DNA of 64,000 nt. Source: Pseudomonadota bacterium. GTDB lineage: Bacteria > Pseudomonadota > Gammaproteobacteria > CALCKW01. How positions within the stretch are numbered: the first letter of the stretch is position 1; the number at the start of each line of letters is the position of its first letter. Location of the stretch: the NCBI GenBank assembly GCA_039196715.1, contig JBCCUP010000013.1, forward strand, positions 1 through 64,000. The letters are read 5' to 3'. Of the stretch, positions 1-64,000 are shown piece after piece. The notes below the pieces were generated by a model. That model saw only the letters and a list, made by a program, of their open reading frames with translations, ran no database searches and was not told the DNA's origin. A program made the translations under genes and the position numbers.

Positions 1-327
1 CACCGCCTGCTCGGCCGTGTCCTCGGTGGCGCTGGGGTAGCCGAAATACACCAGAATGCCGTCACCGAGGTACTGGGCCGTGTAGCCGCCGAAGCGGCTG
101 ATCTCCTGGCCACAGGCATTCTGGTAGAGCTGGATGAGCTCCCGCATTTCCTCGGGGTCGAGCTCGGACGACAACTGCGTGCTGCCCACCAGGTCGACGA
201 ACACGACGGTGAGCAGCCGGCGCTCCTCGGTGGCCGGTTGCGGTGCGCTGGCCACGGGTGCACCGCAGTTCCGACAGAATTTGTCACCCGGCTCGATCGC
301 CGCTGAACACTGGCCACAGAACGCCAT
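1..327 (-). CDS. Zinc-ribbon/class III nucleotide cyclase regulator, N-terminal part only (cut by window edge)
   Basis: Partial gene: the first 109 codons are visible from the ATG at 327, in frame to base 1 with no stop. The product opens with a CxxC...CxxC zinc ribbon, followed by the start of a class III adenylate/guanylate cyclase domain. The first metal-binding Asp (FVDLVGSTQ) and the second (YLGDGILVYFG) are both present. It is nearly identical, residue for residue, to the N-terminus of the complete 1014-residue regulator at 1655-4699, so an ATPase and TPR region probably follow outside the window. It lies downstream of the DUF917 gene on the same strand, 80 bp after its stop, and may be co-transcribed. 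Family assignment is firm; the full architecture is inferred from the paralogue. Confidence 0.85.
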   Translation of the reverse strand, partial: MAFCGQCSAAIEPGDKFCRNCGAPVASAPQPATEERRLLTVVFVDLVGSTQLSSELDPEEMRELIQLYQNACGQEISRFGGYTAQYLGDGILVYFGYPSATEDTAEQAV

Positions 328-407
328 CACTCTCCCTCTCGTCCCACCACAGACCGGACACGGTCAGGGCGTGTGCGCGCCTAGCCTACCCGCTCGCCGT
401 GGCAGCG

Positions 408-1628
408 TCATGCCTTAAAGTGGGTGTACTCGCCGGAGTAGCCGGCCATGCCGAGGATCTTGGTCATCGCCGCGCGGATGTTGGGCGCATCCCGAAACGG
501 GGTGCGGTCGGGCAGTCCGGGCACGCCGATCGGCTGCACCGCCTCGATGCCGATCGCGTAGAGCTCGCCGAGGTCGCCCTGCTCGTACCGGGCCTGGAGC
601 TCGGAGTTGTCGAGCGTGCTGCCGTCTGCGCGCATCCAGCCCAGCATGTCGGGCGAGAGCAGCACGGGTGACGTCTGCCGGTTGGAGTACATCAGGATGT
701 TCTCGTTGAAGGTGTAGACCGTCGCCACTTCGCCGGGGTTGTCGGTCACCTGGAAGGTCAGCGTGCCGTGGTCGTGGATGTCGCGCGTCGCGACTTTCAC
801 ACCGGTGGCGTTGAGCGTCGAGCCGTTGAACAGCACCCGGTTCGGCATGCCGACCGCCGTCAGGGTCTGCTGCAGGGCGGCGAGCGGGTCACCGCCACCG
901 GCCTGGGCTTCACGCAGCGCCTTGCCAACGGCCTGCGCCCGACTCACGCCGCCGACCACCGCGAGCTTCTTCAGCTCGGCGCCGGTCATCAGCCAGAGCG
1001 CAACGGCACCGAGCTTGCCATAGGCCGGGCTGCCGAGCACCACCCCGGCGGCGATCTGGATCTGTTCGATGTTGCCGGCCGAGAAGACCGCCGACTGGTA
1101 GTTGTCGAGGTCGTCGGCGTCGTTCGCCACCGCTGCCCCGTGCCGCGGGATCAGCAGCGAGTCGCCGCCGAAGGAGGTCGCGGCGAGGATCGGCACGGCG
1201 CGGCCGCAGCCGTCGGCGTCGATCAGCGGCACGCCCATGTCGCTCGCAGCCAGAAACGGCGCGACGGTGTTGACCGCCCCCATTTCGCCGGGCACGACGT
1301 AGTCGACGGTGATGCCGCTCGATTTCTGCAGCGCTTCGATCGAGCGCTTGAGCGAATTGAAGGTCGGGTGTTTCAGTGCCTGCGCCGCGTCGGGCGAGCC
1401 GAGGTAGGCCGAGCACACCACCCAGGCGTCGTCAGGCACCTGCGACGCGGCGACCACCGACACCGATTTGCCGTCGAGCGCGTCGAGCAGTTTCTGCCCG
1501 AAGTTGCGCGGGCCACCGCCACCCACCGAGAGGAAGGCGGCGCCGTTCATCACGTCCTGCAGGTCCTGGCCACCGAGGTTCGTGCCGCTTGCGGCGTCGG
1601 TGTGGTAGTCAGTCGTCGTTGGGGACAT
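408..1628 (-). CDS. DUF917 family protein (S-methyl thiohydantoin desulfurase-like)
   Basis: A 406-residue product. The N-terminal motif GAAFLSVGGGGPRNFG is the glycine-rich signature of the DUF917 family, whose members sit next to hydantoinase genes or are fused to them. One member group removes sulfur from S-methyl thiohydantoin; substrate here is unknown. The start at 1628 is preferred over an ATG 24 bp upstream because AAGGAG lies about seven bases before it. The gene follows the cyclase-ATPase regulator after 26 bp and precedes a second copy of that regulator, so one of them may control or report on it. No hydantoinase HyuA/HyuB gene is next to it. Likely cytosolic: no signal peptide is seen. 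Confidence 0.75.
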   Translation of the reverse strand: MSPTTTDYHTDAASGTNLGGQDLQDVMNGAAFLSVGGGGPRNFGQKLLDALDGKSVSVVAASQVPDDAWVVCSAYLGSPDAAQALKHPTFNSLKRSIEALQKSSGITVDYVVPGEMGAVNTVAPFLAASDMGVPLIDADGCGRAVPILAATSFGGDSLLIPRHGAAVANDADDLDNYQSAVFSAGNIEQIQIAAGVVLGSPAYGKLGAVALWLMTGAELKKLAVVGGVSRAQAVGKALREAQAGGGDPLAALQQTLTAVGMPNRVLFNGSTLNATGVKVATRDIHDHGTLTFQVTDNPGEVATVYTFNENILMYSNRQTSPVLLSPDMLGWMRADGSTLDNSELQARYEQGDLGELYAIGIEAVQPIGVPGLPDRTPFRDAPNIRAAMTKILGMAGYSGEYTHFKA

Positions 1629-1654
1629 ATCCGTTACTCCTTGTTCATGCACGG

Positions 1655-4600
1655 CTAGGCCGGTATCCAGACATTGCGCTCGTCGGCCGGGTCTAGCGCA
1701 TCGGGTTCGCTCAGGCGGCCACCGCAGATCGACAGGGCGTCGGTTGCGGGCGGGCTAGCGGCCTGCAGCAGTTGCTGTTGCCGCCGCAGCGTCGACTCGA
1801 ACACGCGCTCGTCACACCGCTCCACCGCGGCGAGCCCGTGTTCGGCGACCGCCAGCGCGCGTTCGTAGAGTTGGCGGTCGGCGTACACCTGAACCATGAA
1901 GGCCGCGATGAAGGTCTGCGCGAGACCGCCCATGTTCTGCTCGTAGAACTGAAAGGTGCCGTCGGCCGCGGCAAAGCCGTCCTCACCGCGCCCGAGGTAG
2001 AGGCAGCCGGCCGCGGTAAACATATCGCCGAACATCTTGTAGAAACCGAGATTGAATTCGTTGGCCACCGCGATGAGATCGTCGGCCGCAGCGATGACGG
2101 CGTCGCCGTCACCGCGCAGGATGTGCAGCATCGAGGAGGTGTTGGCGACCAGTGCGCGGTTGATCGGGTGGTCGAGCTCCGCCGCCAGCGCCTTCATCCG
2201 CGCCTCGAGTTCGAGCGTGTTGCCGTGGCCCAGCAGCCACGAGGACCAGGTGGCCACCATGTACGCCTGCACGCCCGCATCCCAGCCGTGCTCGACCAGC
2301 CCGGTCGGGTCGCAGCCCGGGGTGTAGGCTTCGATCACCTCGCTGGCCAGCGCCGAGGCGCGCGTGAGGTTGCCGAGCCAGAATTCCGCGTTGCTGACCG
2401 CGGTGAGCGCCCGAAGCCGAATGACGCTGTCGTCGATGTCTTCGGTGATGGCGAGCGATTCCTGTGCGGCATTCAGGCTCTCCGGGTACTGGCCTCGCCC
2501 GAGGTGCAGCATCCAGAGGCTCAGCAGCACCTGCGCCAGCTCCCGTTTTTTGCCAAGCTTGGCACAGAGTGCCCGTGCTACCTGAAAGTCGGCCTCGACG
2601 CTCGGCGCGGCGAAGCCCTCGAGCGCGCTGTGGATGACACTGCGCATCATGTGCAGCTTGAGGTCGATCTCATCGCGCTCGGTGCCATCGGGCAGGCGGG
2701 TGATCAAGCCGGCCAGGATGTCGAGGCTGCTGTTCGCTTCCTGGTAGGCCGAAATAGACAGCGACGACTCGGCCGACACCATCAGGTGCCCCACCGCGGC
2801 GGCGATGTCGCGGGTGTCGGCCTTGCGGTTCGATACCGCGCGCTCCCAGTGCCGGGCCAGTCGGCTGACCAGTTGCCGGTCCGGGGCGTCGGGGTAGGCA
2901 CGCTCCTGCAGGTGCACCGCCACGCGCCGGTGGATTTGGGTAAAGCTCTTCTTCAGCAACGACTCGAGCGCGACGTCGTGCATCAGCGCGTGGCAGAAGC
3001 GGTAGCCGTCCCCGGCCGCGCTGTGGGTGCGCACGATCACGTTGGCGGTCTCGAGACGGGTGAGCTCGATGTCGAGGTTCATCGCGCTGAACAGCGAGAT
3101 GGCCGACAGGTCGTCGTGGCTGAACTCCATGCCGAGCACCGCGGCTTCCTGCGCCACGCGCTTGGCGTCGCCAATGCGTTCGAGCTGGTTAAGCAACAGG
3201 CTGCGCAGGCTGGTGGGCACGAGGTCCCGACCGCCGCGCTGGCCCGATCCCGCGTCCGCGCCAACCTGGCGTGCGAGTTCGGCGAGAAACATCGGCAGCC
3301 CGGCGGCACGCTCGATGATCTGCGCACAGTCTGCGTCGTTGAGCGCCGACCCGACGGCATCGCGCACGATCGCCTCGGCCGCCGCGCTGTCAACCGGCCC
3401 GAGCGCCACCCGCGTCAGCGCGGGCGCGTCGTCGGCTTCGGCGGCATCGGCCGTGCGCGAGGTCAGAATCAGCACCACAGGCGCCCCGTCCGTGTGCGCG
3501 CGCAGTGCGGCGATCACGTCCAACGTCGACGCGTCGGCCCAGTGCACGTCCTCGCACACCACGATGCCCGGCTTTGCCGTCAGCAGCGCGATCACCGCCT
3601 CGATAGTCGCCTGTCGCGCCGTCGCAGCGTCGCCGATTGCGGCCCCCGGCAGCGCGAGCAAGGTGGCAAGGCCCGGCAACACCGTCTCGGGCAGCTCGTG
3701 CTGCGCCAGGTAGCGGGTCAGTGCCGACTCCCAATCACCCGGTGCCACGGCGGACAAGCCCGCCTCGTGCTCGAGCCAGGCCGAGAACGGCCAGAACGGC
3801 GTGGTGTTGTAGTGTTCGCTGCAGAAAACCTCGACCACAGGCTGAGGCTGATCGGCGAGAAAAGCGCGCAGCAGGTGCGACTTCCCCGCGCCCGCCTCGC
3901 CTTCGAGGCGCACTGCCGTCACCCCCTGCGCGGGTGCCGCTGCCACGGCGTCGCGGATCCGGGCGAGTTCGTCCGCGCGCCCGTGGATCGGCACCTCGAC
4001 GTCCTGCAGCGCCCCTTTGAGCACCCCCGACGCCTGTTGGTGCGCGGCGAACAACGCGAGCGGTTGCGCCACACCCTTGAGTTCCGGCGCGCCCCGCGCA
4101 GCGAGCAGAAACCGGCCGCGCGTGAGCTTGCGCGTCTCGTCGCTGATCAGCACTTCGTTGGCCGCCGCCTGCCCCTGGATGCGGGCGGCGACGTTTGGCG
4201 CCTCGCCGAGCGCCAACCGCTCGGTGCGGTCGCCCGTGCCCATGTCGCCGATCACGACCATGCCGGTGTGCACGCCGATGCGCACCGCGAGGGTCACGTC
4301 CCAGGTGCTGGCCAACTCGGTGCTGAGCCGTTCGATCGCGTTGCGTATGCCGAGCGCGCAGCGCACCGCCTGCTCGGCTGTGTCCTCGGTGGCGGTGGGG
4401 TAGCCGAAGTACACCAGGATGCCGTCACCGAGATACTGCGCGGTGTAGCCGCCGAAGCGCGAGATCTCCTGGCCACAAGCCGCCTGGTAGAGCTGGATCA
4501 GCTCGCGCATCTCTTCGGGGTCGAGCCGCGACGCCAACTGGGTGCTGCCGACGAGGTCGCAGAAGAGCACAGTCAGCATGCGGCGCTCTTCGGTGGTCCG

Positions 4601-4699
4601 TGCGAGCGCCTGGGCGACCGCGACGACCGCCGTCCCGCAGTTGCGACAGAACTTGTCCGTGGCCTCAAGCGGACTCTGACACTGCTGACATACCGACAT
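1655..4699 (-). CDS. Adenylate/guanylate cyclase with AAA ATPase and TPR region
   Basis: A 1014-residue multidomain regulator. A zinc ribbon (C4, C7, C18, C21) is followed by a class III cyclase domain (about 38-215) with both metal Asp residues (D48, D92) and the Asn/Arg pair in NVAARIQ (N169, R173), so the catalytic set looks intact. A signalling ATPase follows, with Walker A GEAGAGKS at 267-274 and Walker B in VVCEDVHWAD near 385. The C-terminal half is helical and TPR-like. In this architecture the ATPase/TPR part is thought to gate cyclase output or bind partners. It sits in a same-strand run with an FAD oxidase upstream and DUF917 downstream, and a paralogue begins at 327. The product nucleotide (cAMP or cGMP) cannot be told. 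Confidence 0.88.
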   Translation of the reverse strand: MSVCQQCQSPLEATDKFCRNCGTAVVAVAQALARTTEERRMLTVLFCDLVGSTQLASRLDPEEMRELIQLYQAACGQEISRFGGYTAQYLGDGILVYFGYPTATEDTAEQAVRCALGIRNAIERLSTELASTWDVTLAVRIGVHTGMVVIGDMGTGDRTERLALGEAPNVAARIQGQAAANEVLISDETRKLTRGRFLLAARGAPELKGVAQPLALFAAHQQASGVLKGALQDVEVPIHGRADELARIRDAVAAAPAQGVTAVRLEGEAGAGKSHLLRAFLADQPQPVVEVFCSEHYNTTPFWPFSAWLEHEAGLSAVAPGDWESALTRYLAQHELPETVLPGLATLLALPGAAIGDAATARQATIEAVIALLTAKPGIVVCEDVHWADASTLDVIAALRAHTDGAPVVLILTSRTADAAEADDAPALTRVALGPVDSAAAEAIVRDAVGSALNDADCAQIIERAAGLPMFLAELARQVGADAGSGQRGGRDLVPTSLRSLLLNQLERIGDAKRVAQEAAVLGMEFSHDDLSAISLFSAMNLDIELTRLETANVIVRTHSAAGDGYRFCHALMHDVALESLLKKSFTQIHRRVAVHLQERAYPDAPDRQLVSRLARHWERAVSNRKADTRDIAAAVGHLMVSAESSLSISAYQEANSSLDILAGLITRLPDGTERDEIDLKLHMMRSVIHSALEGFAAPSVEADFQVARALCAKLGKKRELAQVLLSLWMLHLGRGQYPESLNAAQESLAITEDIDDSVIRLRALTAVSNAEFWLGNLTRASALASEVIEAYTPGCDPTGLVEHGWDAGVQAYMVATWSSWLLGHGNTLELEARMKALAAELDHPINRALVANTSSMLHILRGDGDAVIAAADDLIAVANEFNLGFYKMFGDMFTAAGCLYLGRGEDGFAAADGTFQFYEQNMGGLAQTFIAAFMVQVYADRQLYERALAVAEHGLAAVERCDERVFESTLRRQQQLLQAASPPATDALSICGGRLSEPDALDPADERNVWIPA

Positions 4700-4763
4700 G
4701 CCCTGTTACCCCCGTCCGGTTACTGCGTTTGCCATCCAAAACCTCGCGCGCCCACGGGCGCGT

Positions 4764-6341
4764 TCAGGTCTCGTAGACGATCACCGGGTCGTCGAAGTGC
4801 GACGGTACCTCGGAGCGCTTGATACCGGCCTCGTCCGGGTATGGCGACAGGCCCTGCTGGAAGGTAAAGAAGTTGTTGGGGTCGTACTTGCCTTTCACGA
4901 ACAGCAGGCTGTTGTAGGCGTCGCCCCAGTAGTTCCAGCGGTAGTTGTGGTTGTGGCGGTTGGGGTAGTTCTGGTACTTGTGACCGTTGGCAAAGCGCGC
5001 CACCACCTCGTTGAACCCAGCCAACCACTTCTCGCCGTCCGGGACGTCGCTGCCGACCCAGCCCGGGCGCATGAAGTTGTCGATGAACAGGTCGAAATCC
5101 ACGTCCCGATGGATGTAGGCGCAGTCGCTCGACGGGTTCGACGCGACCCCGCCGTACACCTCGAAGGCGCACATGTCGTAGCGGTTCGGCTTGGTGAGGT
5201 AGTAGTCGATGATCTCGTTCCACTCGACCGGGCTCAGCTCACGCGCGATGAAGTTGCTCTGCTTGGTCTCGAAGGTGCCGGGCATCGGCGGATCGTGGTA
5301 CCAGCTCAGCAAGAACGGGTTGAGGTCCTTGTAGCGCCCGACCTGGTGCTTGACCAGTTCGGCGCTGCCGACGTCCAGCAACGGTGCAATGAGCTCGCGG
5401 GCCTCAGCCTCGCTGCCGTTGAACATGCCCATCATGAAGAAATACTCTTCACTCGGGTCGCACGCGTGATCGCCCTTAACCACCGGTCCGTCCGGGCCCC
5501 ACGCGCATTGGTACCCCAGCCGCTCGGTCACGCCGTGGCGCACGTAGTCGCGCTGAAGCATCGGCAGCACCTCGGCGGACTCGCGGATGGGCCAGCGGAT
5601 GACGAAGCCCCAGACGTCGTCGAGGTGCGCCAGCTTGTAGCGGATCTGCAGCAACACGCCAAGCGTGTTACCGGTCGCGCCGCGCACCGCCCAGAACAGG
5701 TCGGCGTTGGTGTTGGCGTCGGCGTAGACGACCTGGCCGTCGTGCAGCATCATGCGAAAGGCGTCGATGGCGTCGCAGTTGAGGCCGAAATTGCGCGAGG
5801 TGAAACCGTAGCCACCGCCCATGCTGTGGCCGGCGACGCCGACGGTGTCGCACTCACCGCCCGGGACGTGCAGATTGTAGGGGTCGAGCTCTGTGTAGAC
5901 GTGGCCGAGCGTGGCGCCCGCACCGACCCACGCGTGGGTGTGGTCGGGCTCGATCAGGACGAAGTGCATCGGGCTGACGTCGATCACCATGCCGTCACAC
6001 ACGCTGTAGCCCGCATTGCAGTGCCCGCCACCGCGCACGCAGAACGGCATTGCCGGGTTCTCGTGCGCGAATTGCAAGCACGACCTGACGTCTTCGTGGT
6101 TCTCGCAGTAGACGATCATCGCGGGGTACGCGAGGTCGGGGTACATGTTGTGCCCGCGCCGGTCCTTCGCGTAGCTCGGGTTGTTCGGCAACACCACCTT
6201 GCCCAGCACCTTGGCCTGAAAGGCGTACAGTGCGTCCGAGCTGACCGGCAGCGCAGCCAACCCCTCTTCGCCAAGTGCATCGAGCGACTCTGTCAGCTCG
6301 CGGGCACGCAAGCGTGCGTTGGCGTTTGCAATGAGTGCCAT
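4764..6341 (-). CDS. FAD-linked oxidase, berberine-bridge type (bicovalent flavin)
   Basis: A 525-residue product of the PCMH-type FAD oxidase family. RGGGH (H107) and the GGECDTVG segment (C164) are the two residues that in BBE-like enzymes attach FAD both through 8-alpha-histidyl and 6-S-cysteinyl bonds. The C-terminal motif VKGKYDPNNFF is the usual BBE end. Such enzymes oxidise alcohols, sugars or amines and pass electrons to O2; the substrate here is unknown. The start at 6341 follows a GGGAGAGG ribosome site; an in-frame extension 123 bp upstream lacks family similarity. No Tat or Sec signal is evident, unlike many secreted relatives. It is the first gene of the minus-strand run with the cyclase and DUF917. 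Confidence 0.85.
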   Translation of the reverse strand: MALIANANARLRARELTESLDALGEEGLAALPVSSDALYAFQAKVLGKVVLPNNPSYAKDRRGHNMYPDLAYPAMIVYCENHEDVRSCLQFAHENPAMPFCVRGGGHCNAGYSVCDGMVIDVSPMHFVLIEPDHTHAWVGAGATLGHVYTELDPYNLHVPGGECDTVGVAGHSMGGGYGFTSRNFGLNCDAIDAFRMMLHDGQVVYADANTNADLFWAVRGATGNTLGVLLQIRYKLAHLDDVWGFVIRWPIRESAEVLPMLQRDYVRHGVTERLGYQCAWGPDGPVVKGDHACDPSEEYFFMMGMFNGSEAEARELIAPLLDVGSAELVKHQVGRYKDLNPFLLSWYHDPPMPGTFETKQSNFIARELSPVEWNEIIDYYLTKPNRYDMCAFEVYGGVASNPSSDCAYIHRDVDFDLFIDNFMRPGWVGSDVPDGEKWLAGFNEVVARFANGHKYQNYPNRHNHNYRWNYWGDAYNSLLFVKGKYDPNNFFTFQQGLSPYPDEAGIKRSEVPSHFDDPVIVYET

Positions 6342-6840
6342 GTCTACCTCTCCCTCTGTTGGCTCCGAGTGCACCTCGGTTGGCAATCGACCTGAGCGTA
6401 CGGTTCGCCCTGCTCTGTTCCAGCGTACACGTCTCCTGCGCCAGAACCCAATCGCGGTGGCCAAAGTCGGCGCTGTGTCACAGGCCCACCCGACCGCTAT
6501 TTCATTCGTGTCCTAACTTTATGCGCCGCTGGGTTGGACCCCCCTGGCCCATGCGACCCGGCCTACCCCGTGTCACGCTGTCGTGCCCCCGACTGGCTTC
6601 GGTTCACACGGCGGACAGCTTCAATCTAATGCAAGCTCAACACGGGCGAAAAACCCAATTGGGTCAATGTCGTGCCGAGCGCGCAAGGCAGCCTTGCAGG
6701 GCGGCGGCACGCGCCGCCGGGAGGCCGGTTGCGCCCGGTACCGGGCCCACTCCCCGCGGGGCCCTGGCCCGCACAGGCACGGTGGACAGCCCGGCGGTAC
6801 ACTGCCCCTCCCAGACGCCCGAGAGCCCAGAGAACGCACC
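6342..6840. other. Divergent intergenic region with no supported gene
   Basis: This 499-bp gap separates the FAD oxidase (minus) from the agmatinase-family gene (plus), so it must hold both promoters. I see a 12-bp perfect palindrome ACCCAATTGGGT at 6653-6664, a CCCGGTACCGGG palindrome near 6736, and a GC-rich hairpin GGCGGC-ACGC-GCCGCC near 6705. Open frames crossing it have no family signature and look like extensions of the flanking genes. No clear -10/-35 pair stands out. Confidence 0.4.
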
Positions 6841-7791
6841 ATGAGCAACACCTACGACAGCGGCCGCCTCAACCTGCCCTTCGTCGGCATCTGCACCTTC
6901 GGCAAGTACCCGTTCGTGCAGGATTGGGATGCCATCGACGCCGACATCGCGGTGCTCGGTGCGCCCTTCGATTTCGGCTGTCAGTACCGCAGCGGCGCGC
7001 GCTTCGGGCCACGCGCCATCCGCGAGGCGTCGACGTTGTTCAGTTTCGGGCACGCCGGTGCCTACGACCACGAGGACGACATCACCTACCTGCCGGCCGA
7101 GACCACGCGCATCGTCGACATCGGCGACGCCGACATCATCCACACCGACACCGAGGGCAGCCACCGCAACATCGAGTACGGTGTGCGCAAGATCCTCGCG
7201 GCGGGGGCGGTGCCGGTCGTGCTCGGCGGGGACCACAGCGTCAACATCCCCGCGATCAACGCTTTCGACGACCAGGAGCCGATCCACGTGGTGCAGCTCG
7301 ACGCGCACCTCGACTTCGTCGACGAGCGCCACGGTGTGCGCTTCGGCCACGGCAACCCGATGCGCCGGGCCGCCGACAAGGACTACGTGACCGGCATGAG
7401 CCAGATCGGGATCCGCAACGTCTCCTCGACCGCGCGCGAAGGCTACGAGTACGCGCGCAGCGTGGGGTCGGACATCCTCTCGGTGCGCCAGGTGCGCAAG
7501 CTCGGCGTGGATGCTGTGCTCGAGCGCATTCCGGCCGGCAAGCGCTACTACGTGACGATTGACATCGACGGGTTCGACCCGAGCATTGCACCGGGCACCG
7601 GCACACCCAGCCACGGCGGGTTCCTCTACTACGAAGGGCTGGAGTTGCTCGATGGATTATGCAAGCGCGGTACGATTGTCGGTGTAGACCTGGTCGAGGT
7701 CGCGCCGGATTACGACCACGCGGGTTCAACCTCGACCCTGGCAGCGCAACTGCTGCTCAACGTGATCGGCCGACTGCTGCACCACCGCTGA
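6841..7791 (+). CDS. Agmatinase/guanidino-acid ureohydrolase family
   Basis: A 316-residue ureohydrolase that hydrolyses a guanidino group to urea plus an amine. The three family motifs carrying the Mn ligands are complete: GGDHS (D131, H132), DAHLDF (D154, H156, D158) and DIDGFDPS (D241, D243). The length and the GGFLYYEG segment fit the agmatinase/guanidinobutyrase/proclavaminate amidinohydrolase branch rather than arginase, but agmatine is not proven as substrate. The ATG at 6841 is used; an upstream in-frame start adds low-complexity sequence with no homology. It is the only plus-strand gene in the first 15 kb and ends just before a MITE-like repeat. Confidence 0.87.
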   Translation: MSNTYDSGRLNLPFVGICTFGKYPFVQDWDAIDADIAVLGAPFDFGCQYRSGARFGPRAIREASTLFSFGHAGAYDHEDDITYLPAETTRIVDIGDADIIHTDTEGSHRNIEYGVRKILAAGAVPVVLGGDHSVNIPAINAFDDQEPIHVVQLDAHLDFVDERHGVRFGHGNPMRRAADKDYVTGMSQIGIRNVSSTAREGYEYARSVGSDILSVRQVRKLGVDAVLERIPAGKRYYVTIDIDGFDPSIAPGTGTPSHGGFLYYEGLELLDGLCKRGTIVGVDLVEVAPDYDHAGSTSTLAAQLLLNVIGRLLHHR

Positions 7792-7828
7792 TCGCCGCGG
7801 AAAGTGCGTGTTGGCCGGGTGCGGTCTA

Positions 7829-7984
7829 GATGCTGTCGTCACGAGTTGAAGAATCGAGCGAAAACAGTGAATTGCGAGAACCGCAGCGCAGTGTACGTAG
7901 TGGTACATGAGTAGCGGAAGCGCAGCAATGCGTACGACGCCCGCACTGTTTACAGCCGATTATCCGGCTCGTGACGACAGCATC
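7829..7984 (+). mobile_element. MITE-like element, copy 1 (156 bp)
   Basis: The element is bounded by perfect 17-bp terminal inverted repeats, GATGCTGTCGTCACGAG at the left and its complement at the right. It is flanked by the dinucleotide TA on both sides (7827-7828 and 7985-7986), as expected for a TA target duplication. It has no coding capacity. Copy 2 lies at 12228-12371 in opposite orientation, and the two share most of their interior; copy 1 carries about 12 extra bases towards the right end. The right edge abuts the stop codon of the gene at 7984-9753. TA duplication would suit mobilisation by an IS630/mariner-type transposase, but none is present in the window. Confidence 0.8.
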
Positions 7985-9753
7985 TAGCGTTCGGCCTGGA
8001 AGCGCGTCCAGTCGAACATGTTCAGGCGCCGGTCGGTGCGCGGGTCGAACGCGGGGTTGTCGGTGCCGACGTACACCCCGTTGGTGTTGACCCAATGGTA
8101 CTGGCTCTGGCCGTCGACGGTGTAGCGCTCACCGGTGCGCTGATCGCTGATCAGCGTCTGCTCGGCGATGCCGCGCACGCTCGCCGCCTGGCCCTGGCTC
8201 ACCATGTCCGAGCGCTCGAGAAAGCCCGCGTGGCTGATGTCCGAGATCTCGCTGTAGATGTCGGAGACCGATCGACTGGCCTGCGCGCGCGACTGGATGG
8301 CCGCCATGCGCGACTGGTGCGCGGCCCAACTGCGCCCGGCGCGGCGGGCGTCGCGTTCGTTGGTGAGCTGGATCCAGCGCGGGTTGGTTTCGGTGTGCTC
8401 GACGCCGTAGAGATACGCGTCGCGCGCGGCGGCGAAGTGCGACGTTTCGGCCTGCATGTACTGCCCGTTGAAGTACCAGGTCGAAATCGGGAAGGCCTCC
8501 GAGACCGTCACGGTCAGGGTGGTGATGTAGGACAGGCCCGCGTCGTCGCGCCACTCGATCGCGTGGCTCGACACCGTTTCCTGCACTGGCACCGCCTTGA
8601 ACAAGCGTGCCTGAAACTCGCGCATGAGTTGCGTGAGGCCGGGCAAGGGGTAGTGGCGCACCAGCGTCCGGTTGTGCTCGCGCGCCGTCGGCATGAAAAA
8701 GCGGTCGATGATCTGTTCAATCGACATCGGCGGCGTGTTGGCCTTGTTCTGCTGAAAGAGAATCTGCTGCCCGTCCGCGTTCGAGGTGAAGCTGAACAGT
8801 TGGCCGAAGGCGTTGCTGACCTTGACGCCGTTGGGGCCGAAGAACCCGAACTCGCGGTTGCCCTTCTGTTGGGTCCACACAGCCGGAAACGGCGTGTAGA
8901 GGCTCGCAACGCCGAGTTGCGGATCGCGGCTCGGGAAGTAGCGCAACTCGACATTCGGTTTCGCGTAGGACGCGGGCGGCGTCTCGGGCTGCGCACCCGC
9001 CGTCGACGCGGTCGCCGTACTAGCGCGGTTGCGGCTGTCAGACGGCGTCGACGTCGGAGCGGTGGTGCCACCGACGCGCGAGACCGCCCTCGCGGGCGTG
9101 TCGGTGGTCTCGAGCACGAAGTTGCTGAAGGTGTACTGGCCGACATCGCCGGCCAGAATGCCGACGTCGCCGCGGCCGAGGCGGGCGTCTTCGTAGCGCC
9201 CCACCACCGTGCCGTTGACCATCAACGTGACCTGCTGACCGGCTTCCTCGAGCGTCAGGGTGGTCTCTGCCGCCGACAGATCGTCGACCGAGAAGGCGTC
9301 AATCTCCTCGGCCTGGCCGTTGGCGATGTGCAGCACGTGCACGGTGCCGTCACCACCCAGCGCAAAGACGAAATAGGACGCAGCCGACTCGTCAAAGCCG
9401 TACAGCAGGCCTGCGAGTGACCACGTGGTCGAGGCGCCGAGCGCAACATCGACGGACACGCGCCGCTTGCCGAGGGTGTCGCCCGGCGAGCCGATGTAGT
9501 AGTAGGTGATCGCGCCTTCGGTACCCCGGTTCTCGAGGGTGGCCGCGTGGCCGTCGTCCTGCACCCGCCAGGTGCTGTCTTCTGCAGGTTGGACATAGGG
9601 CGCGAGGGGGCCGAGGCTGGCCGGGGCAGCCAGCAGACTCGATGACACCAGCATCAGGGCGGCGGCGCCCAACGCGTGCCGCCAGCGCTGGCGCAGGCGT
9701 TCGGCCCGGGGTGGTCGGTCCGGGGTGGCCCTCTGCAATCGACAGGTGCGCAC
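7984..9753 (-). CDS. Secreted protein of unknown function with a laminin-G/concanavalin-like N-terminal domain
   Basis: About 589 residues. A basic stretch leads into a hydrophobic segment ending LLAAPAS, consistent with a Sec signal peptide. Residues about 50-205 look like a beta-sandwich of the LamG/3-keto-disaccharide hydrolase type. A Thr/Ser/Ala-rich linker follows, then a roughly 300-residue C-terminal region that I do not recognise (FSFTSNADGQQILFQQN, SHAGFLERSDM). The GTG at 9753 is preferred over a GTG two codons upstream because GAGAGGA lies seven bases before it. The TAG stop uses the last base of the MITE at 7829-7984 plus its TA flank; without the insertion the frame would also end in TAG. 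Function unknown; export to the periplasm or outside is inferred. Confidence 0.65.
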   Translation of the reverse strand: MRTCRLQRATPDRPPRAERLRQRWRHALGAAALMLVSSSLLAAPASLGPLAPYVQPAEDSTWRVQDDGHAATLENRGTEGAITYYYIGSPGDTLGKRRVSVDVALGASTTWSLAGLLYGFDESAASYFVFALGGDGTVHVLHIANGQAEEIDAFSVDDLSAAETTLTLEEAGQQVTLMVNGTVVGRYEDARLGRGDVGILAGDVGQYTFSNFVLETTDTPARAVSRVGGTTAPTSTPSDSRNRASTATASTAGAQPETPPASYAKPNVELRYFPSRDPQLGVASLYTPFPAVWTQQKGNREFGFFGPNGVKVSNAFGQLFSFTSNADGQQILFQQNKANTPPMSIEQIIDRFFMPTAREHNRTLVRHYPLPGLTQLMREFQARLFKAVPVQETVSSHAIEWRDDAGLSYITTLTVTVSEAFPISTWYFNGQYMQAETSHFAAARDAYLYGVEHTETNPRWIQLTNERDARRAGRSWAAHQSRMAAIQSRAQASRSVSDIYSEISDISHAGFLERSDMVSQGQAASVRGIAEQTLISDQRTGERYTVDGQSQYHWVNTNGVYVGTDNPAFDPRTDRRLNMFDWTRFQAER

Positions 9754-9905
9754 GCCCACGTCCTCTCACAACACCGAAACGGCAACACCCCTGGTTCTAA
9801 CAAAAAGCCCGCCAGCAGACCATGGGTGTCCGAACGGCTTTCCGGCTCGCCAGCCCGTCGAATCCCGTGCGAACGGCGAACCGGTCAGCGCGTCGACTAC
9901 CGCGC

Positions 9906-10409
9906 TCAGTCGATGTCCGACGCCGCGTACGCGTCCAGAATCGAGGTGGGTGGTCGGCGCACCACGACGGTGCCGGCGAGTTTGTCGTGCCACCCTTGCT
10001 TTCGCTTGTCGAACGCGACCCAGAGGATGCCGATACCGAACGGGATCATGGCAAAGAAGTAGCCGAGGTAGCGCACCACGCCTTGGGTCGGGCTCAACGG
10101 CAGACCGGATTTCGCGTCGCACACGATGAGGCGGAAGACCATCTTCCCGGGGGTGGCGGACTTGACCAACCAGAAGGCAATCACGGCCAGCGCGGGCAAG
10201 ACGTAGCCGATCACGACGTCCCAGAAGCCGTGCACGAGCTGCTCCCCCTCCCAGTACGCCGCGCCGTAGATCAGGTGCAGCAGCGGGCCGGTCAGCACCA
10301 GCAGGATCAGCGAATCGACAATGGCCGCGCCCACGCGAACCCAGAACCCGGCGTACGACGGTGCCTCCGCGTCGCCGTCGTCCGGCCACTCAAGCGATTC
10401 CGTGCTCAT
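9906..10409 (-). CDS. RDD family membrane protein
   Basis: A 167-residue integral membrane protein. The first helix (GFWVRVGAAIVDSLILLVL) carries the Arg and Asp that define the RDD domain, and two more hydrophobic segments follow. The C-terminus GWHDKLAGTVVVRR is typical of the family. Function is not established; some members are linked to ion exchange. The ATG at 10409 overlaps the stop of the DUF899 gene by four bases (ATGA), so the two are translationally coupled. An ATG ten codons upstream is less likely. Confidence 0.8.
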   Translation of the reverse strand: MSTESLEWPDDGDAEAPSYAGFWVRVGAAIVDSLILLVLTGPLLHLIYGAAYWEGEQLVHGFWDVVIGYVLPALAVIAFWLVKSATPGKMVFRLIVCDAKSGLPLSPTQGVVRYLGYFFAMIPFGIGILWVAFDKRKQGWHDKLAGTVVVRRPPTSILDAYAASDID

Positions 10410-11104
10410 GGCGTGTACTCGTCGTGGCGCCGCACCCACGCCATCGGGTAATCGAGTGCCGCCTCGTCGCGGCCCTTCGGCACCAGGTCGAGCTGCTGAT
10501 ACACCCCGTTCAACGCGTCCAGGCCGCGCGCGTAGGTCGAGTAGGTGCGGTAGATCACCCCGCCCTCGCGCGCAAACACGCTCAGGCCGGGCAGCTCCTC
10601 CGCCATCGGCGCGAGCGTGCCGTGGTTGTAGTCGGGCTCAGCCCGAGCAATCGCTTCGGCCGGGAAGCTCACGGCAAAATCCGTGTTGAAGCCCGAGTCA
10701 CCGGCAGACACCCAGCGAAAATCCCAGCCCATGCGGGTGCGGTAGGCGTCGAGTGTCTCGATCGGCGCAGCCGACACCACCACCAGGCTCACGTCGCGTG
10801 CCGCCAGGTGGACGGCGGCGGGCGCGTACTGATCGGCCCAGAGCGAACACGACGGACAACCGGCGTCCCAGCTGGGCCCGAACATGAAGTGCCAGACCAG
10901 CAACTGGCTGCGCCCGTCGAACAGGTCGTGCAATGTGCACGGCCCGTCGGAACCGTCGAACCGGTAGTCGCGCTCCACCCGCACCCACGGCAGGTCCCGG
11001 CGCTCGGCCGCCAGCGCATCGCGCTGACGCTGCAACGCCTTTTCCTTCTGCAGGAAGTCGCGGTGCGCACGCGCCCACGTGTCCTGATCCACCACCCGAC
11101 GCAT
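10406..11104 (-). CDS. DUF899 thioredoxin-like family protein
   Basis: A 232-residue protein of the DUF899 family, which has a thioredoxin-like fold. Family marks are LLVWHFMFGPSWDAGCPSC, the SLWADQY segment, the FAREGG...IYRTYSTYARG stretch and the C-terminal LDYPMAWVRRHDEY. The CPSC pair lies where a redox motif would be. It may act on thiols or peroxides, but no biochemical role is established for the family. GAGGGTGAG precedes the ATG. It is followed by the RDD gene with a 4-bp overlap. Confidence 0.82.
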   Translation of the reverse strand: MRRVVDQDTWARAHRDFLQKEKALQRQRDALAAERRDLPWVRVERDYRFDGSDGPCTLHDLFDGRSQLLVWHFMFGPSWDAGCPSCSLWADQYAPAAVHLAARDVSLVVVSAAPIETLDAYRTRMGWDFRWVSAGDSGFNTDFAVSFPAEAIARAEPDYNHGTLAPMAEELPGLSVFAREGGVIYRTYSTYARGLDALNGVYQQLDLVPKGRDEAALDYPMAWVRRHDEYTP

Positions 11105-11204
11105 GCCGACTCACCCTCAGGTGCGTTCTCCGGTCGGCCGAGGGTGCCACACACGCCGCGCCGTGGCCAAACGCCGCACGCCGCCGTCAGCCTGGACTCC
11201 AGGC

Positions 11205-11828
11205 TTACGCCCGCGCCGGTGACAACGAGGAGCGGCCGCGTTCGGGGTTGGGCTCGACCGGCGCGTTGACGATCTTCTCGAGTTCGTCGGCACCGCCGAC
11301 GTAGCCGCCGTCAACCCAGATCTGCGGCACGGTGATCGGCGTCTTCGGCCCGACGATCGGCTTCACACGGCCAATCATTTCGTAGAGCGCCCGCGGGTCG
11401 CGCACGACGTCGTGGTACTCGTAGGCGATCCCCGCGGTGTCGAGGTAGCCCTTCGCACGCACACAGTGCGGGCAGGAGGCCTTGCCGAACACGTGGGTGC
11501 CGGTGCGCTCCGAGCGCTGCACGTGGGCGGCGATGATGGCCTCGGTGAGCAGACCCCGGTTGAGCGCGTGCCCCTGGCTGACGAGCTTGCCCTCGACCAT
11601 CACGATCGGCGCGTGCCAGCCGCCCTGGGGCAACGGTTTCCACCAGTTGGACAGCCACTCGTGCGTCTCGAGCTCGACCGGGATGCCGGCAAGCTCGGTG
11701 GCGAAGGTGTCCTCGATCACGTCGATGGTCAGCGAGCACTCACCGCAGGGGATGTTCACCTTCCACGGGCCCCACTGGCCGGCCCACTTGTACAAGGTGA
11801 CTTTGACGGGACTGTCCGGGGCTGTCAT
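11205..11828 (-). CDS. Glutaredoxin-domain protein with a second N-terminal thioredoxin-like domain
   Basis: A 207-residue protein. The C-terminal half is a glutaredoxin with the active-site pair CPHC, the cis-Pro segment TVPQIWVDGGYVGG and the glutathione-binding GG. The N-terminal half has its own Cys pair in IPCGECSL and a GWHAPIVMVEGK stretch, suggesting a diverged thioredoxin-like domain. It probably reduces disulfides or glutathione mixed disulfides in the cytosol. The ATG at 11828, after GAGAG, is preferred over one 45 bp upstream. The gene starts 37 bp after the end of the broken isochorismatase-like gene on the same strand. Confidence 0.8.
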   Translation of the reverse strand: MTAPDSPVKVTLYKWAGQWGPWKVNIPCGECSLTIDVIEDTFATELAGIPVELETHEWLSNWWKPLPQGGWHAPIVMVEGKLVSQGHALNRGLLTEAIIAAHVQRSERTGTHVFGKASCPHCVRAKGYLDTAGIAYEYHDVVRDPRALYEMIGRVKPIVGPKTPITVPQIWVDGGYVGGADELEKIVNAPVEPNPERGRSSLSPARA

Positions 11829-11865
11829 ATCGTGGCTCTCTGGGGATAATGGGGTTCTGACCGGC

Positions 11866-12644
11866 TCATGCACCGGAGTTCACTTCGGACATTGCGTACA
11901 GCACCTCGGTGCGCGAGCGCACGGCGCCGGTCTGCAGGTATTCCATCGCCGTCAACGCCGCCTCGTGGGCTGCGACACTCGAGCCGGCCACACACTCGGA
12001 CACCACGCGACAGAAGTCGTCATGCTGGTGCGCGTCGACAAAGGTGTAGTGGACACAGACGTCGGTCAAGCCGCCGACGAGAATCAGGGTGTCGACCTTC
12101 AGGCCGCGCAGGAGGATTTGCAGGTCGGTGCCGAAGAAGGCCGAGTAGCGCCGTTTGGGGACCTCGTAGTCGCCGTCCTGCCACCCCATCGCGGCCTTGG
12201 CGATCGCCGTGCCGGGCGCGGTCTCCAGCTGCTGTCGTCACGAGCCGGATAATCGGCTGCAAACAACGTTTGCTGCGCTTCTGCTGCTGGCCTGTACCAA
12301 AACGTACACTGCGCTGCGGTTCTCGCAAATCGCTGTTTTCGCTCGATTCTTCAACTCGTGACGACAGCATCCAAGCAACAGACGTCCTCGTCGCCGTCGA
12401 GTTCGCGACCAAAATCGACCCCGTCGGCCCTGTGGATCTCCTGGATGAAGATCACGGGGATGCCCGAGGCGTGCGCCTGGTCGGCGACAGCCCGCGCCGC
12501 CTCCATGCGCTTACGGTAGTCGGGCATGTTGTCAATGGCACGCACGGTGTCGTGGTTGATGAACGTGGACGCCTGGATGTCCACCACGATCAGCGCGGCG
12601 CGGCCCTCGATCAGCGCACGCGGCTCGCGGTTGAAGTTGGCCAT
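11866..12644 (-). pseudogene. Isochorismatase-like cysteine hydrolase, split by a MITE-like insertion
   Basis: The 5' piece (12644 down to 12372) encodes the N-terminus with the catalytic Asp segment LIVVDIQ. The 3' piece encodes VPKRRYSAFFGTDL (catalytic Lys) and LTDVCVHYT (catalytic Cys). Between them lies the 144-bp element at 12228-12371, whose end adds a few residues and then a stop to the 5' frame. Removing the element plus one 2-bp flank restores 633 bp, a single 210-residue frame running from DEDVCC through LETAPGT. The family covers nicotinamidase, N-carbamoylsarcosine amidase and isochorismatase; substrate is unknown. The ATG at 12644 follows GAGGGG. Most likely inactive. Confidence 0.85.
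12228..12371 (-). mobile_element. MITE-like element, copy 2 (144 bp), inside a gene
   Basis: Same element as at 7829-7984, in the opposite orientation. The 17-bp terminal repeats match except for one base near the left end (GCTGCTG instead of GATGCTG). The dinucleotide CA flanks both sides (12226-12227 and 12372-12373), so any target duplication here is CA rather than TA. It interrupts an isochorismatase-like gene. It has no coding capacity of its own. Confidence 0.8.
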
Positions 12645-12656
12645 GGCAACAACCCC

Positions 12657-13022
12657 TCACACCCAGACGTCGTTTTCGGCGGTCAATTCGCCGCCGGCCT
12701 CGCCGGTGTTCACCACGCCGCGGGGTTCGATCAGGAGCACGTGGCATTCGGTCGCCGCGAAGGGCTTGTGCTCGACGCCGCGGGGCACGACGATCATCTC
12801 CCCTTCGTCGAGCTCCACCGTGCGGTCACGAAAGGCGATGCCAAGGCGGCCCTTCAGGACGACGAAGGTCTCGTCGGTGTCGTCGTGCGCGTGCCAGACG
12901 AACTCACCCGCCACCTTCACGACTTTGAACTGGTAGTCGTTCATCTCGGCGATCACCCGCGGTGACCAGTGGGCATTGAACAAGCCGAGCTTGTCCGACA
13001 GGTTGATCTTCTCCGGCGACAT
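12657..13022 (-). CDS. Cupin-domain protein
   Basis: A 121-residue single-domain cupin. Motif 1 is FVWHAHDDTDETFVVLKG, with two His and a Glu placed as metal ligands, and motif 2 is VPRGVEHKPFA, supplying the last His. Small cupins of this kind are metal-dependent isomerases, dioxygenases or sugar/ligand binders; nothing here fixes the role. The ATG at 13022 has AAAGGTGGGG just upstream. It lies between the amidase gene (65 bp upstream) and the broken isochorismatase-like gene (12 bp downstream), all on the minus strand, suggesting one transcript. Confidence 0.82.
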   Translation of the reverse strand: MSPEKINLSDKLGLFNAHWSPRVIAEMNDYQFKVVKVAGEFVWHAHDDTDETFVVLKGRLGIAFRDRTVELDEGEMIVVPRGVEHKPFAATECHVLLIEPRGVVNTGEAGGELTAENDVWV

Positions 13023-13087
13023 GCGGTCCCCACCTTTGTGCAGTCCGAACGCGGACGGTACCACGGCCGAACGCCGCAGCGCGTCGA

Positions 13088-13876
13088 CTACCCGGTGGTC
13101 GGCCGCAGCGCCGCACTCTGCGCCAGGAACGGCAGTCGCGCGCGCCACGGGGCGATGATGTCGGTGTCGATCTCTGCGAACAAGCGGGTCGGCTCGGCGC
13201 CCGCGCGCGCGAGGCACGCGCCGGTTGCGCTGACAATACAACTCTCGCCGAGGTAGCGCTCGCCCTGCTCGACCCCGGCGTGGTTGGCGTAGGCGACGAA
13301 CAGCGAGTTCTCGAAGGCACGGGTGGGCACGACCTGCTGCGCGACGATTCCCCACGCGTCGCCGAGCGCCGTCGGCACCAGCACCAGCTCGGCGTCGGCG
13401 CGCGCCAGCGCCCGCACGGCCTCGGGAAACTCGACCTCGAAACAGACAAGCAGCGCGACCCGCACCCCGCACAGCGCGACCACCTCTGGCGCGCGCTCGC
13501 CCACGGCAAAGCAGGTCGCCTCGAACCCCGGGGGCAGCACACGCTTGCGGTGTCGGAGCTGAACCGTGCCCGTGGCGTCGATCAGACACGCGGTGTTGTA
13601 TAACGCGTCGCCTGCCCGTTCCGGGTAACCAAACGCAAGCGCCAGCCCGTGCGTTCTCGCCAGCGCCGCCACGGACGCGAGCAGCGCCGGCATCTGATCC
13701 GCCGCCGCCGACAGCGCCGCTGGACCGGCGTTGTAGCCGCTCAGGAAGAGCTCCGGCAACAGTGCCAGGTCGAGGCCGGGCGACGCCTCGCACTGCACGC
13801 GCAACCACGCCAGCCGCGCCTCCACCCCGTCCAGTTCGCCCGGCGATTGCCAGAGGCCGAGGCGCAGCCTAGCCAC
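13088..13876 (-). CDS. Carbon-nitrogen hydrolase (nitrilase superfamily amidase)
   Basis: A 262-residue cytosolic amidase. The Glu-Lys-Cys catalytic triad is readable: E42 in LLPELFLSGY, K111 in RHRKRVLPP and C145 in LLVCFEVEFPE. The length and the DLALLPELF start fit the aliphatic/omega-amidase or N-carbamoyl hydrolase branches; substrate is unknown. The GTG start overlaps the stop of the M24 gene by eight bases, so the two are co-translated. Neighbouring cupin, isochorismatase-like and M24 genes suggest one pathway for an amide- or urea-type compound (inference). Confidence 0.85.
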   Translation of the reverse strand: MARLRLGLWQSPGELDGVEARLAWLRVQCEASPGLDLALLPELFLSGYNAGPAALSAAADQMPALLASVAALARTHGLALAFGYPERAGDALYNTACLIDATGTVQLRHRKRVLPPGFEATCFAVGERAPEVVALCGVRVALLVCFEVEFPEAVRALARADAELVLVPTALGDAWGIVAQQVVPTRAFENSLFVAYANHAGVEQGERYLGESCIVSATGACLARAGAEPTRLFAEIDTDIIAPWRARLPFLAQSAALRPTTG

Positions 13877-15026
13877 GGCTGAGCAGGATCTCTCTGGGGT
13901 ATTGGGTGAGGTACTCGCAACCGGTGTCGGTGACCACCACCGAGTCGCCGATGCGGCCGGCGGTGTGGCCGTCCACCGAGATGCCGCCGTCGACCGCGAA
14001 AGTCATGCCCGCCTGCAACACCGTTGTGTCGCCGTGCTTGAGTTCCGGCGTCTCGAGGTAGGCGACACCGATCGAGCGCCCGGTGCGGTAGCCGGTGGCG
14101 TAGCCGCGCTCGGCGTAGACCGCGTCGGCCGCCTCGGCTACCGACTCGGCCGTGACACCGGGTCGGATCGCGGCGATGGCCGCCTGCTGCGCGTCGATCG
14201 CCGCTTGCTGGACCCGTGCGTCCTCGTCGCGCACCGCGGAGATGTGGAACATGCGGTCAAAGCCGAGCTTGTACTGTTTGAACTGCGCCATGTTGCAGAA
14301 GCAGAAGTACACGGGGTCGTACTTCGCGTACGGCTTCACGCTTGCCCGCCGGTGCACCATCGAGGTCTGTCGGCCGCTCTGCAGGATCTGCAGGTTGTGG
14401 ATCATCGGCGAGACGAAGGCCTCCCAGCCGCGGTCGGTCAGGAAGGACGCGGCGCGCCGTGACCCCGCGTTGATCACCGCGAGCGCCGACTCGTACTCGG
14501 GCACGCCTTCAGCCAAGGAATCGTGTGCGGCCTGCATCATGGCACCGGCGATGTCGCCGGCCTGGCGCATCACCTCGATCTCGGCGTCGGACTTCACCTG
14601 GCGCATCGCGCCGAGCACGGGCGAGATGTCGACGAGCTCGGTCGTCGAGCGCTGTTCGTCGAGGAACTGCCGGATGATCCCGGGCACCACCGCGCGCTCG
14701 ATGGCGAGCGACCCCGCGCCCTCGCCGAGCAACCGCCCGAGCACCGCCTCCCAGCGGTTGGCGCCCGCGTCCTCCCAGGTCGCGATGTCCTCGACCCAGG
14801 TCATCGCCGCGACCATCTCGCTCTCCATCGCCGGCGTCAGCACCGTCGGCGGCGCGTCGCTGCGCACCAGCAGGCACGTGGGCCGGCCGAACTCAACCGA
14901 GAGGTAGCCCCAGAAACCCGCAAGCCAGGCGATCGAGCTCTCGTCGGTGATCAGCGCTTCACGAATGCCCTGTGACTGCATCGCCTGTTGCAGTGCGTCG
15001 GTGCGTGCGCGCGCGTGTTCGAGCAT
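13869..15026 (-). CDS. M24 family 'pita-bread' hydrolase, creatinase-like, metal ligands not conserved
   Basis: A 385-residue protein with the creatinase-type N-terminal domain (about 1-155) and an M24 C-terminal domain. The usual five metal ligands of Xaa-Pro aminopeptidases are not conserved: the DxG...D stretch reads YDPVYFCFCNM...GFDRMF, the GHGIGxxxHE motif reads GRSIGVAYLETP, and the ExPG and RxED motifs read AVDGG and RIGD. This is what is seen in creatinase, which cleaves a C-N bond without metal, so a non-peptidase activity on a guanidino or amide compound is likely. The ATG follows GGAGGAGAAC. It overlaps the amidase gene downstream and is divergent from an MFS transporter. Confidence 0.78.
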   Translation of the reverse strand: MLEHARARTDALQQAMQSQGIREALITDESSIAWLAGFWGYLSVEFGRPTCLLVRSDAPPTVLTPAMESEMVAAMTWVEDIATWEDAGANRWEAVLGRLLGEGAGSLAIERAVVPGIIRQFLDEQRSTTELVDISPVLGAMRQVKSDAEIEVMRQAGDIAGAMMQAAHDSLAEGVPEYESALAVINAGSRRAASFLTDRGWEAFVSPMIHNLQILQSGRQTSMVHRRASVKPYAKYDPVYFCFCNMAQFKQYKLGFDRMFHISAVRDEDARVQQAAIDAQQAAIAAIRPGVTAESVAEAADAVYAERGYATGYRTGRSIGVAYLETPELKHGDTTVLQAGMTFAVDGGISVDGHTAGRIGDSVVVTDTGCEYLTQYPREILLSRG

Positions 15027-15145
15027 GGCGGTTCTCCTCCGGGTGCGCTATTCAAGCACAGCACCACGGCGAAGTCGCGCCCCGCCCTTGGGTACCGGTC
15101 GGCCGTACAGGCATACTCCGGCGACACGGTTCGCAGCACGACTTC

Positions 15146-16330
15146 ATGACCCACCGCCAACGGGAATTCCTGTACCTCAACATCGGGCACTTTCTCGATC
15201 ACTTCGTGCTGCTGATCTTCGCGACCGCGGCGGCGGTGCAGTTGGCGGCGGAGTGGGGTCTGAGCTACGCCGAGCTGATCCCCTACGCCACACCGGGCTT
15301 CGTCGCGTTCGGGGTGTGCGCCATCCCGGCCGGCTGGCTCGCCGACCGCTGGAGCCGGCCCGGCATGATGGTGGTGTTCTTTTTCGGCATCGGCGGCGCC
15401 TGCCTGCTGGCCGCGCGCAGCGACACCCCTGCCGACATGGCCCTCGCGCTCGGCGTGCTCGGGGTGTTCGCCGCCATCTACCACCCCGTCGGGCTCTCGA
15501 TGGTGGTGCAAGGCCGCACCCGCACCGGCATGCCGCTCGCGATCAACGGCGTCTGGGGCAACCTCGGCGTTGCCAGTGCGGCGCTGGTGACGGGCTTGAT
15601 GATCGACTGGGCCGGCTGGCGCGCCGCGTTCACGGCCACCGGGGTGGTGTGCCTGCTGGTGGGCGCGGCCTACGCGCACTTCGTGCGCCAGCCCGCGGAC
15701 CGCCACGACGACGCGCCTGCGAGCGCCAACGCCAATGCTGCCAGCCACGACCGCGCCACCGTGATCCGCGTGTTCGCGGTGATCTTCTTCACCACCGCCG
15801 TCGGCGGCCTGGTGTTCCAGAGCACAACCTTTGCGCTGCCCAAGATTCTCGATGAACGCCTGGGCGACATGGCGCAGAGCGCGAGTGCCGTCGGGGTCTA
15901 CAGCTTTCTGGTCTTTGCGCTGGCGGCCCTCGCCCAGCTGGTCGTCGGCTTCCTGCTGGACCGCCACGACGTCAAGCGCATCTTCATGGTCGTCGCCCTG
16001 TGCCAGGCTGTGCTCTTCACGGTGATGATCTCCTCGTCCGGGGCTGCGGCCCTCGTCGTTGCGGTCGCGTTCATGCTCGCCGTGTTCGGGCAGATCCCGA
16101 TCAACGACGTCCTGGTCGGGCGTATGGCCAAGAGCGCGTGGCGCAGCCGCGCGTTTGCAGCGCGCTACATCGTGACCTTCTCGGTCATGGCCTCGGCTGT
16201 GCCGCTGATCGGCTGGCTGCACGGCACCTGGGGCTTTGGCGCGCTGTTCACCGTGCTCGCGTTCGCCGCCAGCGCGATTTTTCTCGGCACCCTCGCCCTG
16301 CCCGGCCACGACGACACACGCGCCGCCTGA
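15146..16330 (+). CDS. MFS transporter
   Basis: A 394-residue inner-membrane protein with about twelve hydrophobic segments in two halves. The MFS loop 2-3 signature appears as GWLADRWSRPGMM and its second-half counterpart as GFLLDRHDVKRIF. A hydrophilic Ala/Asn/Asp-rich loop (about 185-205) separates the halves. The substrate is unknown. It is divergent from the M24/amidase/cupin genes across 119 bp and may import their substrate. The ATG at 15146 begins the first recognisable helix. Confidence 0.8.
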   Translation: MTHRQREFLYLNIGHFLDHFVLLIFATAAAVQLAAEWGLSYAELIPYATPGFVAFGVCAIPAGWLADRWSRPGMMVVFFFGIGGACLLAARSDTPADMALALGVLGVFAAIYHPVGLSMVVQGRTRTGMPLAINGVWGNLGVASAALVTGLMIDWAGWRAAFTATGVVCLLVGAAYAHFVRQPADRHDDAPASANANAASHDRATVIRVFAVIFFTTAVGGLVFQSTTFALPKILDERLGDMAQSASAVGVYSFLVFALAALAQLVVGFLLDRHDVKRIFMVVALCQAVLFTVMISSSGAAALVVAVAFMLAVFGQIPINDVLVGRMAKSAWRSRAFAARYIVTFSVMASAVPLIGWLHGTWGFGALFTVLAFAASAIFLGTLALPGHDDTRAA

Positions 16331-16364
16331 GCGCGCTTCCGCTCTTGAACACTGTCCCGTCACC

Positions 16365-16393
16365 TTGACGCCGCCCCCTGCGCGGCTTATGGT
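16365..16393 (+). promoter_or_regulatory. Sigma-70-like promoter for the ArsR/SRPBCC pair
   Basis: TTGACG at 16365-16370 and TATGGT at 16388-16393, with 17-bp spacing. The expected start point, six to seven bases further on, falls at about 16399-16400, which is the ATG of the ArsR gene. The mRNA may therefore be leaderless. Confidence 0.6.
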
Positions 16394-16409
16394 AAGTCAT
16401 GACTTACCA
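16390..16409. promoter_or_regulatory. 20-bp perfect palindrome over the ArsR start codon (probable autoregulatory operator)
   Basis: TGGTAAGTCATGACTTACCA is a perfect inverted repeat centred between 16399 and 16400. It covers part of the -10 box and the ATG of the ArsR-type repressor gene. ArsR dimers bind such dyads, so binding here would block transcription of the gene itself and of the following SRPBCC gene. Confidence 0.65.
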
Positions 16410-16716
16410 ATTGATTTTCAGCGCCCTGGCTGACCCGAGTCGTCGCCACCTGTTCGAACAGCTGCGCTCCGGCCGACGGAGCGTGGGCGAACTGGCGCGC
16501 ACCCTGCCCATCAGCCGACCGGCAGTCTCGCAGCACGTGAAGGTGTTGCAGCGGGCGGGTCTCGTGACCGTGGACACCGCGGGCCGGCGCAGCCTGGTGT
16601 CGGCGCGCCAGGCCGGCCTCGACAGCCTGCGCGACTACGTCGACGGCTACTGGACCGACGTGCTCGACGCCTTCGGCGCTGCCATTCACGCCCGACAGGA
16701 GACCGACTGTGATTGA
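16399..16716 (+). CDS. ArsR-family transcriptional regulator
   Basis: A 105-residue winged-helix protein. The recognition helix region LARTLPISRPAVSQHVKVLQRAGLV is typical of the ArsR group that pairs with SRPBCC/AHSA1 genes. No metal-binding CxC motif is present, so it is unlikely to be a metal sensor. It probably represses its own operon through the palindrome over its start codon. Its stop overlaps the start of the downstream SRPBCC gene by eight bases, so the two proteins are coupled. Confidence 0.88.
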   Translation: MTYQLIFSALADPSRRHLFEQLRSGRRSVGELARTLPISRPAVSQHVKVLQRAGLVTVDTAGRRSLVSARQAGLDSLRDYVDGYWTDVLDAFGAAIHARQETDCD

Positions 16717-17173
16717 ACCCGTTGTCAAAACCCTCGATGTGCCTTGCAGCCCCGACACGGCGTTTCGGGTCTTTGTCACCGAGACGGCGAGCTGGTGGCC
16801 GCTGGACAAGCACAGTGTCTCGGCGATGGCCGGGCACTGCGCACAGCACGTGTTGATCGAAGCGCACGTTGGCGGTCGCGTGCTCGAGACCACGCACGAC
16901 GGCACAACCGAGCAGTGGGGCACGGTGAGCTGCTACGAGCCCGCGTCACGGCTGACGCTGGACTGGCACATCGGCCGCCCCCAGAGCGACGCCAGTACCG
17001 TGGACGTGCGCTTCACCGCGCTGGACGACGGTGGCACGCGGGTCACCCTCACCCACAGCCACTGGGAGGCCTTTGGCGAGGCCGCGCGCGACATGCGCGA
17101 GGGCTACAACGCCGGCTGGGTGGGCGTGTTCGAGCAGGCTTATGCCAGCGCATGCCAGCAGCTCACCGCCTGA
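16709..17173 (+). CDS. SRPBCC (AHSA1-like) domain protein
   Basis: A 154-residue START/SRPBCC fold protein. It contains the AHSA1-type stretches TAFRVFVTETASWWPLDKHS, GGRVLETTHDGTTEQWGTV and GTRVTLTHSHWEAFG. Such proteins bind hydrophobic ligands; in ArsR-linked pairs the role is unknown. The GTG start lies inside the 3' end of the ArsR gene. Convergent with the LysR gene, six bases from its stop. Confidence 0.82.
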   Translation: MIEPVVKTLDVPCSPDTAFRVFVTETASWWPLDKHSVSAMAGHCAQHVLIEAHVGGRVLETTHDGTTEQWGTVSCYEPASRLTLDWHIGRPQSDASTVDVRFTALDDGGTRVTLTHSHWEAFGEAARDMREGYNAGWVGVFEQAYASACQQLTA

Positions 17174-17179
17174 GCACGG

Positions 17180-18079
17180 TCAAGTCGTCTCGGTGTCCCG
17201 GTAGGGCGCGCACTGTGCCAACAGCCAGTCTCTGAACACACTGACCGCAGGCGACGCCGCGTGCTGCGCAGGGCGAATCAACGCGTAGCTCTGCCGACCC
17301 GCAACGCGCGTGTCCAGGCACGGCACCAGGCCGAATTGCCGCTGCAGGTCATCGCTCACCGGTGAGCGCGCCAACGCAACTCCGGCGCCACCGGCAGCCA
17401 GGCTGAAGCTGTAAACGGTGGAGTCGGTGTAGACAAATCGACCGGCGGTGTTTGCGAGTTCGAGTGCGTCGAGGTAGTAAAGCCAGCCTGCGGCGTGGGT
17501 CGCGACTTCGAACAGGCTGTGTTGCAGCAGGTCCTCGGGTGATTCGATCGCCGCAGCAATGTCAGGGCGCGCCACCGCGCAGAGGTGCTCACCGCACAAA
17601 ACGTCTGCAAGGTCGCCGCGCCCTGCAACACTACCGAAGACGATATGCAGGCCCGGCACGCGCTCCTCGAAACTGACCGCGTCTTCGCGGGTGCTCAGGT
17701 GCAACCGGGTGTCCGGGTACGCGGCCTGGAACGCCCCGATTCGGCTGCCGAGGAAGCCGACCGCAAACAGCAACACCGATTGAACGTGCAACGGCGTCTG
17801 CAAACGCGGCCCGAAGAGCCCGTCAGTCGCCGTTTCCAGCGACACCATCGCGTGCTCCACCGCCGGCAGCCAGGCGCGGCCATGCGCGCTCAGGGCCACC
17901 GACCGCGGCCCGCGCACAAACAGCTCGACGCCAAGGTGCGACTCGAGGGCCTTGATCTGCTGGCTCACGGCCGGCGCGCTCATGTGCAGCGCCTGGCCCG
18001 CCAGCGCGAAGCTTTCCGCGCGGGCCGCAGCGGCAAACACCCGCAACCAGTTCAGCGACGGAATCCGCGATAAGCTCAC
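17180..18079 (-). CDS. LysR-family transcriptional regulator (GcvA-like)
   Basis: A 299-residue regulator with an N-terminal HTH (SFALAGQALHMSAPAVSQQIKALE) and a substrate-binding domain. The opening SRIPSLNWLRVFAAAAR resembles the GcvA/AmpR group. I place the start at the GTG at 18079; a TTG 33 bp upstream would put the LysR-type box at 18086-18106 inside the gene. It is divergent from the PhyH/HD/TauD operon and is the likely regulator of it, by position. Confidence 0.85.
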   Translation of the reverse strand: MSLSRIPSLNWLRVFAAAARAESFALAGQALHMSAPAVSQQIKALESHLGVELFVRGPRSVALSAHGRAWLPAVEHAMVSLETATDGLFGPRLQTPLHVQSVLLFAVGFLGSRIGAFQAAYPDTRLHLSTREDAVSFEERVPGLHIVFGSVAGRGDLADVLCGEHLCAVARPDIAAAIESPEDLLQHSLFEVATHAAGWLYYLDALELANTAGRFVYTDSTVYSFSLAAGGAGVALARSPVSDDLQRQFGLVPCLDTRVAGRQSYALIRPAQHAASPAVSVFRDWLLAQCAPYRDTETT

Positions 18080-18085
18080 AATTAG

Positions 18086-18106
18086 ATAAGTTCTACTTTT
18101 CCTTAT
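18086..18106. promoter_or_regulatory. LysR-type box ATAAG-N11-CTTAT
   Basis: ATAAG at 18086-18090 and CTTAT at 18102-18106 form an inverted repeat with an 11-base spacer, matching the T-N11-A pattern of LysR sites. It lies between the LysR gene and the PhyH gene that it probably controls. Confidence 0.5.
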
Positions 18107-18188
18107 GGGCAAGTATTACATGGCTCAACGCGACCGTGCTTCGCTAGACTGCCGGTCAGCACACACCCAGCCTGTCGGAGGACTCAGC

Positions 18189-19076
18189 ATGCCAGCCGTC
18201 GCACTTAACCAAGGTCGACTCGACACCGCCCAGGTCGAGCAGTACTGGGAGGACGGGTTTCTGTTCCCGATTCCGATCATGGACGAGGCCGAGGCCGCCG
18301 ATTGGCGCGCCGGCGTCGAAGCCACCGAGACCGCCTACCCGGACGGCAGCCTGCCGAGCCCACTCAACCAGTACCTGCGGGTGAACACACCGGTGGTGCT
18401 GCCACTTGCGGCGAAACTCGCGAGCGATCGCCGCATCCTGGATGTGGTTGAAGGCGTCCTCGGCCCGAACCTGCTGGTTTGGGGTGCCGAGTTCTTCGAC
18501 AAGGCCGCGCACTCGGACAAGATCGTCTCGATGCACCAGGACTTGACCTACTGGGGCCTTGGCGCCACGTCCAAGCAGGTCACGGCGTGGCTGGCACTTT
18601 CACCGGCGACGCGTACCTCCGGCTGCATGGCGTTGGCACGGGGTAGCCACAAGAACCCGATCCTGCCGCACAACGACACCTTCGCCGACGAAAACCTGCT
18701 CTCGCGCGGCCAGGAAGTCGCGGTCGACGTCGCCGAGTCGGACCGGACCTACATCGAGTTGCAACCCGGGCAGATGTCGCTGCACCACGGCTTGACCATC
18801 CACGGCTCCGGCCCGAACACCAGTGACGACCGCCGCCTCGGTTTCGCCATCCGCTTCGTCGCGCCCGAGGCCGTGCAACACGTGGCCGACCGTGACTACG
18901 CCATGCTGGTCCGTGGCGCTGACCTGCACGGCAACTTTGTGCACTACGTCGCGCCTCCGGAGCCGTTCACGCCGGCGAGCCTTGAACTCTACGCGCGCAT
19001 CCGCGACGATCAGGCTGCCGCGCTGACCAAGGGCGCTGAGCAGGACGTCGCGATGTACGCCAGCGAAAGCCGCTAG
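18189..19076 (+). CDS. Phytanoyl-CoA dioxygenase (PhyH) family Fe(II)/2-oxoglutarate oxygenase
   Basis: A 295-residue oxygenase. The HxD iron motif is H116-Q-D118 (MHQDLTYW), the distal His is in GLTIHGSGPN, and the 2-oxoglutarate Arg is in RRLGFAIRF. It would hydroxylate an unactivated carbon using O2 and 2-oxoglutarate. GGAGGA lies before the ATG at 18189. It leads an operon with an HD-domain oxygenase-like gene (19 bp downstream) and a TauD gene. PhyH plus HD is the layout of PhnY-PhnZ, which cleave 2-aminoethylphosphonate, so a phosphonate or related substrate is possible; this is inference. Confidence 0.85.
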   Translation: MPAVALNQGRLDTAQVEQYWEDGFLFPIPIMDEAEAADWRAGVEATETAYPDGSLPSPLNQYLRVNTPVVLPLAAKLASDRRILDVVEGVLGPNLLVWGAEFFDKAAHSDKIVSMHQDLTYWGLGATSKQVTAWLALSPATRTSGCMALARGSHKNPILPHNDTFADENLLSRGQEVAVDVAESDRTYIELQPGQMSLHHGLTIHGSGPNTSDDRRLGFAIRFVAPEAVQHVADRDYAMLVRGADLHGNFVHYVAPPEPFTPASLELYARIRDDQAAALTKGAEQDVAMYASESR

Positions 19077-19095
19077 CGCGCCGAGGAGAACCGCC

Positions 19096-19719
19096 GTGGA
19101 CCACGTCAGTTTCACCCAGATGAAAGACGGCACCGAAGCCGACTACGCTTTCCTCACCGAGCACGAGATCGAGTACACCAAAGGCACGGCCGACCGCCTG
19201 CTGGGCGCACTCGAACACCTTGACGAAGGCCTGTCGGGCTACCAGATCACACGCATGGGCCACTCGGTGCAATCGGCCACCCGTGCCTGGCGCGACGGCG
19301 CGGACATCGACTGGGTGGTCTCGACGCTGTTGCACGACATCGGCGACATCTTCGCACCCTACAACCACGACGAGTACGCCGCGACGGTGCTCAAGCCCTT
19401 CGTGCGCGAGCAGTGCCGCTGGGTCGTCGAGAAGCACGGCGACTTCCAGATGATCTACTACGGCCACCACGTCGGCGCCAACCCGCACAAACGTGATCGG
19501 TACGAGGGTGCGAGATACTTCGACGACTGTGCCGAGTTCTGCGAGCGCTGGGACCAGTCGAGCTTCGACCCCGACTACGACAACCTGCCGCTCGCGTTCT
19601 TCGCGCCGATGGTGCGCGAGGTGTTCGCGCGCGACCCCTATGACCCTGCGGTGCTGAACGCCCCGGACCAACCGCTGAGAAACGCCGACGTCGCCGCGGC
19701 GCGCGCAGCGAAGGCGTGA
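19096..19719 (+). CDS. HD-domain protein, probable mixed-valent diiron oxygenase (PhnZ/MIOX-like)
   Basis: A 207-residue HD-domain protein. Candidate metal ligands are H56 (RMGHSVQ), H80-D81 (LLHDIGD), H114 (EKHGDF), H124/H125 (YGHH) and D153 (ERWDQSSFD), the six-ligand pattern of PhnZ, TmpB and myo-inositol oxygenase rather than of simple phosphohydrolases. Proteins of this kind break a C-P or C-C bond after a partner 2-oxoglutarate oxygenase has hydroxylated the substrate. It lies between two such oxygenase genes, which supports that two-step model. The GTG start follows GAGGAG. Substrate unknown. Confidence 0.75.
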   Translation: MDHVSFTQMKDGTEADYAFLTEHEIEYTKGTADRLLGALEHLDEGLSGYQITRMGHSVQSATRAWRDGADIDWVVSTLLHDIGDIFAPYNHDEYAATVLKPFVREQCRWVVEKHGDFQMIYYGHHVGANPHKRDRYEGARYFDDCAEFCERWDQSSFDPDYDNLPLAFFAPMVREVFARDPYDPAVLNAPDQPLRNADVAAARAAKA

Positions 19720-20573
19720 GCGCCCCGCCTGCTGCACCACTGCGCGTCGGCACGCCGCGCGCCGAACCGATGACCGGCGCGCTCGGCGCCGACCTCTACC
19801 ACTGCAACCCCGACACCGACGTCGACTTCATCCGCGCCGCACTGGCGCAGTACGGCGTGGTCACCCTGCGCGGCACCGACATCACCCCGGCCCAGCACAT
19901 CGCATTGGCCAGGCGCTTCGGCGAGATCAACATCAACCGCTTCTTCACGCCGCACCCGAACCACCCGGAAATTGCGTTGGTGGTGAAGGAAGCGACGCAC
20001 ACCACGGCCATCGGCGAAGGCTGGCACACCGATCACTCCTACGACACCGAACCGGCGCTCGGCTCGCTGCTGCTGGCGCGCGACGTGCCAACCGTTGGCG
20101 GTGACACGGTGTTCGTGTCGATGGCCGCGGCCTGGGACGCCCTGCCGGCAGACCTGCGCGCGCGCCTGCTCGGCCTCAAGGCCTGGCACGAAAGCGAACA
20201 CGTGTTCGGGCGAGCGGCGCTCGAGGGCGACGACCGCACCCGGTTTCAGAACGCCCGCGCGGCCACCCAGCGCAGCCTCCACCCCGTGGCCATCCGCCAC
20301 CCGCTGTCGGGCCGCACCTGCCTCTACGTCAACCCGGTGTTCACCACGCGCATCGACGGACTCGACGCCGCCGAGTCGCGTGCGCTGCTCGACGACCTCT
20401 ACGCCCACTGCACCGACCCGACCTTCCACTGCCGCGTGCGCTGGCGGGTCGGCGACCTGACGATCTGGGACAACCGCGCCACCTGGCACAAGGCGATCAA
20501 CGACTACGACGGCCATCGCCGGGAAATGCACCGGATCACGGTCACGGGCTGCCAGCTCGACGCCGCCGCATGA
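19716..20573 (+). CDS. TauD/TfdA family Fe(II)/2-oxoglutarate dioxygenase
   Basis: A 285-residue dioxygenase. The HxD pair is H104-T-D106 in GWHTDHSYD, the third ligand lies in WDNRATWHKA, and the 2-oxoglutarate Arg is near HRREMHRIT. Family members release sulfite from taurine or hydroxylate aromatic ethers and other small acids. The GTG start overlaps the HD gene stop by four bases, and its own stop overlaps the next ATG by four, so all are translated together. Substrate is unknown. Confidence 0.87.
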   Translation: MSAPPAAPLRVGTPRAEPMTGALGADLYHCNPDTDVDFIRAALAQYGVVTLRGTDITPAQHIALARRFGEININRFFTPHPNHPEIALVVKEATHTTAIGEGWHTDHSYDTEPALGSLLLARDVPTVGGDTVFVSMAAAWDALPADLRARLLGLKAWHESEHVFGRAALEGDDRTRFQNARAATQRSLHPVAIRHPLSGRTCLYVNPVFTTRIDGLDAAESRALLDDLYAHCTDPTFHCRVRWRVGDLTIWDNRATWHKAINDYDGHRREMHRITVTGCQLDAAA

Positions 20574-21331
20574 GCCCGGCGAAAAAACGCAAGGGCGTTT
20601 CTCGGGTTGCCGACGTCCCGGCTGAGGTGTTGCGCGAGCTGGAAGCCGGCACCGCGGAAACCGCCACGCTGGCCGAGGCCCTCGCGATCGATTTCAACAC
20701 CCTGCTGGCCCGTGTGTTGGACACGGACGACGTCGAGCCGGTGCCCGCGACGCTCGGCATCACCCGCCGCATGGCACTGGCGGCCGAGCGCGTGCAAAAC
20801 CACCTCGGACACGACGCGGTGGCGCGCTGCCAGACACACCCGTCAGACACCGTGCGCGGCTGGGGCGCCTACGTGGTCGCCAGCCACGGCACCCGCAGCC
20901 TGCGCCAGCAACTGACCGCGATCCGCCCATTCGCCGACGACGCGCACTTCGCCGTACGCGAGTGGGCGTGGCTGGCGCTGCGCCCGCAACTGGCGGCCGA
21001 GCTCGACGCGGCGCTGACGCTGCTGCTGCCCTGGGCACGCGCCCGCTCGGCCAACGTGCGCCGCTTTGCGTCGGAGGCCCTGCGGCCGCGTGGGGTGTGG
21101 TGCAGCCACATCGGCGCCCTGAAAGACAAGCCCGGTCTCGCCGGGCCACTGCTCGACACGCTCCGCGCCGACCCGAGCCGCTACGTGCAGGATTCGGTGG
21201 GAAACTGGCTGAACGACGCCTACAAATCGCAACCGGATTGGGTTGCGGCACGCTGCGCCGCCTGGACCGCCGATTCCGACACCGACGCCACGCGCTACAT
21301 CGTCAAACGCGCCCTGCGCAACGCGCGCTGA
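20570..21331 (+). CDS. HEAT-repeat protein (AlkD-like/DNA alkylation repair family)
   Basis: A 253-residue all-helical protein with HEAT-like repeats in the C-terminal two thirds (VREWAWLALRP, NVRRFASEALRPRGVWCSHI, SRYVQDSVGNWLNDA). These are marks of the family annotated as DNA alkylation repair/AlkD-like; whether this one acts on DNA is unknown. It is the last gene of the PhyH-HD-TauD run, with an ATGA overlap. Convergent with the NTF2-like gene. Confidence 0.7.
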   Translation: MSPAKKRKGVSRVADVPAEVLRELEAGTAETATLAEALAIDFNTLLARVLDTDDVEPVPATLGITRRMALAAERVQNHLGHDAVARCQTHPSDTVRGWGAYVVASHGTRSLRQQLTAIRPFADDAHFAVREWAWLALRPQLAAELDAALTLLLPWARARSANVRRFASEALRPRGVWCSHIGALKDKPGLAGPLLDTLRADPSRYVQDSVGNWLNDAYKSQPDWVAARCAAWTADSDTDATRYIVKRALRNAR

Positions 21332-21350
21332 GCGGCCGCACGCCACCGGC

Positions 21351-21713
21351 TCAGTCGTGGTGAAAAAGCTTCGAGACGATCGACCACTGGCCGTCTTCGT
21401 TGATCAGGTGGAAGTCATTGACGAAAGACAGGCCGTAGAGGTTGTCTTCGACCAGCCGCGCGCGCGCCGTGCGCCCGACCACCTCGACCTCGACGACCTC
21501 GGCGGTGTAGGCGTCGTCCGGGTGCGGGTTGGCCTCGAGGTGGGCGTAGAAGGGCTCTGGCGACCCGATCAGCTTGTTTGGCCCGAGGTAGCCTGTCATC
21601 ACGGCGTTCGGGTGGAACACCCCTTTGAGGGTCTCGACATCACGGTCGCGCGTGCCGCGCTCGTACGCGGCCACCACCGCGCTGACCGCGCGGCTGTCGT
21701 CTGTTCGGTTCAT
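21351..21713 (-). CDS. SnoaL/NTF2-like (putative lumazine-binding) family protein
   Basis: A 120-residue NTF2-fold protein. It has the typical helix VSAVVAAYERGTRDRDVETLKGVFHPNAVM followed by strands ending NEDGQWSIVSKLFHHD. Members include small isomerases, cyclases and ligand-binding proteins; no catalytic residues allow a choice. It stands alone on the minus strand. Confidence 0.78.
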   Translation of the reverse strand: MNRTDDSRAVSAVVAAYERGTRDRDVETLKGVFHPNAVMTGYLGPNKLIGSPEPFYAHLEANPHPDDAYTAEVVEVEVVGRTARARLVEDNLYGLSFVNDFHLINEDGQWSIVSKLFHHD

Positions 21714-22205
21714 CGCCAGGGCTCCTCGGCTGTCAGATCAGTGCGGCAGCCGGGCCCGGTGCCGCGGTGATCAGCCTACGGATTGCGGCGCGGCTGTCGT
21801 GGCAGCCGACGACTCGCGGCCTTGCAGCGTGCGACACTGACGCTGGGGCGCGCCCGGCGCCCGGCGCGCGGCCCAAGCCATCTTCACGGCCGATGCCGAG
21901 GTCAACGGCGACGCGCGATCCGACTCGGTGGCGAAACGCGTCGCTTGGCAGCGGAACGCGCCGCAGTTGCTGTCCAACGTGGCGGCGAAGGCGTCGACGG
22001 ACGCCGTGGAGGTCACATCGAGGTCGCTGAGGTGCTCATGCCCCGCACTGCAATCAATGCAGCCGAGCTTGTCTACCGCACCGCCCCGCCTTGTGCGCTA
22101 TAGCGCACCACCTGCAACACGACCGCGTGCAGGGCCCGAACGACCGGGCGCCGCCCCGGTCTCACTTGCCACACACTGCCTGCACGCCCCAACGGAACCC
22201 TCGCC
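21714..22205. other. Intergenic region with no supported gene
   Basis: This 492-bp gap separates the NTF2-like gene from the ADP-ribosylglycohydrolase-like gene. Short open frames occur on both strands, but none has a recognisable family motif or ribosome site. It may hold the promoters of both flanking genes; no clear promoter is seen. Confidence 0.35.
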
Positions 22206-23357
22206 ATGTCAACGCACTCACCCCGCCGCTCTGCCGTTCTCGGCGCACTCGTCGCCGATGCCGCCGCGCTCGGCCTGCACTGGCTCTACGACCAGGACCG
22301 CGTGCGCGAACTCGGCGGCGCCACGCCCGAGTTCTGCGACACCTCGGCTGCCGACTTCGAGGGTTATCCGGCCTACTTCGCCCACCCGACCAAGCAACCA
22401 GGCGACGTCTCGCAGTACGGCGAACAAGCAATCACGCTGCTTCAGTCGCTGGCCGCAAACAGCGGGCGCTACGTGCAACGCCACTACGAGGACCACTTCC
22501 GCGCGGTGTTCGGCTACGGCGGCCCCTACGTCGGCTACATCGACCACCCGACCCGGGACACGCTGGACAACCTCGCTCGCGCCGACGCCAACGCGATGGC
22601 CGCGGCCAGGGCCCTGCCGTTTGCCGGATCCGCCAGCGACCAGCAGGCGCTGATCACCAAGGTCACGGCGAACCTCGCCCTGTTCGAAGGGGCGGCCCTG
22701 CGCGACGGCATCGAAGCCGCGGTGCGGCGCAGCCACGACGACGACGAGACCGTGGCCTACGCGCTCCGCCTCGCCGACACCCTGGTTGCAGCGCGCGAAC
22801 ACGTGGGCGCGCAAGACGAACAGCTCCCGGCCATCGCCAAGCTGCCGGCCCTGGTGGCACACCACTGCGACGCACCCGACCTCGCCGCTGCGGTCGAGTC
22901 GGCGGTGCGCGTGACCAACGACACCGCGGTGGCGGTCGAGGCGGGCCAGGTGTTCAGCACCTTCCTGCGCGAAGCCCTGACCACCGGTGACATGGCCACC
23001 GCCTTCCGCGCCGCCCTGATGGACGGCGGCGAGACCTTCAAGCCGCTGTTCGAATCGGTGCAGTCGCGACTCGCGGACTCGTCCATCGACGTCGTCAAGG
23101 ACATCGGCATGAGCTGCCAACTGGTCTACGGCATGCCGGGTGCCGCGCACATCCTGCTGACGGCGGGGTCGTTCAGCGACGCGGTGCGGCTCAACATCCT
23201 GGCCGGCGGCGATTCCTGCGGCCGCGCCATGTGCATCGGCGCGGTGGCGGGCGCTGTCTACGGCTGCGTCGGTGAGGGCGGCATACCCGAGGCCTGGCTT
23301 GATCGCCTCAACCGGCGGGACGAGGTGCTGGCGCTGCTCGACGCGGTCGGCCTCTGA
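22206..23357 (+). CDS. ADP-ribosylglycohydrolase family protein
   Basis: A 383-residue member of the DraG/ARH fold. The N-terminal GALVADAAALGLHWLYD and the C-terminal NILAGGDSCGRAMCIGAVAGA match the two conserved ends. In active ADP-ribosyl hydrolases the second motif normally reads GGDTD and a DD(T) pair binds metals; here GGDSC lacks the second Asp, and no N-terminal TDDT motif is visible. It may therefore act on another substrate or be non-catalytic. Convergent with fahA, ten bases from its stop. Confidence 0.78.
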   Translation: MSTHSPRRSAVLGALVADAAALGLHWLYDQDRVRELGGATPEFCDTSAADFEGYPAYFAHPTKQPGDVSQYGEQAITLLQSLAANSGRYVQRHYEDHFRAVFGYGGPYVGYIDHPTRDTLDNLARADANAMAAARALPFAGSASDQQALITKVTANLALFEGAALRDGIEAAVRRSHDDDETVAYALRLADTLVAAREHVGAQDEQLPAIAKLPALVAHHCDAPDLAAAVESAVRVTNDTAVAVEAGQVFSTFLREALTTGDMATAFRAALMDGGETFKPLFESVQSRLADSSIDVVKDIGMSCQLVYGMPGAAHILLTAGSFSDAVRLNILAGGDSCGRAMCIGAVAGAVYGCVGEGGIPEAWLDRLNRRDEVLALLDAVGL

Positions 23358-23366
23358 CGCGCGGTC

Positions 23367-24641
23367 TCAGACGAAGCGGTCAGCGACCGCCGGCAGGACC
23401 GTGCCTGTACACTCGCCGAAGCCGACGGTGACGCCGTCACCACGCGCCTCACCACGCAGGCAGACCGTGTCGCCGTCTTCGAGAAACGATCGAGTCGCGC
23501 CGCAGTCGAGGGTGAGGGGCTCCTGACCGCCCCAGGCGAGCTCGAGCAAGCTGCCGCAGTTGTGCCGCTCGGGGCCTGAGATGGTGCCGGACCCGAGCAG
23601 GTCGCCTGGGCGCATCGCACACCCGCCCACCGCGTGGTGCGCCAACTGCTGCGCTGACGCGAAATACATGCGCTTGTAGTTGGTGCGGGTCACCCGCGTC
23701 GCGGTGCCGCTGCACACCGGCGTGTAATCCACCGACAAGTCGATGTCGTACAACAGCGCACCCTCGTCACGCAGGTACGGCAGCAGCGGCTTGTCGCGCG
23801 GTGGGGTCGCTACGCGAAACGGCTCCAGCGCCGCGCGCGTGACAATCCACGGGCTGATGCTGGTGGCGAACGCCTTGGCCTGAAACGGACCGAGCGGCTG
23901 ATATTCCCAGGCTTGTATATCGCGCGCCGACCAGTCGTTGAGCAACACGTAGCCGAAGATCATCGCGTCCGCCTCGGCCACCGAGACCGGCCGCCCAAGC
24001 GGGTTGCCCGTTCCCACCACCGCGCCCAGCTCGAGCTCGAAGTCGAGCCGACGACTGGGCCCGAACACCGGGTCGGGCTCACCCGCGGGCTTGCGTTGCC
24101 CGAGCGGGCGGTGGACGTTGGTGCCCGACACCACCACACTCGATGCGCGCCCGTTGTAGCCGATCGGTATGTGCAACCAATTGGCCGAGAGTGCGTTTTC
24201 GGCGCCGCGCAGCAGGGTGCCGACGTTGGTCGCCTGGTCGCGCCCGGCGTAGAAATCGGTGTACTCGGTGACCTCGAACGGCAGGTGCAACCGGACGTGC
24301 GCCAACGGGTGGAAGACGCGCTGCCGGAGCGCCGGGTCTTCGGCCAGCACGCGGTCTCCGTCGGCGGCGAGCAACGTTTGCAGGCGGTCGCGAAGGTGTT
24401 GCCACACGCTCGCACCGGCCGCCATGAACGCGTTCCAGCTGGGCTCGGCGAAGAGTGCAGCATCAAGCTTCACAACGCCGGCGGCCACCAGGGCCCCGAC
24501 ATCGATCGCCTGGTCGCCCAGCGCCACACCGCAGCGCGGTGCGCCGTCCGGAGGCGAGAACACCCCACACGGCAGGTTGTTGACCGGGAAGGGGCCATCG
24601 GGTGCGTTAGCCGCGTCGAGCCAGCTCGGGATCAGGGTCAT
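23367..24641 (-). CDS. fahA: Fumarylacetoacetase
   Basis: A 424-residue enzyme that hydrolyses fumarylacetoacetate to fumarate and acetoacetate, the last step of tyrosine/homogentisate catabolism. The short N-terminal domain (PFPVNNLPCGVFS) and the C-terminal catalytic domain (TEYTDFYAGRDQATNVG, DWSARDIQAWEYQPLGPF, SGTISGPE) match eukaryotic-type FAH. Metal-binding Asp and Glu positions are present in these motifs. It starts ten bases after the hmgA stop, forming one operon with it. Confidence 0.95.
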   Translation of the reverse strand: MTLIPSWLDAANAPDGPFPVNNLPCGVFSPPDGAPRCGVALGDQAIDVGALVAAGVVKLDAALFAEPSWNAFMAAGASVWQHLRDRLQTLLAADGDRVLAEDPALRQRVFHPLAHVRLHLPFEVTEYTDFYAGRDQATNVGTLLRGAENALSANWLHIPIGYNGRASSVVVSGTNVHRPLGQRKPAGEPDPVFGPSRRLDFELELGAVVGTGNPLGRPVSVAEADAMIFGYVLLNDWSARDIQAWEYQPLGPFQAKAFATSISPWIVTRAALEPFRVATPPRDKPLLPYLRDEGALLYDIDLSVDYTPVCSGTATRVTRTNYKRMYFASAQQLAHHAVGGCAMRPGDLLGSGTISGPERHNCGSLLELAWGGQEPLTLDCGATRSFLEDGDTVCLRGEARGDGVTVGFGECTGTVLPAVADRFV

Positions 24642-24651
24642 GCGTCGCGAC

Positions 24652-25998
24652 TCACTTCAGGCCCGGAGACCCGTCGAACTTTTTCTCAAGCCCGGCCCAA
24701 CACGCGGCATAGTCGTCCTGCAGCGGGGCCTCGGTGGCGGCAAAGCGCGTCAGCTGCTGCGGAAACCGCGTCTCGAACATGAACGCCAGGGTGTTCTCCA
24801 GTTTGACAGGATCCCAAGGTGAACGCGAGGCCTTCTCGAAGGCGTCGGCGTCCGGGCCGTGCGGCAACATGCAATTATGCAAGCTGATACCACCGGGCAC
24901 GAAGCCCTGCGGCTTCGCGTCGTACTCACCGTACACGTTGCCCATCAACTCGGACATCACGTTGCGGTGGTACCACGGCGGCCGAAAGGTGTCTTCCTGC
25001 GGCAACCAGCGCGGCGGGAAGATCACGAAATCGATGTTGGCGGTGCCCTCCTCGGCCGTCGGCGCGGTGAGCACGGTGAAGATCGACGGGTCCGGGTGGT
25101 CGAAGGCGATCGCGCCGACCGGCGAGAAGGTGCGCAAGTCGTATTTGTACGGCGCGTAATTTCCGTGCCACGCCACCACGTCCAGCGGTGAGTGGCCGAT
25201 CTCGGTGTCGTGAAACTGACCACACCACTTCATCGTGACCCGGTGCGGGCGGTCGTTGTCCTCGTAGCGCGCGACCGGTGTCTTGAAGTCGCGCGGGTTG
25301 GCCAGGCAGTTGGCGCCGATCGGGCCGCGCCCGGGCAGCGTGAACGGCGACCCGTAGTTCTCGCACACAAAGCCGCGCGCCTCGCCGTCGAGCACCGCCA
25401 CGCGGAAAGTGACACCGCGCGGGATCACGGCGATCTCGAGGGGGCCCACGGTGATTCGCCCGAACTCGGTGTCGAGCTGAAGACGGCCGAGCTGCGGCAC
25501 GATCAGCATCTCGCCGTCGGCGTTGATCAGGCAGGAATCGACCATGTCCTGGTTGGCGAGGTAGACGTGGCTCGCCATGCCGGTGTGCACGCCGACATCA
25601 CCCGCGGTGGTCATGGTGCGCATGCCGGTCACAAAGGTGAGGGTTTCATCGGCCGGGAACGGCAGCGGATCCCAACGGTACTGACCGAGCGAGATCACGT
25701 CGGGGTGCACGTTCGGCGCGCTGCACCAGTGCGGCAACACGCGCTTGGTGAAGCGCGCGACATGCGTGACTGAGGGGCGGATGCGGTACAGCCAACTGCG
25801 CTCGTTCTTACCACGCGGCGCGGTGAACGGCGACCCGGAGAGTTGCTCGGCATAGAGGCCGTAGTTGCACCGCTGCGGCGAGTTTCGCCCGTTCGGCAAC
25901 GCGTCCGGCAGTGCCTCGGTTTCAAAGTCGTTGCCGAAGCCCGAGAGGTAGTCGGGGGTGGTGCCGTAGCGGGTGTCGTGCGGTGGCGGTGTGCTCAC
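24652..25998 (-). CDS. hmgA: Homogentisate 1,2-dioxygenase
   Basis: A non-heme iron dioxygenase opening the ring of homogentisate to maleylacetoacetate. The opening [19 protein letters not shown] and the iron-ligand segments [15 protein letters not shown] and [11 protein letters not shown] are diagnostic. I place the start at the GTG at 25998 (448 residues); a TTG 33 bp upstream lies inside the 18-bp palindrome at 26017-26034. The maleylacetoacetate isomerase gene needed between hmgA and fahA is not in the window. Divergent from a MarR gene, probably its repressor. Confidence 0.95.
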
Positions 25999-26016
25999 GG
26001 GGTTGTGCCTGCTTGT

Positions 26017-26034
26017 TCGTTGCAATTGCAACGA
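26017..26034. promoter_or_regulatory. 18-bp perfect palindrome between hmgA and the MarR gene
   Basis: TCGTTGCAATTGCAACGA is a perfect inverted repeat in the 75-bp divergent region. Its length fits a MarR-type operator, and it lies where it could control hmgA-fahA and the MarR gene together. Confidence 0.65.
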
Positions 26035-26036
26035 TG

Positions 26037-26048
26037 TAGGCTAGCCTA
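26037..26048. promoter_or_regulatory. 12-bp palindrome TAGGCTAGCCTA
   Basis: A second perfect dyad only two bases from the 18-bp palindrome and 25 bp before the MarR ATG. It may be part of a promoter or a second operator; no protein is assigned to it. Confidence 0.35.
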
Positions 26049-26073
26049 ACGCGATCCCGACCCCGGTGCCAGC

Positions 26074-26547
26074 ATGACGGCCTTCGACCTCGACCGCTTT
26101 CTACCTTACCGACTGAACCTGCTTGCGCACCGGGCCAGCCGGGGCTTTGCGGCCTACTACCGTGACGCCCACGGTTTGAACAACGCCGAGTGGCGCGTGC
26201 TCGCCCACCTCTCCCAGGCGCCGTCGGTCAGCGTGCGCGACATCCAGCACCGCACCGAGCTCGAGAAATCCACGGTGTCACGCGCGGTCACACGCCTCGA
26301 GGCGCGCGGTCAGGTGCAAAAAACCGTCGACCCGGACGACCACCGGCTGTGCACGTTGACCCTGACCGCCGACGGCAAACGCCTGATGCGCCGGCTGTCC
26401 GCCGCCGCCGCTCGCTACCAGGCGGAGGCGCTCGCGGCCTTGACGCCCGCCCAACACCGCAATCTGGACCAGGTGTTGACGGCCCTCACCGACACAGCGG
26501 CACTGGACCATGAACCGCCCGCCCGGGCGCGCCGGGTTACACCTTGA
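26074..26547 (+). CDS. MarR-family transcriptional regulator, probably of homogentisate catabolism
   Basis: A 157-residue winged-helix protein with [36 protein letters not shown] as the HTH and [17 protein letters not shown] as the wing. Divergence from hmgA-fahA suggests a repressor lifted by homogentisate or a related aromatic acid, as for HmgR-type regulators (inference). Its 3' end overlaps the 3' end of the facing chemoreceptor gene by eleven bases. Confidence 0.87.
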
Positions 26548-28450
26548 AAAACGCGGTGACGCGGGTGAGCTCGCCCGAACCCTGGCCGAGCGTTTCGCTT
26601 GCGGCAGCCACCTCTTCAACGAGAGACGCGTTGCGGCGCGTAAGCTCCTCGATGTCATCGACCATGTTGTCGATGTGCCCGATCTCCTCCGCCTGCGCCT
26701 GGCTGGTCTCGGACAACTCGTGCATGAGCGCGCTCACCGCGTGCACCGCTTCCTGCACTTCGGTCAGGGACTTGCGCGCGTTCTGCGCCACCGCCCCGCC
26801 TTTCTTGATCTTGCCGACGCTGGTTTCGATGAGCCCGGAAATCTCGCTGGCGGCCGAGCTGCTGCGCTGAGCGAGTTGGCTGACCTCCGCGGCGACCACC
26901 GCAAAGCCTTTGCCCATTTCGCCGGCCCGTGCCGCTTCGACCGCCGCATTGAGCGACAAGAGGTTGGTTTGAAACGCGATGTCGTCGATCACCGAGGTGA
27001 TCGTGATGATGTCCTTGCTCGACGCCTTGATGTCGTCCATCGACCGGTACAGGTCCAACACCATGCCGGTGCACCCGGCGGTCAGTTCGTAGGCTTCGCG
27101 CGCCATGCGATCGCCGTCAGCCTGCTTGGCAGCCGATTGCACGACCGATTCTGACACGGCCGTGACCCGGTCGTTGATGGTCTGCACCGCCTGCGCCTGC
27201 TCTTGCGTGCGTTGACTCAGGTTCTGGTTGCCCACCGCAATCTCGTTGATGCCGACGTCCAATTCGCGCGAGGTGTTCTGGATGTCGCCGATGACACCAA
27301 CAAGGTGATCCTTGGTTTCGTTGAGCGAGCTCAGCACCAACCCCACCTCGTCGCGCGATTTCACTTCCGAGCGCTTGGTCAGGTCGCCGCTGCCGAGCCT
27401 GCGGGAGGCAGCCAGCGCGTTGCGCACGTTGCCGAGGATTGAGCGCACCAGGAAAGTTGCGAGGAACACCGTGATTGAGACGGCGATCAGCGTCTCGGCG
27501 ATGATGAAGATGATGAAGTTCCAGGCCTGAGCGGACTTGGTGTCGGCCTTGGCGTACATGTCAAGTTGCAAGCGCTCCTCGACAATCCGCAGCTTGTCGA
27601 GTTTCTGCGTTTGCTGGGCGAACACCTCCACCGGGTCGCGTCGGAAGGTGTCGCCTTTCAGGCCTTCGCGGAACACGTTGAGCACGATTTCGCGCGACGC
27701 AACGGCCTCCTCGTAGGCCGACGAGGTCAGCACGGTGTTCATCAGTTTGCGCTGGCCTTCCGAGGCGCTGGAGACAAAGTTCTGCAGGTTGGTCGACTGC
27801 GACTGTGCGAGTTTGATGATGCGCTCGAAGGTGCCCAAGGTGACGGCCTTCGAGCCGTACACCGACGCGAGCAGCGCGCGCTCGACGCCCGCCGCTTCCT
27901 TCACGTTCAGGACCGCGTGGTAGCCCACCGACATGCCCGCGACCTCGCCGATTTCGATGGTCCGCGCCACCGCGCCCACCTGGTTGAGGATCTGTGCGAT
28001 GAAGTCCGAGTAGAGTTTGATCGCGGCCGGCACGCCCAGCGACTGCAGCGCGACGCGTTTGCGCGTGTTGCCGAGCTCGCGCGCATCGGCCATGAGCTTC
28101 TCGATGCCGGCCGACAGCTCGGGCGCCACCTTGCCGCGCACGGTCGCGAGCTCGGCGATCACCTTGTCGGTGCGCCGCTGCTGCTGCTCGAGTTCGCTGT
28201 TGAACTTCGCCCCACCGGAACTCAGGAAGCCCGCGGACATGCCGCGCTCTTTCTGCAGTTCGGTGATGGCGTTGCTCATGGCGTCGAAATACGGCGGCAA
28301 GGTGCGTATTTCCTCGGCCTCCTCGATGGAGAGAAAGCCGATGTAGAGCTCTTCAACGATGAATATAGCGGAAAGCGCCAGCGGCAGCAGCAGAATGAGC
28401 GCGAGCTTTCTACCGAGTGAAAATCGTCCGAGACCGTTCGCAGATTTCAT
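26537..28450 (-). CDS. Methyl-accepting chemotaxis protein with NIT sensor domain
   Basis: A 637-residue chemoreceptor. A TM helix near 16-35 is followed by a periplasmic NIT-type domain ([16 protein letters not shown] is its hallmark), a second TM near 310-335, a HAMP domain, and the signalling hairpin with the tip [21 protein letters not shown] domains are proposed to sense nitrate or nitrite. The ATG at 28450 is the first start with family similarity; an upstream extension is unsupported. No CheB/CheR-binding pentapeptide is at the C-terminus. A paralogue follows upstream, so these are tandem receptors. Confidence 0.9.
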
Positions 28451-28666
28451 CCTGAAATCCCAGCTTGACGTTGAACGGTTTGTCCTTGCAATCCGAAGGC
28501 CCAAAATCACCTGGGTGCTACACCGCCTTGCGAAAAACGCAAAAATACCGTTGCAAGCCGCCGGGTGTCCGGCGCGTGCAGACGACTTCAGGTCGCTTTG
28601 GCCGCGCGGGTCTGACGTCAGGCGTGGAATGCCGTACGCCAGAGCACACCGGCTGTCGCCAGGCAC

Positions 28667-28693
28667 AAAAAAAGGCCGGCGTGTTGCCGGCCT
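28667..28693 (-). terminator. Rho-independent terminator of the upstream chemoreceptor gene
   Basis: Read on the minus strand, an 8-bp perfect stem (AGGCCGGC with its complement) with a 5-base loop is followed by a run of at least six T. It lies 20 bp after the stop of the gene at 28714-30639, so the two chemoreceptor genes are probably separate transcripts. Confidence 0.85.
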
Positions 28694-28713
28694 CTTTCCG
28701 CAGTGCGGTCAGG

Positions 28714-30639
28714 TCATTTGAGCGCGAAGAACTTGGTGACTTCGCTGAGGCCCGACGAGCTCTGGTTCATCATCTCGCTCGCCGCTGCAACCTCTTCAAC
28801 CAGCGCGGTGTTCTGCTGCGTGACAGTCTCGATCTCGTGAAGCATGTCGGAGATCTTGCCGATGTCGGTCGCCTGGTCCTGACTGTTCTGTGACAACTCG
28901 CGCATCACGTCGCTGACCGAGCGCACCGCGTCCTGCACCTCGTTGAGTGAGTTGCGCGCCGTCTCGGCGAGCTCGCCACCTTTGCTGACCTTGTTGACGC
29001 CGGTGTCGATCAACTCGTTGATCTCGCTTGCCGCCGAGCTGCTGCGTTGGGCGAGTTGGCGCACCTCCGCCGCGACCACTGCGAAGCCCTTGCCCTGTTC
29101 GCCAGCCCGCGCCGCTTCAACCGCCGCATTCAGCGACAGCAGGTTGGTCTGGAAGGCGATCTCGTCAATCACCGAGGTGATCGTCATGATGTTCTTGCTC
29201 GAGTCGCGGATTTCCTGCATCGAGAAATAGAGCTGCTTGACCATCTCGCTGCACTTGGTGGTCAGTTCGAGCGCCTGCTCAGCCATGTTGTCACCCTCGT
29301 TCTGACGGCTGGATGAGCTCGACACCATGTCCGAGAGCGTGTGCATCTTCTTGGTGATCTGTTCGAGGTTCACCGCCTGTGCCTGGGTGCGCTCACTCAG
29401 GTGCTGGTTGCCGTGAGCAATCTCGTTGACACCGCTGTCGAGCTCGAGCGAGGAGCTCTGAATCTCGCTGATGACGTCGGTCAGGCGCTGCTGCGTCGCG
29501 CCGAGTGCGTTCAGCAACTGGCCGATCTCGTCGTCGCTGCCCTGCGGGATGTTGCCGTTGAGCTTGCCTTCGCCGAGATCCTGGGCAAAGCCCACCGCGT
29601 CGCGGATGTTCGAAACGATCGCCCGCACCAGGAAGCCGGCCGCAATCACAGTCAACATAAGCACGATCGCGGCACGCACGATCACGAACACCAGGTGTGC
29701 CCAGGCGCTGTCCTTGAGGCTGGTGGCCATCTCGACCATGTCTCGGCCGAGCTTGTCCTCAACCTTCTTCAGCTCATCGAGTTTGACGCTCTGCTCGGCA
29801 AACACCGACACCGGCTCGCGGTTGAGCGCGTCGAACGACTCTGTGCCCTGCCCGATGCGAAGGATCAACCCGCGCGTGGCCAACGCCGCGGCGTAGCCGC
29901 CGGTCGCCTTGACTGCGTCGAGCACCGCGCGCTGGTCCTTGGCGGCAAAGGCGCGGAAGTTGGCCGCGTTCGCGTCCTGCGTCGCCGCCAACTGGATGAT
30001 GCGTTGCAAGCGGCCCCAAGGCAGCTGCTTGTCGGCAAAGGTGGTGGCGATGAGCGCGCGTTCGATGCCCGCCGCTTCCTTCATGTTCAGCACCGCGTGG
30101 AAACCCGACACCTTACTGCCGACCGCACCGGTGTTGGCTTCCTTCGAGACCGCACCAATGCGGTCGAGAATGGTGTTGATGATGCCGGTGTAGTAGCCGA
30201 GCGCCTGCTTGCCCGTCATGGTCTGCGCTGCGACCCGCTCGCGGGTGCTGCGTACATCTTCGAGCGAGGCCAGAATCGCCGTGGCGCCCTCGACCACGAT
30301 TGGCTTTCCGAGGTGTTGGTATTGCTCGTGTACGCTGGCGAGTTTGGCGATCACGCCGTCGCTGCGGGTTTGCGCCTCACGCAGTTCCGAGCCAAACTTG
30401 GTGCCCTTGGAGCCGAGAAAGCCCGCGGAGTTTCCGCGCTCTTTTTGCAGCTCGTGCACTACAGCGCTGAACGCCTCGAAATACGGTGGCACGGCGGCGA
30501 CCGCTTCGGCGTCGCGGATTTCCTTGAGGTTGATCGCGACCTCTTCATAGCTGAGATACGACATTGCCAGCAAGGGGACAAAGAGAATCAAACCAAGCTT
30601 TTTTGAGAGCGTCATGTTCTTGAAAAAGAGCATCTTCAT
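28714..30639 (-). CDS. Methyl-accepting chemotaxis protein with NIT sensor domain (paralogue)
   Basis: A 641-residue chemoreceptor with the same order as its neighbour: TM helix near 15-32, NIT-type periplasmic domain ([16 protein letters not shown]), TM near 315-340, HAMP and a signalling hairpin with the tip [27 protein letters not shown]. The periplasmic parts of the two are clearly related but diverged, suggesting different ligands. Several ATGs cluster at the start; 30639 is chosen as the first with a plausible cytosolic n-region. A hairpin terminator follows it. Confidence 0.9.
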
Positions 30640-30984
30640 AACCACCAGTGTGTAACGAGACGCCCAGACGAGACGCCGCAACGGTTCAGCTTCCTGAGAA
30701 CGTTGCTATCCATTGAAATCACACTGGGCATCGGCCCCCCACGCCACCGCTGTAGCAGTTGTAAACGAATGTTGATCGAGCGAACGTACATTCGAGACGG
30801 GTGGACAGGACGACCGTACGCAACCCAAGCAAATCGGGACGTCGGACTGCACAGCCATATTGCAAGCACTGCACTATGAGCGCGTTCAGATCCCGTGTGC
30901 GAGAGCACACACGCCAACTCCAAACAACGTGTGACAACGCCGCGATCGACGGGCGTCCGAGTGTCACGAGGAATTGATTGGTGT
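30640..30984. other. Intergenic region with no supported gene
   Basis: This 345-bp gap between the second chemoreceptor start and the HxlR gene end is less GC-rich than the surroundings. It should hold the chemoreceptor promoter. Short open frames here have no family features. Confidence 0.35.
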
Positions 30985-31530
30985 TCAGGCTACCGCGGGG
31001 AGCCGGTGGAGTTGGCGCACGAGTGGCTCGTGGCTCGGGCGCACGCGGTACAGCACGCTCGGCGGCGCCGTGTGCGTGGACACCTGCCGCGTCACCCACC
31101 GCTCGGCCGCGAGGCGACCCAGGCTGGCCGAGAGCGCACGGTCGGTCACCGGCTGGAGTGTGGCCCGCAATTCCCCGAAGCGGCGTTCACGGTCGAGGCA
31201 GTGCAGCACGGCGAGGGTCCACTTGCCGCGCAACAGCGCGCGGTCGACGGCTGGGGGCACCGCCGAATCGAGCGTCTCCGCCCACGCGGCCACGCGCGCA
31301 CCCGCCGGGGTCAACCGGTACGCCGGGCGCAAGGGGTGACCGTAGCCCGGGTTCGCCTCCAGCAGGCCAAGCGACACGAGGTGCTCGACGCTGGCGGTCA
31401 TCGCCGTGCGACCGCAGCCGGCGGCAGCGGCAAGGGGTGAGGTGCGGGCGACCGTGCCGCGTGCGATCAGCGCCAGGGCCGTCACGGCCCAACTGCGCGC
31501 GCACAAATTGACGAGGAATAAAGTGTCCAT
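30985..31530 (-). CDS. HxlR-family regulator with two winged-helix domains
   Basis: A 181-residue regulator. The C-terminal half is a clear HxlR domain (LLRGKWTLAVLHCL..RRFGELRATL..VTDRALSASLGRL). The N-terminal half (LALIARGTVARTSPLAAAAG..RTAMTASVEHLVSLGLL) looks like a second, MarR-type winged helix, so this is probably a tandem two-wing protein. It is divergent from a VOC-family gene across a 17-bp inverted repeat that starts three bases upstream of its ATG. No ribosome site is seen, so its mRNA may have a very short leader or none. Confidence 0.8.
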   Translation of the reverse strand: MDTLFLVNLCARSWAVTALALIARGTVARTSPLAAAAGCGRTAMTASVEHLVSLGLLEANPGYGHPLRPAYRLTPAGARVAAWAETLDSAVPPAVDRALLRGKWTLAVLHCLDRERRFGELRATLQPVTDRALSASLGRLAAERWVTRQVSTHTAPPSVLYRVRPSHEPLVRQLHRLPAVA

Positions 31531-31535
31531 ATAGT
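31508..31535 (+). promoter_or_regulatory. Promoter of the VOC gene
   Basis: TTGACG at 31508-31513 and TATAGT at 31530-31535 with 16-bp spacing, overlapping the operator-like repeat at 31533-31549. Confidence 0.5.
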
Positions 31536-31549
31536 ATAGTTACTATACT
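31533..31549. promoter_or_regulatory. 17-bp inverted repeat between HxlR and VOC genes
   Basis: AGTATAGT and ACTATACT are perfect 8-base arms around one central T. It overlaps the -10 of the VOC promoter and abuts the HxlR start codon, as expected for an operator controlling both directions. Confidence 0.6.
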
Positions 31550-31573
31550 TAATACCGGACCTGGAGAGAAGCC

Positions 31574-31945
31574 ATGCCCACCGTCTCGACGCAGGACACG
31601 ATCACCCTCGCCGTGTCCGTCACGGACCGCGCGCGCACCGCGGCCTGGTTCACGCAGCATTTCGGCTTCAAAGAAGTGTTTTCGATCGAGGAGGCCGGCT
31701 GGACCGAACTTGCGACCAACACACCGGGCGTCACCCTCGGCTTCGGCGACGCCGAGTCGGTGACGCCGAGCAGCACCGTGCCGGTGTTCGGTGTCGCCGA
31801 CTGCGACGCGGCCCGCAGCGCGCTCGAGGCCGAGGGCGTGCGCTTCGACGGCGAGACCCTCGTGATCCCGGACATGGTCAAGCTCGCGACCTTTTTCGAC
31901 CCCGACGGCAACCCCTTCATGCTGGCCCAGACGCTGTCGGCGTAG
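31574..31945 (+). CDS. VOC-family (glyoxalase/bleomycin-resistance) protein
   Basis: A 123-residue VOC protein with two beta-alpha-beta modules; it ends with the family stretch FFDPDGNPFMLAQ. Such proteins are metal-dependent lyases, dioxygenases or drug binders. GGAGAG precedes the ATG. It is divergent from, and probably regulated by, the HxlR-type protein. Substrate unknown. Confidence 0.82.
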   Translation: MPTVSTQDTITLAVSVTDRARTAAWFTQHFGFKEVFSIEEAGWTELATNTPGVTLGFGDAESVTPSSTVPVFGVADCDAARSALEAEGVRFDGETLVIPDMVKLATFFDPDGNPFMLAQTLSA

Positions 31946-31976
31946 ACGAGCGCGCGCCCGCGCGTCTTCAGCGTGG

Positions 31977-32435
31977 CTAGATGGGCAGCGCGGCGTCGTC
32001 CTTGACCTGGTCGAGCACGATCTGGCTGTGCACGCGCGCGACGGCCGGGTGTTGCAACAGGTCATTCTGCAGCACGGCGTTGAAGCGGCCGAGGTCGGCG
32101 CAGTACACCCGCAACAGGTAGTCCGCGTCGCCGGTCAAGGCCCAGACCGACACCACCTCGCGCGACGCATGGCAGTGGCTGAGAAAGTCCGCGGCGTGTG
32201 CACGGTCGTGGCTCGTGAGCACCACCTGGACAAAGGCCTGCACGCTCAAGCCCGCGCGCGCCGCGTCGACGTGCGCGCGGTAGCCCTGCACCACCCCGTC
32301 CGCTTCGAGTGCCTGGCGTCGCCGGCCGGCCTGCGAGCCGGACAGGTGCAGGCTGTCGCCGAGCTGCTGGTTGGTCAGCCGGGCATCGCGCTGCAGGGCG
32401 GTCAGCAGCGCCCGGTCGGTGTCGTCGAGGCTCAC
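31977..32435 (-). CDS. Lrp/AsnC-family transcriptional regulator
   Basis: A 152-residue regulator with N-terminal HTH (LDDTDRALLTALQRDARLTNQQLGDSLHLSGSQAGRRRQALEADGVV) and a C-terminal RAM ligand-binding domain. The GTG start overlaps the stop of the class V aminotransferase-like gene by four bases, so they form one unit; it may sense the amino acid that this enzyme handles. Confidence 0.87.
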   Translation of the reverse strand: MSLDDTDRALLTALQRDARLTNQQLGDSLHLSGSQAGRRRQALEADGVVQGYRAHVDAARAGLSVQAFVQVVLTSHDRAHAADFLSHCHASREVVSVWALTGDADYLLRVYCADLGRFNAVLQNDLLQHPAVARVHSQIVLDQVKDDAALPI

Positions 32436-33667
32436 GCGTGCATCACCGCGTCCAACGCCGCAATCGCCTGATCCACCTCGGCGTCGCTGGTGTAGTGCAC
32501 AAAGGACAACCGCAAAACGCCCTCGCTCGGGTCCAGGCCGAGCGCCTCGACCGTGCGGTACGAGTAGAAGTGGCCGCCTGCGCACATCACCCCACGCTCC
32601 CCGAGCGCGCGCGCCAGCGCCACCGGGTCACGGCCCGGCGTCGCGAGCGACACCGTCGGCGCGCGGCGCGCGGCGTCACCGGGCCCGAGCAGCCGCAGCC
32701 CCGGCACGCGGGTGACCGCGTCGAGCAGGCCGCCGAGCAAGCGTGTTTCGGCCGCGTGCAGGAGCGCCCGCACGCGTGCCGGCCGCCCATCGTCGTCCGC
32801 CCCGCCGTGGTGTGCGTCAAGCGCATCGAAGTACGCTGCCACACCAGCGGAGGCAGCGACCTGCGCGTGATCCGGCCCGGCGGGCACCAGCCGCTTGCGC
32901 GTCTCGCCGGCGTTGAAGAAATGGCTCTGGTTGTCCAGCCGTTCCGCAAACCCGCGCCGCACCGCCATCACCCCCTGGTGTGGGCCGTACACCTTGTAGA
33001 GCGAGAACAGGTACACGTCGCAACCCAGTGCGTCGACGTCCGGCAGGCCGTGGCCGGCGTAGGACACGCCGTCGACAACCGTCGCAACCCCCGCCGCGCG
33101 GGCGCGGGCGCAAATCGCCGCGACCGGGTTCACGTGCGCGACGATGTTCGAACAGTGCGGGAAACAGAGCAACCGCGTGCGCTCGGTCATCAGGTCGTCG
33201 AGCTCCGCCGGGTCGAGCTCCCCGGTCTGGGCATCCACCCGCCACTCCCGCACCACCACCCCGCGCTCGGCCAACCGTCGCCAACTGCCACCGTTGGCCT
33301 CGTGGTCCTGGTTGGTGACGATGAGCTCGTCGCCGGGCACGAGCAGGCCGGTCGCCATGGCCCGGGCCAGCACGTAGGTGTTCTGGGTGGTCGATGGGCC
33401 GATGTGCACCTCGTCGACGTCGACGTTCAGGTAGCGCGCCAACGCGGTGTAGGCCGCGTCCATCTGCGCCCCGGCCTCCGCTGCCGCGGGAAACGGGTGG
33501 TAGGGCTGCACCTTGGTCGCGCAGTAGTAGCGGTGCAGGCGGTCGATCACCTGCCCACAGGCATAGGAACCGCCGGCGTTCTCGAAGTGTGCCTGGCCCT
33601 TGAGCGTGGGTTCGGCGAAGGCGGGAAACTGGGCGCGCACGAAGTCGAGGTCAAGCGGGACGGTCAC
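32432..33667 (-). CDS. Class V aminotransferase fold PLP enzyme (cysteine desulfurase-like)
   Basis: A 411-residue PLP enzyme. The Schiff-base Lys is in FSLYKVYGPHQG and the cofactor Asp/His stretch is VVDGVSYAGHGLPDV. The N-terminal YLNVDVDEVHIGPSTTQNTYVLARAM places it in the cysteine desulfurase/selenocysteine lyase-like group, but no mobile-loop catalytic Cys is evident, so an aminotransferase or lyase role is equally possible. The GTG at 33667 is the first start with family similarity. It is followed by an Lrp gene with a 4-bp overlap and is divergent from the FGE gene. Confidence 0.8.
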   Translation of the reverse strand: MTVPLDLDFVRAQFPAFAEPTLKGQAHFENAGGSYACGQVIDRLHRYYCATKVQPYHPFPAAAEAGAQMDAAYTALARYLNVDVDEVHIGPSTTQNTYVLARAMATGLLVPGDELIVTNQDHEANGGSWRRLAERGVVVREWRVDAQTGELDPAELDDLMTERTRLLCFPHCSNIVAHVNPVAAICARARAAGVATVVDGVSYAGHGLPDVDALGCDVYLFSLYKVYGPHQGVMAVRRGFAERLDNQSHFFNAGETRKRLVPAGPDHAQVAASAGVAAYFDALDAHHGGADDDGRPARVRALLHAAETRLLGGLLDAVTRVPGLRLLGPGDAARRAPTVSLATPGRDPVALARALGERGVMCAGGHFYSYRTVEALGLDPSEGVLRLSFVHYTSDAEVDQAIAALDAVMHA

Positions 33668-33737
33668 CGTGGCGAGGCTCCGGGAAGGGGGAGCGCCATT
33701 GTATGATGCTCGGACACCCGCCGCGCCCGACGACGCC

Positions 33738-34691
33738 ATGAACGGAGACCGCTGCTGCACCCCCGACGCCGCCCGCGGTCCGTCAGAGCACGAACCGTCC
33801 ACCCGCGTCCCAACCGACACACCCCCGTCGCCGGCCGCTGACGCGACACCGCAAATTGCGGTGTGCGCGATTCCCGGTGGCAACGCTATCGTCGGCACGC
33901 ACCACCCGGTGATCCAGCTCGACGAAGAGGGCCCGCGCCGCAAGAAGAAGGTCGCGGCCTTTCACATGATGCAGACCGCCGTGACCAACGCGCTGTTCGC
34001 CGCCTTCGTGGACGACACCGGTTACCGCACCGAAGCCGAACGCTACGGCTGGTCGTACGTGTTTCACCACCAGGTGGCCGGCGCCGTGGCGGATACGCTG
34101 GGCGCCCAGGAAGCCGCCTGGTGGCGACGCGTCGACGGCGCGAGTTGGCGCGCGATCAACGGCCCGGGCACCGAGGCGCAGTGCCTGCCGGACCACCCTG
34201 TCGTACACGTGAGCTGGCACGACGCGCAGGCCTTTGCCGACTGGGCGGGCGGGCGCTTGCCCACCGAAGCCGAGTGGGAGCACGCGGCGCGCGGTGGCCA
34301 CGGCGACATCCCCTTCCCCTGGGGCCACCGCGAGCCGGACGACAACGAGTTTCAGCCTTGCAATATCTGGCAAGGCGATTTCCCGATGCACAACACGGCC
34401 CTCGACGGCTACACCGCCACTGCGCCGGCCCGCTCGTACGAGCCGAACGGCTACGGCCTCTACAACATGTGCGGCAACGTCTGGGAGTGGATCGCCGAAC
34501 CGCTCGTGCTGCGCTCGCTGTCGAAGAAAAAGCGCGACCTCGCCAACAAACCCAAGGGCAGCAAACTGCTCAAGGGCGGCTCGTTTTTGTGCCACAAGAG
34601 CTACTGCTTCCGCTACCGCATCGCGGCGCGCACCGGCACCACCCCGGAGACCAGCACGGCCCACCAGGGCTTTCGGCTCGTCTTCTCCTGA
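33738..34691 (+). CDS. Formylglycine-generating enzyme (sulfatase-modifying factor)
   Basis: A 317-residue FGE/SUMF1 protein. Unlike most SUMF1-fold proteins it keeps the copper-binding active-site Cys pair in GGSFLCHKSYCFRYR (C285 and C290), which matches the functional human and actinobacterial enzymes. It would oxidise a Cys in the CxPxR motif of type I sulfatases to formylglycine. No sulfatase gene lies in this window, so the client is elsewhere. The first 35 residues are Pro/Asp-rich and not part of the domain; no signal peptide is seen, so it acts in the cytosol. Confidence 0.9.
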   Translation: MNGDRCCTPDAARGPSEHEPSTRVPTDTPPSPAADATPQIAVCAIPGGNAIVGTHHPVIQLDEEGPRRKKKVAAFHMMQTAVTNALFAAFVDDTGYRTEAERYGWSYVFHHQVAGAVADTLGAQEAAWWRRVDGASWRAINGPGTEAQCLPDHPVVHVSWHDAQAFADWAGGRLPTEAEWEHAARGGHGDIPFPWGHREPDDNEFQPCNIWQGDFPMHNTALDGYTATAPARSYEPNGYGLYNMCGNVWEWIAEPLVLRSLSKKKRDLANKPKGSKLLKGGSFLCHKSYCFRYRIAARTGTTPETSTAHQGFRLVFS

Positions 34692-34710
34692 ACCACCCTG
34701 CGCTGCCGTC

Positions 34711-36900
34711 TCAACGCGTTGTCGCACGCGTGCGTCGGAAGCCGTGCAACTTGCGGTAGCTCTCGAGCAGGCGCAAGTGGCGGTCGAGGCCCGCGAGCGC
34801 CATGTCGGTTTCACTCAAACCGTAAAACCGCACCTCGCCCGAGACCGACCCCACGGCGGCCGCGACCGTCTGCTCGCCGTAGAGGCGGCTGAAATTGTCG
34901 CGGTAGTCGTCGAGCGCAAGCTCCGCGTCGAGCGTCACGGTCAGCACCGCGTGCAGCGCGTGGAAAAAGCGGTTTCGATCGATCGTGTTGTCGTTGTACT
35001 GCAGCAGCGCCTCGAGCGATTCGATCGCGGCGTCGGCGTCGCCGAGCGCCAGGTGGATCAACAGACCCAGCTCGAAGATCGTCAACTGTCCCCAGACGGT
35101 GTTCTCGTCGAACTCGACACCGATCAGGGTGCGGATGTCGCTGTACCCGTCGAGCTCGCTGTCTTCGAGTGACGCCACCAGGTCGCGCAAGTCGTCGTCA
35201 TCCAGGCGGTGCAGGCCGAGGATCGGCTCGCGAAACGCGATCGCCTTGTTGGTGTTGTCCCAGATCAGGTCCTCGACGGGGTACACCTCCGAATAGCCGG
35301 GCACCAGGATGCGGCAGGCCGGCACACCGAGGTGGTCGAACACCGCGACGTAGGCATCCTTGCCGAGGCCATCGAGCACCTCGAACAGCTGCGTGCATTC
35401 GTCTTCCGTCGAACCAGCAAAATTCCACTCGCAGAACGGGTGGTCGGCGGTTGCACTGAAGAAACGCCAGGACACGACGCCGGTCGAATCGATGAAGTGC
35501 TCGACGAAGTTCTCGGGCTCACGCACCGCCTGGCTGTTGAAGGTCGGCCGCGGCACGTCGTTGAGCCCCTCGAAACTGCGCCCTTGCAACAGTTCGGTCA
35601 AGCTGCGTTCCAGCGCCACGCCGAACTGCGGGTGCGCGCCGAAGGACGCGAACACGCCACCGGTGCGCGGGTTCAGGAGCGTCACACACATCACCGGGAA
35701 GCGGCCACCGAGCGACGCGTCCTTGACCAGCACGGGAAAGCCCTGCGCCTCGAGTGCCGCGATGCCTGCGAGCACATCGGGATAGCGGGTGAGCACCGCC
35801 TCGGGCACGTCGGGCAAGGCGAGTTCGTTTTCGATGATCTCGCGCTTGACCGCACGCTCGAATATCTCCGACAGGCCCTGCACCTGTGCCTCGGCGAGCG
35901 TGTTGCCGGCACTCATGCCGTTGCTGAGGAACAGGTTCTCGATCAGGTTGCTCGGCACGTAGACGGTCTCACCGTCCGAGCGTCGCCGGTAGGGAATGCA
36001 ACAGATGCCCCGGTCCGCACGGCCACTGTTGGTGTCGACAAGGTGAGAGCCGCGCAGCTCCCCGTCGGGGTCGAACACCGCACGGCAGTGTGCGTCGAGG
36101 ATGCCTTCGGGCAGCGCGTCGTCGGCCTCGAGCGGAAACCAGCGCTCCTCCGGGTAGTGCACGAACTCGGCCCCGGCGAGTTCCGGCCCGAAATACTGAT
36201 CGTTGTAGAAGAAATTGCAGCTCAGGCGCTCGATGAATTCCCCGAGGGCCGAGCACAGTGCACTGTTCCGTGTCGCGCCCTTGCCGTTGGTGAAGCACAT
36301 GGGCGACGCCGCATCGCGGATGTTGAGCGACCACACGTTGGGCAAGATGTTGCGCCAGGACGACACTTCGATCTTCATGCCGAGCGCCGCGAGCGTGTCG
36401 GTCAGGCGCGCGATGGTGTCCTCGAGGGCGGCGTCCTTGCCGGGGATGCGCGTGCGGGTGCCGTCGTCGTCCTGCGACACCAGCAGTGCCTGCGCGTCGG
36501 CCGCGTGGGGGTCGGTCGCCTCGATGCGGAAATCGGGGGCCGCCTGCACCACTTTCTTGACCGTGCAGCGGTCCACCGCGCGCAAGATGCCCTGGCGGTC
36601 TTTCTCTGACAGGGTGTCCGGCAGCGCAACGTCGATCTGAAAGATCTGGTTGTAGCGGTTCTCGGGGTCGACGATGTTGTTCTGCGACACCCGGATGTCG
36701 TCGGTCGGCAGGTCGCGTGCGAGGCAGTAGACGCGGATGAAGTAGGCCGCACACAACGCCGACGACGCGAGAAAGTAGTCAAAGGGGCTCGGCGCCGACC
36801 CGTCGCCCTTGTAGCGGATGGGCTGATCGGCCACCACGGTGAAGTCGTCGAATTTCGCCTCGAGCCGAAGGTTGTCGAGGAAGTTGACGGTGATTTCCAT
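34711..36900 (-). CDS. OsmC-YcaO fusion protein
   Basis: A 729-residue protein. Residues about 1-140 form an OsmC-like domain with two Cys (in SSALCAAYFIR and VDRCTVKKVV) at the usual peroxidatic/resolving positions. Residues about 150-560 are a YcaO domain (ATRNSALCSALGEFIERLS, SNGMSAGNTLAEAQVQGLSEIFER, FGAHPQFGVALERSLTELLQG). The C-terminal part resembles the TPR-like tail of E. coli YcaO. YcaO proteins activate amide backbones with ATP; E. coli YcaO has been linked to S12 beta-methylthiolation. No azoline-peptide biosynthesis partner is nearby, so a housekeeping role is more likely than RiPP synthesis. Confidence 0.88.
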   Translation of the reverse strand: MEITVNFLDNLRLEAKFDDFTVVADQPIRYKGDGSAPSPFDYFLASSALCAAYFIRVYCLARDLPTDDIRVSQNNIVDPENRYNQIFQIDVALPDTLSEKDRQGILRAVDRCTVKKVVQAAPDFRIEATDPHAADAQALLVSQDDDGTRTRIPGKDAALEDTIARLTDTLAALGMKIEVSSWRNILPNVWSLNIRDAASPMCFTNGKGATRNSALCSALGEFIERLSCNFFYNDQYFGPELAGAEFVHYPEERWFPLEADDALPEGILDAHCRAVFDPDGELRGSHLVDTNSGRADRGICCIPYRRRSDGETVYVPSNLIENLFLSNGMSAGNTLAEAQVQGLSEIFERAVKREIIENELALPDVPEAVLTRYPDVLAGIAALEAQGFPVLVKDASLGGRFPVMCVTLLNPRTGGVFASFGAHPQFGVALERSLTELLQGRSFEGLNDVPRPTFNSQAVREPENFVEHFIDSTGVVSWRFFSATADHPFCEWNFAGSTEDECTQLFEVLDGLGKDAYVAVFDHLGVPACRILVPGYSEVYPVEDLIWDNTNKAIAFREPILGLHRLDDDDLRDLVASLEDSELDGYSDIRTLIGVEFDENTVWGQLTIFELGLLIHLALGDADAAIESLEALLQYNDNTIDRNRFFHALHAVLTVTLDAELALDDYRDNFSRLYGEQTVAAAVGSVSGEVRFYGLSETDMALAGLDRHLRLLESYRKLHGFRRTRATTR

Positions 36901-37116
36901 GCGGGCGGGTCCGGGGGCCGCACGCAGGGCGCACGCAGCTCAAGGTGAAGGGCACCGACACGCGCGGGCGGCACCCCGTGGGCCCGGAATTATGTCAGCT
37001 TTCGGCCCGCCGCTGCCCGCTGCGACGGCGGCCACGCCACCGGGTCGGGTGCCGGGATCGCCGGGTCGCGCCGCCGAGCACAACCCGGCGGCGTTGTCCC
37101 TGCCCTGCCCGGTCGA

Positions 37117-38361
37117 TCAGGCGTCGAGCGCGAGCTGTGCCCGACCCAACTCGGTGAGATCCGACTCGGTCGCACGCCCTTCGAAGTTCACCTCATAGTC
37201 CTCGGCGGCGAAGTCGGGCGCACTGCGGCCACTCAGGAAACTCGCACTCTGACGCAGGGCGTACGCGCGGTTCTTGCCGCAGGCCGGACTCGCGCCGATG
37301 TAGATCACGCTCGCGAAGTCATCGCCGTTGTGTTCGTTGCCGACCGCGTGCACCACATCGGGGTGCCACCAAACGGTGTCGCCGGGCGCGACGGTCTGGA
37401 TCGGCACGATGCCCGGCATGATGTCGGCGTGCCAGGTGGTGTCCACCCCAAGCGCACGCCCGGGCCGCGCCAGGCAGAGCTCGTCCTCGGGCACGTCATC
37501 CTGCAGGGCCCGCAGCAACACGTAGCCGATCGCGTCGACCATCGGCAGCAACTCGAGTGTGCCGTCGCCCGGCCCCTGCTCGGTCAGCGCGGTCCAGCCC
37601 TGGAAGGTGCGAAACATGGAACTCACCGCCGGCGAGGAGAATTCGCGCGTCTGGGTGCGGTAGGCTGCGCGCCACGGGTCGTACCGCTCGGCCCGGCCCG
37701 CGAAGACGTCGGCGTAGATCTTCTGGAAGGCCGGGTCGACCCAGCGCTCGTAGGAGCCTGCGTCCATGTGCGGTGACAGCCCCAGTGTGGTATCGCCGGG
37801 TGCCCGCCGGCGCGTGCGGTCGGCGTAGCTGTAGTCGTGGTTCGGGTCGAACTCCTGGCCCGCCGGTGCGTCGGTGTCCCAGAGCCCGTTGAGGAAGCGT
37901 TTGGTCACGGCCATCGACTCGGCCTGACGCGCCTGCACCTGCGGCTTCGACCAGTAGACACCGAAGATCTGCGGCTTGGCGTCCTTGAGGTCGCCGAAGT
38001 AGTTGTCGAGCCCGGCTTTCTCTTTCGCCCGTGCCTCGTACTCGTTGGTGGCGAGGTAACTGCCGAGCTCGGCGTTCCAGTCCTCGGCCTGCTTGGTGTC
38101 GAACACGCCCCGCACAATGACGCAGCCGTGCGACCGAATGGCAGCAATGTCCTCGTCCGACACGCTGTTCGATCGAATCCGGTCAAACGACACCTCCGGC
38201 ACCACAGCACCCGTCTTGGCGTGCGTGTCGGTGATGGCATCCACACGGCGGCGTGCCACATCGCGCATCGCCTCGAAATGGGCCTTGACGTTGTTGTTGT
38301 TCGTGAGCTCGCGTTTGGCTGCGGCGATGAACGGACCGGGGTTGAAAGGGGTGTCAGACAT
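37117..38361 (-). CDS. DUF1479 (YbiU-like) Fe(II)/2-oxoglutarate-type oxygenase
   Basis: A 414-residue protein of the DUF1479 family, a cupin/2-oxoglutarate oxygenase-like group. HMDAGS supplies the HxD pair and WWHPDVVHAVG the distal His; the family stretch DPWRAAYRTQTREF is present. The substrate is unknown; relatives are often near sugar genes. It starts 18 bp after the LacI gene, on the same strand, so it belongs to that regulon and may act on the sugar imported by the divergent ABC system. Confidence 0.82.
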   Translation of the reverse strand: MSDTPFNPGPFIAAAKRELTNNNNVKAHFEAMRDVARRRVDAITDTHAKTGAVVPEVSFDRIRSNSVSDEDIAAIRSHGCVIVRGVFDTKQAEDWNAELGSYLATNEYEARAKEKAGLDNYFGDLKDAKPQIFGVYWSKPQVQARQAESMAVTKRFLNGLWDTDAPAGQEFDPNHDYSYADRTRRRAPGDTTLGLSPHMDAGSYERWVDPAFQKIYADVFAGRAERYDPWRAAYRTQTREFSSPAVSSMFRTFQGWTALTEQGPGDGTLELLPMVDAIGYVLLRALQDDVPEDELCLARPGRALGVDTTWHADIMPGIVPIQTVAPGDTVWWHPDVVHAVGNEHNGDDFASVIYIGASPACGKNRAYALRQSASFLSGRSAPDFAAEDYEVNFEGRATESDLTELGRAQLALDA

Positions 38362-38379
38362 GGCATGTATTTCCTGCTG

Positions 38380-39429
38380 TCAGGGTTTCTCGGTGCGCAA
38401 CCGGTACTCCGGCGCGATGAGGGTCGCAAGCTCGGCGGGCACCTCGACGCCCGCCACGGCCTTGAGCAGCAGCTCGGCCAGCTCGCGCCCGGTGTGTTGG
38501 ATGTTTTCGACGCAGGTGTCGATCGCCGGGTGCGTGTGATCGAGCACATCGGACGTCTGTTTGGCGAACACCTCGACGTCGACGCCGGGCGTCAGGCCGC
38601 TATCGCGGATGGCTGCGAGCACGGCGAGCGTCGGCAGATCACCCCCGCACACCACCCCGTCGGGCCGCGCCTCACCGGCAAAGACCTCCGCGAGCACGGC
38701 GCGCATCACCGGCAAGGGCGTCTCGATAGACAACGCCTGGGGCAACTCGACCGCGTCGACGCCAGCCTGCGCCACGCCACGCAGGAACCCCATGGTCATG
38801 TGTGCGCCGTAGGTGAGGTCCGCCGGCGCGCCGATCAGCGCCAGTCGCGTGCGACCCCGCTCGGCGAGGCGCCGCGCGCCGCTCTCGGTGAACGCCTGGT
38901 TGTCGAAGTCGACGTAGGCGTGCGCCGAGGCCAGCTCGGTACGCCCGTGCGTGACAAATGGAAAGCCCGACTCCAGCAGGTAGCGTACCCGGATGTCCTG
39001 CGGCTGAATGCGCGACACGATGACGCCGTCAGCCCGTCGGTTTTCGACGATGGAGCGGACCGTGCTCAGCGGGTCGGTGTCGGCCTCCTCCGGTGTGATG
39101 GCCAGCTCGTAGCCCTGCGCCCGGCACACATCGCTCAGACCCGCAATGATCGACGCGGTGTAGCCCGAGACGCGCGCGTGCGGCGCAAGCACAAGGGCGA
39201 GCACATGGCTGCGACCGGTGCGCAGCCCACGACCGGCGCGGTCGGGCACGTAGCCGAGTTCGGCGGCGATGCGCTTCACGCGCTCGCGGGTTTTCAGGGC
39301 GATGTCGTCGCCGTCGTTGAGCGCGCGCGACACGGTGGTCACCGCGAGCCCGCTCGCGGCCGCCACGGTTTTCAGCGTGGGCCGCTTCTGCCGCAGCGGG
39401 GCGTCGACGAGGGTGGGTGATTTGGCCAT
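38380..39429 (-). CDS. LacI-family transcriptional regulator
   Basis: A 349-residue regulator with N-terminal HTH (LKTVAAASGLAVTTVSRALNDGDDI) and a periplasmic-binding-protein-like sensor domain. By position it regulates the divergent gtsABC-type importer and its own operon with DUF1479. LacI-type dyads with central CG or an odd centre lie in the 179-bp region between them (39446-39457 and 39504-39516). Confidence 0.9.
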   Translation of the reverse strand: MAKSPTLVDAPLRQKRPTLKTVAAASGLAVTTVSRALNDGDDIALKTRERVKRIAAELGYVPDRAGRGLRTGRSHVLALVLAPHARVSGYTASIIAGLSDVCRAQGYELAITPEEADTDPLSTVRSIVENRRADGVIVSRIQPQDIRVRYLLESGFPFVTHGRTELASAHAYVDFDNQAFTESGARRLAERGRTRLALIGAPADLTYGAHMTMGFLRGVAQAGVDAVELPQALSIETPLPVMRAVLAEVFAGEARPDGVVCGGDLPTLAVLAAIRDSGLTPGVDVEVFAKQTSDVLDHTHPAIDTCVENIQHTGRELAELLLKAVAGVEVPAELATLIAPEYRLRTEKP

Positions 39430-39445
39430 ATGAAAAATAATTACC

Positions 39446-39457
39446 TATAACGTTACA
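39446..39457. promoter_or_regulatory. LacI-type operator-like dyad
   Basis: TATAACGTTACA, with arms differing at one base and a central CG, is typical of LacI/GalR half-sites. It lies 17 bp upstream of the LacI start codon. Confidence 0.45.
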
Positions 39458-39486
39458 GATGTCAAATTGTCATATTTTGAAAGGGT

Positions 39487-39515
39487 TTGACGTCAGCAAT
39501 CTATATCGTTACGAT
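39487..39515 (+). promoter_or_regulatory. Promoter of the gts-type ABC operon
   Basis: TTGACG at 39487-39492 and TACGAT at 39510-39515 with 17-bp spacing. A 13-bp dyad covers the -10 box. The leader to the ATG at 39609 is about 85 bases. Confidence 0.6.
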
Positions 39516-39516
39516 A
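39504..39516. promoter_or_regulatory. Operator-like dyad over the -10 box
   Basis: TATCGTTACGATA has perfect 6-base arms around one T and overlaps the TACGAT box. This placement suits repression by the adjacent LacI protein. Confidence 0.5.
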
Positions 39517-39608
39517 CCTCTCCCACGGGTACAGGCACTATGTTGCCGCCTCGGGTATCGATCGCCGCATCGGCGACAACGCTTTCAGACATCGTGAGGG
39601 AGATGAGG

Positions 39609-40859
39609 ATGACCGTTTCAAAATGGGCCGGTAAAACCGCGCTGGCGCTCAGCATCGGGCTGGCGACGGCAGGGGCCAACGCGGCTGACGTCGAGGTCTT
39701 GCACTGGTGGACATCGGGCGGTGAAGCCGCTGCCCTCGACGTTCTCAAGCAGGACCTGGAGTCCCAAGGTGTGGGCTGGCAGGACATGCCGGTGGCCGGC
39801 GGCGGCGGTGAAGCCGCGATGACCACCCTGCGCGCACGCGTCACCGCGGGCAACGCACCGACGGCCGTGCAGATGCTCGGCTTCGACATCACCGACTGGG
39901 CCAAAGAAGGCGCGCTCGGCAACCTCAACAGCGTCGCCAGCGAAGAGGGCTGGGATGACGTGGTGCCGACTGCGCTGCAGGCCTTCGCCAAGCACGACGG
40001 CAACTGGATTTCCGCCCCGGTCAACGTCCACTCGACCAACTGGGTGTGGATCAACAAGGCCGCACTCGACGCCGCCGGCGGCAAGGCCCCGGAGAGCTGG
40101 GATGAGCTCGTCGCCGTCATGGACGCGATGAAAGCCAACGGCATCACCCCGCTCGCGCACGGCGGCCAGGCCTGGCAGGAGGCGACCATTTTCGACGCCG
40201 TCGTGCTGTCGATGGGCAACGACTTCTACCAGAAGTCGATGATCGAACTGGACCCGGCGGCACTCGGCGGCGACACGATGGTCGAGGTCTTCGACCGCAT
40301 GGCCACCCTGCGCTCCTACGTCGATGACAACTTCTCCGGCCGCGACTGGAACCTCGCGTCCGCGATGGTCATCGAGGGCCAGGCGGGCATGCAGATGATG
40401 GGCGACTGGGCCAAGGGCGAGTTCCTCAAGGCCGGTCAGACCCCGGGCACCGACTTCGTCTGCATCCGCTTCCCCGGCACCCAGGGTTCGGTCACGTTCA
40501 ACTCTGACCAGTTCGCGATGTTCGGCCAGGGCGACGGTGACACCGATGCGCAGCTCAAGATGGCCGCCTCGATCATGAACCCGACCTTCCAGTCGGCCTT
40601 CAACGTGGTCAAAGGCTCCGTGCCGGCGCGCACCGACGTGCCGAGCGACGACTTCGACGACTGCGGCAAGAAAGGCATGCAGGATCTCGCCGACGCCAAC
40701 AGCAACGGCTCCCTGTTCGGTTCGATGGCGCACGGTCACGCGGCACCCGCGGCGATCAAGAACGCGCTCTACGACGTGGTGACCCAGCACTTCAACGGCG
40801 ACATGTCGAGCGCCGAAGCGGCTGAAGAGCTGGTCAACAGCATCGAAGCTGCGATGTAA
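39609..40859 (+). CDS. gtsA: Sugar ABC transporter substrate-binding protein (glucose/mannose type)
   Basis: A 416-residue periplasmic binding protein. A clear signal peptide ends at AGANA-AD. The start of the mature protein, [20 protein letters not shown], and the segments [16 protein letters not shown] and [14 protein letters not shown] resemble the GtsA glucose/mannose binding proteins. The ATG at 39609 has GAGGGAG at a proper distance; an ATG two codons upstream would abut it. It leads an operon with two permeases, an ATPase and an aldo/keto reductase, after a 291-bp gap with a strong hairpin. Confidence 0.88.
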
Positions 40860-41065
40860 ACCGGGCCCGGCCCAAGCAGCACGTTAAAAATCGTAGCGAG
40901 GGAGTCAAGTACAAGGCGCGAGCAGCCGGTCCGGCGCCCCGGCAGTGGCCGAGACATATCAATGGTACGGCATACCGGCAGATAGGCTCGGTCCGAGCAG
41001 CCGGTGCGCCGGCGCGACAGCAACGCAGTAATTGACACCCGCAGTAGATTTTAAACAGGCTGATA

Positions 41066-41092
41066 GGGGTTGCCGCACACGGCGGCAACCCC
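41066..41092 (+). promoter_or_regulatory. Strong hairpin between gtsA and the first permease gene
   Basis: An 11-bp perfect stem (GGGGTTGCCGC with its complement) around a 5-base loop. No T run follows, so it is more likely to protect upstream mRNA or attenuate than to terminate fully. GC-rich repeats containing AGCAGCCGGT at about 40921 and 40999 add further hairpin potential in the same gap. Confidence 0.55.
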
Positions 41093-41150
41093 GACACCCA
41101 CCCCGCTCGGGCGCGACCGCCCGCCGCACACCCGACCGTCAGGCACGCCA

Positions 41151-42032
41151 ATGCGAGAGCGTCTTCAAGGCTGGATGCCCAAACTGGTGCTCGCACCGAG
41201 CTTCGCGCTGATCCTCTTTTTCGTGTACGGGTTCATCCTGTACACCGGCTACCTCTCGGTGTCCGACTCGAAGATGCTGCCGTCCTACGGCTTCGTCGGG
41301 CTTGAGAACTACGAGAAGCTCTGGAAACTCCGGCACTGGAAAGGCTCGCTGAGCAACCTCGCGGTCTTCGGCACGCTGTACATCCTGATCTGCAGCGTGC
41401 TCGGCCTGCTGCTCGCGATCCTGCTCGACCAGAAAATCCGCGCTGAAGGCGTGCTGCGGCCGATCTACCTCTACCCGATGGCGCTGTCGTTCATCGTCAC
41501 CGGCACCGCGTGGAAATGGTTTCTGGACCCGGGCATCGGCCTTGAGCACACCCTGCAGCAATGGGGCTGGGAGAGTTTCGAATTCAAGTGGATCAAGAGC
41601 CGCACGCACGCCATCTACACCGTCGTGATCGCCGCCGTCTGGCAGAGTTCGGGCTTCGTCATGGCGATGTTTCTCGCTGGCCTCCGCGGCGTCGACGCCG
41701 ACATCGTGCGGGCCGCCGAAATCGACGGTGCGTCGAAGTTCACGATCTACCGACGCATCATCATTCCGCTGATGCGGCCGGTCTTCCTGTCGGCGTTCGT
41801 GGTGCTCGCCCACCTCGCGATCAAGTCCTATGACCTGGTGATCGCGCTGACCGGCGGCGGCCCGGGCAAAGCAACCGAGCTACCGGCCACCTTCATGTAC
41901 TCCTACACCTTCACCCGCAACCTCATGGGCATCGGTGCGTCCAGCGCGATCATCATGCTCGCGATGGTGTTTTCGATCATAGTGCCGTACCTGTATTCAG
42001 AGTTGCGGGCGAACAGCCGAACGGAGCGCTGA
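41151..42032 (+). CDS. gtsB: Sugar ABC transporter permease 1
   Basis: A 293-residue inner-membrane permease with six TM segments. The EAA loop reads RAAEIDGASKFTIYRRIIIPLMRP. It pairs with the following permease, and both dock to the ATPase. I use the ATG at 41151; a TTG 81 bp upstream lies within the hairpin at 41066-41092. Confidence 0.87.
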   Translation: MRERLQGWMPKLVLAPSFALILFFVYGFILYTGYLSVSDSKMLPSYGFVGLENYEKLWKLRHWKGSLSNLAVFGTLYILICSVLGLLLAILLDQKIRAEGVLRPIYLYPMALSFIVTGTAWKWFLDPGIGLEHTLQQWGWESFEFKWIKSRTHAIYTVVIAAVWQSSGFVMAMFLAGLRGVDADIVRAAEIDGASKFTIYRRIIIPLMRPVFLSAFVVLAHLAIKSYDLVIALTGGGPGKATELPATFMYSYTFTRNLMGIGASSAIIMLAMVFSIIVPYLYSELRANSRTER

Positions 42033-42034
42033 CC

Positions 42035-42901
42035 GTGAGCACCGACACCGACCGCACGCCCTGGCAACGTGCCCTGCTCTACACCGTGCTGCTGGTGTTC
42101 GCGGTGTATTACCTGCTGCCGCTCTACGTCATGCTGGTCAACTCCTTCAAGCCGCTCGACGAGATCCGCCAGGGCGACATGCTCGGCCTGCCGGACGCCT
42201 GGACGCTCGCGCCCTGGTTGAGCGCGTGGTCAGAGGCGCAGATCGGCGTGCAGGCCACCGGTCTCAAGCCGTACTTCCTGAACTCGATCTTCATGGTCGT
42301 GCCCGCTGTGTTCATCTCGACCCTGCTCGGTGCGCTGAACGGCTACGTGCTGACCAAGTGGCGCTTCAAGGGCGACGGCCTGGTGTTTGGCCTGATCCTG
42401 CTGTCCTGCTTCATCCCGTTTCAGATCGTGCTGATCCCGATGGCACGCATGCTCGGCATCTTCGGGCTGGCCGGCTCGACCTCGGGCCTGGTGTTGGTGC
42501 ACGTGGTCTACGGGCTTGGCTTCACCACCCTGTTTTTTCGCAATTACTACGCGGCCTTCCCGACCGAGCTGGTGCGCGCGGCACAGATGGACGGCGCCGG
42601 CTTCTGGCGGATCTTCACCCGCATCCTGCTGCCCTCGTCCGCGCCGATCATCGTGGTGACGGTCATCTGGCAGTTCACCAACATCTGGAACGACTTCCTG
42701 TTCGGCGCGAGTTTCGCCGACGCCGACTCGTTGCCGATGACGGTGGCTCTCAACAACCTGGTCAGCTCCTCGACCGGGGTCAAGGAATACAACGTGCACT
42801 TTGCCGGGGCCATCCTCGCCGCCCTGCCCACGCTGATCGTGTACGTGGTCTCGGGACGCTATTTCGTGCGTGGACTCATGGCGGGGGCAGTCAAGGGGTG
42901 A
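42035..42901 (+). CDS. gtsC: Sugar ABC transporter permease 2
   Basis: A 288-residue permease with six TM helices. The EAA loop is RAAQMDGAGFWRIFTRILLPSSAP. The GTG start lies two bases after the stop of permease 1, and its own stop overlaps the start of the ATPase gene. Belongs to the MalG-like CUT1 permeases. Confidence 0.88.
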   Translation: MSTDTDRTPWQRALLYTVLLVFAVYYLLPLYVMLVNSFKPLDEIRQGDMLGLPDAWTLAPWLSAWSEAQIGVQATGLKPYFLNSIFMVVPAVFISTLLGALNGYVLTKWRFKGDGLVFGLILLSCFIPFQIVLIPMARMLGIFGLAGSTSGLVLVHVVYGLGFTTLFFRNYYAAFPTELVRAAQMDGAGFWRIFTRILLPSSAPIIVVTVIWQFTNIWNDFLFGASFADADSLPMTVALNNLVSSSTGVKEYNVHFAGAILAALPTLIVYVVSGRYFVRGLMAGAVKG

Positions 42902-44016
42902 ACGACGTGACACACAACGGCAACGCGCCATTTCTGGAAATCGACGGCGTCAGCAAGCGCTACGGCCGCGTCGACGCCTTGCAGGACATCCGCATCGACG
43001 TCGAGGAAGGTGGCTTCCTGGTGTTGGTGGGACCGTCCGGCTGCGGCAAGTCCACGCTGCTGAACATGATCGCAGGCTTCGAGTCGGTGACCGCGGGCGA
43101 CATCCGCATCGGCGGTCGGTCGGTGCTCGACCTGCACCCGTCCAAGCGGGACATCGCAATGGTGTTCCAGTCCTATGCGCTCTACCCGAACATGAACGTC
43201 GCCGCCAACATCGGCTTCGGCATGGAGACGCGTGGCGTGCCCAGACCCGAACGCGAGAAACGCATTGCCGAGGTCGCGTCGATTCTCCAGATCGAGCAGT
43301 TGCTGAAACGCAAGCCTGCTCAACTCTCCGGCGGCCAACGCCAGCGCGTCGCGATGGGGCGCGCACTGGTGCGCGACCCGCAGGCCTTTCTGTTCGACGA
43401 GCCGCTCTCCAACCTCGATGCCCGCTTGCGCGTCGACATGCGCACCGAGATCAAGAAACTGCACGCGCGTCTCGGTACCACCATCGTCTACGTCACCCAC
43501 GACCAGATCGAGGCGATGACGCTCGCCACCCGCATCGCGGTGTTGCGCGACGGCCGCGTGCAGCAGATCGGCACCCCGGACGACATCTACCACCGACCCG
43601 CCAACGCCTTCGTGGCCGACTTCATGGGCTCGCCGGCCATGAACAAGGTACGCGCAACGCTGTCGCTCGAGGGCGACGTGGTCCAGGTCGCGATGGCCGG
43701 AGGTGTTGTGCCGCACCCCGCGGCATCCGAGGCTGTCCGGGCGCGCGCCGCTCAAGGCGCGCCTGTCGACTTCGGCATCCGCGCGGAGGACATTGGCACC
43801 GGTGTCGAGGATGCACCGGCGCTGCTCCACCTGAACGTCGAACTGACCGAACCGACCGGCTCGGACACCTTCATCGTGACCCGCGACGGCGACGCCTCGT
43901 TCACCGCGCGCGTCGGCAACGACGTGCGCATCGAATCGGGTGCGCGCGCGCCGTTCGCACTCGACATGCGGCGCGCCCACTTCTTCGACCCCGATTCAGG
44001 CGACCGCATCGCCTGA
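42898..44016 (+). CDS. Sugar ABC transporter ATPase (MalK/UgpC type)
   Basis: A 372-residue cytosolic ATPase that powers the importer. Walker A is GPSGCGKST, the signature is [15 protein letters not shown], Walker B is [13 protein letters not shown], and the H-loop is YVTHDQIEAM. A C-terminal TOBE/regulatory domain (FGIRAEDI, LTEPTGSDTF) is typical of MalK-like CUT1 proteins. The GTG at 42898 overlaps the permease stop (GTGA); a second GTG three codons later is possible. Confidence 0.92.
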   Translation: MNDVTHNGNAPFLEIDGVSKRYGRVDALQDIRIDVEEGGFLVLVGPSGCGKSTLLNMIAGFESVTAGDIRIGGRSVLDLHPSKRDIAMVFQSYALYPNMNVAANIGFGMETRGVPRPEREKRIAEVASILQIEQLLKRKPAQLSGGQRQRVAMGRALVRDPQAFLFDEPLSNLDARLRVDMRTEIKKLHARLGTTIVYVTHDQIEAMTLATRIAVLRDGRVQQIGTPDDIYHRPANAFVADFMGSPAMNKVRATLSLEGDVVQVAMAGGVVPHPAASEAVRARAAQGAPVDFGIRAEDIGTGVEDAPALLHLNVELTEPTGSDTFIVTRDGDASFTARVGNDVRIESGARAPFALDMRRAHFFDPDSGDRIA

Positions 44017-44046
44017 GTCGAGGCACACCCTGGAGGAACCCGACCT

Positions 44047-44868
44047 GTGAGCATCTACTTCACGCGCGGCAAGGAACGCGGCTTCGGCACCTTCCCGCTG
44101 ACCGACGATGCCCTGCACCAGGCGGTGCACGCTGCCGCCGACGTCGGCTTTCGCGCCTTCGACACCGCGCAGATGTACCGCAACGAAGCAGACACCGGCG
44201 CCGCGCTGAAAGCCACCGGACTCGACCGCGACGTGCTGTGCATCACCACCAAGGTCGACCCCGTCAACTTTGCCGCCGACCGCTTCCTGCCTTCGGTGGA
44301 GCAGAGCCTGCGCGACCTGCAGCTCGACGCCGTCGACGTGCTGCTCGTGCACTGGCCACCGGCTGACTTCAACAACGCCGAAAGCCTGGACCTGCTGGCC
44401 GAAGCCAAACACCGTGGCTACACCCAGCACATCGGCATTTCGAACTACACCGCCGCGATGATGCGCGACGCCGTCACGCAACTCGGCAGCGGCGAGATCT
44501 GCACCAACCAGGTGGAGTTCCACCCGCTGCTCAACCAGGACACCCTGCTCGCCGCCGCAGCGGAAACCGGCATTTCCCTCTCCGCGTATTGCGCCGTGGC
44601 GCGCGGCAAGGTGTTTGAGAACGCCACCATCCAGGCGATTGCGGCTGAACACGGGAAATCGGCCGCCCAGGTGGCCTTGCGCTGGATCCTCCAGAAAGGC
44701 GTCGCCACCAACGCGATGTCGACCAAACCGGCGAACATCGCGGCCAACTTCGACACCCTCGGTTTCACCTTGTCTTCGGTCGACATGGCGCGAATCGACG
44801 CACTGACCGCCACCAACTACCGCATCGTCAACAAGGACCTGGTGCCGACGGCACCCGACTTCGACTGA
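44047..44868 (+). CDS. Aldo/keto reductase
   Basis: A 273-residue AKR. The catalytic tetrad is readable as D39 and Y44 (FDTAQMY), K69 (TTKV) and H102 (VHWPP); the NADPH-binding end ISNYTAAMM...NQVEFHP...MSTKPANI is also present. Similar to DkgA/DkgB (2,5-diketo-gluconate/methylglyoxal reductases). GTG start with TGGAGGA upstream, 30 bp after the ATPase gene, so it belongs to the sugar operon and may reduce the imported sugar or a derivative. Confidence 0.88.
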   Translation: MSIYFTRGKERGFGTFPLTDDALHQAVHAAADVGFRAFDTAQMYRNEADTGAALKATGLDRDVLCITTKVDPVNFAADRFLPSVEQSLRDLQLDAVDVLLVHWPPADFNNAESLDLLAEAKHRGYTQHIGISNYTAAMMRDAVTQLGSGEICTNQVEFHPLLNQDTLLAAAAETGISLSAYCAVARGKVFENATIQAIAAEHGKSAAQVALRWILQKGVATNAMSTKPANIAANFDTLGFTLSSVDMARIDALTATNYRIVNKDLVPTAPDFD

Positions 44869-45008
44869 CCCGGCCAGCGGCGGCTGCAGCGGGGCCGGGC
44901 GGCAGAAATGTGCCGCACCGGCTCAAGCCTGCCGCCCTCGGTTCGCTATCTCTGGTGAGAGGGCGTTTCTGATCACCGTGCGCCCCGTTTCACCTTGGGG
45001 ACCGAGAG

Positions 45009-45554
45009 ATGCTGACCCGAATCCTGTTCAAGATGGCGTGCATGGTGGCGATCAGCGTCGGCGGCATGACCTACCTCGCATCGACCATGGGCAAGGACCC
45101 GTTGGCGTACTTCGACGCCGTGAAGCTGGTGAAACCCGACATTTCGATGCCGAGCCTGCCCGATATCCCGGACGTGTCCGCGTTCACCCAGAGCAGTACC
45201 GAGAAGACCACGGTGTACCGCTGGACGGACCACGAGGGCGGCTTGCAGTTCAGCAGTTCGCCGCCCCCGCCGGGCACCGCGTTCAAGACCGTGAAGCTCG
45301 ATCCGAACACCAACCTCGTCAAGGCCCACCCGATTCCGGAGAAGAAGACCGAATCCGAGTCCGGCGGCAGCAGCCGTGACGGCGGCGACGAGGGCGACAG
45401 CAACGGCAGTGGCAGCCGCGACGACCGCGACGATTCCGAAGAGCTGCCGACCCGCGAAGACATCGGCGACATCCGCGAGCAGCTCAACGAACTCAAGGCG
45501 CTGAACGAAAACCGCATCAACGACCTCAACGCGCTCATCGGCAAACAGAAGTGA
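45009..45554 (+). CDS. DUF4124-domain membrane-anchored protein
   Basis: A 181-residue protein. An N-terminal hydrophobic helix (about 5-25) acts as anchor or signal. A DUF4124 domain follows (TVYRWTDHEGGLQFSSSPPPPGT, about 67-95). After that come a Ser/Gly/Asp-rich disordered tract (about 113-150) and a charged C-terminal helix. DUF4124 proteins are periplasmic or envelope proteins of unknown function in gamma- and betaproteobacteria. Confidence 0.78.
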   Translation: MLTRILFKMACMVAISVGGMTYLASTMGKDPLAYFDAVKLVKPDISMPSLPDIPDVSAFTQSSTEKTTVYRWTDHEGGLQFSSSPPPPGTAFKTVKLDPNTNLVKAHPIPEKKTESESGGSSRDGGDEGDSNGSGSRDDRDDSEELPTREDIGDIREQLNELKALNENRINDLNALIGKQK

Positions 45555-45679
45555 GCCCGGGTCGCGCGCGCAGCAGCGCCGGCTGACCGCCGCCGACACG
45601 CTCCACCGACATCAGCCCAACGAAGACCGATCGGGCCGACGAACAGCCACCGGGCGCCCTCCGGCGCCGCCGTGTCGTG

Positions 45680-46096
45680 TCAGCGCTCGGCCCCAATCGC
45701 GGCCAGCGCGGCCTCGGCAACCGCGATGTCCTGCTCCGGACTGCCGGAGCCAACACCCACCCCGCCGAGCAACGCACCGTCCAGCCGGATCGCAAGCCCG
45801 CCGCTGAGGCCGGTCACGTCACCGCCCGTGGCCGCGGCCAGCGGCGCGCGCATGGCCTCGGGAATGTTCGCGCTGTCGCCGCCGATCGAGGCCGCCGTGC
45901 GCGCCTTGGCGCGTGCGCTCTTGCGGCTCAGGAAGCGCGACCCGTTCATGCGGATTTCGCCGAGCGGTTCACCACTCGCGTCCACGACCACAATGCACTG
46001 CGGCTGACCGATGGCCTCGGCCTTGGCGACGGCCGCGTTCAACATCGCGAGCACGGCGGCGTGCGTGAGGTGGGCTGAGGGTATGACTGTATCCAT
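45680..46096 (-). CDS. GlcG/HbpS-family protein
   Basis: A 138-residue protein of the GlcG/HbpS (DUF336) fold. It has VVVDASGEPLGEIRMNGS, SRKSARAKARTAAS and the Gly-rich GGDVTGLSGGLAIRLDGALLGGVGVGSGSPEQDIAVAEAAL. Members bind heme or corrinoids, or act with glycolate and diol metabolism; function is not fixed. It follows the SMP-30 gene by 26 bp. Confidence 0.82.
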   Translation of the reverse strand: MDTVIPSAHLTHAAVLAMLNAAVAKAEAIGQPQCIVVVDASGEPLGEIRMNGSRFLSRKSARAKARTAASIGGDSANIPEAMRAPLAAATGGDVTGLSGGLAIRLDGALLGGVGVGSGSPEQDIAVAEAALAAIGAER

Positions 46097-46122
46097 GGGT
46101 TGGCTCGTGTGCGGAAGGGGGA

Positions 46123-47061
46123 TCAGACGGCGGACGCGGGCGGCACACCGTTGACAGCGAGGTACACACTATAGAGCGAGGTGGTCCCGGCGATAAACAG
46201 GCGGTTCAACTTCGCGCCGCCAAAACACACGTTGCCGACGAACTCGGGGATGCGCACCTTGCCGATCAGCGCGCCGCTCGGGTCGAGGCAGTGCACGCCG
46301 TCGGCGGCGGAGGTCCACAGCCGACCGGCGGTGTCAAAGCGAAAACCGTCGAAGAAGCCAGCCGTGCACTCGGCAAAGAGCTCACCCGCGTCGAGCGATG
46401 TGCCGTCGGCGGCAACCGCGTGGCGGCGGATGTGAGCGGGGCCGCCGGGCGTGTGGGTGCCGCCGGTGTCGGCGATGTAGAGGTGCGATTCGTCGGGCGA
46501 GAAGGCCAGCCCGTTCGGCTTGACGTAGTCGGTGGCGACGGCCGACACGGTGTTGCTCGCCGGGTCCCAGCGGTAGACGTGGCAGGCGCCGATCTCGCTG
46601 TCGGCCCGTTCGCCCTCGTAGTCGATGAGGATGCCGTAGCTCGGGTCAGTGAACCAGATCGAACCGTCGGACTTCACCACGACGTCGTTCGGCGAGTTGA
46701 ACCGCTTGCCGTCAATCCGGTCCGCGATCACTGTCACCGACCCGTCGAACTCCGTGCGCGTCACACGCCGGGTCAGGTGCTCGCAGGACACGAGACGGCC
46801 GTACACGTCCACCGTGTGCCCGTTGCTGTTGTTCGCCGGTTGCCTGAACGTCGACACCGAGCCGTCCGTCTCGTCCCAGCGCAGCATCCGGTCGTTCGGG
46901 ATATCGGACCAGACCAGGTAGCGGCCAGCTGCAAACCACGCTGGCCCCTCGGACCACCGCGCGCCGCTCCAGAGCCGCTCCACACGCGCGTGCCCGATCA
47001 GGCAGTCGGCAAACGCCGGTTCGATCACCTCAAAAACCGCGCCTTCGAGTTCACCCCACAC
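46123..47061 (-). CDS. SMP-30/gluconolactonase family protein
   Basis: A 312-residue six-bladed beta-propeller lactonase. The metal ligands are recognisable: Glu in SEGPAWF, Asn in FNSPNDVVV, Asn in VKPNGLAFSPDE, and Asp in YIADTG or FDGFRFD. It would open sugar lactones such as gluconolactone. The GTG start is preceded by GGAGGG. It pairs with a GlcG-like gene and lies close to the sugar ABC operon, consistent with aldose oxidation. Confidence 0.86.
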   Translation of the reverse strand: MWGELEGAVFEVIEPAFADCLIGHARVERLWSGARWSEGPAWFAAGRYLVWSDIPNDRMLRWDETDGSVSTFRQPANNSNGHTVDVYGRLVSCEHLTRRVTRTEFDGSVTVIADRIDGKRFNSPNDVVVKSDGSIWFTDPSYGILIDYEGERADSEIGACHVYRWDPASNTVSAVATDYVKPNGLAFSPDESHLYIADTGGTHTPGGPAHIRRHAVAADGTSLDAGELFAECTAGFFDGFRFDTAGRLWTSAADGVHCLDPSGALIGKVRIPEFVGNVCFGGAKLNRLFIAGTTSLYSVYLAVNGVPPASAV

Positions 47062-47486
47062 AGTCGTACCCTCCGATTTCGCTGTTCCAGCGGCCCGATC
47101 GGGCCACCGCCGCGCAGATTGTTACCGATAACAGTCTGACAGAATCGTCCGATGACAGGAATGCCGCGCCCCTGTCGATCGGGGACGAATCCCGTCCTCG
47201 CCGACGTCCCCGTCGCCGGGCTGACTCGCCACGCCGCTCACACGGTGCCGACCGGCACGATACCGCCATTGCGAACGGTGTGTCCGCAGCACCGCTGTGG
47301 TCTCGCGCCAAACTGCTGTCGGAGGCGGTCGGCAACGCAGTGCCTGAGACGTCAGTTTACTGCAGAATTTTCGCAAAATAATTTTACCCAAAACGAATAA
47401 TTTAGCTTGGATATCATTACGGTTATCTTACTTAAACTATTGTTTTATAGAATATTTATAAAAATTAAAAAAATTTTTGCAATTTC

Positions 47487-47503
47487 TTCTTGCAATGCAA
47501 GAA
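47487..47503. promoter_or_regulatory. PhaR-type operator candidate 1
   Basis: TTCTTGCAATGCAAGAA, perfect 8-base arms around one A, overlaps the -35 box of the phaP promoter. TGC/GCA half-sites of this kind are reported for PhaR repressors in other proteobacteria; binding here is inference. Confidence 0.55.
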
Positions 47504-47519
47504 AACTGGTCGATATTAT
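47490..47519 (+). promoter_or_regulatory. phaP promoter
   Basis: TTGCAA at 47490-47495 and TATTAT at 47514-47519 with an 18-bp spacer, giving a leader of about 45-50 bases to the phaP ATG at 47574. Confidence 0.6.
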
Positions 47520-47527
47520 GCACTGCA
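47519..47527. promoter_or_regulatory. PhaR-type operator candidate 2
   Basis: TGCACTGCA shares the TGCA-N-TGCA core with the dyad at 47487-47503 and is centred 28 bp from it. It sits just after the -10 box, near the expected start point. Confidence 0.45.
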
Positions 47528-47573
47528 ACATGAGCAATCGCTCTCGTGAATCGGAAACCTGAGGACCCCAGCC

Positions 47574-47933
47574 ATGCCGACCAAAGCCAAGGACAAAGTG
47601 ACCGACCAGTTCAAGCAGTTCACCGACATGCAGGCCAAAAGCCTCGAGCCCATGCGCCAGTTCTTCGGCATCGCCGCCGACGCGTCTGAGAAGATCATGC
47701 GCAAGAACTACGAAGTGATGGGTGACCTGGTGGAGCACGCGGTGGCCACCACCCGCGCACCGCTTGCCTACGACAACATCAACGACCTCGCCACAGCCCA
47801 GGTCGAGCAGACCAAGGCGTTCGCCGAAACCATGAACGCCCGCACGGCGGAGTACGTCGAGCTCGCCAAGTCACTCGGCGACGAGCTGCAGACTGCCACG
47901 GCCAACGCCGCGAGCGCCGTCAAAGCAGCGTGA
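47574..47933 (+). CDS. phaP: Phasin (PHB granule-associated protein)
   Basis: A 119-residue amphipathic helical protein. FGIAADASEKIMRKNYEVMGDLVEHAV and the Ala-rich C-terminus are typical of the phasin family that coats PHB granules. No signal peptide. It is first in the PHB locus with its own strong promoter. A 7-bp-arm inverted repeat (47991-48005) and other GC hairpins follow its stop, which could uncouple its level from that of phaR-phaC. Confidence 0.85.
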   Translation: MPTKAKDKVTDQFKQFTDMQAKSLEPMRQFFGIAADASEKIMRKNYEVMGDLVEHAVATTRAPLAYDNINDLATAQVEQTKAFAETMNARTAEYVELAKSLGDELQTATANAASAVKAA

Positions 47934-48034
47934 TCGGGTGATCGGGCGTCGCCCGGTGGGCAGGGGGTGGACATCCCCTCCCCCGGGTGACAGCCTGACA
48001 GGCTGCACCCCGCAGCCGACCGAGCGAACGCACC

Positions 48035-48481
48035 GTGGCCACCGACTTGACCCGCCTGATCAAGAAATACGCGAACCGCCGCCTGTACGACACCGTCGAC
48101 AGCAAGCACGTCACGCTCAGCGACATCAAGGGCTTCATCGTCGCGGGCGAAACCGTCCGGGTGGTCGACGACACCACCGGCGACGACATCACGCGGGCGC
48201 TGCTGCTGCAGATCATCGTCGACCAGGAACAGTCCGGCGAACCGCTGTTGTCGGTGACCCTGTTGGCGCAGCTGATCCGCTTCTACGGCAACCCCATGCA
48301 GGCCATGATGACCGACTACCTGCAGAACAGTGTTGACGCCTTTGTCGAACAGCAGCAGTCGATTCAGGATCAGATGCAGCGGATGCTGACCACCAACCCG
48401 CTCGACATGATGCAGAAGAACATGGACATGTGGCAGTCCATGTTCGGTGGCAAGAAACCGGACGATCCCACCAAACCCTGA
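48035..48481 (+). CDS. phaR: Polyhydroxyalkanoate synthesis repressor PhaR
   Basis: A 148-residue regulator. The N-terminal PHB/PHA-accumulation DNA-binding domain (LIKKYANRRLYDTVDSKHVTL) is diagnostic. The C-terminus is rich in Gln and Met and probably binds the polymer surface. In other bacteria PhaR represses phaP and leaves DNA when PHB granules form. Likely targets here are the dyads at 47487-47503 and 47519-47527. GTG start. Confidence 0.92.
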   Translation: MATDLTRLIKKYANRRLYDTVDSKHVTLSDIKGFIVAGETVRVVDDTTGDDITRALLLQIIVDQEQSGEPLLSVTLLAQLIRFYGNPMQAMMTDYLQNSVDAFVEQQQSIQDQMQRMLTTNPLDMMQKNMDMWQSMFGGKKPDDPTKP

Positions 48482-48534
48482 GTTCGCGCGCAGGCGTCCA
48501 CACACCGCCGCGTGAACACCGCCTGGAGGCGACC

Positions 48535-50313
48535 GTGGACGACAAGCAGAAGACCCTGGCCGATCAGTGGCTCGAGATGGGTAACACCTTTACCCAGTTG
48601 ATGCGTCAGAACCAGGCGATGATGTCGAGCTTCCTCAAACAACCGGCACCGCAGGGCACCGACCCCCTCAACACCGGGCCGGCCTTCACCAAGGCGATGT
48701 CCGGACTGGTCGCCGACCCACAACGCCTGATGCAGTCGAACTACGAGCTGTGGTCCGCGCACATGGACCTTTGGCAGGAACTCACGCTCGACGTGTTCGA
48801 GAAACAGGGCACCGACACCGCCGCCGGCGACCCGGGCCGCGACCGACGCTTTACGCACGAGGACTGGAGCCGGAACCCGGCCTTCGACTACATCAAGCGG
48901 TCCTACACCATCACCTCGCAGTGGTTCGTCGAAACCATGCGCTCGATCGAAGGGCTCGAAGACAGCGACCGCGACAAGGTCGAGTTCTACAGCCAGCTCA
49001 TGGTGGACGCCTTTTCCCCAAGCAATTTCGCACTGACCAACCCCGAGGTGCTGCGCACCATGGTCGAGACCGAGGGGCAGAGCCTCGTCAACGGTCTGAA
49101 AAACCTTCAGCGCGACATGGACCCGAAGACCGGTCAGCTCAGCATCACGATGACCGACCCGGACGCCTTCACGGTCGGCAAGGACATCGCGACCACACCT
49201 GGCAAAGTGGTCTTCCAGAACGACCTCGCACAACTCATTCAGTACGCGCCGACCACCAAACGCGTGTTCAAACGGCCGTTGGTCATCGTGCCGCCCTGGA
49301 TCAACAAGTTCTACATCCTCGATCTGCAACCGCGGAACTCGTTCATTGCCTGGGCTGTCGAGCAGGGGTACACGGTGTTCGTCGTGTCCTGGGTCAACCC
49401 CGACACCGCACTCGCGAGCAAGACCTTCGAGGACTACATGCAGGAAGGCATCCTCGACATGCTCGAGGCGGTCGAAGCCGCAAGCGGCGAGCGCGACGTC
49501 AACATGATCGGTTACTGCATCGGCGGCACCCTGCTGAGCGCCACGCTCGCGTACATGGCGGACCAGGGCGACGACCGGGTGCAGTCCGCCACCTTCTTCG
49601 CCTCGCAGGCGGATTTCTCCGAGGCCGGCGCGCTCAAGATCTTCACCGACGAAGCGCAGATCGACAACCTCGAAGCCATGATGGGCGAGAAGGGCTACCT
49701 CGAAGGCAGCGCCATGTCGACCACCTTCAACATGCTGCGCGCCAACGACCTGATCTGGTCGTTCTACGTCGACAACTACCTGCTCGGCAAAGAACCGCTG
49801 AAATTCGACCTGCTGCACTGGAACGCGGACGCCACGCGCATGCCGCGCGAGACCCACCTCTACTACCTGCGGCAGATGTACCTGCACAACAACCTGGCCA
49901 AGCCGGGCGGCATCACGCTCAAGGGCGTGCCAATTGACCTGTCCAAGGTTGGCATTCCGATCTACCTGCAGTCGTCGCGCGAAGACCACATCGCCCCGTA
50001 CAAGTCGGTGTTCAAGTCGACCGGGCTGTACAGCGGCCCCGTGCGTTTCATGCTGGCCGGTTCCGGCCACATCGCCGGCGTGATCAACCCGCCGAGCAGC
50101 AAGAAGTACGGCTACTGGATCAACCCGGACCAACCCAAGGACCTCGACGCCTGGCTCGCCGGTGCGGAGGCCTTCGAGGGCTCGTGGTGGCCGGATTGGC
50201 ACGCCTGGCTCAAACCCCAGTCCGGCACCCGAGTCAAGGCCCGTGTGCCCGGTGACCGCGACCTGCCCGCGATCGAGGACGCGCCGGGCAGCTACGTGCT
50301 GGTCAAAAGTTAA
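48535..50313 (+). CDS. phaC: Class I polyhydroxyalkanoate synthase
   Basis: A 592-residue synthase that polymerises (R)-3-hydroxybutyryl-CoA. The lipase-like box GYCIGG carries the nucleophile C328; the triad Asp is in SSREDHIAP and the His in GSGHIAGVINPP. Class I length and the absence of PhaE or a PhaR subunit of class IV support class I. The first 100 residues are variable and Met/Gln-rich. GTG start with CTGGAGG; 53 bp after phaR. Confidence 0.95.
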   Translation: MDDKQKTLADQWLEMGNTFTQLMRQNQAMMSSFLKQPAPQGTDPLNTGPAFTKAMSGLVADPQRLMQSNYELWSAHMDLWQELTLDVFEKQGTDTAAGDPGRDRRFTHEDWSRNPAFDYIKRSYTITSQWFVETMRSIEGLEDSDRDKVEFYSQLMVDAFSPSNFALTNPEVLRTMVETEGQSLVNGLKNLQRDMDPKTGQLSITMTDPDAFTVGKDIATTPGKVVFQNDLAQLIQYAPTTKRVFKRPLVIVPPWINKFYILDLQPRNSFIAWAVEQGYTVFVVSWVNPDTALASKTFEDYMQEGILDMLEAVEAASGERDVNMIGYCIGGTLLSATLAYMADQGDDRVQSATFFASQADFSEAGALKIFTDEAQIDNLEAMMGEKGYLEGSAMSTTFNMLRANDLIWSFYVDNYLLGKEPLKFDLLHWNADATRMPRETHLYYLRQMYLHNNLAKPGGITLKGVPIDLSKVGIPIYLQSSREDHIAPYKSVFKSTGLYSGPVRFMLAGSGHIAGVINPPSSKKYGYWINPDQPKDLDAWLAGAEAFEGSWWPDWHAWLKPQSGTRVKARVPGDRDLPAIEDAPGSYVLVKS

Positions 50314-50334
50314 CCCGTCATCTGGAGAATCGTT

Positions 50335-51513
50335 TTGGAACGCGAGATTGTCATCACCGGCGCCGCACGCACGCCGATCGGCGCCTTCAACGGCAGCTTG
50401 AGCACGGTCGCCGCTGACGAACTGGGCGCCGTCGTCATCCGGGAAGTGCTGCAACGCAGCCAACTGGACCCGGCCGACGTGTCCGAAGTCATCTTCGGTC
50501 AGGTGCTGACCGCCGGGTCCGGTCAGAACCCGGGCCGCCAGGCTGCGATGAAGGCCGACATCCCCGCCGAGCGCACCGCCGTCACCGTCAACCAGGTGTG
50601 CGGTTCGGGTCTGCGCACCGTCGCGATGGGCTTCCAGGCCATCATGGCCGGTGACAGCGAGGTCGTGATCGCCGGTGGCCAGGAGAACATGAGCCTCTCG
50701 CCGCACTGCGCGCACCTGCGCAGCGGCACCAAGATGGGCGACCTCGGCATGGTGGACACCATGATCAAGGACGGTCTCTGGGATGCGTTCCACGGCTACC
50801 ACATGGGCACCACCGCCGAGAACGTCGCCGCGCGCTGGCAGATCACCCGCGAGCAACAGGACGCCTTCGCCGCAGCCTCACAGCAGAAAGCCGAAGCCGC
50901 ACAGACCGCGGGCAGGTTCCAGGACGAGATCGTGCCGGTCACGGTCTCGAGCCGCCGCGGTGACACGGTCGTCGAGGCCGATGAATACCCCAAGCACGGC
51001 ACCACTGCGGACGGTCTCGCGAAGCTGCGCCCCGCCTTTGCCCGCGAGGGCTCGGTCACCGCCGGCAACGCGTCGGGCCTCAACGACGGCGCGGCCGCCC
51101 TCGCGCTCATGACCGCCGAAAACGCCAAGGCCCGCGGCATCACACCGCTGGCGCGGATCGTCTCCTGGGCCACCGCCGGCGTCGACCCCGAGATCATGGG
51201 CACCGGCCCGATCCCGGCGAGCCAGGCGGCGTTGAAGAAAGCCGGCTGGACGACCGACGACCTCGACCTCGTCGAAGCCAACGAGGCCTTCGCAGCGCAG
51301 GCCTGCGCGGTCAACTCGGACCTCGGCTGGGACACCGACAAGGTCAACGTCAACGGCGGTGCGATCGCACTGGGCCACCCGATCGGCGCGTCGGGTGCGC
51401 GCATCCTGGTGACGCTGTTGCACGAGATGGCACGCCGGGACGCGAAGAAAGGGCTGGCCACGCTTTGCATCGGCGGCGGCATGGGCATCGCCATGTGCGT
51501 CGCGCGCGACTGA
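50335..51513 (+). CDS. phaA: Acetyl-CoA acetyltransferase (beta-ketothiolase)
   Basis: A 392-residue thiolase condensing two acetyl-CoA to acetoacetyl-CoA. The acyl-enzyme Cys is in [12 protein letters not shown]; the active-site His is in [10 protein letters not shown] and the second Cys in [12 protein letters not shown] start is used: TGGAG lies nine bases upstream and the thiolase homology begins at once ([13 protein letters not shown]). The weak start could keep PhaA below PhaC and PhaB. 21 bp after phaC. Confidence 0.95.
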
Positions 51514-51550
51514 CACACACCTTCAGACTGAACACGGAGTTTCAAACATC

Positions 51551-52276
51551 ATGGCAAAAATTGCAGTCGTCACGGGCGGCACGCGCGGCATCGGCGCAGC
51601 AATTTCAATCGCGTTGAAGAACAAGGGCTACAAGGTGGCCGCCAACTACGCGGGCAACGACGAACGCGCCAAGGCCTTCTCGGAGAGCAGTGGCATCCCG
51701 GTCTACAAGTTCGACGTCTCGGACTTCAGTGCCTGTGAAGCCGGTGTGAAACGCATCTGCGAAGACATGGGCGGCACCGTCGACATTCTCGTCAACAATG
51801 CTGGCATCACACGCGATGGCACCTTGCACCGCATGGACCAGCCCAACTGGCAAGCCGTGCTCGACACCAACCTCGGCTCCTGTTTCAACATGTGCCGCCT
51901 GGTGATCGACGGCATGCGCGAGCGTGGCTTCGGACGCATCGTCAACATCGGCTCGATCAACGGCCAGGCGGGCCAGTACGGCCAGGTCAACTACGCCGCC
52001 GCCAAGTCCGGTATCCACGGCTTCACCAAGGCGCTGGCGCAGGAAGGCGCGGCCAAGGGCGTGACCGTGAACGCGATCGCACCGGGCTACGTGGACACCG
52101 ACATGGTGCGCGCGGTGCCGGAGAACGTGCTCGAGAAAATCATCGCAAAGATCCCGGTCGGTCGACTCGGCCGCGCCGAGGACATCGCCCGCAGCGTGGT
52201 TTTTCTCGTCGCCGACGACGCCGGTTTCATCACCGGTTCGACCCTGTCCGTCAACGGCGGCCAACACATGTACTGA
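51551..52276 (+). CDS. phaB: Acetoacetyl-CoA reductase
   Basis: A 241-residue short-chain dehydrogenase that reduces acetoacetyl-CoA to (R)-3-hydroxybutyryl-CoA with NADPH. TGGTRGIG is the cofactor loop, NNAGITRD is conserved, and YAAAKSG carries the catalytic Tyr and Lys. It directly follows phaA and supplies the monomer to PhaC. Confidence 0.94.
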   Translation: MAKIAVVTGGTRGIGAAISIALKNKGYKVAANYAGNDERAKAFSESSGIPVYKFDVSDFSACEAGVKRICEDMGGTVDILVNNAGITRDGTLHRMDQPNWQAVLDTNLGSCFNMCRLVIDGMRERGFGRIVNIGSINGQAGQYGQVNYAAAKSGIHGFTKALAQEGAAKGVTVNAIAPGYVDTDMVRAVPENVLEKIIAKIPVGRLGRAEDIARSVVFLVADDAGFITGSTLSVNGGQHMY

Positions 52277-52323
52277 TGCGGCGCTCGCCGGCGGCGAGGC
52301 CAATCACACACTACGCTATCGTC

Positions 52324-52341
52324 GGGGGCGTTACCGCCCCC
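52324..52341. terminator. GC-rich hairpin after phaB
   Basis: A 7-bp perfect stem (GGGGGCG with its complement) and 4-base loop, 48 bp after phaB. No T tract follows, so termination is uncertain; it may separate synthesis genes from the depolymerase gene. Confidence 0.35.
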
Positions 52342-52508
52342 GGCGCCACTAGACCCAGGAGCACGACCCCACGCCGCGACGCGCACGGGCGCCAGGACGC
52401 ACACAGAGGACACCGCGGCCACAACCGCAGCACCGCCGACGCACCGCAGCAAACCGCGTCACGGACACCATAGAAAAACAGCACGACAACGCTCACACAG
52501 GCGGACCC

Positions 52509-53753
52509 ATGCTCTATCAAATGTACGAATCCCTGCAGGCCACGGCGGTACCGGCACACGGCTACGCGGTCATGGCGCGCCAGTGCCTCGAGCACCCGTT
52601 CAACCCCTGGCGAAATTCCTTCCCGGGTCGCCACCTCGCGTCCGGCTTGAAGTTCATCGAGTTCATGACCGGCCCGAACAGCAAGCCCGAGTTCGGTATC
52701 GATGCGATCGAGATTGACGGCAAGGAGCACAGGGTCGTCACAAGCGTGGTGAGCCACACCCCGTTCTGCGAGTTGCGCAAGTTTTCCCTTGACCTGGCCT
52801 CGGTCAACGCGCTCCCTCAGCCGCGCCTGCCCGTGCTGCTGGTCGCGCCGATGTCCGGTCACCACGCCACCCTGCTGCGCGACACCATCAAGCGTCTCTT
52901 GACCGACTGCGATGTCTACGTGACCGACTGGGTCGATGCGCGTGACATCCCGTTCGAACTCGGCAGCTTCGGCCTCGACAGCTACATTGCCCACGTCCGC
53001 GACTTTCTGGTCGAGCTGCACGACGCGAACGGCAGCGTGCACGTCGTCGCCGTTTGCCAGCCCGGTCCCGCGGTGCTGACCGCCGTCTCCGTACTCGCCC
53101 AGGCAAACGCGCCGCAGGCGCCCGCGTCGATGACCCTGATGGGCAGCCCGATCGACCCGCGTCGCAGCCCGACCGCGCCGAACAACTTCGCCCGCAACCA
53201 CTCGCTGGCGTGGTTCAACCACAACATGATCTGCACCGTGCCGATGATGTTCGAGGGCGCCGGGCGGCGCGTTTACCCCGGCTTTCTGCAGCTCGCGGGG
53301 TTCATCAACATGAACCCGACGCGCCACCAGAACGCCTACATGAAGTACTACCAGGACCTCGTCAGCGGCAACGACGACGCGGTCGAAGCCCACGAGTTCT
53401 TCTACTCCGAATACAACGCCGTCATGGACATGCCGGCCGACTTCTACCTGCAAACCATCGACCGCGTGTTTCACCAGGCGGCGATCGCCACCGGCAACAT
53501 GACCTTCCGCCACCGGCGCATCGACCCCGCTGCGATCACCCGCACTGCGCTGCTGACCATCGAGGGTGAAAAGGACGACATCTCCGGTGTCGGCCAGACC
53601 GAGGCCGCGCAGGAGCTGTGCACGGGCATTCCGAAGTCCAAGCGCAAGCACCTGTTGAAAGACGGCGTCGGCCACTACGGCGTGTTCAGCGGCCGACGCT
53701 GGCGCGAGGAGATCGCGCCTTTCCTGATCACCTTCATGCGAAAGCACGGCTGA
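52509..53753 (+). CDS. phaZ: Intracellular polyhydroxybutyrate depolymerase
   Basis: A 414-residue PhaZ1-type depolymerase. The sequence opens with the family start MLYQMYESLQATAVPAHGY. The nucleophile is the Cys of VAVCQPGPAVL, with the Asp in GEKDDISGVGQT and the His in GVGHYGVFSGRRW. It lacks a signal peptide, so it works on native granules in the cytosol. It is placed with synthesis genes, giving a complete cycle. Confidence 0.93.
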   Translation: MLYQMYESLQATAVPAHGYAVMARQCLEHPFNPWRNSFPGRHLASGLKFIEFMTGPNSKPEFGIDAIEIDGKEHRVVTSVVSHTPFCELRKFSLDLASVNALPQPRLPVLLVAPMSGHHATLLRDTIKRLLTDCDVYVTDWVDARDIPFELGSFGLDSYIAHVRDFLVELHDANGSVHVVAVCQPGPAVLTAVSVLAQANAPQAPASMTLMGSPIDPRRSPTAPNNFARNHSLAWFNHNMICTVPMMFEGAGRRVYPGFLQLAGFINMNPTRHQNAYMKYYQDLVSGNDDAVEAHEFFYSEYNAVMDMPADFYLQTIDRVFHQAAIATGNMTFRHRRIDPAAITRTALLTIEGEKDDISGVGQTEAAQELCTGIPKSKRKHLLKDGVGHYGVFSGRRWREEIAPFLITFMRKHG

Positions 53754-53810
53754 GACCGGCGCCGTCGGTCGTACCGACCCCGGCCGTCTCCACCGCACCA
53801 GGACACCACA

Positions 53811-54590
53811 GTGGCACACACACTTCACGGCAAGACCGCCGTCGTCACCGGCTCCACCTCGGGCATCGGCCTCGGCATCGCCCACGAGCTCGCCCGGGCC
53901 GGGGCCAAACTTGTCATAAACTCCTACACCAACAGTGACGAAGACCACGCGCTCGCGGCGTCCATGAGCGACACGCACGGTGTCGAGGTGCGCTATGTGC
54001 AGGCCGACATGGCCGACGGCGCGGCCTGCCGTGCGCTCATCGCCGACGCCGGTGCCTGCGATATCCTGGTCAACAACGCCGGCATCCAGCACGTGGCGCC
54101 GATCGACCAGTTCCCGTCCGACACCTGGGACCGGATCATTGCGATCAACATGAACTCCACCTTTCACACCACCGCCGCGGCGCTGCCGATGATGCGCGCT
54201 GCCGGCTGGGGTCGGGTGATCAACGTGGCCTCGGCGCATGGGCTCACGGCATCGCCCTACAAGTCCGCCTACGTCACGGCCAAACACGGCGTGGTGGGTT
54301 TCACCAAGGTGACGGCGCTCGAGACAGCCGAGGAACCGATCACCGCCAACGCCATCTGCCCGGGCTACGTGCTCACGCCGCTGGTCGAGGCCCAGATTCC
54401 GGACACCATGAAAGAGTACGGAATGGACCGCGACAGCGTCGTCAGGGACATCCTGCTCGCGCGCCAGCCCTCCAAGCAGTTCGCGTCAGTCGAACAGATC
54501 GGCCAGACCACCGTATTCCTCTGCTCCCCCGGCGCCGATCAGATGACCGGTACCACCCTGAGTGTCGACGGCGGTTGGACCGCGCTCTAG
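53811..54590 (+). CDS. bdhA: 3-hydroxybutyrate dehydrogenase
   Basis: A 259-residue short-chain dehydrogenase that oxidises (R)-3-hydroxybutyrate to acetoacetate with NAD. TGSTSGIGLG is the cofactor loop, NNAGIQHVAPI and YVTAKHGVVGFTK are characteristic, and the length fits BdhA. GTG start, 57 bp after phaZ. It handles the monomer released by the depolymerase. Confidence 0.92.
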   Translation: MAHTLHGKTAVVTGSTSGIGLGIAHELARAGAKLVINSYTNSDEDHALAASMSDTHGVEVRYVQADMADGAACRALIADAGACDILVNNAGIQHVAPIDQFPSDTWDRIIAINMNSTFHTTAAALPMMRAAGWGRVINVASAHGLTASPYKSAYVTAKHGVVGFTKVTALETAEEPITANAICPGYVLTPLVEAQIPDTMKEYGMDRDSVVRDILLARQPSKQFASVEQIGQTTVFLCSPGADQMTGTTLSVDGGWTAL

Positions 54591-54625
54591 CGGTCCCGAA
54601 GCGCGGCTGCACTCGGCAGTCGCGA

Positions 54626-54730
54626 CACCACCACTTCGCCGCATCTTGCTGCGCAAGGATGCAGCTCCCACAAGAAGACCCGATACCGCCCCATGCCCCG
54701 TGGGAGCTTCGTCGTTGCGTAGCAACACGG
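54626..54730. repeat. REP/iREP pair 1 (BIME)
   Basis: Two short hairpins in inverted orientation. The left unit (54626-54671) ends in GCTCCCAC and holds a GCATCTTGC/GCAAGGATGC stem. The right unit (54700-54730) starts GTGGGAGC and holds GTTGC-GTA-GCAAC. Four pairs of this kind plus a half unit lie around the RAYT gene. Confidence 0.8.
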
Positions 54731-54754
54731 AGCGAAAAAACTCCGCTCCTAGTT

Positions 54755-54859
54755 CACCACCGCTTCGCTGCATCTTGCTCCGCAAGGATGCAGCTCCCAC
54801 GGCAGCCCCTGCACCGCCTCATGAGCCCGTGGGAGCGCCGTCGTCACGTAGTGACACGG
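54755..54859. repeat. REP/iREP pair 2 (BIME)
   Basis: Same layout as pair 1 (left unit 54755-54800, right unit 54829-54859). The right hairpin reads GTCAC-GTA-GTGAC: relative to the other copies, bases on both arms have changed together so that pairing is kept. Confidence 0.8.
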
Positions 54860-54991
54860 GGGGGCCGCCTAGGCGCGAATGTGTTTCCCAAGCGGTCCAG
54901 CACCCGCAAGAAAAGCCAATGGCAAGGCAACCAGAGCTGGCTTCGACCAAGCGTGGCGTCATTCTGATTGCACGCCAACAGAACACACCCC

Positions 54992-55447
54992 ATGGCCCAC
55001 AGCCACCGTCTGCGACTCGGCCGTGTCTCCCGCATCGGCCTGAGCTACCACGTGCGCTTTTCGACACGAGACCGGACGCCAAGCCTGTCCGAGCTGCACA
55101 CCGCGCGGTCCGTGATCCGCTCACTGCAGCAGGAGGACAGGGCAGAGCGAACAGCCACCGTGTGTTTCGTCGTCATGCCGGACCACGTGCATTGGCTGCT
55201 CACCCTCAAACACGGGTCACTCGGTCGCAGTGTTAGCAACGTCAAACACTACAGCGCACGGCGCCTCGCGCCGCGTATCCAGTGGCAAAGCGGCTTTTTT
55301 GATCATGCGTTGCGAACGACAGACAGCCTCCGAAATACTGCACGCTACATCATTGCCAACCCGCTGAGAGCCGGACTGGTTTCGTCTGTGGCTGACTATC
55401 CGCACTGGGATGCCGTGTGGCTGAACGGCGGCGATGCAGTGATCTGA
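54992..55447 (+). CDS. REP-associated tyrosine transposase (RAYT)
   Basis: A 151-residue Y1 transposase of the IS200/IS605 fold. The HUH motif is H65-V-H67 in MPDHVHWLL and the likely nucleophile is Y119 in ARYIIANPLRAGLV; FFDHALRTTDSLRN is a family stretch. RAYTs are single-copy, domesticated relatives of IS200 transposases that cut and join single-stranded REP hairpins. Here REP/iREP pairs stand on both sides, two upstream and two and a half downstream, supporting the match of enzyme and substrate. The ATG at 54992 is used; a TTG 24 bp upstream is less likely. Confidence 0.9.
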   Translation: MAHSHRLRLGRVSRIGLSYHVRFSTRDRTPSLSELHTARSVIRSLQQEDRAERTATVCFVVMPDHVHWLLTLKHGSLGRSVSNVKHYSARRLAPRIQWQSGFFDHALRTTDSLRNTARYIIANPLRAGLVSSVADYPHWDAVWLNGGDAVI

Positions 55448-55488
55448 CGGTATTGAATCCGTGGCGGTTGGGCATGCGTCGCCTGGTT

Positions 55489-55595
55489 CGCCACCGCTTC
55501 GCCGCATCTTGCTCCGCAAGGATGCGACTCCCACAGAGAGGACCCAACACCACCTCATGACCCCGTGGGAGCGCCGTCGTTGCGTAGCAACACGG
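55489..55595. repeat. REP/iREP pair 3 (BIME)
   Basis: Left unit 55489-55534, right unit 55565-55595, same hairpins and same inverted layout as pairs 1 and 2. It starts 42 bp after the RAYT stop. Confidence 0.8.
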
Positions 55596-55634
55596 TGGGG
55601 CAGCCTAGGCGCGAACTAGGCCCCACGCCAGGCT

Positions 55635-55741
55635 CACCACCGCTTCGCCGCATCTTGCTTCGCAAGGATGCGACTCCCACACAGAGGACCCAACACCACC
55701 CCATGACCCCGTGGGAGCGCCGTCGTTGCGTAGCAACACGG
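55635..55741. repeat. REP/iREP pair 4 (BIME)
   Basis: Left unit 55635-55680, right unit 55711-55741. The right unit matches that of pair 3 base for base, and the spacer between units is nearly the same, so pairs 3 and 4 are probably a recent tandem duplication. Confidence 0.8.
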
Positions 55742-55766
55742 CGCGAATTAGGCCCCACGCTAGGCT

Positions 55767-55812
55767 CACCACCGCTTCGCCGAATCTTGCTGCGCAAGGA
55801 TGCGGCTCCCAC
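55767..55812. repeat. Single left-type REP unit
   Basis: A left unit with the GCAAGGATGC arm and the GCTCCCAC end but no right partner; its other arm reads GAATCTTGC, one base off. It ends nine bases before the stop of the CHMI gene, so that gene's mRNA would carry it. Confidence 0.7.
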
Positions 55813-55820
55813 GGCGCGCC

Positions 55821-56195
55821 TCATGCCCCCATGGGCGTGTCGTCGCGGTAGCGGGGCAGCGGGTCGCCGTCCACGTGGTGCACGGTGGTGAGGCAGGTGG
55901 CCGGGCTGTACTCGAGCGCGAGGCTGAAGAAACAACTCTGCGGCAGTTGTGCTCGGAGTTGGGCCTCGAGGTCGTCCATCAGCGCCTGTGTGAACGCGGT
56001 GTCGCGGTGGGGTTTCGGCAACAGGCTGACCGACACCTTGAGGTGGCGCCGATGAAACCGCTCGGCCGGATACGCGCGCCCTTTGCACTCTTCAGCGCCG
56101 GGGTCGTGCGCGTTGATCACCTGTTCGACCAACGCCAGAACGGCCACGGCGTCCAGCGTCAGGTCGGCGGAGTAGTGCAGTTCGCAGTGGGGCAT
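55821..56195 (-). CDS. 5-carboxymethyl-2-hydroxymuconate isomerase (tautomerase superfamily)
   Basis: A 124-residue CHMI-type tautomerase. The start MPHCELHYSADL has Pro2, which becomes the N-terminal catalytic base after Met removal, and the family stretch GKRxYP-like KGRAYPAERFHRRHLKVSVSLL. CHMI acts in homoprotocatechuate (4-hydroxyphenylacetate) breakdown. No other hpa genes are in the window, so it is an orphan here. The ATG at 56195 gives the required N-terminal Pro; upstream in-frame starts would mask it. Confidence 0.83.
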   Translation of the reverse strand: MPHCELHYSADLTLDAVAVLALVEQVINAHDPGAEECKGRAYPAERFHRRHLKVSVSLLPKPHRDTAFTQALMDDLEAQLRAQLPQSCFFSLALEYSPATCLTTVHHVDGDPLPRYRDDTPMGA

Positions 56196-56630
56196 CGCAA
56201 TCGGGAAACGAGCGGAGCAGACCGGTGGCCACATCGTAGCACCGCCACACCGGCGCCCCGCGCCCGCTCGACCTGACAACCGGCGTCATGCCCCCTGGCC
56301 AGGCACCCTTGGCCAGGCACCCTTGGCTGGGCGCCCCTGGCCAGGCGCCTCCGGCCAGGCGGCTTAGGCGTGACACCTCCTGCAAAGGACCAATGGTCGG
56401 GTGCTCCCTCGCCCCTCGCCAAGCATCTTGAGCCGGGCCCCCCGGCAAGATGCCACCCCGCCGTGCCCCCCTTGCTGGGCGCCCCGCTGAACCCACTGCC
56501 CAGGCCACGGTACGACTATTGCTCGACGGGGTGCAGCGCTGCGGCACGCGCGTGGTGTCTGTCGTATGCACACGATGCGAACGACAGACCGCTCACGCAG
56601 CCTCTCCACACACTGCCAGGGACATTGAAC
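56196..56630. other. Intergenic region with short tandem repeats
   Basis: This 435-bp gap between the CHMI gene (minus) and the small DUF4124 gene (plus) has no supported gene. Its main feature is the 14-bp tandem array at 56297-56366. Confidence 0.45.
56297..56366. repeat. Five tandem 14-bp repeats
   Basis: Five units based on GGCCAGGCACCCTT. The first two are identical, the third to fifth diverge progressively. Such short arrays often vary in copy number between strains. Confidence 0.7.
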
Positions 56631-56957
56631 ATGCGCTCCACACCCCGCAATCGCGTGGTTTTCTCCAAACGAGCACACCGGCTTCTGCGCGTCCTGCTGC
56701 CGACCGCAGCACTCGCCGTCTACTCTACCGCCGCCCAACCCGCGATCTACAAGTGCAAGGACGGCGCTGGCAACATCGTGTACAGCTCGACCAAGTGCCC
56801 GACGGCCGAGGCCGACATCACGCCGGACATCGTCAAACGCCTGCCGATCGGCGGCAGAGGCGGTCAATCGGGTGATCTGCCGCGCCGCGGTGCGTCCCGA
56901 CAGTTGCCGCCAGCTTCAGGTGGCGACCCCGGCGCAGGTGCTGCGCCCCCGCTTTGA
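56631..56957 (+). CDS. Small secreted DUF4124-domain protein
   Basis: A 108-residue protein. A basic n-region and hydrophobic core (LLRVLLPTAALAVYSTAAQ) form a signal peptide. The DUF4124 domain follows directly (AIYKCKDGAGNIVYSSTKCP, with the typical Cys pair), then a Gly/Pro-rich tail. Probably periplasmic; function unknown. A second DUF4124 protein is at 45009-45554. Confidence 0.75.
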   Translation: MRSTPRNRVVFSKRAHRLLRVLLPTAALAVYSTAAQPAIYKCKDGAGNIVYSSTKCPTAEADITPDIVKRLPIGGRGGQSGDLPRRGASRQLPPASGGDPGAGAAPPL

Positions 56958-56993
56958 TGCACAACGGGCATGCCGGGCGGCAAAGCGTGCCGC

Positions 56994-57632
56994 CTAGCCG
57001 CCGCGCTCGGTGACCCACACGCCGAGACCGAGTCCGAGGTAGGCCACGCCGCTGGCCAGCCGGGGCACCGGCCCGAACACGAAGCGGTCCGACAACACGC
57101 TGCGCACGCGGTGCGCGCACAGCGCATAGGCGCCGTCGGTACACACCGCGAGCAGCACGTATACGCTGCCGCGCAGCAACACCTGCCACCCCGCGTCGCC
57201 ATCCGCTGTTGTCACGAACTGCGGCAGAAAGGCCAGAAAGAAGACGGCGATCTTGGGGTTGAGCACACTCACCAACACAGCTTCCCAGAACACCCGACGT
57301 AACGCCGCGTCCCTGTGCTCGGGTGCCGTGGCAGCGGGCGATCGACTGAGGATCGTGCGCAGCCCGAGGTAGACGAGGTACGCGACCCCGAGCGCCTTGA
57401 CCACGCCGAAGGCCGTGGCCGACGTCAGCAGCAGCGCCGACAGCCCTGCGGTCGCTGCGAGCACGTGGACGAACGCCCCACTCGCGAGACCCAGCACCGA
57501 GGCCGCCCCGGCCGCAAGGCCGTGCGACAGCGTGCGGGTCACGTCGTAGAGCACCCCCGGCCCCGGGACGAGCAACACCACCAGTGCCGCGAGGCAAAAT
57601 GTCACTACTGTCATCGGGTCCAACGCGTTCAC
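56994..57632 (-). CDS. LysE/RhtB-family exporter
   Basis: About 212 residues with six hydrophobic segments. The N-terminal LVPGPGVLYDVTRTLSHGLAAG and LNPKIAVFFLAFLPQFV are the LysE/RhtB signatures. These proteins export amino acids or related metabolites; substrate cannot be told. A GTG at 57632 is used; the ATG six codons later at 57614 is also possible. Divergent from aglE. Confidence 0.83.
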   Translation of the reverse strand: MNALDPMTVVTFCLAALVVLLVPGPGVLYDVTRTLSHGLAAGAASVLGLASGAFVHVLAATAGLSALLLTSATAFGVVKALGVAYLVYLGLRTILSRSPAATAPEHRDAALRRVFWEAVLVSVLNPKIAVFFLAFLPQFVTTADGDAGWQVLLRGSVYVLLAVCTDGAYALCAHRVRSVLSDRFVFGPVPRLASGVAYLGLGLGVWVTERGG

Positions 57633-57842
57633 TCCGGCCCACGGCAGCGTCCAGTGTGACACGCTTTCCGACGGCCTACGCGCACAGGCCGAGTCAGTCG
57701 CTACGCCGTCCACCCGGGCGCGTTGACACCCCTCCGGCGTCTCATGAATACTCCAAACGATACGATCGGCACACCGATGCCGGCACGTGCGCGAGGCCGT
57801 CAACCGGCTCACCCGACACACCCTCAAGGAGACTCAGCCCGC

Positions 57843-59204
57843 ATGAACGCCTTTCAGCACACACTCGTCGCCGGCCTCGCTGCCACCGCGCTCGTCAGCG
57901 CCACGGCACACGCCGACGGGCACCTCGTCTTCCCCCCCGGCGAGGGCGACTTCAATTGGGCCACCTACGAGGCGCTCACCTCGACAGACTTGAGCGGTGA
58001 ACAGGTCACCGTGTTCGGCCCCTGGCTCGGACCGGACCAGGCCCTGGTCGAGAGTGTGCTCGCCTACTTCGCCGCCGCGACTGGTGCCGACTTGAAGTAC
58101 TCCGGCTCGGACAGCTTCGAGCAGCAAGTCATGATCGACGCTGAGGCCGGCTCGGCCGCCAACATCTCGGTGTTCCCGCAGCCAGGACTCGCGGCCGACA
58201 TGGCCAAGCGCGGTTTTCTGTCGCCGCTCGGCGCCGAGACCGAAGCCTGGGTGAAGCAACACTACGCAGCTGGCCAGTCGTGGGTGGACCTCGGTACCTA
58301 CGCCGACCCCGACGGCAACGACCAGCTCTTCGGCTTTTTCTACAAGGTCGATGTCAAGTCCCTGGTCTGGTACTCGCCGGAGAACTTCGAGGACGCCGGC
58401 TACGACGTGCCCGCCACGATGGAAGAGCTGAAGGCACTGACCGACCAGATCGTCGCCGACGGCGACACACCCTGGTGCATCGGCCTCGGCTCCGGCGGTG
58501 CCACCGGGTGGCCGGCAACCGACTGGGTCGAAGACATGATGCTGCGCACCCAGCCGCCCGAAGTCTACGACCAGTGGGTCTCGAACGAAATGCCCTTTGA
58601 CGACCCGCGCGTGATCGCGGCAATCGAGGAATTCGGCGCCTTTGCCCGCAACGACGCCTACGTCGCCGGCGGTGCCGGTGCGGTCGCCTCGACCGACTTC
58701 CGCGAAAGCCCGAAGGGCCTGTTCGATTCGCCGCCGCAGTGCTACATGCACCGGCAGGCCTCGTTCATCCCGGCCTTTTTCCCCGACGGCACCGAGATCG
58801 GTGTGGACGCCGACTTCTTCTACTTCCCGGCCTACGCTGACAAGGACCTTGGCGCCCCGGTGCTCGGCGCGGGCACGCTGTTCAGCATCACCAAAGACAG
58901 CCCCGGCGCCCGCGCGCTGATGGAGTTTCTGAAAACCCCGATCGCGCACGAAATCTGGATGGCGCAGAAGGGGTTCCTGACCCCGCACAAGGGCGTGAAC
59001 CCGGCGATCTACGGCGACGACACTCTGCGCGGCATGGGCGAGATCCTGCTCGGCGCGACCACCTTCCGCTTCGACGGCTCGGACCTGATGCACGGCGGCG
59101 TCGGCGCGGGGTCGTTCTGGACCGGCATGGTCGACTACGCCGGTGGCGCCTCGGCCGAGGACGTCGCCAGCGCCATCCAGCAGAGCTGGGACGCGCTGAA
59201 GTAG
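57843..59204 (+). CDS. aglE: Alpha-glucoside ABC transporter substrate-binding protein
   Basis: A 453-residue periplasmic binding protein. Its signal peptide ends at ATAHA-DG. FPPGEGDFNWATYEAL and VTVFGPWLGPDQALVESVLAYF match AglE proteins that bind sucrose, trehalose or maltose. AAGGAG precedes the ATG at 57843. It leads the aglEFGAK order, with the glucosidase gene inside the operon, so the imported disaccharide is cut in the cytosol. Confidence 0.92.
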   Translation: MNAFQHTLVAGLAATALVSATAHADGHLVFPPGEGDFNWATYEALTSTDLSGEQVTVFGPWLGPDQALVESVLAYFAAATGADLKYSGSDSFEQQVMIDAEAGSAANISVFPQPGLAADMAKRGFLSPLGAETEAWVKQHYAAGQSWVDLGTYADPDGNDQLFGFFYKVDVKSLVWYSPENFEDAGYDVPATMEELKALTDQIVADGDTPWCIGLGSGGATGWPATDWVEDMMLRTQPPEVYDQWVSNEMPFDDPRVIAAIEEFGAFARNDAYVAGGAGAVASTDFRESPKGLFDSPPQCYMHRQASFIPAFFPDGTEIGVDADFFYFPAYADKDLGAPVLGAGTLFSITKDSPGARALMEFLKTPIAHEIWMAQKGFLTPHKGVNPAIYGDDTLRGMGEILLGATTFRFDGSDLMHGGVGAGSFWTGMVDYAGGASAEDVASAIQQSWDALK

Positions 59205-59211
59205 GGTCGGG

Positions 59212-59228
59212 TCCGGCGCTACGCCGGA
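59212..59228 (+). promoter_or_regulatory. Hairpin 1 between aglE and aglF
   Basis: A 7-bp perfect stem TCCGGCG/CGCCGGA with a 3-base loop, eight bases after the aglE stop. No T tract follows. Confidence 0.5.
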
Positions 59229-59241
59229 ACACCCATTGCCC

Positions 59242-59267
59242 GGTGCCCGGCCTGCAAACCGGGCACC
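59242..59267 (+). promoter_or_regulatory. Hairpin 2 between aglE and aglF
   Basis: A 9-bp perfect stem GGTGCCCGG/CCGGGCACC with an 8-base loop. Together with hairpin 1 it probably stabilises the aglE message over that of the permease genes. Confidence 0.5.
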
Positions 59268-59304
59268 ACCGCACGACACCGGACGCCGTACGCGGAGCCC
59301 CGAC

Positions 59305-60312
59305 ATGCACCCAGCGATACAAGGCCTCTTGACCATCGCGTTCGGTGTGGGCGGTTGCGTGGCGTATTTCTACCTCGCGAACCTCGCGCTCGACCACGTG
59401 ATCTGCCCGGCTCGCGGCCGACACGCGGGCCGGAACATCAACCGCGCCAACCTGGTGCGCCCCTGGCTGTTCCTGCTGCCGGCACTCGCCGCCATGGGCC
59501 TCTACCTGGTGTACCCGGTCATCGAAACCCTGCGGCTCTCGCTCGGTGAACGCCTGCCCGGCAACGCGTTTGAGTTCGTCGGGCTCGCCAACTACGCGCA
59601 GATGGTCTCCGAGGCCAAGTTCTGGGAGGCCTTGACGAACAACCTGCTGTGGCTGCTGATCGTGCCGGCCTTTGCAACGGCCTTCGGCCTGCTCGCGGCG
59701 CAACTCTCCGACCGCGTGCGCTGGGGCAACCTCGCCAAGTCGCTGATCTTCATGCCGATGGCGATCTCCTTTGTCGGCGCCGCCGTGATCTGGAAACTGG
59801 TCTACGACGCCCGCCCGCTCGGGCAGGAACAGATCGGGGTGCTCAACGCGCTCTACCTGGCGCTGGGTGGCGACGCGCCCGCCACCTGGCTGACGATCCC
59901 GTTCTGGAACAGCTTTTTCCTGATGGCGATTCTGATCTGGATCCAAACCGGCTTCGCCATGGTTATCCTGTCTGCCGCCTTGCGGGGCATCCCCGAAGAG
60001 ACCGTCGAGGCTGCGATCGTCGACGGCGCGAACCCGTTTCAGCTCTTCTTTCGCATCAAGGTGCCGCAGATCAAGGGCACGATCGTCGTCGTCTGGACGA
60101 CCATCACCATCGTCGTGCTCAAGGTGTTCGACATCGTCTTCGCGATGACCAACGGCCAGTGGGAGACCCAGGTGCTCGCGAACTACATGTACGACAAACT
60201 CTTCCGCGCCAACGACTGGGGCGTCGGCAGCGCCGGGGCCATCGTCATCCTGCTGCTGGTGACACCGATCCTCGTCTGGAACGTACTCAGCGCGCGCAAG
60301 GAAATGCGCTAG
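59305..60312 (+). CDS. aglF: Alpha-glucoside ABC transporter permease 1
   Basis: A 335-residue permease. An extra N-terminal helix (about 7-27) precedes the usual six, as in AglF. The EAA loop reads EAAIVDGANPFQLFFRIKVPQIKG. Its stop overlaps the GTG start of aglG by one base. Confidence 0.9.
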   Translation: MHPAIQGLLTIAFGVGGCVAYFYLANLALDHVICPARGRHAGRNINRANLVRPWLFLLPALAAMGLYLVYPVIETLRLSLGERLPGNAFEFVGLANYAQMVSEAKFWEALTNNLLWLLIVPAFATAFGLLAAQLSDRVRWGNLAKSLIFMPMAISFVGAAVIWKLVYDARPLGQEQIGVLNALYLALGGDAPATWLTIPFWNSFFLMAILIWIQTGFAMVILSAALRGIPEETVEAAIVDGANPFQLFFRIKVPQIKGTIVVVWTTITIVVLKVFDIVFAMTNGQWETQVLANYMYDKLFRANDWGVGSAGAIVILLLVTPILVWNVLSARKEMR

Positions 60313-61454
60313 TGGAGAACATCGTCGGCCAGAAACCCGCGCTGCGCTGGGCGGTGCACGGGTCTCTGCTCGCGCTGGTGCTGTTGTGGGTGTTCCCGAC
60401 CGCCGGTTTACTGGTCTCGAGCTTTCGCACCAGCGATCAGATCTCGGGCTCCGGCTGGTGGCAGGCGATGCTGCCCCAAGAGCAGAACCGCACGCTGCGG
60501 GCCAAAGCGCCCGACACCCAGACAGTTGAAAACGGCCTGCACGTGATCGAGGGCAACCTGTTCGAGACGCCCGCCACGATTACCGCCTGGGGCGTGAGTT
60601 CGCGCGCCATCGACGACTTCGCACCCGGTGACACTGCCCCGTTACGCAAGGGCGGTACCGTGACACTGGCTGCCAACGGCGACTACCGATTCGAGCACAC
60701 CGAAGCCTTCACCGGCAAGCGCGGCCAACGGCTGTTCGTCACCGCGACCAGCCCGCCCGAGTTCACGTTCGAGAACTACGAGAGCATGCTGTTCGACGAG
60801 CGCAACTCGGAGGGCATCGGTCAGGCCTTTCTGAACACCTTTATCGTCACCGTCCCGGCGACGGTGATCCCGATCCTGATCGCGGCCTTTGCCGCCTACG
60901 CCCTCGCGTGGATGGACTTTCCCGGGCGCGCGCTGCTGATCGCCCTGGTGGTGGCCTTGCTGGTAGTGCCGCTGCAACTCGCACTGATCCCGCTGTTGAA
61001 GCTGCACAACACAGTCGGTATCGGCAAGGGCTTCGTCGGTGTCTGGCTGGCGCACACCGGCTTTGGAATGCCACTCGCGATCTACCTGCTGCGAAACTAC
61101 ATGGTCGGCCTGCCGCGCGACATCATCGAGAACGCGCGGGTCGACGGGGCCACCGATTTCCAGGTGTTCGTGAAGATCATCCTGCCGCTGTCGTTTCCGG
61201 CGCTCGCCTCGTTTGCGATCTTTCAGTTCCTCTGGACCTGGAACGACCTGCTGGTCGCCATGGTGTTCCTGATCGACGCGACCGGCGACACCACGGTCAT
61301 GACGAAGCACATCGTCGAGCTGCTCGGCACCCGCGGTGGCAACTGGGAAATCCTCGCAACCGCCGCCTTCGTCTCGATCGTCGTGCCGCTCGCCGTCTTT
61401 TTCCTGCTGCAGAAATACCTCGTGCGCGGCCTGCTGGCCGGCTCGGTCAAGTAA
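60312..61454 (+). CDS. aglG: Alpha-glucoside ABC transporter permease 2
   Basis: A 380-residue permease. About 120 residues of periplasmic domain are inserted between the first and second TM helices (about 40-160), which is characteristic of AglG. The EAA loop is ENARVDGATDFQVFVKIILPLSFP. GTG start overlapping aglF. Confidence 0.9.
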   Translation: MENIVGQKPALRWAVHGSLLALVLLWVFPTAGLLVSSFRTSDQISGSGWWQAMLPQEQNRTLRAKAPDTQTVENGLHVIEGNLFETPATITAWGVSSRAIDDFAPGDTAPLRKGGTVTLAANGDYRFEHTEAFTGKRGQRLFVTATSPPEFTFENYESMLFDERNSEGIGQAFLNTFIVTVPATVIPILIAAFAAYALAWMDFPGRALLIALVVALLVVPLQLALIPLLKLHNTVGIGKGFVGVWLAHTGFGMPLAIYLLRNYMVGLPRDIIENARVDGATDFQVFVKIILPLSFPALASFAIFQFLWTWNDLLVAMVFLIDATGDTTVMTKHIVELLGTRGGNWEILATAAFVSIVVPLAVFFLLQKYLVRGLLAGSVK

Positions 61455-61472
61455 ACCCGGAGTGGCAACACC

Positions 61473-63095
61473 ATGACAACGGTGGACAAGGACTGGTGGC
61501 GTGGCGCCGTGATCTACCAGATCTACCCGCGAAGCTACCAGGACAGCACCGGCGACGGCACCGGCGACCTCAACGGCATCACCGCGCGGCTGCCCTACAT
61601 CGCCTCGCTGAACGTCGACGCCATCTGGATCTCGCCGTTCTTCACCTCACCGATGAAGGACTTCGGCTACGACGTCAGCGACTACTGCGACGTCGATCCG
61701 ATGTTTGGCACGCTCGCCGATTTCGACCGGCTGATCGAGACGGCCCACGGACTCGGCCTCAAGGTCATGATCGACCAGGTGCTGAGCCACTCGTCGGACG
61801 CGCACCCGTGGTTTGCCGAGAGCCGGGCGTCGCGCGACAACCCGCGCAGCGACTGGTACGTCTGGGCCGATGCCAAGCCCGACGGCACGCCGCCGAACAA
61901 CTGGCTGTCGATCTTCGGCGGGTCCGCCTGGCAGTGGGACACCCGCCGTGAGCAGTACTACCTGCACAATTTCCTCGTCAGCCAACCCGACCTCAACCTG
62001 CACAACCCCGTTGTGCAGGACGCACTGCTCGACACCTGTCGCTTCTGGCTCGACCGCGGCGTCGACGGCTTCCGCCTCGACACGATCAACTTCTACTTCG
62101 CCGACAAGGCGCTGCGCGACAACCCGGCGCTGCCGCCGGCCGAACGCGACGACCAGATCGCACCGCGCGTGAACCCCTACAACCACCAGCGCCACGTCCA
62201 CTCCAAGAACCAGCCCGAGAACATTGCTTTCATCGAGCGCTTCCGTGCGCTGCTCGACGAGTACCCCGCCGCCACCAGCGTCGGTGAAGTCGGCGACGCC
62301 CAGATCGGCCTCGAGCTCATGCAGGAGTACACCGAGGGCGACGCGCGGGCACACATGTGTTACTCGTTCGAGTTCCTCTCAAGCCAGGTGCTCGACGCGC
62401 CACGCTTGCAACAAATCTTCGAGCGCATGGCCGCGGTCGACCGCGGCGGCTGGGCCTGCTGGGCGCTGAGCAACCACGACATCCCGCGCCACGCCTCGCG
62501 CTGGGCGCTGAGCGACGCCGCCCAACGGCAATACCTCAACCTGCTCGTCTGCCTGCGCGGCACCGTCTGCCTCTACCAGGGCGAGGAGCTCGGCCTGCCC
62601 GAAGCCGACGTCGCCTTCGAAGACCTGCAAGACCCCTACGGCATCGCCTTCTGGCCCGAGTTCAAGGGCCGCGACGGCTGCCGCACGCCGATGGTGTGGG
62701 ACGCCAGCGCGCCGAGCGGCGGCTTCACCACAGGCAAACCGTGGCTGCCAGTGTCACCCGATCACCTGCCGCGTGCCGTCTCGGCGCAGGAGACACAAAA
62801 CGACTCGCTGCTACACCACTACCGCGAGACACTGGCGTTCCGGCGCGCGCAACCCGCGCTGTTCAAGGGCGTACAGAGCGACATCGCGGTGACTGATACC
62901 GTCGCCCACTTCACGCGCGAGCACGACGGCCAGACACTCTGGTGCGCGCTCAACCTCGGCGCCGAGGCCGTTGTGGTCCCCGTCCCCACAGGCCAGTGGA
63001 CGCCGCTGACCGGCCTGCCGGACGCCGCCACCGAACTGGCTGAGACGGTCACGTTGGCGGGGTACCAGACCGTCGTCGCCGAGCAGGAGGGTTGA
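61473..63095 (+). CDS. aglA: Alpha-glucosidase, GH13 family
   Basis: A 540-residue cytosolic alpha-glucosidase. The catalytic residues are D203 (GFRLDTINFYF), E272 (SVGEVGD) and D336 (SNHDIPRH); the start WWRGAVIYQIYPRSYQDSTGDGTGDL is typical of GH13 oligo-glucosidases. It would hydrolyse the disaccharide brought in by AglEFG-K. No signal peptide. Confidence 0.94.
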   Translation: MTTVDKDWWRGAVIYQIYPRSYQDSTGDGTGDLNGITARLPYIASLNVDAIWISPFFTSPMKDFGYDVSDYCDVDPMFGTLADFDRLIETAHGLGLKVMIDQVLSHSSDAHPWFAESRASRDNPRSDWYVWADAKPDGTPPNNWLSIFGGSAWQWDTRREQYYLHNFLVSQPDLNLHNPVVQDALLDTCRFWLDRGVDGFRLDTINFYFADKALRDNPALPPAERDDQIAPRVNPYNHQRHVHSKNQPENIAFIERFRALLDEYPAATSVGEVGDAQIGLELMQEYTEGDARAHMCYSFEFLSSQVLDAPRLQQIFERMAAVDRGGWACWALSNHDIPRHASRWALSDAAQRQYLNLLVCLRGTVCLYQGEELGLPEADVAFEDLQDPYGIAFWPEFKGRDGCRTPMVWDASAPSGGFTTGKPWLPVSPDHLPRAVSAQETQNDSLLHHYRETLAFRRAQPALFKGVQSDIAVTDTVAHFTREHDGQTLWCALNLGAEAVVVPVPTGQWTPLTGLPDAATELAETVTLAGYQTVVAEQEG

Positions 63096-63098
63096 GCT

Positions 63099-64000
<902 letters not shown>

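Follow-up and report, generated by a model that had tools for sequence, protein, structure and literature searches.

A RAYT gene within its own REP/iREP array in a Granulosicoccaceae genome whose REPs share one architecture and differ widely in sequence

We analysed a window of 64,000 nucleotides, the whole stretch of DNA presented above, together with the assembly from which it comes (G000, a Granulosicoccaceae MAG of 4.95 Mb in 169 contigs) and three genus-mates used for comparison (G001, G002 and G003); the analysis was computational and its basis is this one fragmented MAG. Between two convergent genes, a plus-strand short-chain dehydrogenase gene that ends at 54590 and a minus-strand ORF that ends at 55821, lies a plus-strand gene (54992–55447) which encodes, from its ATG, a RAYT (TnpAREP) protein of 151 residues, identified by HUH and Tyr motifs, family profile and fold match. 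The protein scores 117.8 bits against the NCBIfam REP_Tyr_transpos profile (cut-off 80) and 23.7 bits against the IS200 profile, under the cut-off of 55. The HUH motif H65-V66-H67 is encoded at 55184–55192 and the catalytic Tyr119 at 55346–55348, both on the plus strand, and H65, H67 and Y119 are invariant across an alignment of 29 sequences comprising the RAYT and its relatives. PDB entry 4er8 is matched by sequence and is also the top fold match (E = 2.6e-9) of an AlphaFold2 model with a mean pLDDT of 88. The gene is an intact HUH/Tyr transposase gene of the RAYT type, confirming what the sequence-only reading had made of its HUH and Tyr motifs, and it is the only one in the assembly, which is 96% complete, to score over the family cut-off.

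IS608 and ISDra2, of the IS200/IS605 group, have the same HUH/Tyr fold, and their hairpins with unpaired bases are recognised as single-stranded DNA (PMC8266576); the RAYT gene differs from that group in being single-copy and in failing to reach the IS200 cut-off of NCBIfam. All four genus genomes also encode more distant proteins of at least 300 aa that resemble Y1-type transposases (in G000 at C1:122690–123097, with other weak matches); these score at most 59.6 bits, under the RAYT cut-off of 80. A phage or plasmid origin of the RAYT is not supported: no relatives were found on phages, and the 14 plasmid records with relatives all show less than 60% identity.

The gene is flanked on both sides by REP units, which we read foot first, such that the strand carrying GTGGGAG gives the REP orientation, with the A units on the minus strand and the B units on the plus strand. 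Upstream lie A1 (54635–54671; 37 nt, with its GTGGGAG foot at 54671), B1 (54700–54736), A2 (54764–54800) and B2 (54829–54879; 51 nt, with a 14-nt GGGGCCGCCTAGG-type insert followed by a CGCGAA tail); downstream lie A3 (55498–55534), B3 (55565–55615; 51 nt, again with a 14-nt insert), A4 (55644–55680), B4 (55711–55747) and A5 (55776–55812). The count made from the sequence at the outset, two pairs upstream and two plus a half unit downstream, is borne out, and the half unit, A5, has a decayed plus-strand partner, B5, at about 55831–55855, recognised from the repeat family and by reading the sequence, which enters the 3′ end of the minus-strand ORF; the 29 nt around it are 79% identical to a reference repeat copy. 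The GTGGGAGC edge that had been ascribed to every unit is present in seven of the nine, A3 and A4 starting with a GTGGGAGT foot instead. Within each pair the GTGGGAG edges face each other, about 28–30 nt apart.

The locus shows the regular spacing, alternating orientation, tandem repetition and intergenic position of a BIME, and the HUH motif, catalytic Tyr, family profile, single copy and inverted flanking REPs of a RAYT/TnpAREP system. The A-unit pattern, with up to three mismatches allowed, has five matches in the 64 kb of the window against 0.00 in shuffled sequence, all of them at the locus. The sequence-only reading was right both in seeing none in the rest of the window and in regarding the RAYT as nested in its own REP/iREP array. 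This layout is already known: roughly every third rayt gene has a BIME beside it, and that of E. coli is flanked by BIME-2 on either side (PMC2817692); the locus is a genuine REPtron of known kind, a single-copy gene within a BIME-2-like tandem array. Just downstream of it, and unrelated to the REPs, about five copies of a 14-bp tandem repeat, CCCCTGGCCAGGCA, occupy positions 56292–56360.

The same reading had gone on to propose that the locus is a source for REP dispersal. Across the whole assembly the A-unit pattern has the same five matches, and only one unit outside the RAYT locus lies within two mismatches of any window unit (268 units compared). Because the flanking REPs are unique to the locus in this assembly, the source-locus reading is not supported in its simple form. 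A RAYT locus that served as the template for dispersing the genome's REPs of this sequence would account for the adjacency of gene and array, and the REPs that flank the gene in other genomes often belong to the abundant class (PMC3686654), but the confinement of the A-unit pattern to the locus and the solitary close unit elsewhere largely refute a template of this kind for this assembly, and we consider it highly improbable.

The outcome is different for REPs defined by architecture. With the nine window units as its basis, a covariance model has at least 149 matches in G000 (150 candidates scored) and 47 in G001, but a single one in G003 and none in G002. The stem-blind pattern GTGGGAGN{25,27}GCGA gives 181 matches in G000 against 25 for the reversed control and shows no excess over control in G002 or G003, and a finer REP pattern gives 76 matches against 0 for the control in G000, 13 against 0 in G001, none in G002 or G003, and a single match in the other 54 genomes. 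The RAYT itself has two matches in G001, and none were found in G002 or G003; a search of the genus-mates for an orthologous locus without the RAYT found no usable flank. The REP units that share this architecture in G000 number at least 268 and form about 48 tandem arrays, the first figure being a lower bound counted in stretches around clusters, and the second being a matter of judgement, reached after merging contig ends with common types. The strict sequence class thus has no copies elsewhere, an outcome that the sequence-only reading had named as telling against it, and the structural class does; the genome-wide dispersal of same-architecture REPs indicates that a RAYT/REP system exists. 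The array at the RAYT looks like one of the roughly 48 arrays, all divergent, rather than a template from which the rest were made.

The arrays are difficult to assemble: 42 of the 62 REP clusters are no more than 400 nt from the end of a contig, a zone that makes up 2.7% of the genome, so that the arrays break the assembly and the REP count is a lower bound. The largest array, at 34085–35297 of contig C48 (L214) and 1–500 of C54 (L215), has at least 20 units and is cut by a contig break; in it, 38-nt REPs alternate with 51-nt REPs that have an extended upper stem, with a period of 146 nt. Short REPs of 26 nt (e.g. GTGGGAGCCGCGCCGCGCGCGGCGAA) alternate with the long type in the G000 arrays L107, L110 and L092, and resemble those of relatives in other bacteria. 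Matches of Rfam ‘mir-1451’ on a REP pair were dismissed as chance, scoring 35.5 against a gathering score of 85.

The architecture common to the units comprises a (YY)GTGGGAG foot, a 7-bp stem, a bulged C, a 5-bp stem, usually a GNA triloop, and a GCGAA tail; in 128 distinct ungapped 37-mers, positions 7–34 to 13–28 pair, C14 is unpaired, and positions 15–27 to 19–23 pair around a three-base loop, giving a hairpin of 34 nt from foot to stem end. Among 125 distinct units with a perfect foot, C14 is kept in 124 and the loop is of the GNA type in 88; GNA loops closed by G-C pairs form extraordinarily stable, nuclease-resistant DNA mini-hairpins (PMC4686876). In a set of 36 units that represents many arrays, pairing holds in 96.3% of cells, and both sides have changed in 11 of the 12 pairs. 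Covariation scores 0.740, compared with 0.193 (sd 0.020) when shuffled and at most 0.135 for slid versions. As the units had originally been found by a structure model, the pairing test was repeated on stem-blind units, which are 94% paired against 62% when shuffled, in stretches still mostly picked by the structure model.

On the GTGGGAG strand, G.T events outnumber A.C events by 42 to 9 (p = 3e-6), or by 27 to 8 when counted by sequence family, where A.C cells represent G.T pairs of the opposite strand, events in related units are partly dependent and the model tolerates G.T better than A.C; a tally of cells in the stem-blind set gives about 43 G.T and 11 A.C. The excess of G.T suggests that stem pairing is kept on the GTGGGAG strand, and because orientations alternate within arrays, such a bias would be more readily explained by a strand-specific process on single-stranded DNA than by selection acting at the transcript level. 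In 96% of units a pyrimidine immediately precedes the foot, with CT the commonest dinucleotide, in line with the E. coli TnpAREP, which cleaves at CT beside the REP and acts on REP and not on iREP (PMC8266576).

The 14-nt GC-rich insert of B2 and B3 (consensus GGGGCCCGCCTAGG; window positions 54860–54873 and 55596–55609) also occurs in stretches L074, L076, L078, L082, L083, L084, L086, L097 and L099. It is found 31–32 nt after the foot and directly before the tail, in REPs with differing stems, with a perfect foot at that distance in 16 of the 19 cases examined, and has 18 matches genome-wide against 0 for the control and none in G001–G003. It looks like a common 3′ module that may be exchanged among REP families.

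Within this architecture the population is highly diverse. The 268 units resolve into 201 distinct 25-mers, the commonest of which has eight copies; 14 units lie within two mismatches of it and most are 7–13 mismatches away. REPIN populations have been modelled around one master sequence (PMC8049555), and pseudomonads have hundreds of perfect copies per REP class (PMC3686654); here we found no abundant master with classes one or two mismatches around it. Best stem identity averages 0.91 within arrays and 0.90 outside them, and some types recur in two to five arrays, which weakens the notion that stems are strictly private to arrays; family counts serve as a rough guide only, single-linkage clustering having chained 113 of the 268 units into one family. 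Partner types also recur together (F1 with F3 in four arrays, F8 with F9 in two, and F5 with F6 in two), and the arrays on contigs C8 and C127 have their linker in common as well, which supports the pair being moved or copied as a unit.

Such diversity could instead reflect a history of multiple RAYTs, in which the stem families were spread by different enzymes, now lost or unassembled, and the present RAYT serves the nine flanking units only. RAYTs of Pseudomonas and Stenotrophomonas each have their own REP class (PMC3686654), G001 has two RAYTs with differing REP lengths (C571 with a long REP, C210 with short REPs), and most arrays abut contig ends, where genes could be missed. Nevertheless, only one RAYT passes the family cut-off in a genome that is 96% complete, the foot, the position of C14, the loop type and the tail are common to all families, and 201 distinct 25-mers would require very many enzymes, for which reasons we regard this history as unlikely.

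For comparison with relatives we assembled 81 RAYT loci, 80 from a genome collection plus the second G001 gene. GTRGGAG feet occur within 700 nt of the gene at 75 of these loci, where their density is 5.0 per kb, falling to 0.72 per kb at greater distance, and the hairpins of relatives mostly measure 20–23 nt from foot to stem end, with single short stems and the GCGAA/T tail seen here. In the protein tree the Granulosicoccaceae RAYTs form one clade (support 99/98) among short-REP relatives, and the next supported set (97/85) adds Halothiobacillus, Alcanivorax and a Rhodobacteraceae MAG (L185), whose REP is longer and has a GAA loop and, by our reading, an internal loop instead of the single bulged C. 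As relatives widely have this foot and tail on mostly short hairpins, the long bulged form of the hairpin is probably derived. The second G001 RAYT (C210, L125) is flanked, at about 5225–5252 and 6285–6340, by a further 14-bp tandem repeat, CGTGTGACGGACCA, which adjoins the short REPs of that gene.

As to where the REPs lie relative to genes, a point that the sequence-only reading had raised, they are mostly at gene 3′ ends: of 73 flanks scored with a crude GC3-contrast ORF caller, 57 have the 3′ end turned towards the array, in line with REPs elsewhere (PMC3733652). The arrays have tandem periods of about 125–155 nt, in which the two orientations alternate. Both position and period would suit hairpins kept by the host as 3′-end elements (for termination, mRNA stability or gyrase sites) and amplified by recombination or slippage, with the RAYT incidental or ancestral, and such roles have been described for REPs (PMC2817692, PMC3733652). 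However, a terminator needs no foot, bulged C or tail; pairing is favoured on the GTGGGAG strand despite the alternating orientations; REPs are present in the RAYT-bearing G000 and G001 and absent or nearly so in the RAYT-lacking G002 and G003; and feet cluster at RAYT genes across bacteria. That the arrays are mainly host-function elements seems to us decidedly improbable.

Compared with known systems, the window RAYT falls in the same protein clade as the group 3 TnpAREP/REP systems (Pseudomonas, GTAG-1 repeats; PMC3686654, PMC3733652, PMC8266576), grouping with Pseudomonas-type RAYTs and lacking a C-terminal extension, in a tree on which the E. coli sequence is the single one with a published group label and the sole representative of group 2. 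REPs of orthogroup IV, GTGGGAGC...GCGAA/T (PMC3686654), have the GTRGGAG foot and GCGAA/T tail found here, and group 3 likewise has inverted pairs around the gene. The REPs themselves depart from group 3, whose palindromes are short and generally perfect: the 34-nt hairpin here has a bulged C and an upper stem where most relatives have 20–23 nt, and no exact REP class is abundant. The E. coli rayT/BIME-2 system of group 2 (PMC2817692, PMC8266576) resembles the present one in its tandem BIMEs on both sides of the RAYT, in its long REPs with an irregular stem, and in a specificity for the REP strand that is suggested here too. It differs in the protein, which is 27% identical, and in the C-terminal extension of about 20 residues that marks group 2 and that the window RAYT lacks; the irregularity also differs in kind, being a single unpaired C on the 5′ arm here and the conserved mismatches A12A13-G26C27 in the E. 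coli REP. With the REPINs of P. fluorescens SBW25 and enterobacteria (PMC3116915, PMC8049555) the population has in common inverted pairs, a single-copy RAYT, RAYT-adjacent clusters and similar totals, but it has no master sequence and its units are mostly in arrays. Earlier work has already described REPs whose stems change while remaining palindromic, their location at gene 3′ ends and their tandem clustering (PMC2817692, PMC3733652, PMC3116915). Neither a group-3-like RAYT with long bulged REPs nor so diverse a REP population in a single genome was found described in the part of the open-access literature covered, which is weak evidence.

We favour a model in which one RAYT reads hairpin shape and end motifs, pairs are mobile and arrays drift locally, and consider this model as a whole rather probable. 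The RAYT would bind the GTGGGAG strand as folded single-stranded DNA, reading the (YY)GTGGGAG foot, the bulged C14, the GNA-type loop and the GCGAA tail while ignoring stem sequence; it would cleave at the two pyrimidines that immediately precede the foot, and would move or copy REP–iREP pairs. Arrays would then lengthen and homogenise locally, their stems drifting while pairing is retained, and the RAYT-adjacent array would be one drifting array among many rather than a recent master copy. It is from the covariation that we infer that the RAYT may recognise the hairpins; a single RAYT could control all the arrays. Several points weigh against the model: the flanking class is confined to the locus, whereas the cognate classes of pseudomonads are abundant (PMC3686654); other RAYTs may be missing, given the 42 of 62 clusters that abut contig ends; simple recombination or slippage, with no part played by a RAYT, could account for local amplification; and a stem family is not always limited to one array. 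More tentatively, and as a possibility that we hold with reserve, a group-3-type RAYT with long bulged REPs may read shape and end motifs in this way and so sustain a masterless population, one enzyme serving dozens of local arrays that each develop stems of their own.

The system bears on REP recognition by RAYTs and on the spread of REPs, matters in which the two groups studied so far use different strategies (PMC8266576). The genome described here is a natural counterpart of a SELEX experiment, in which about 200 distinct variants keep nothing constant but foot and tail, one unpaired C, the type of loop and the base pairing, and the population thereby gives a clear prediction for biochemical recognition. 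The system cuts across the rule that group 3 has short perfect palindromes, and its REPs form a population that lies outside the master-sequence model.
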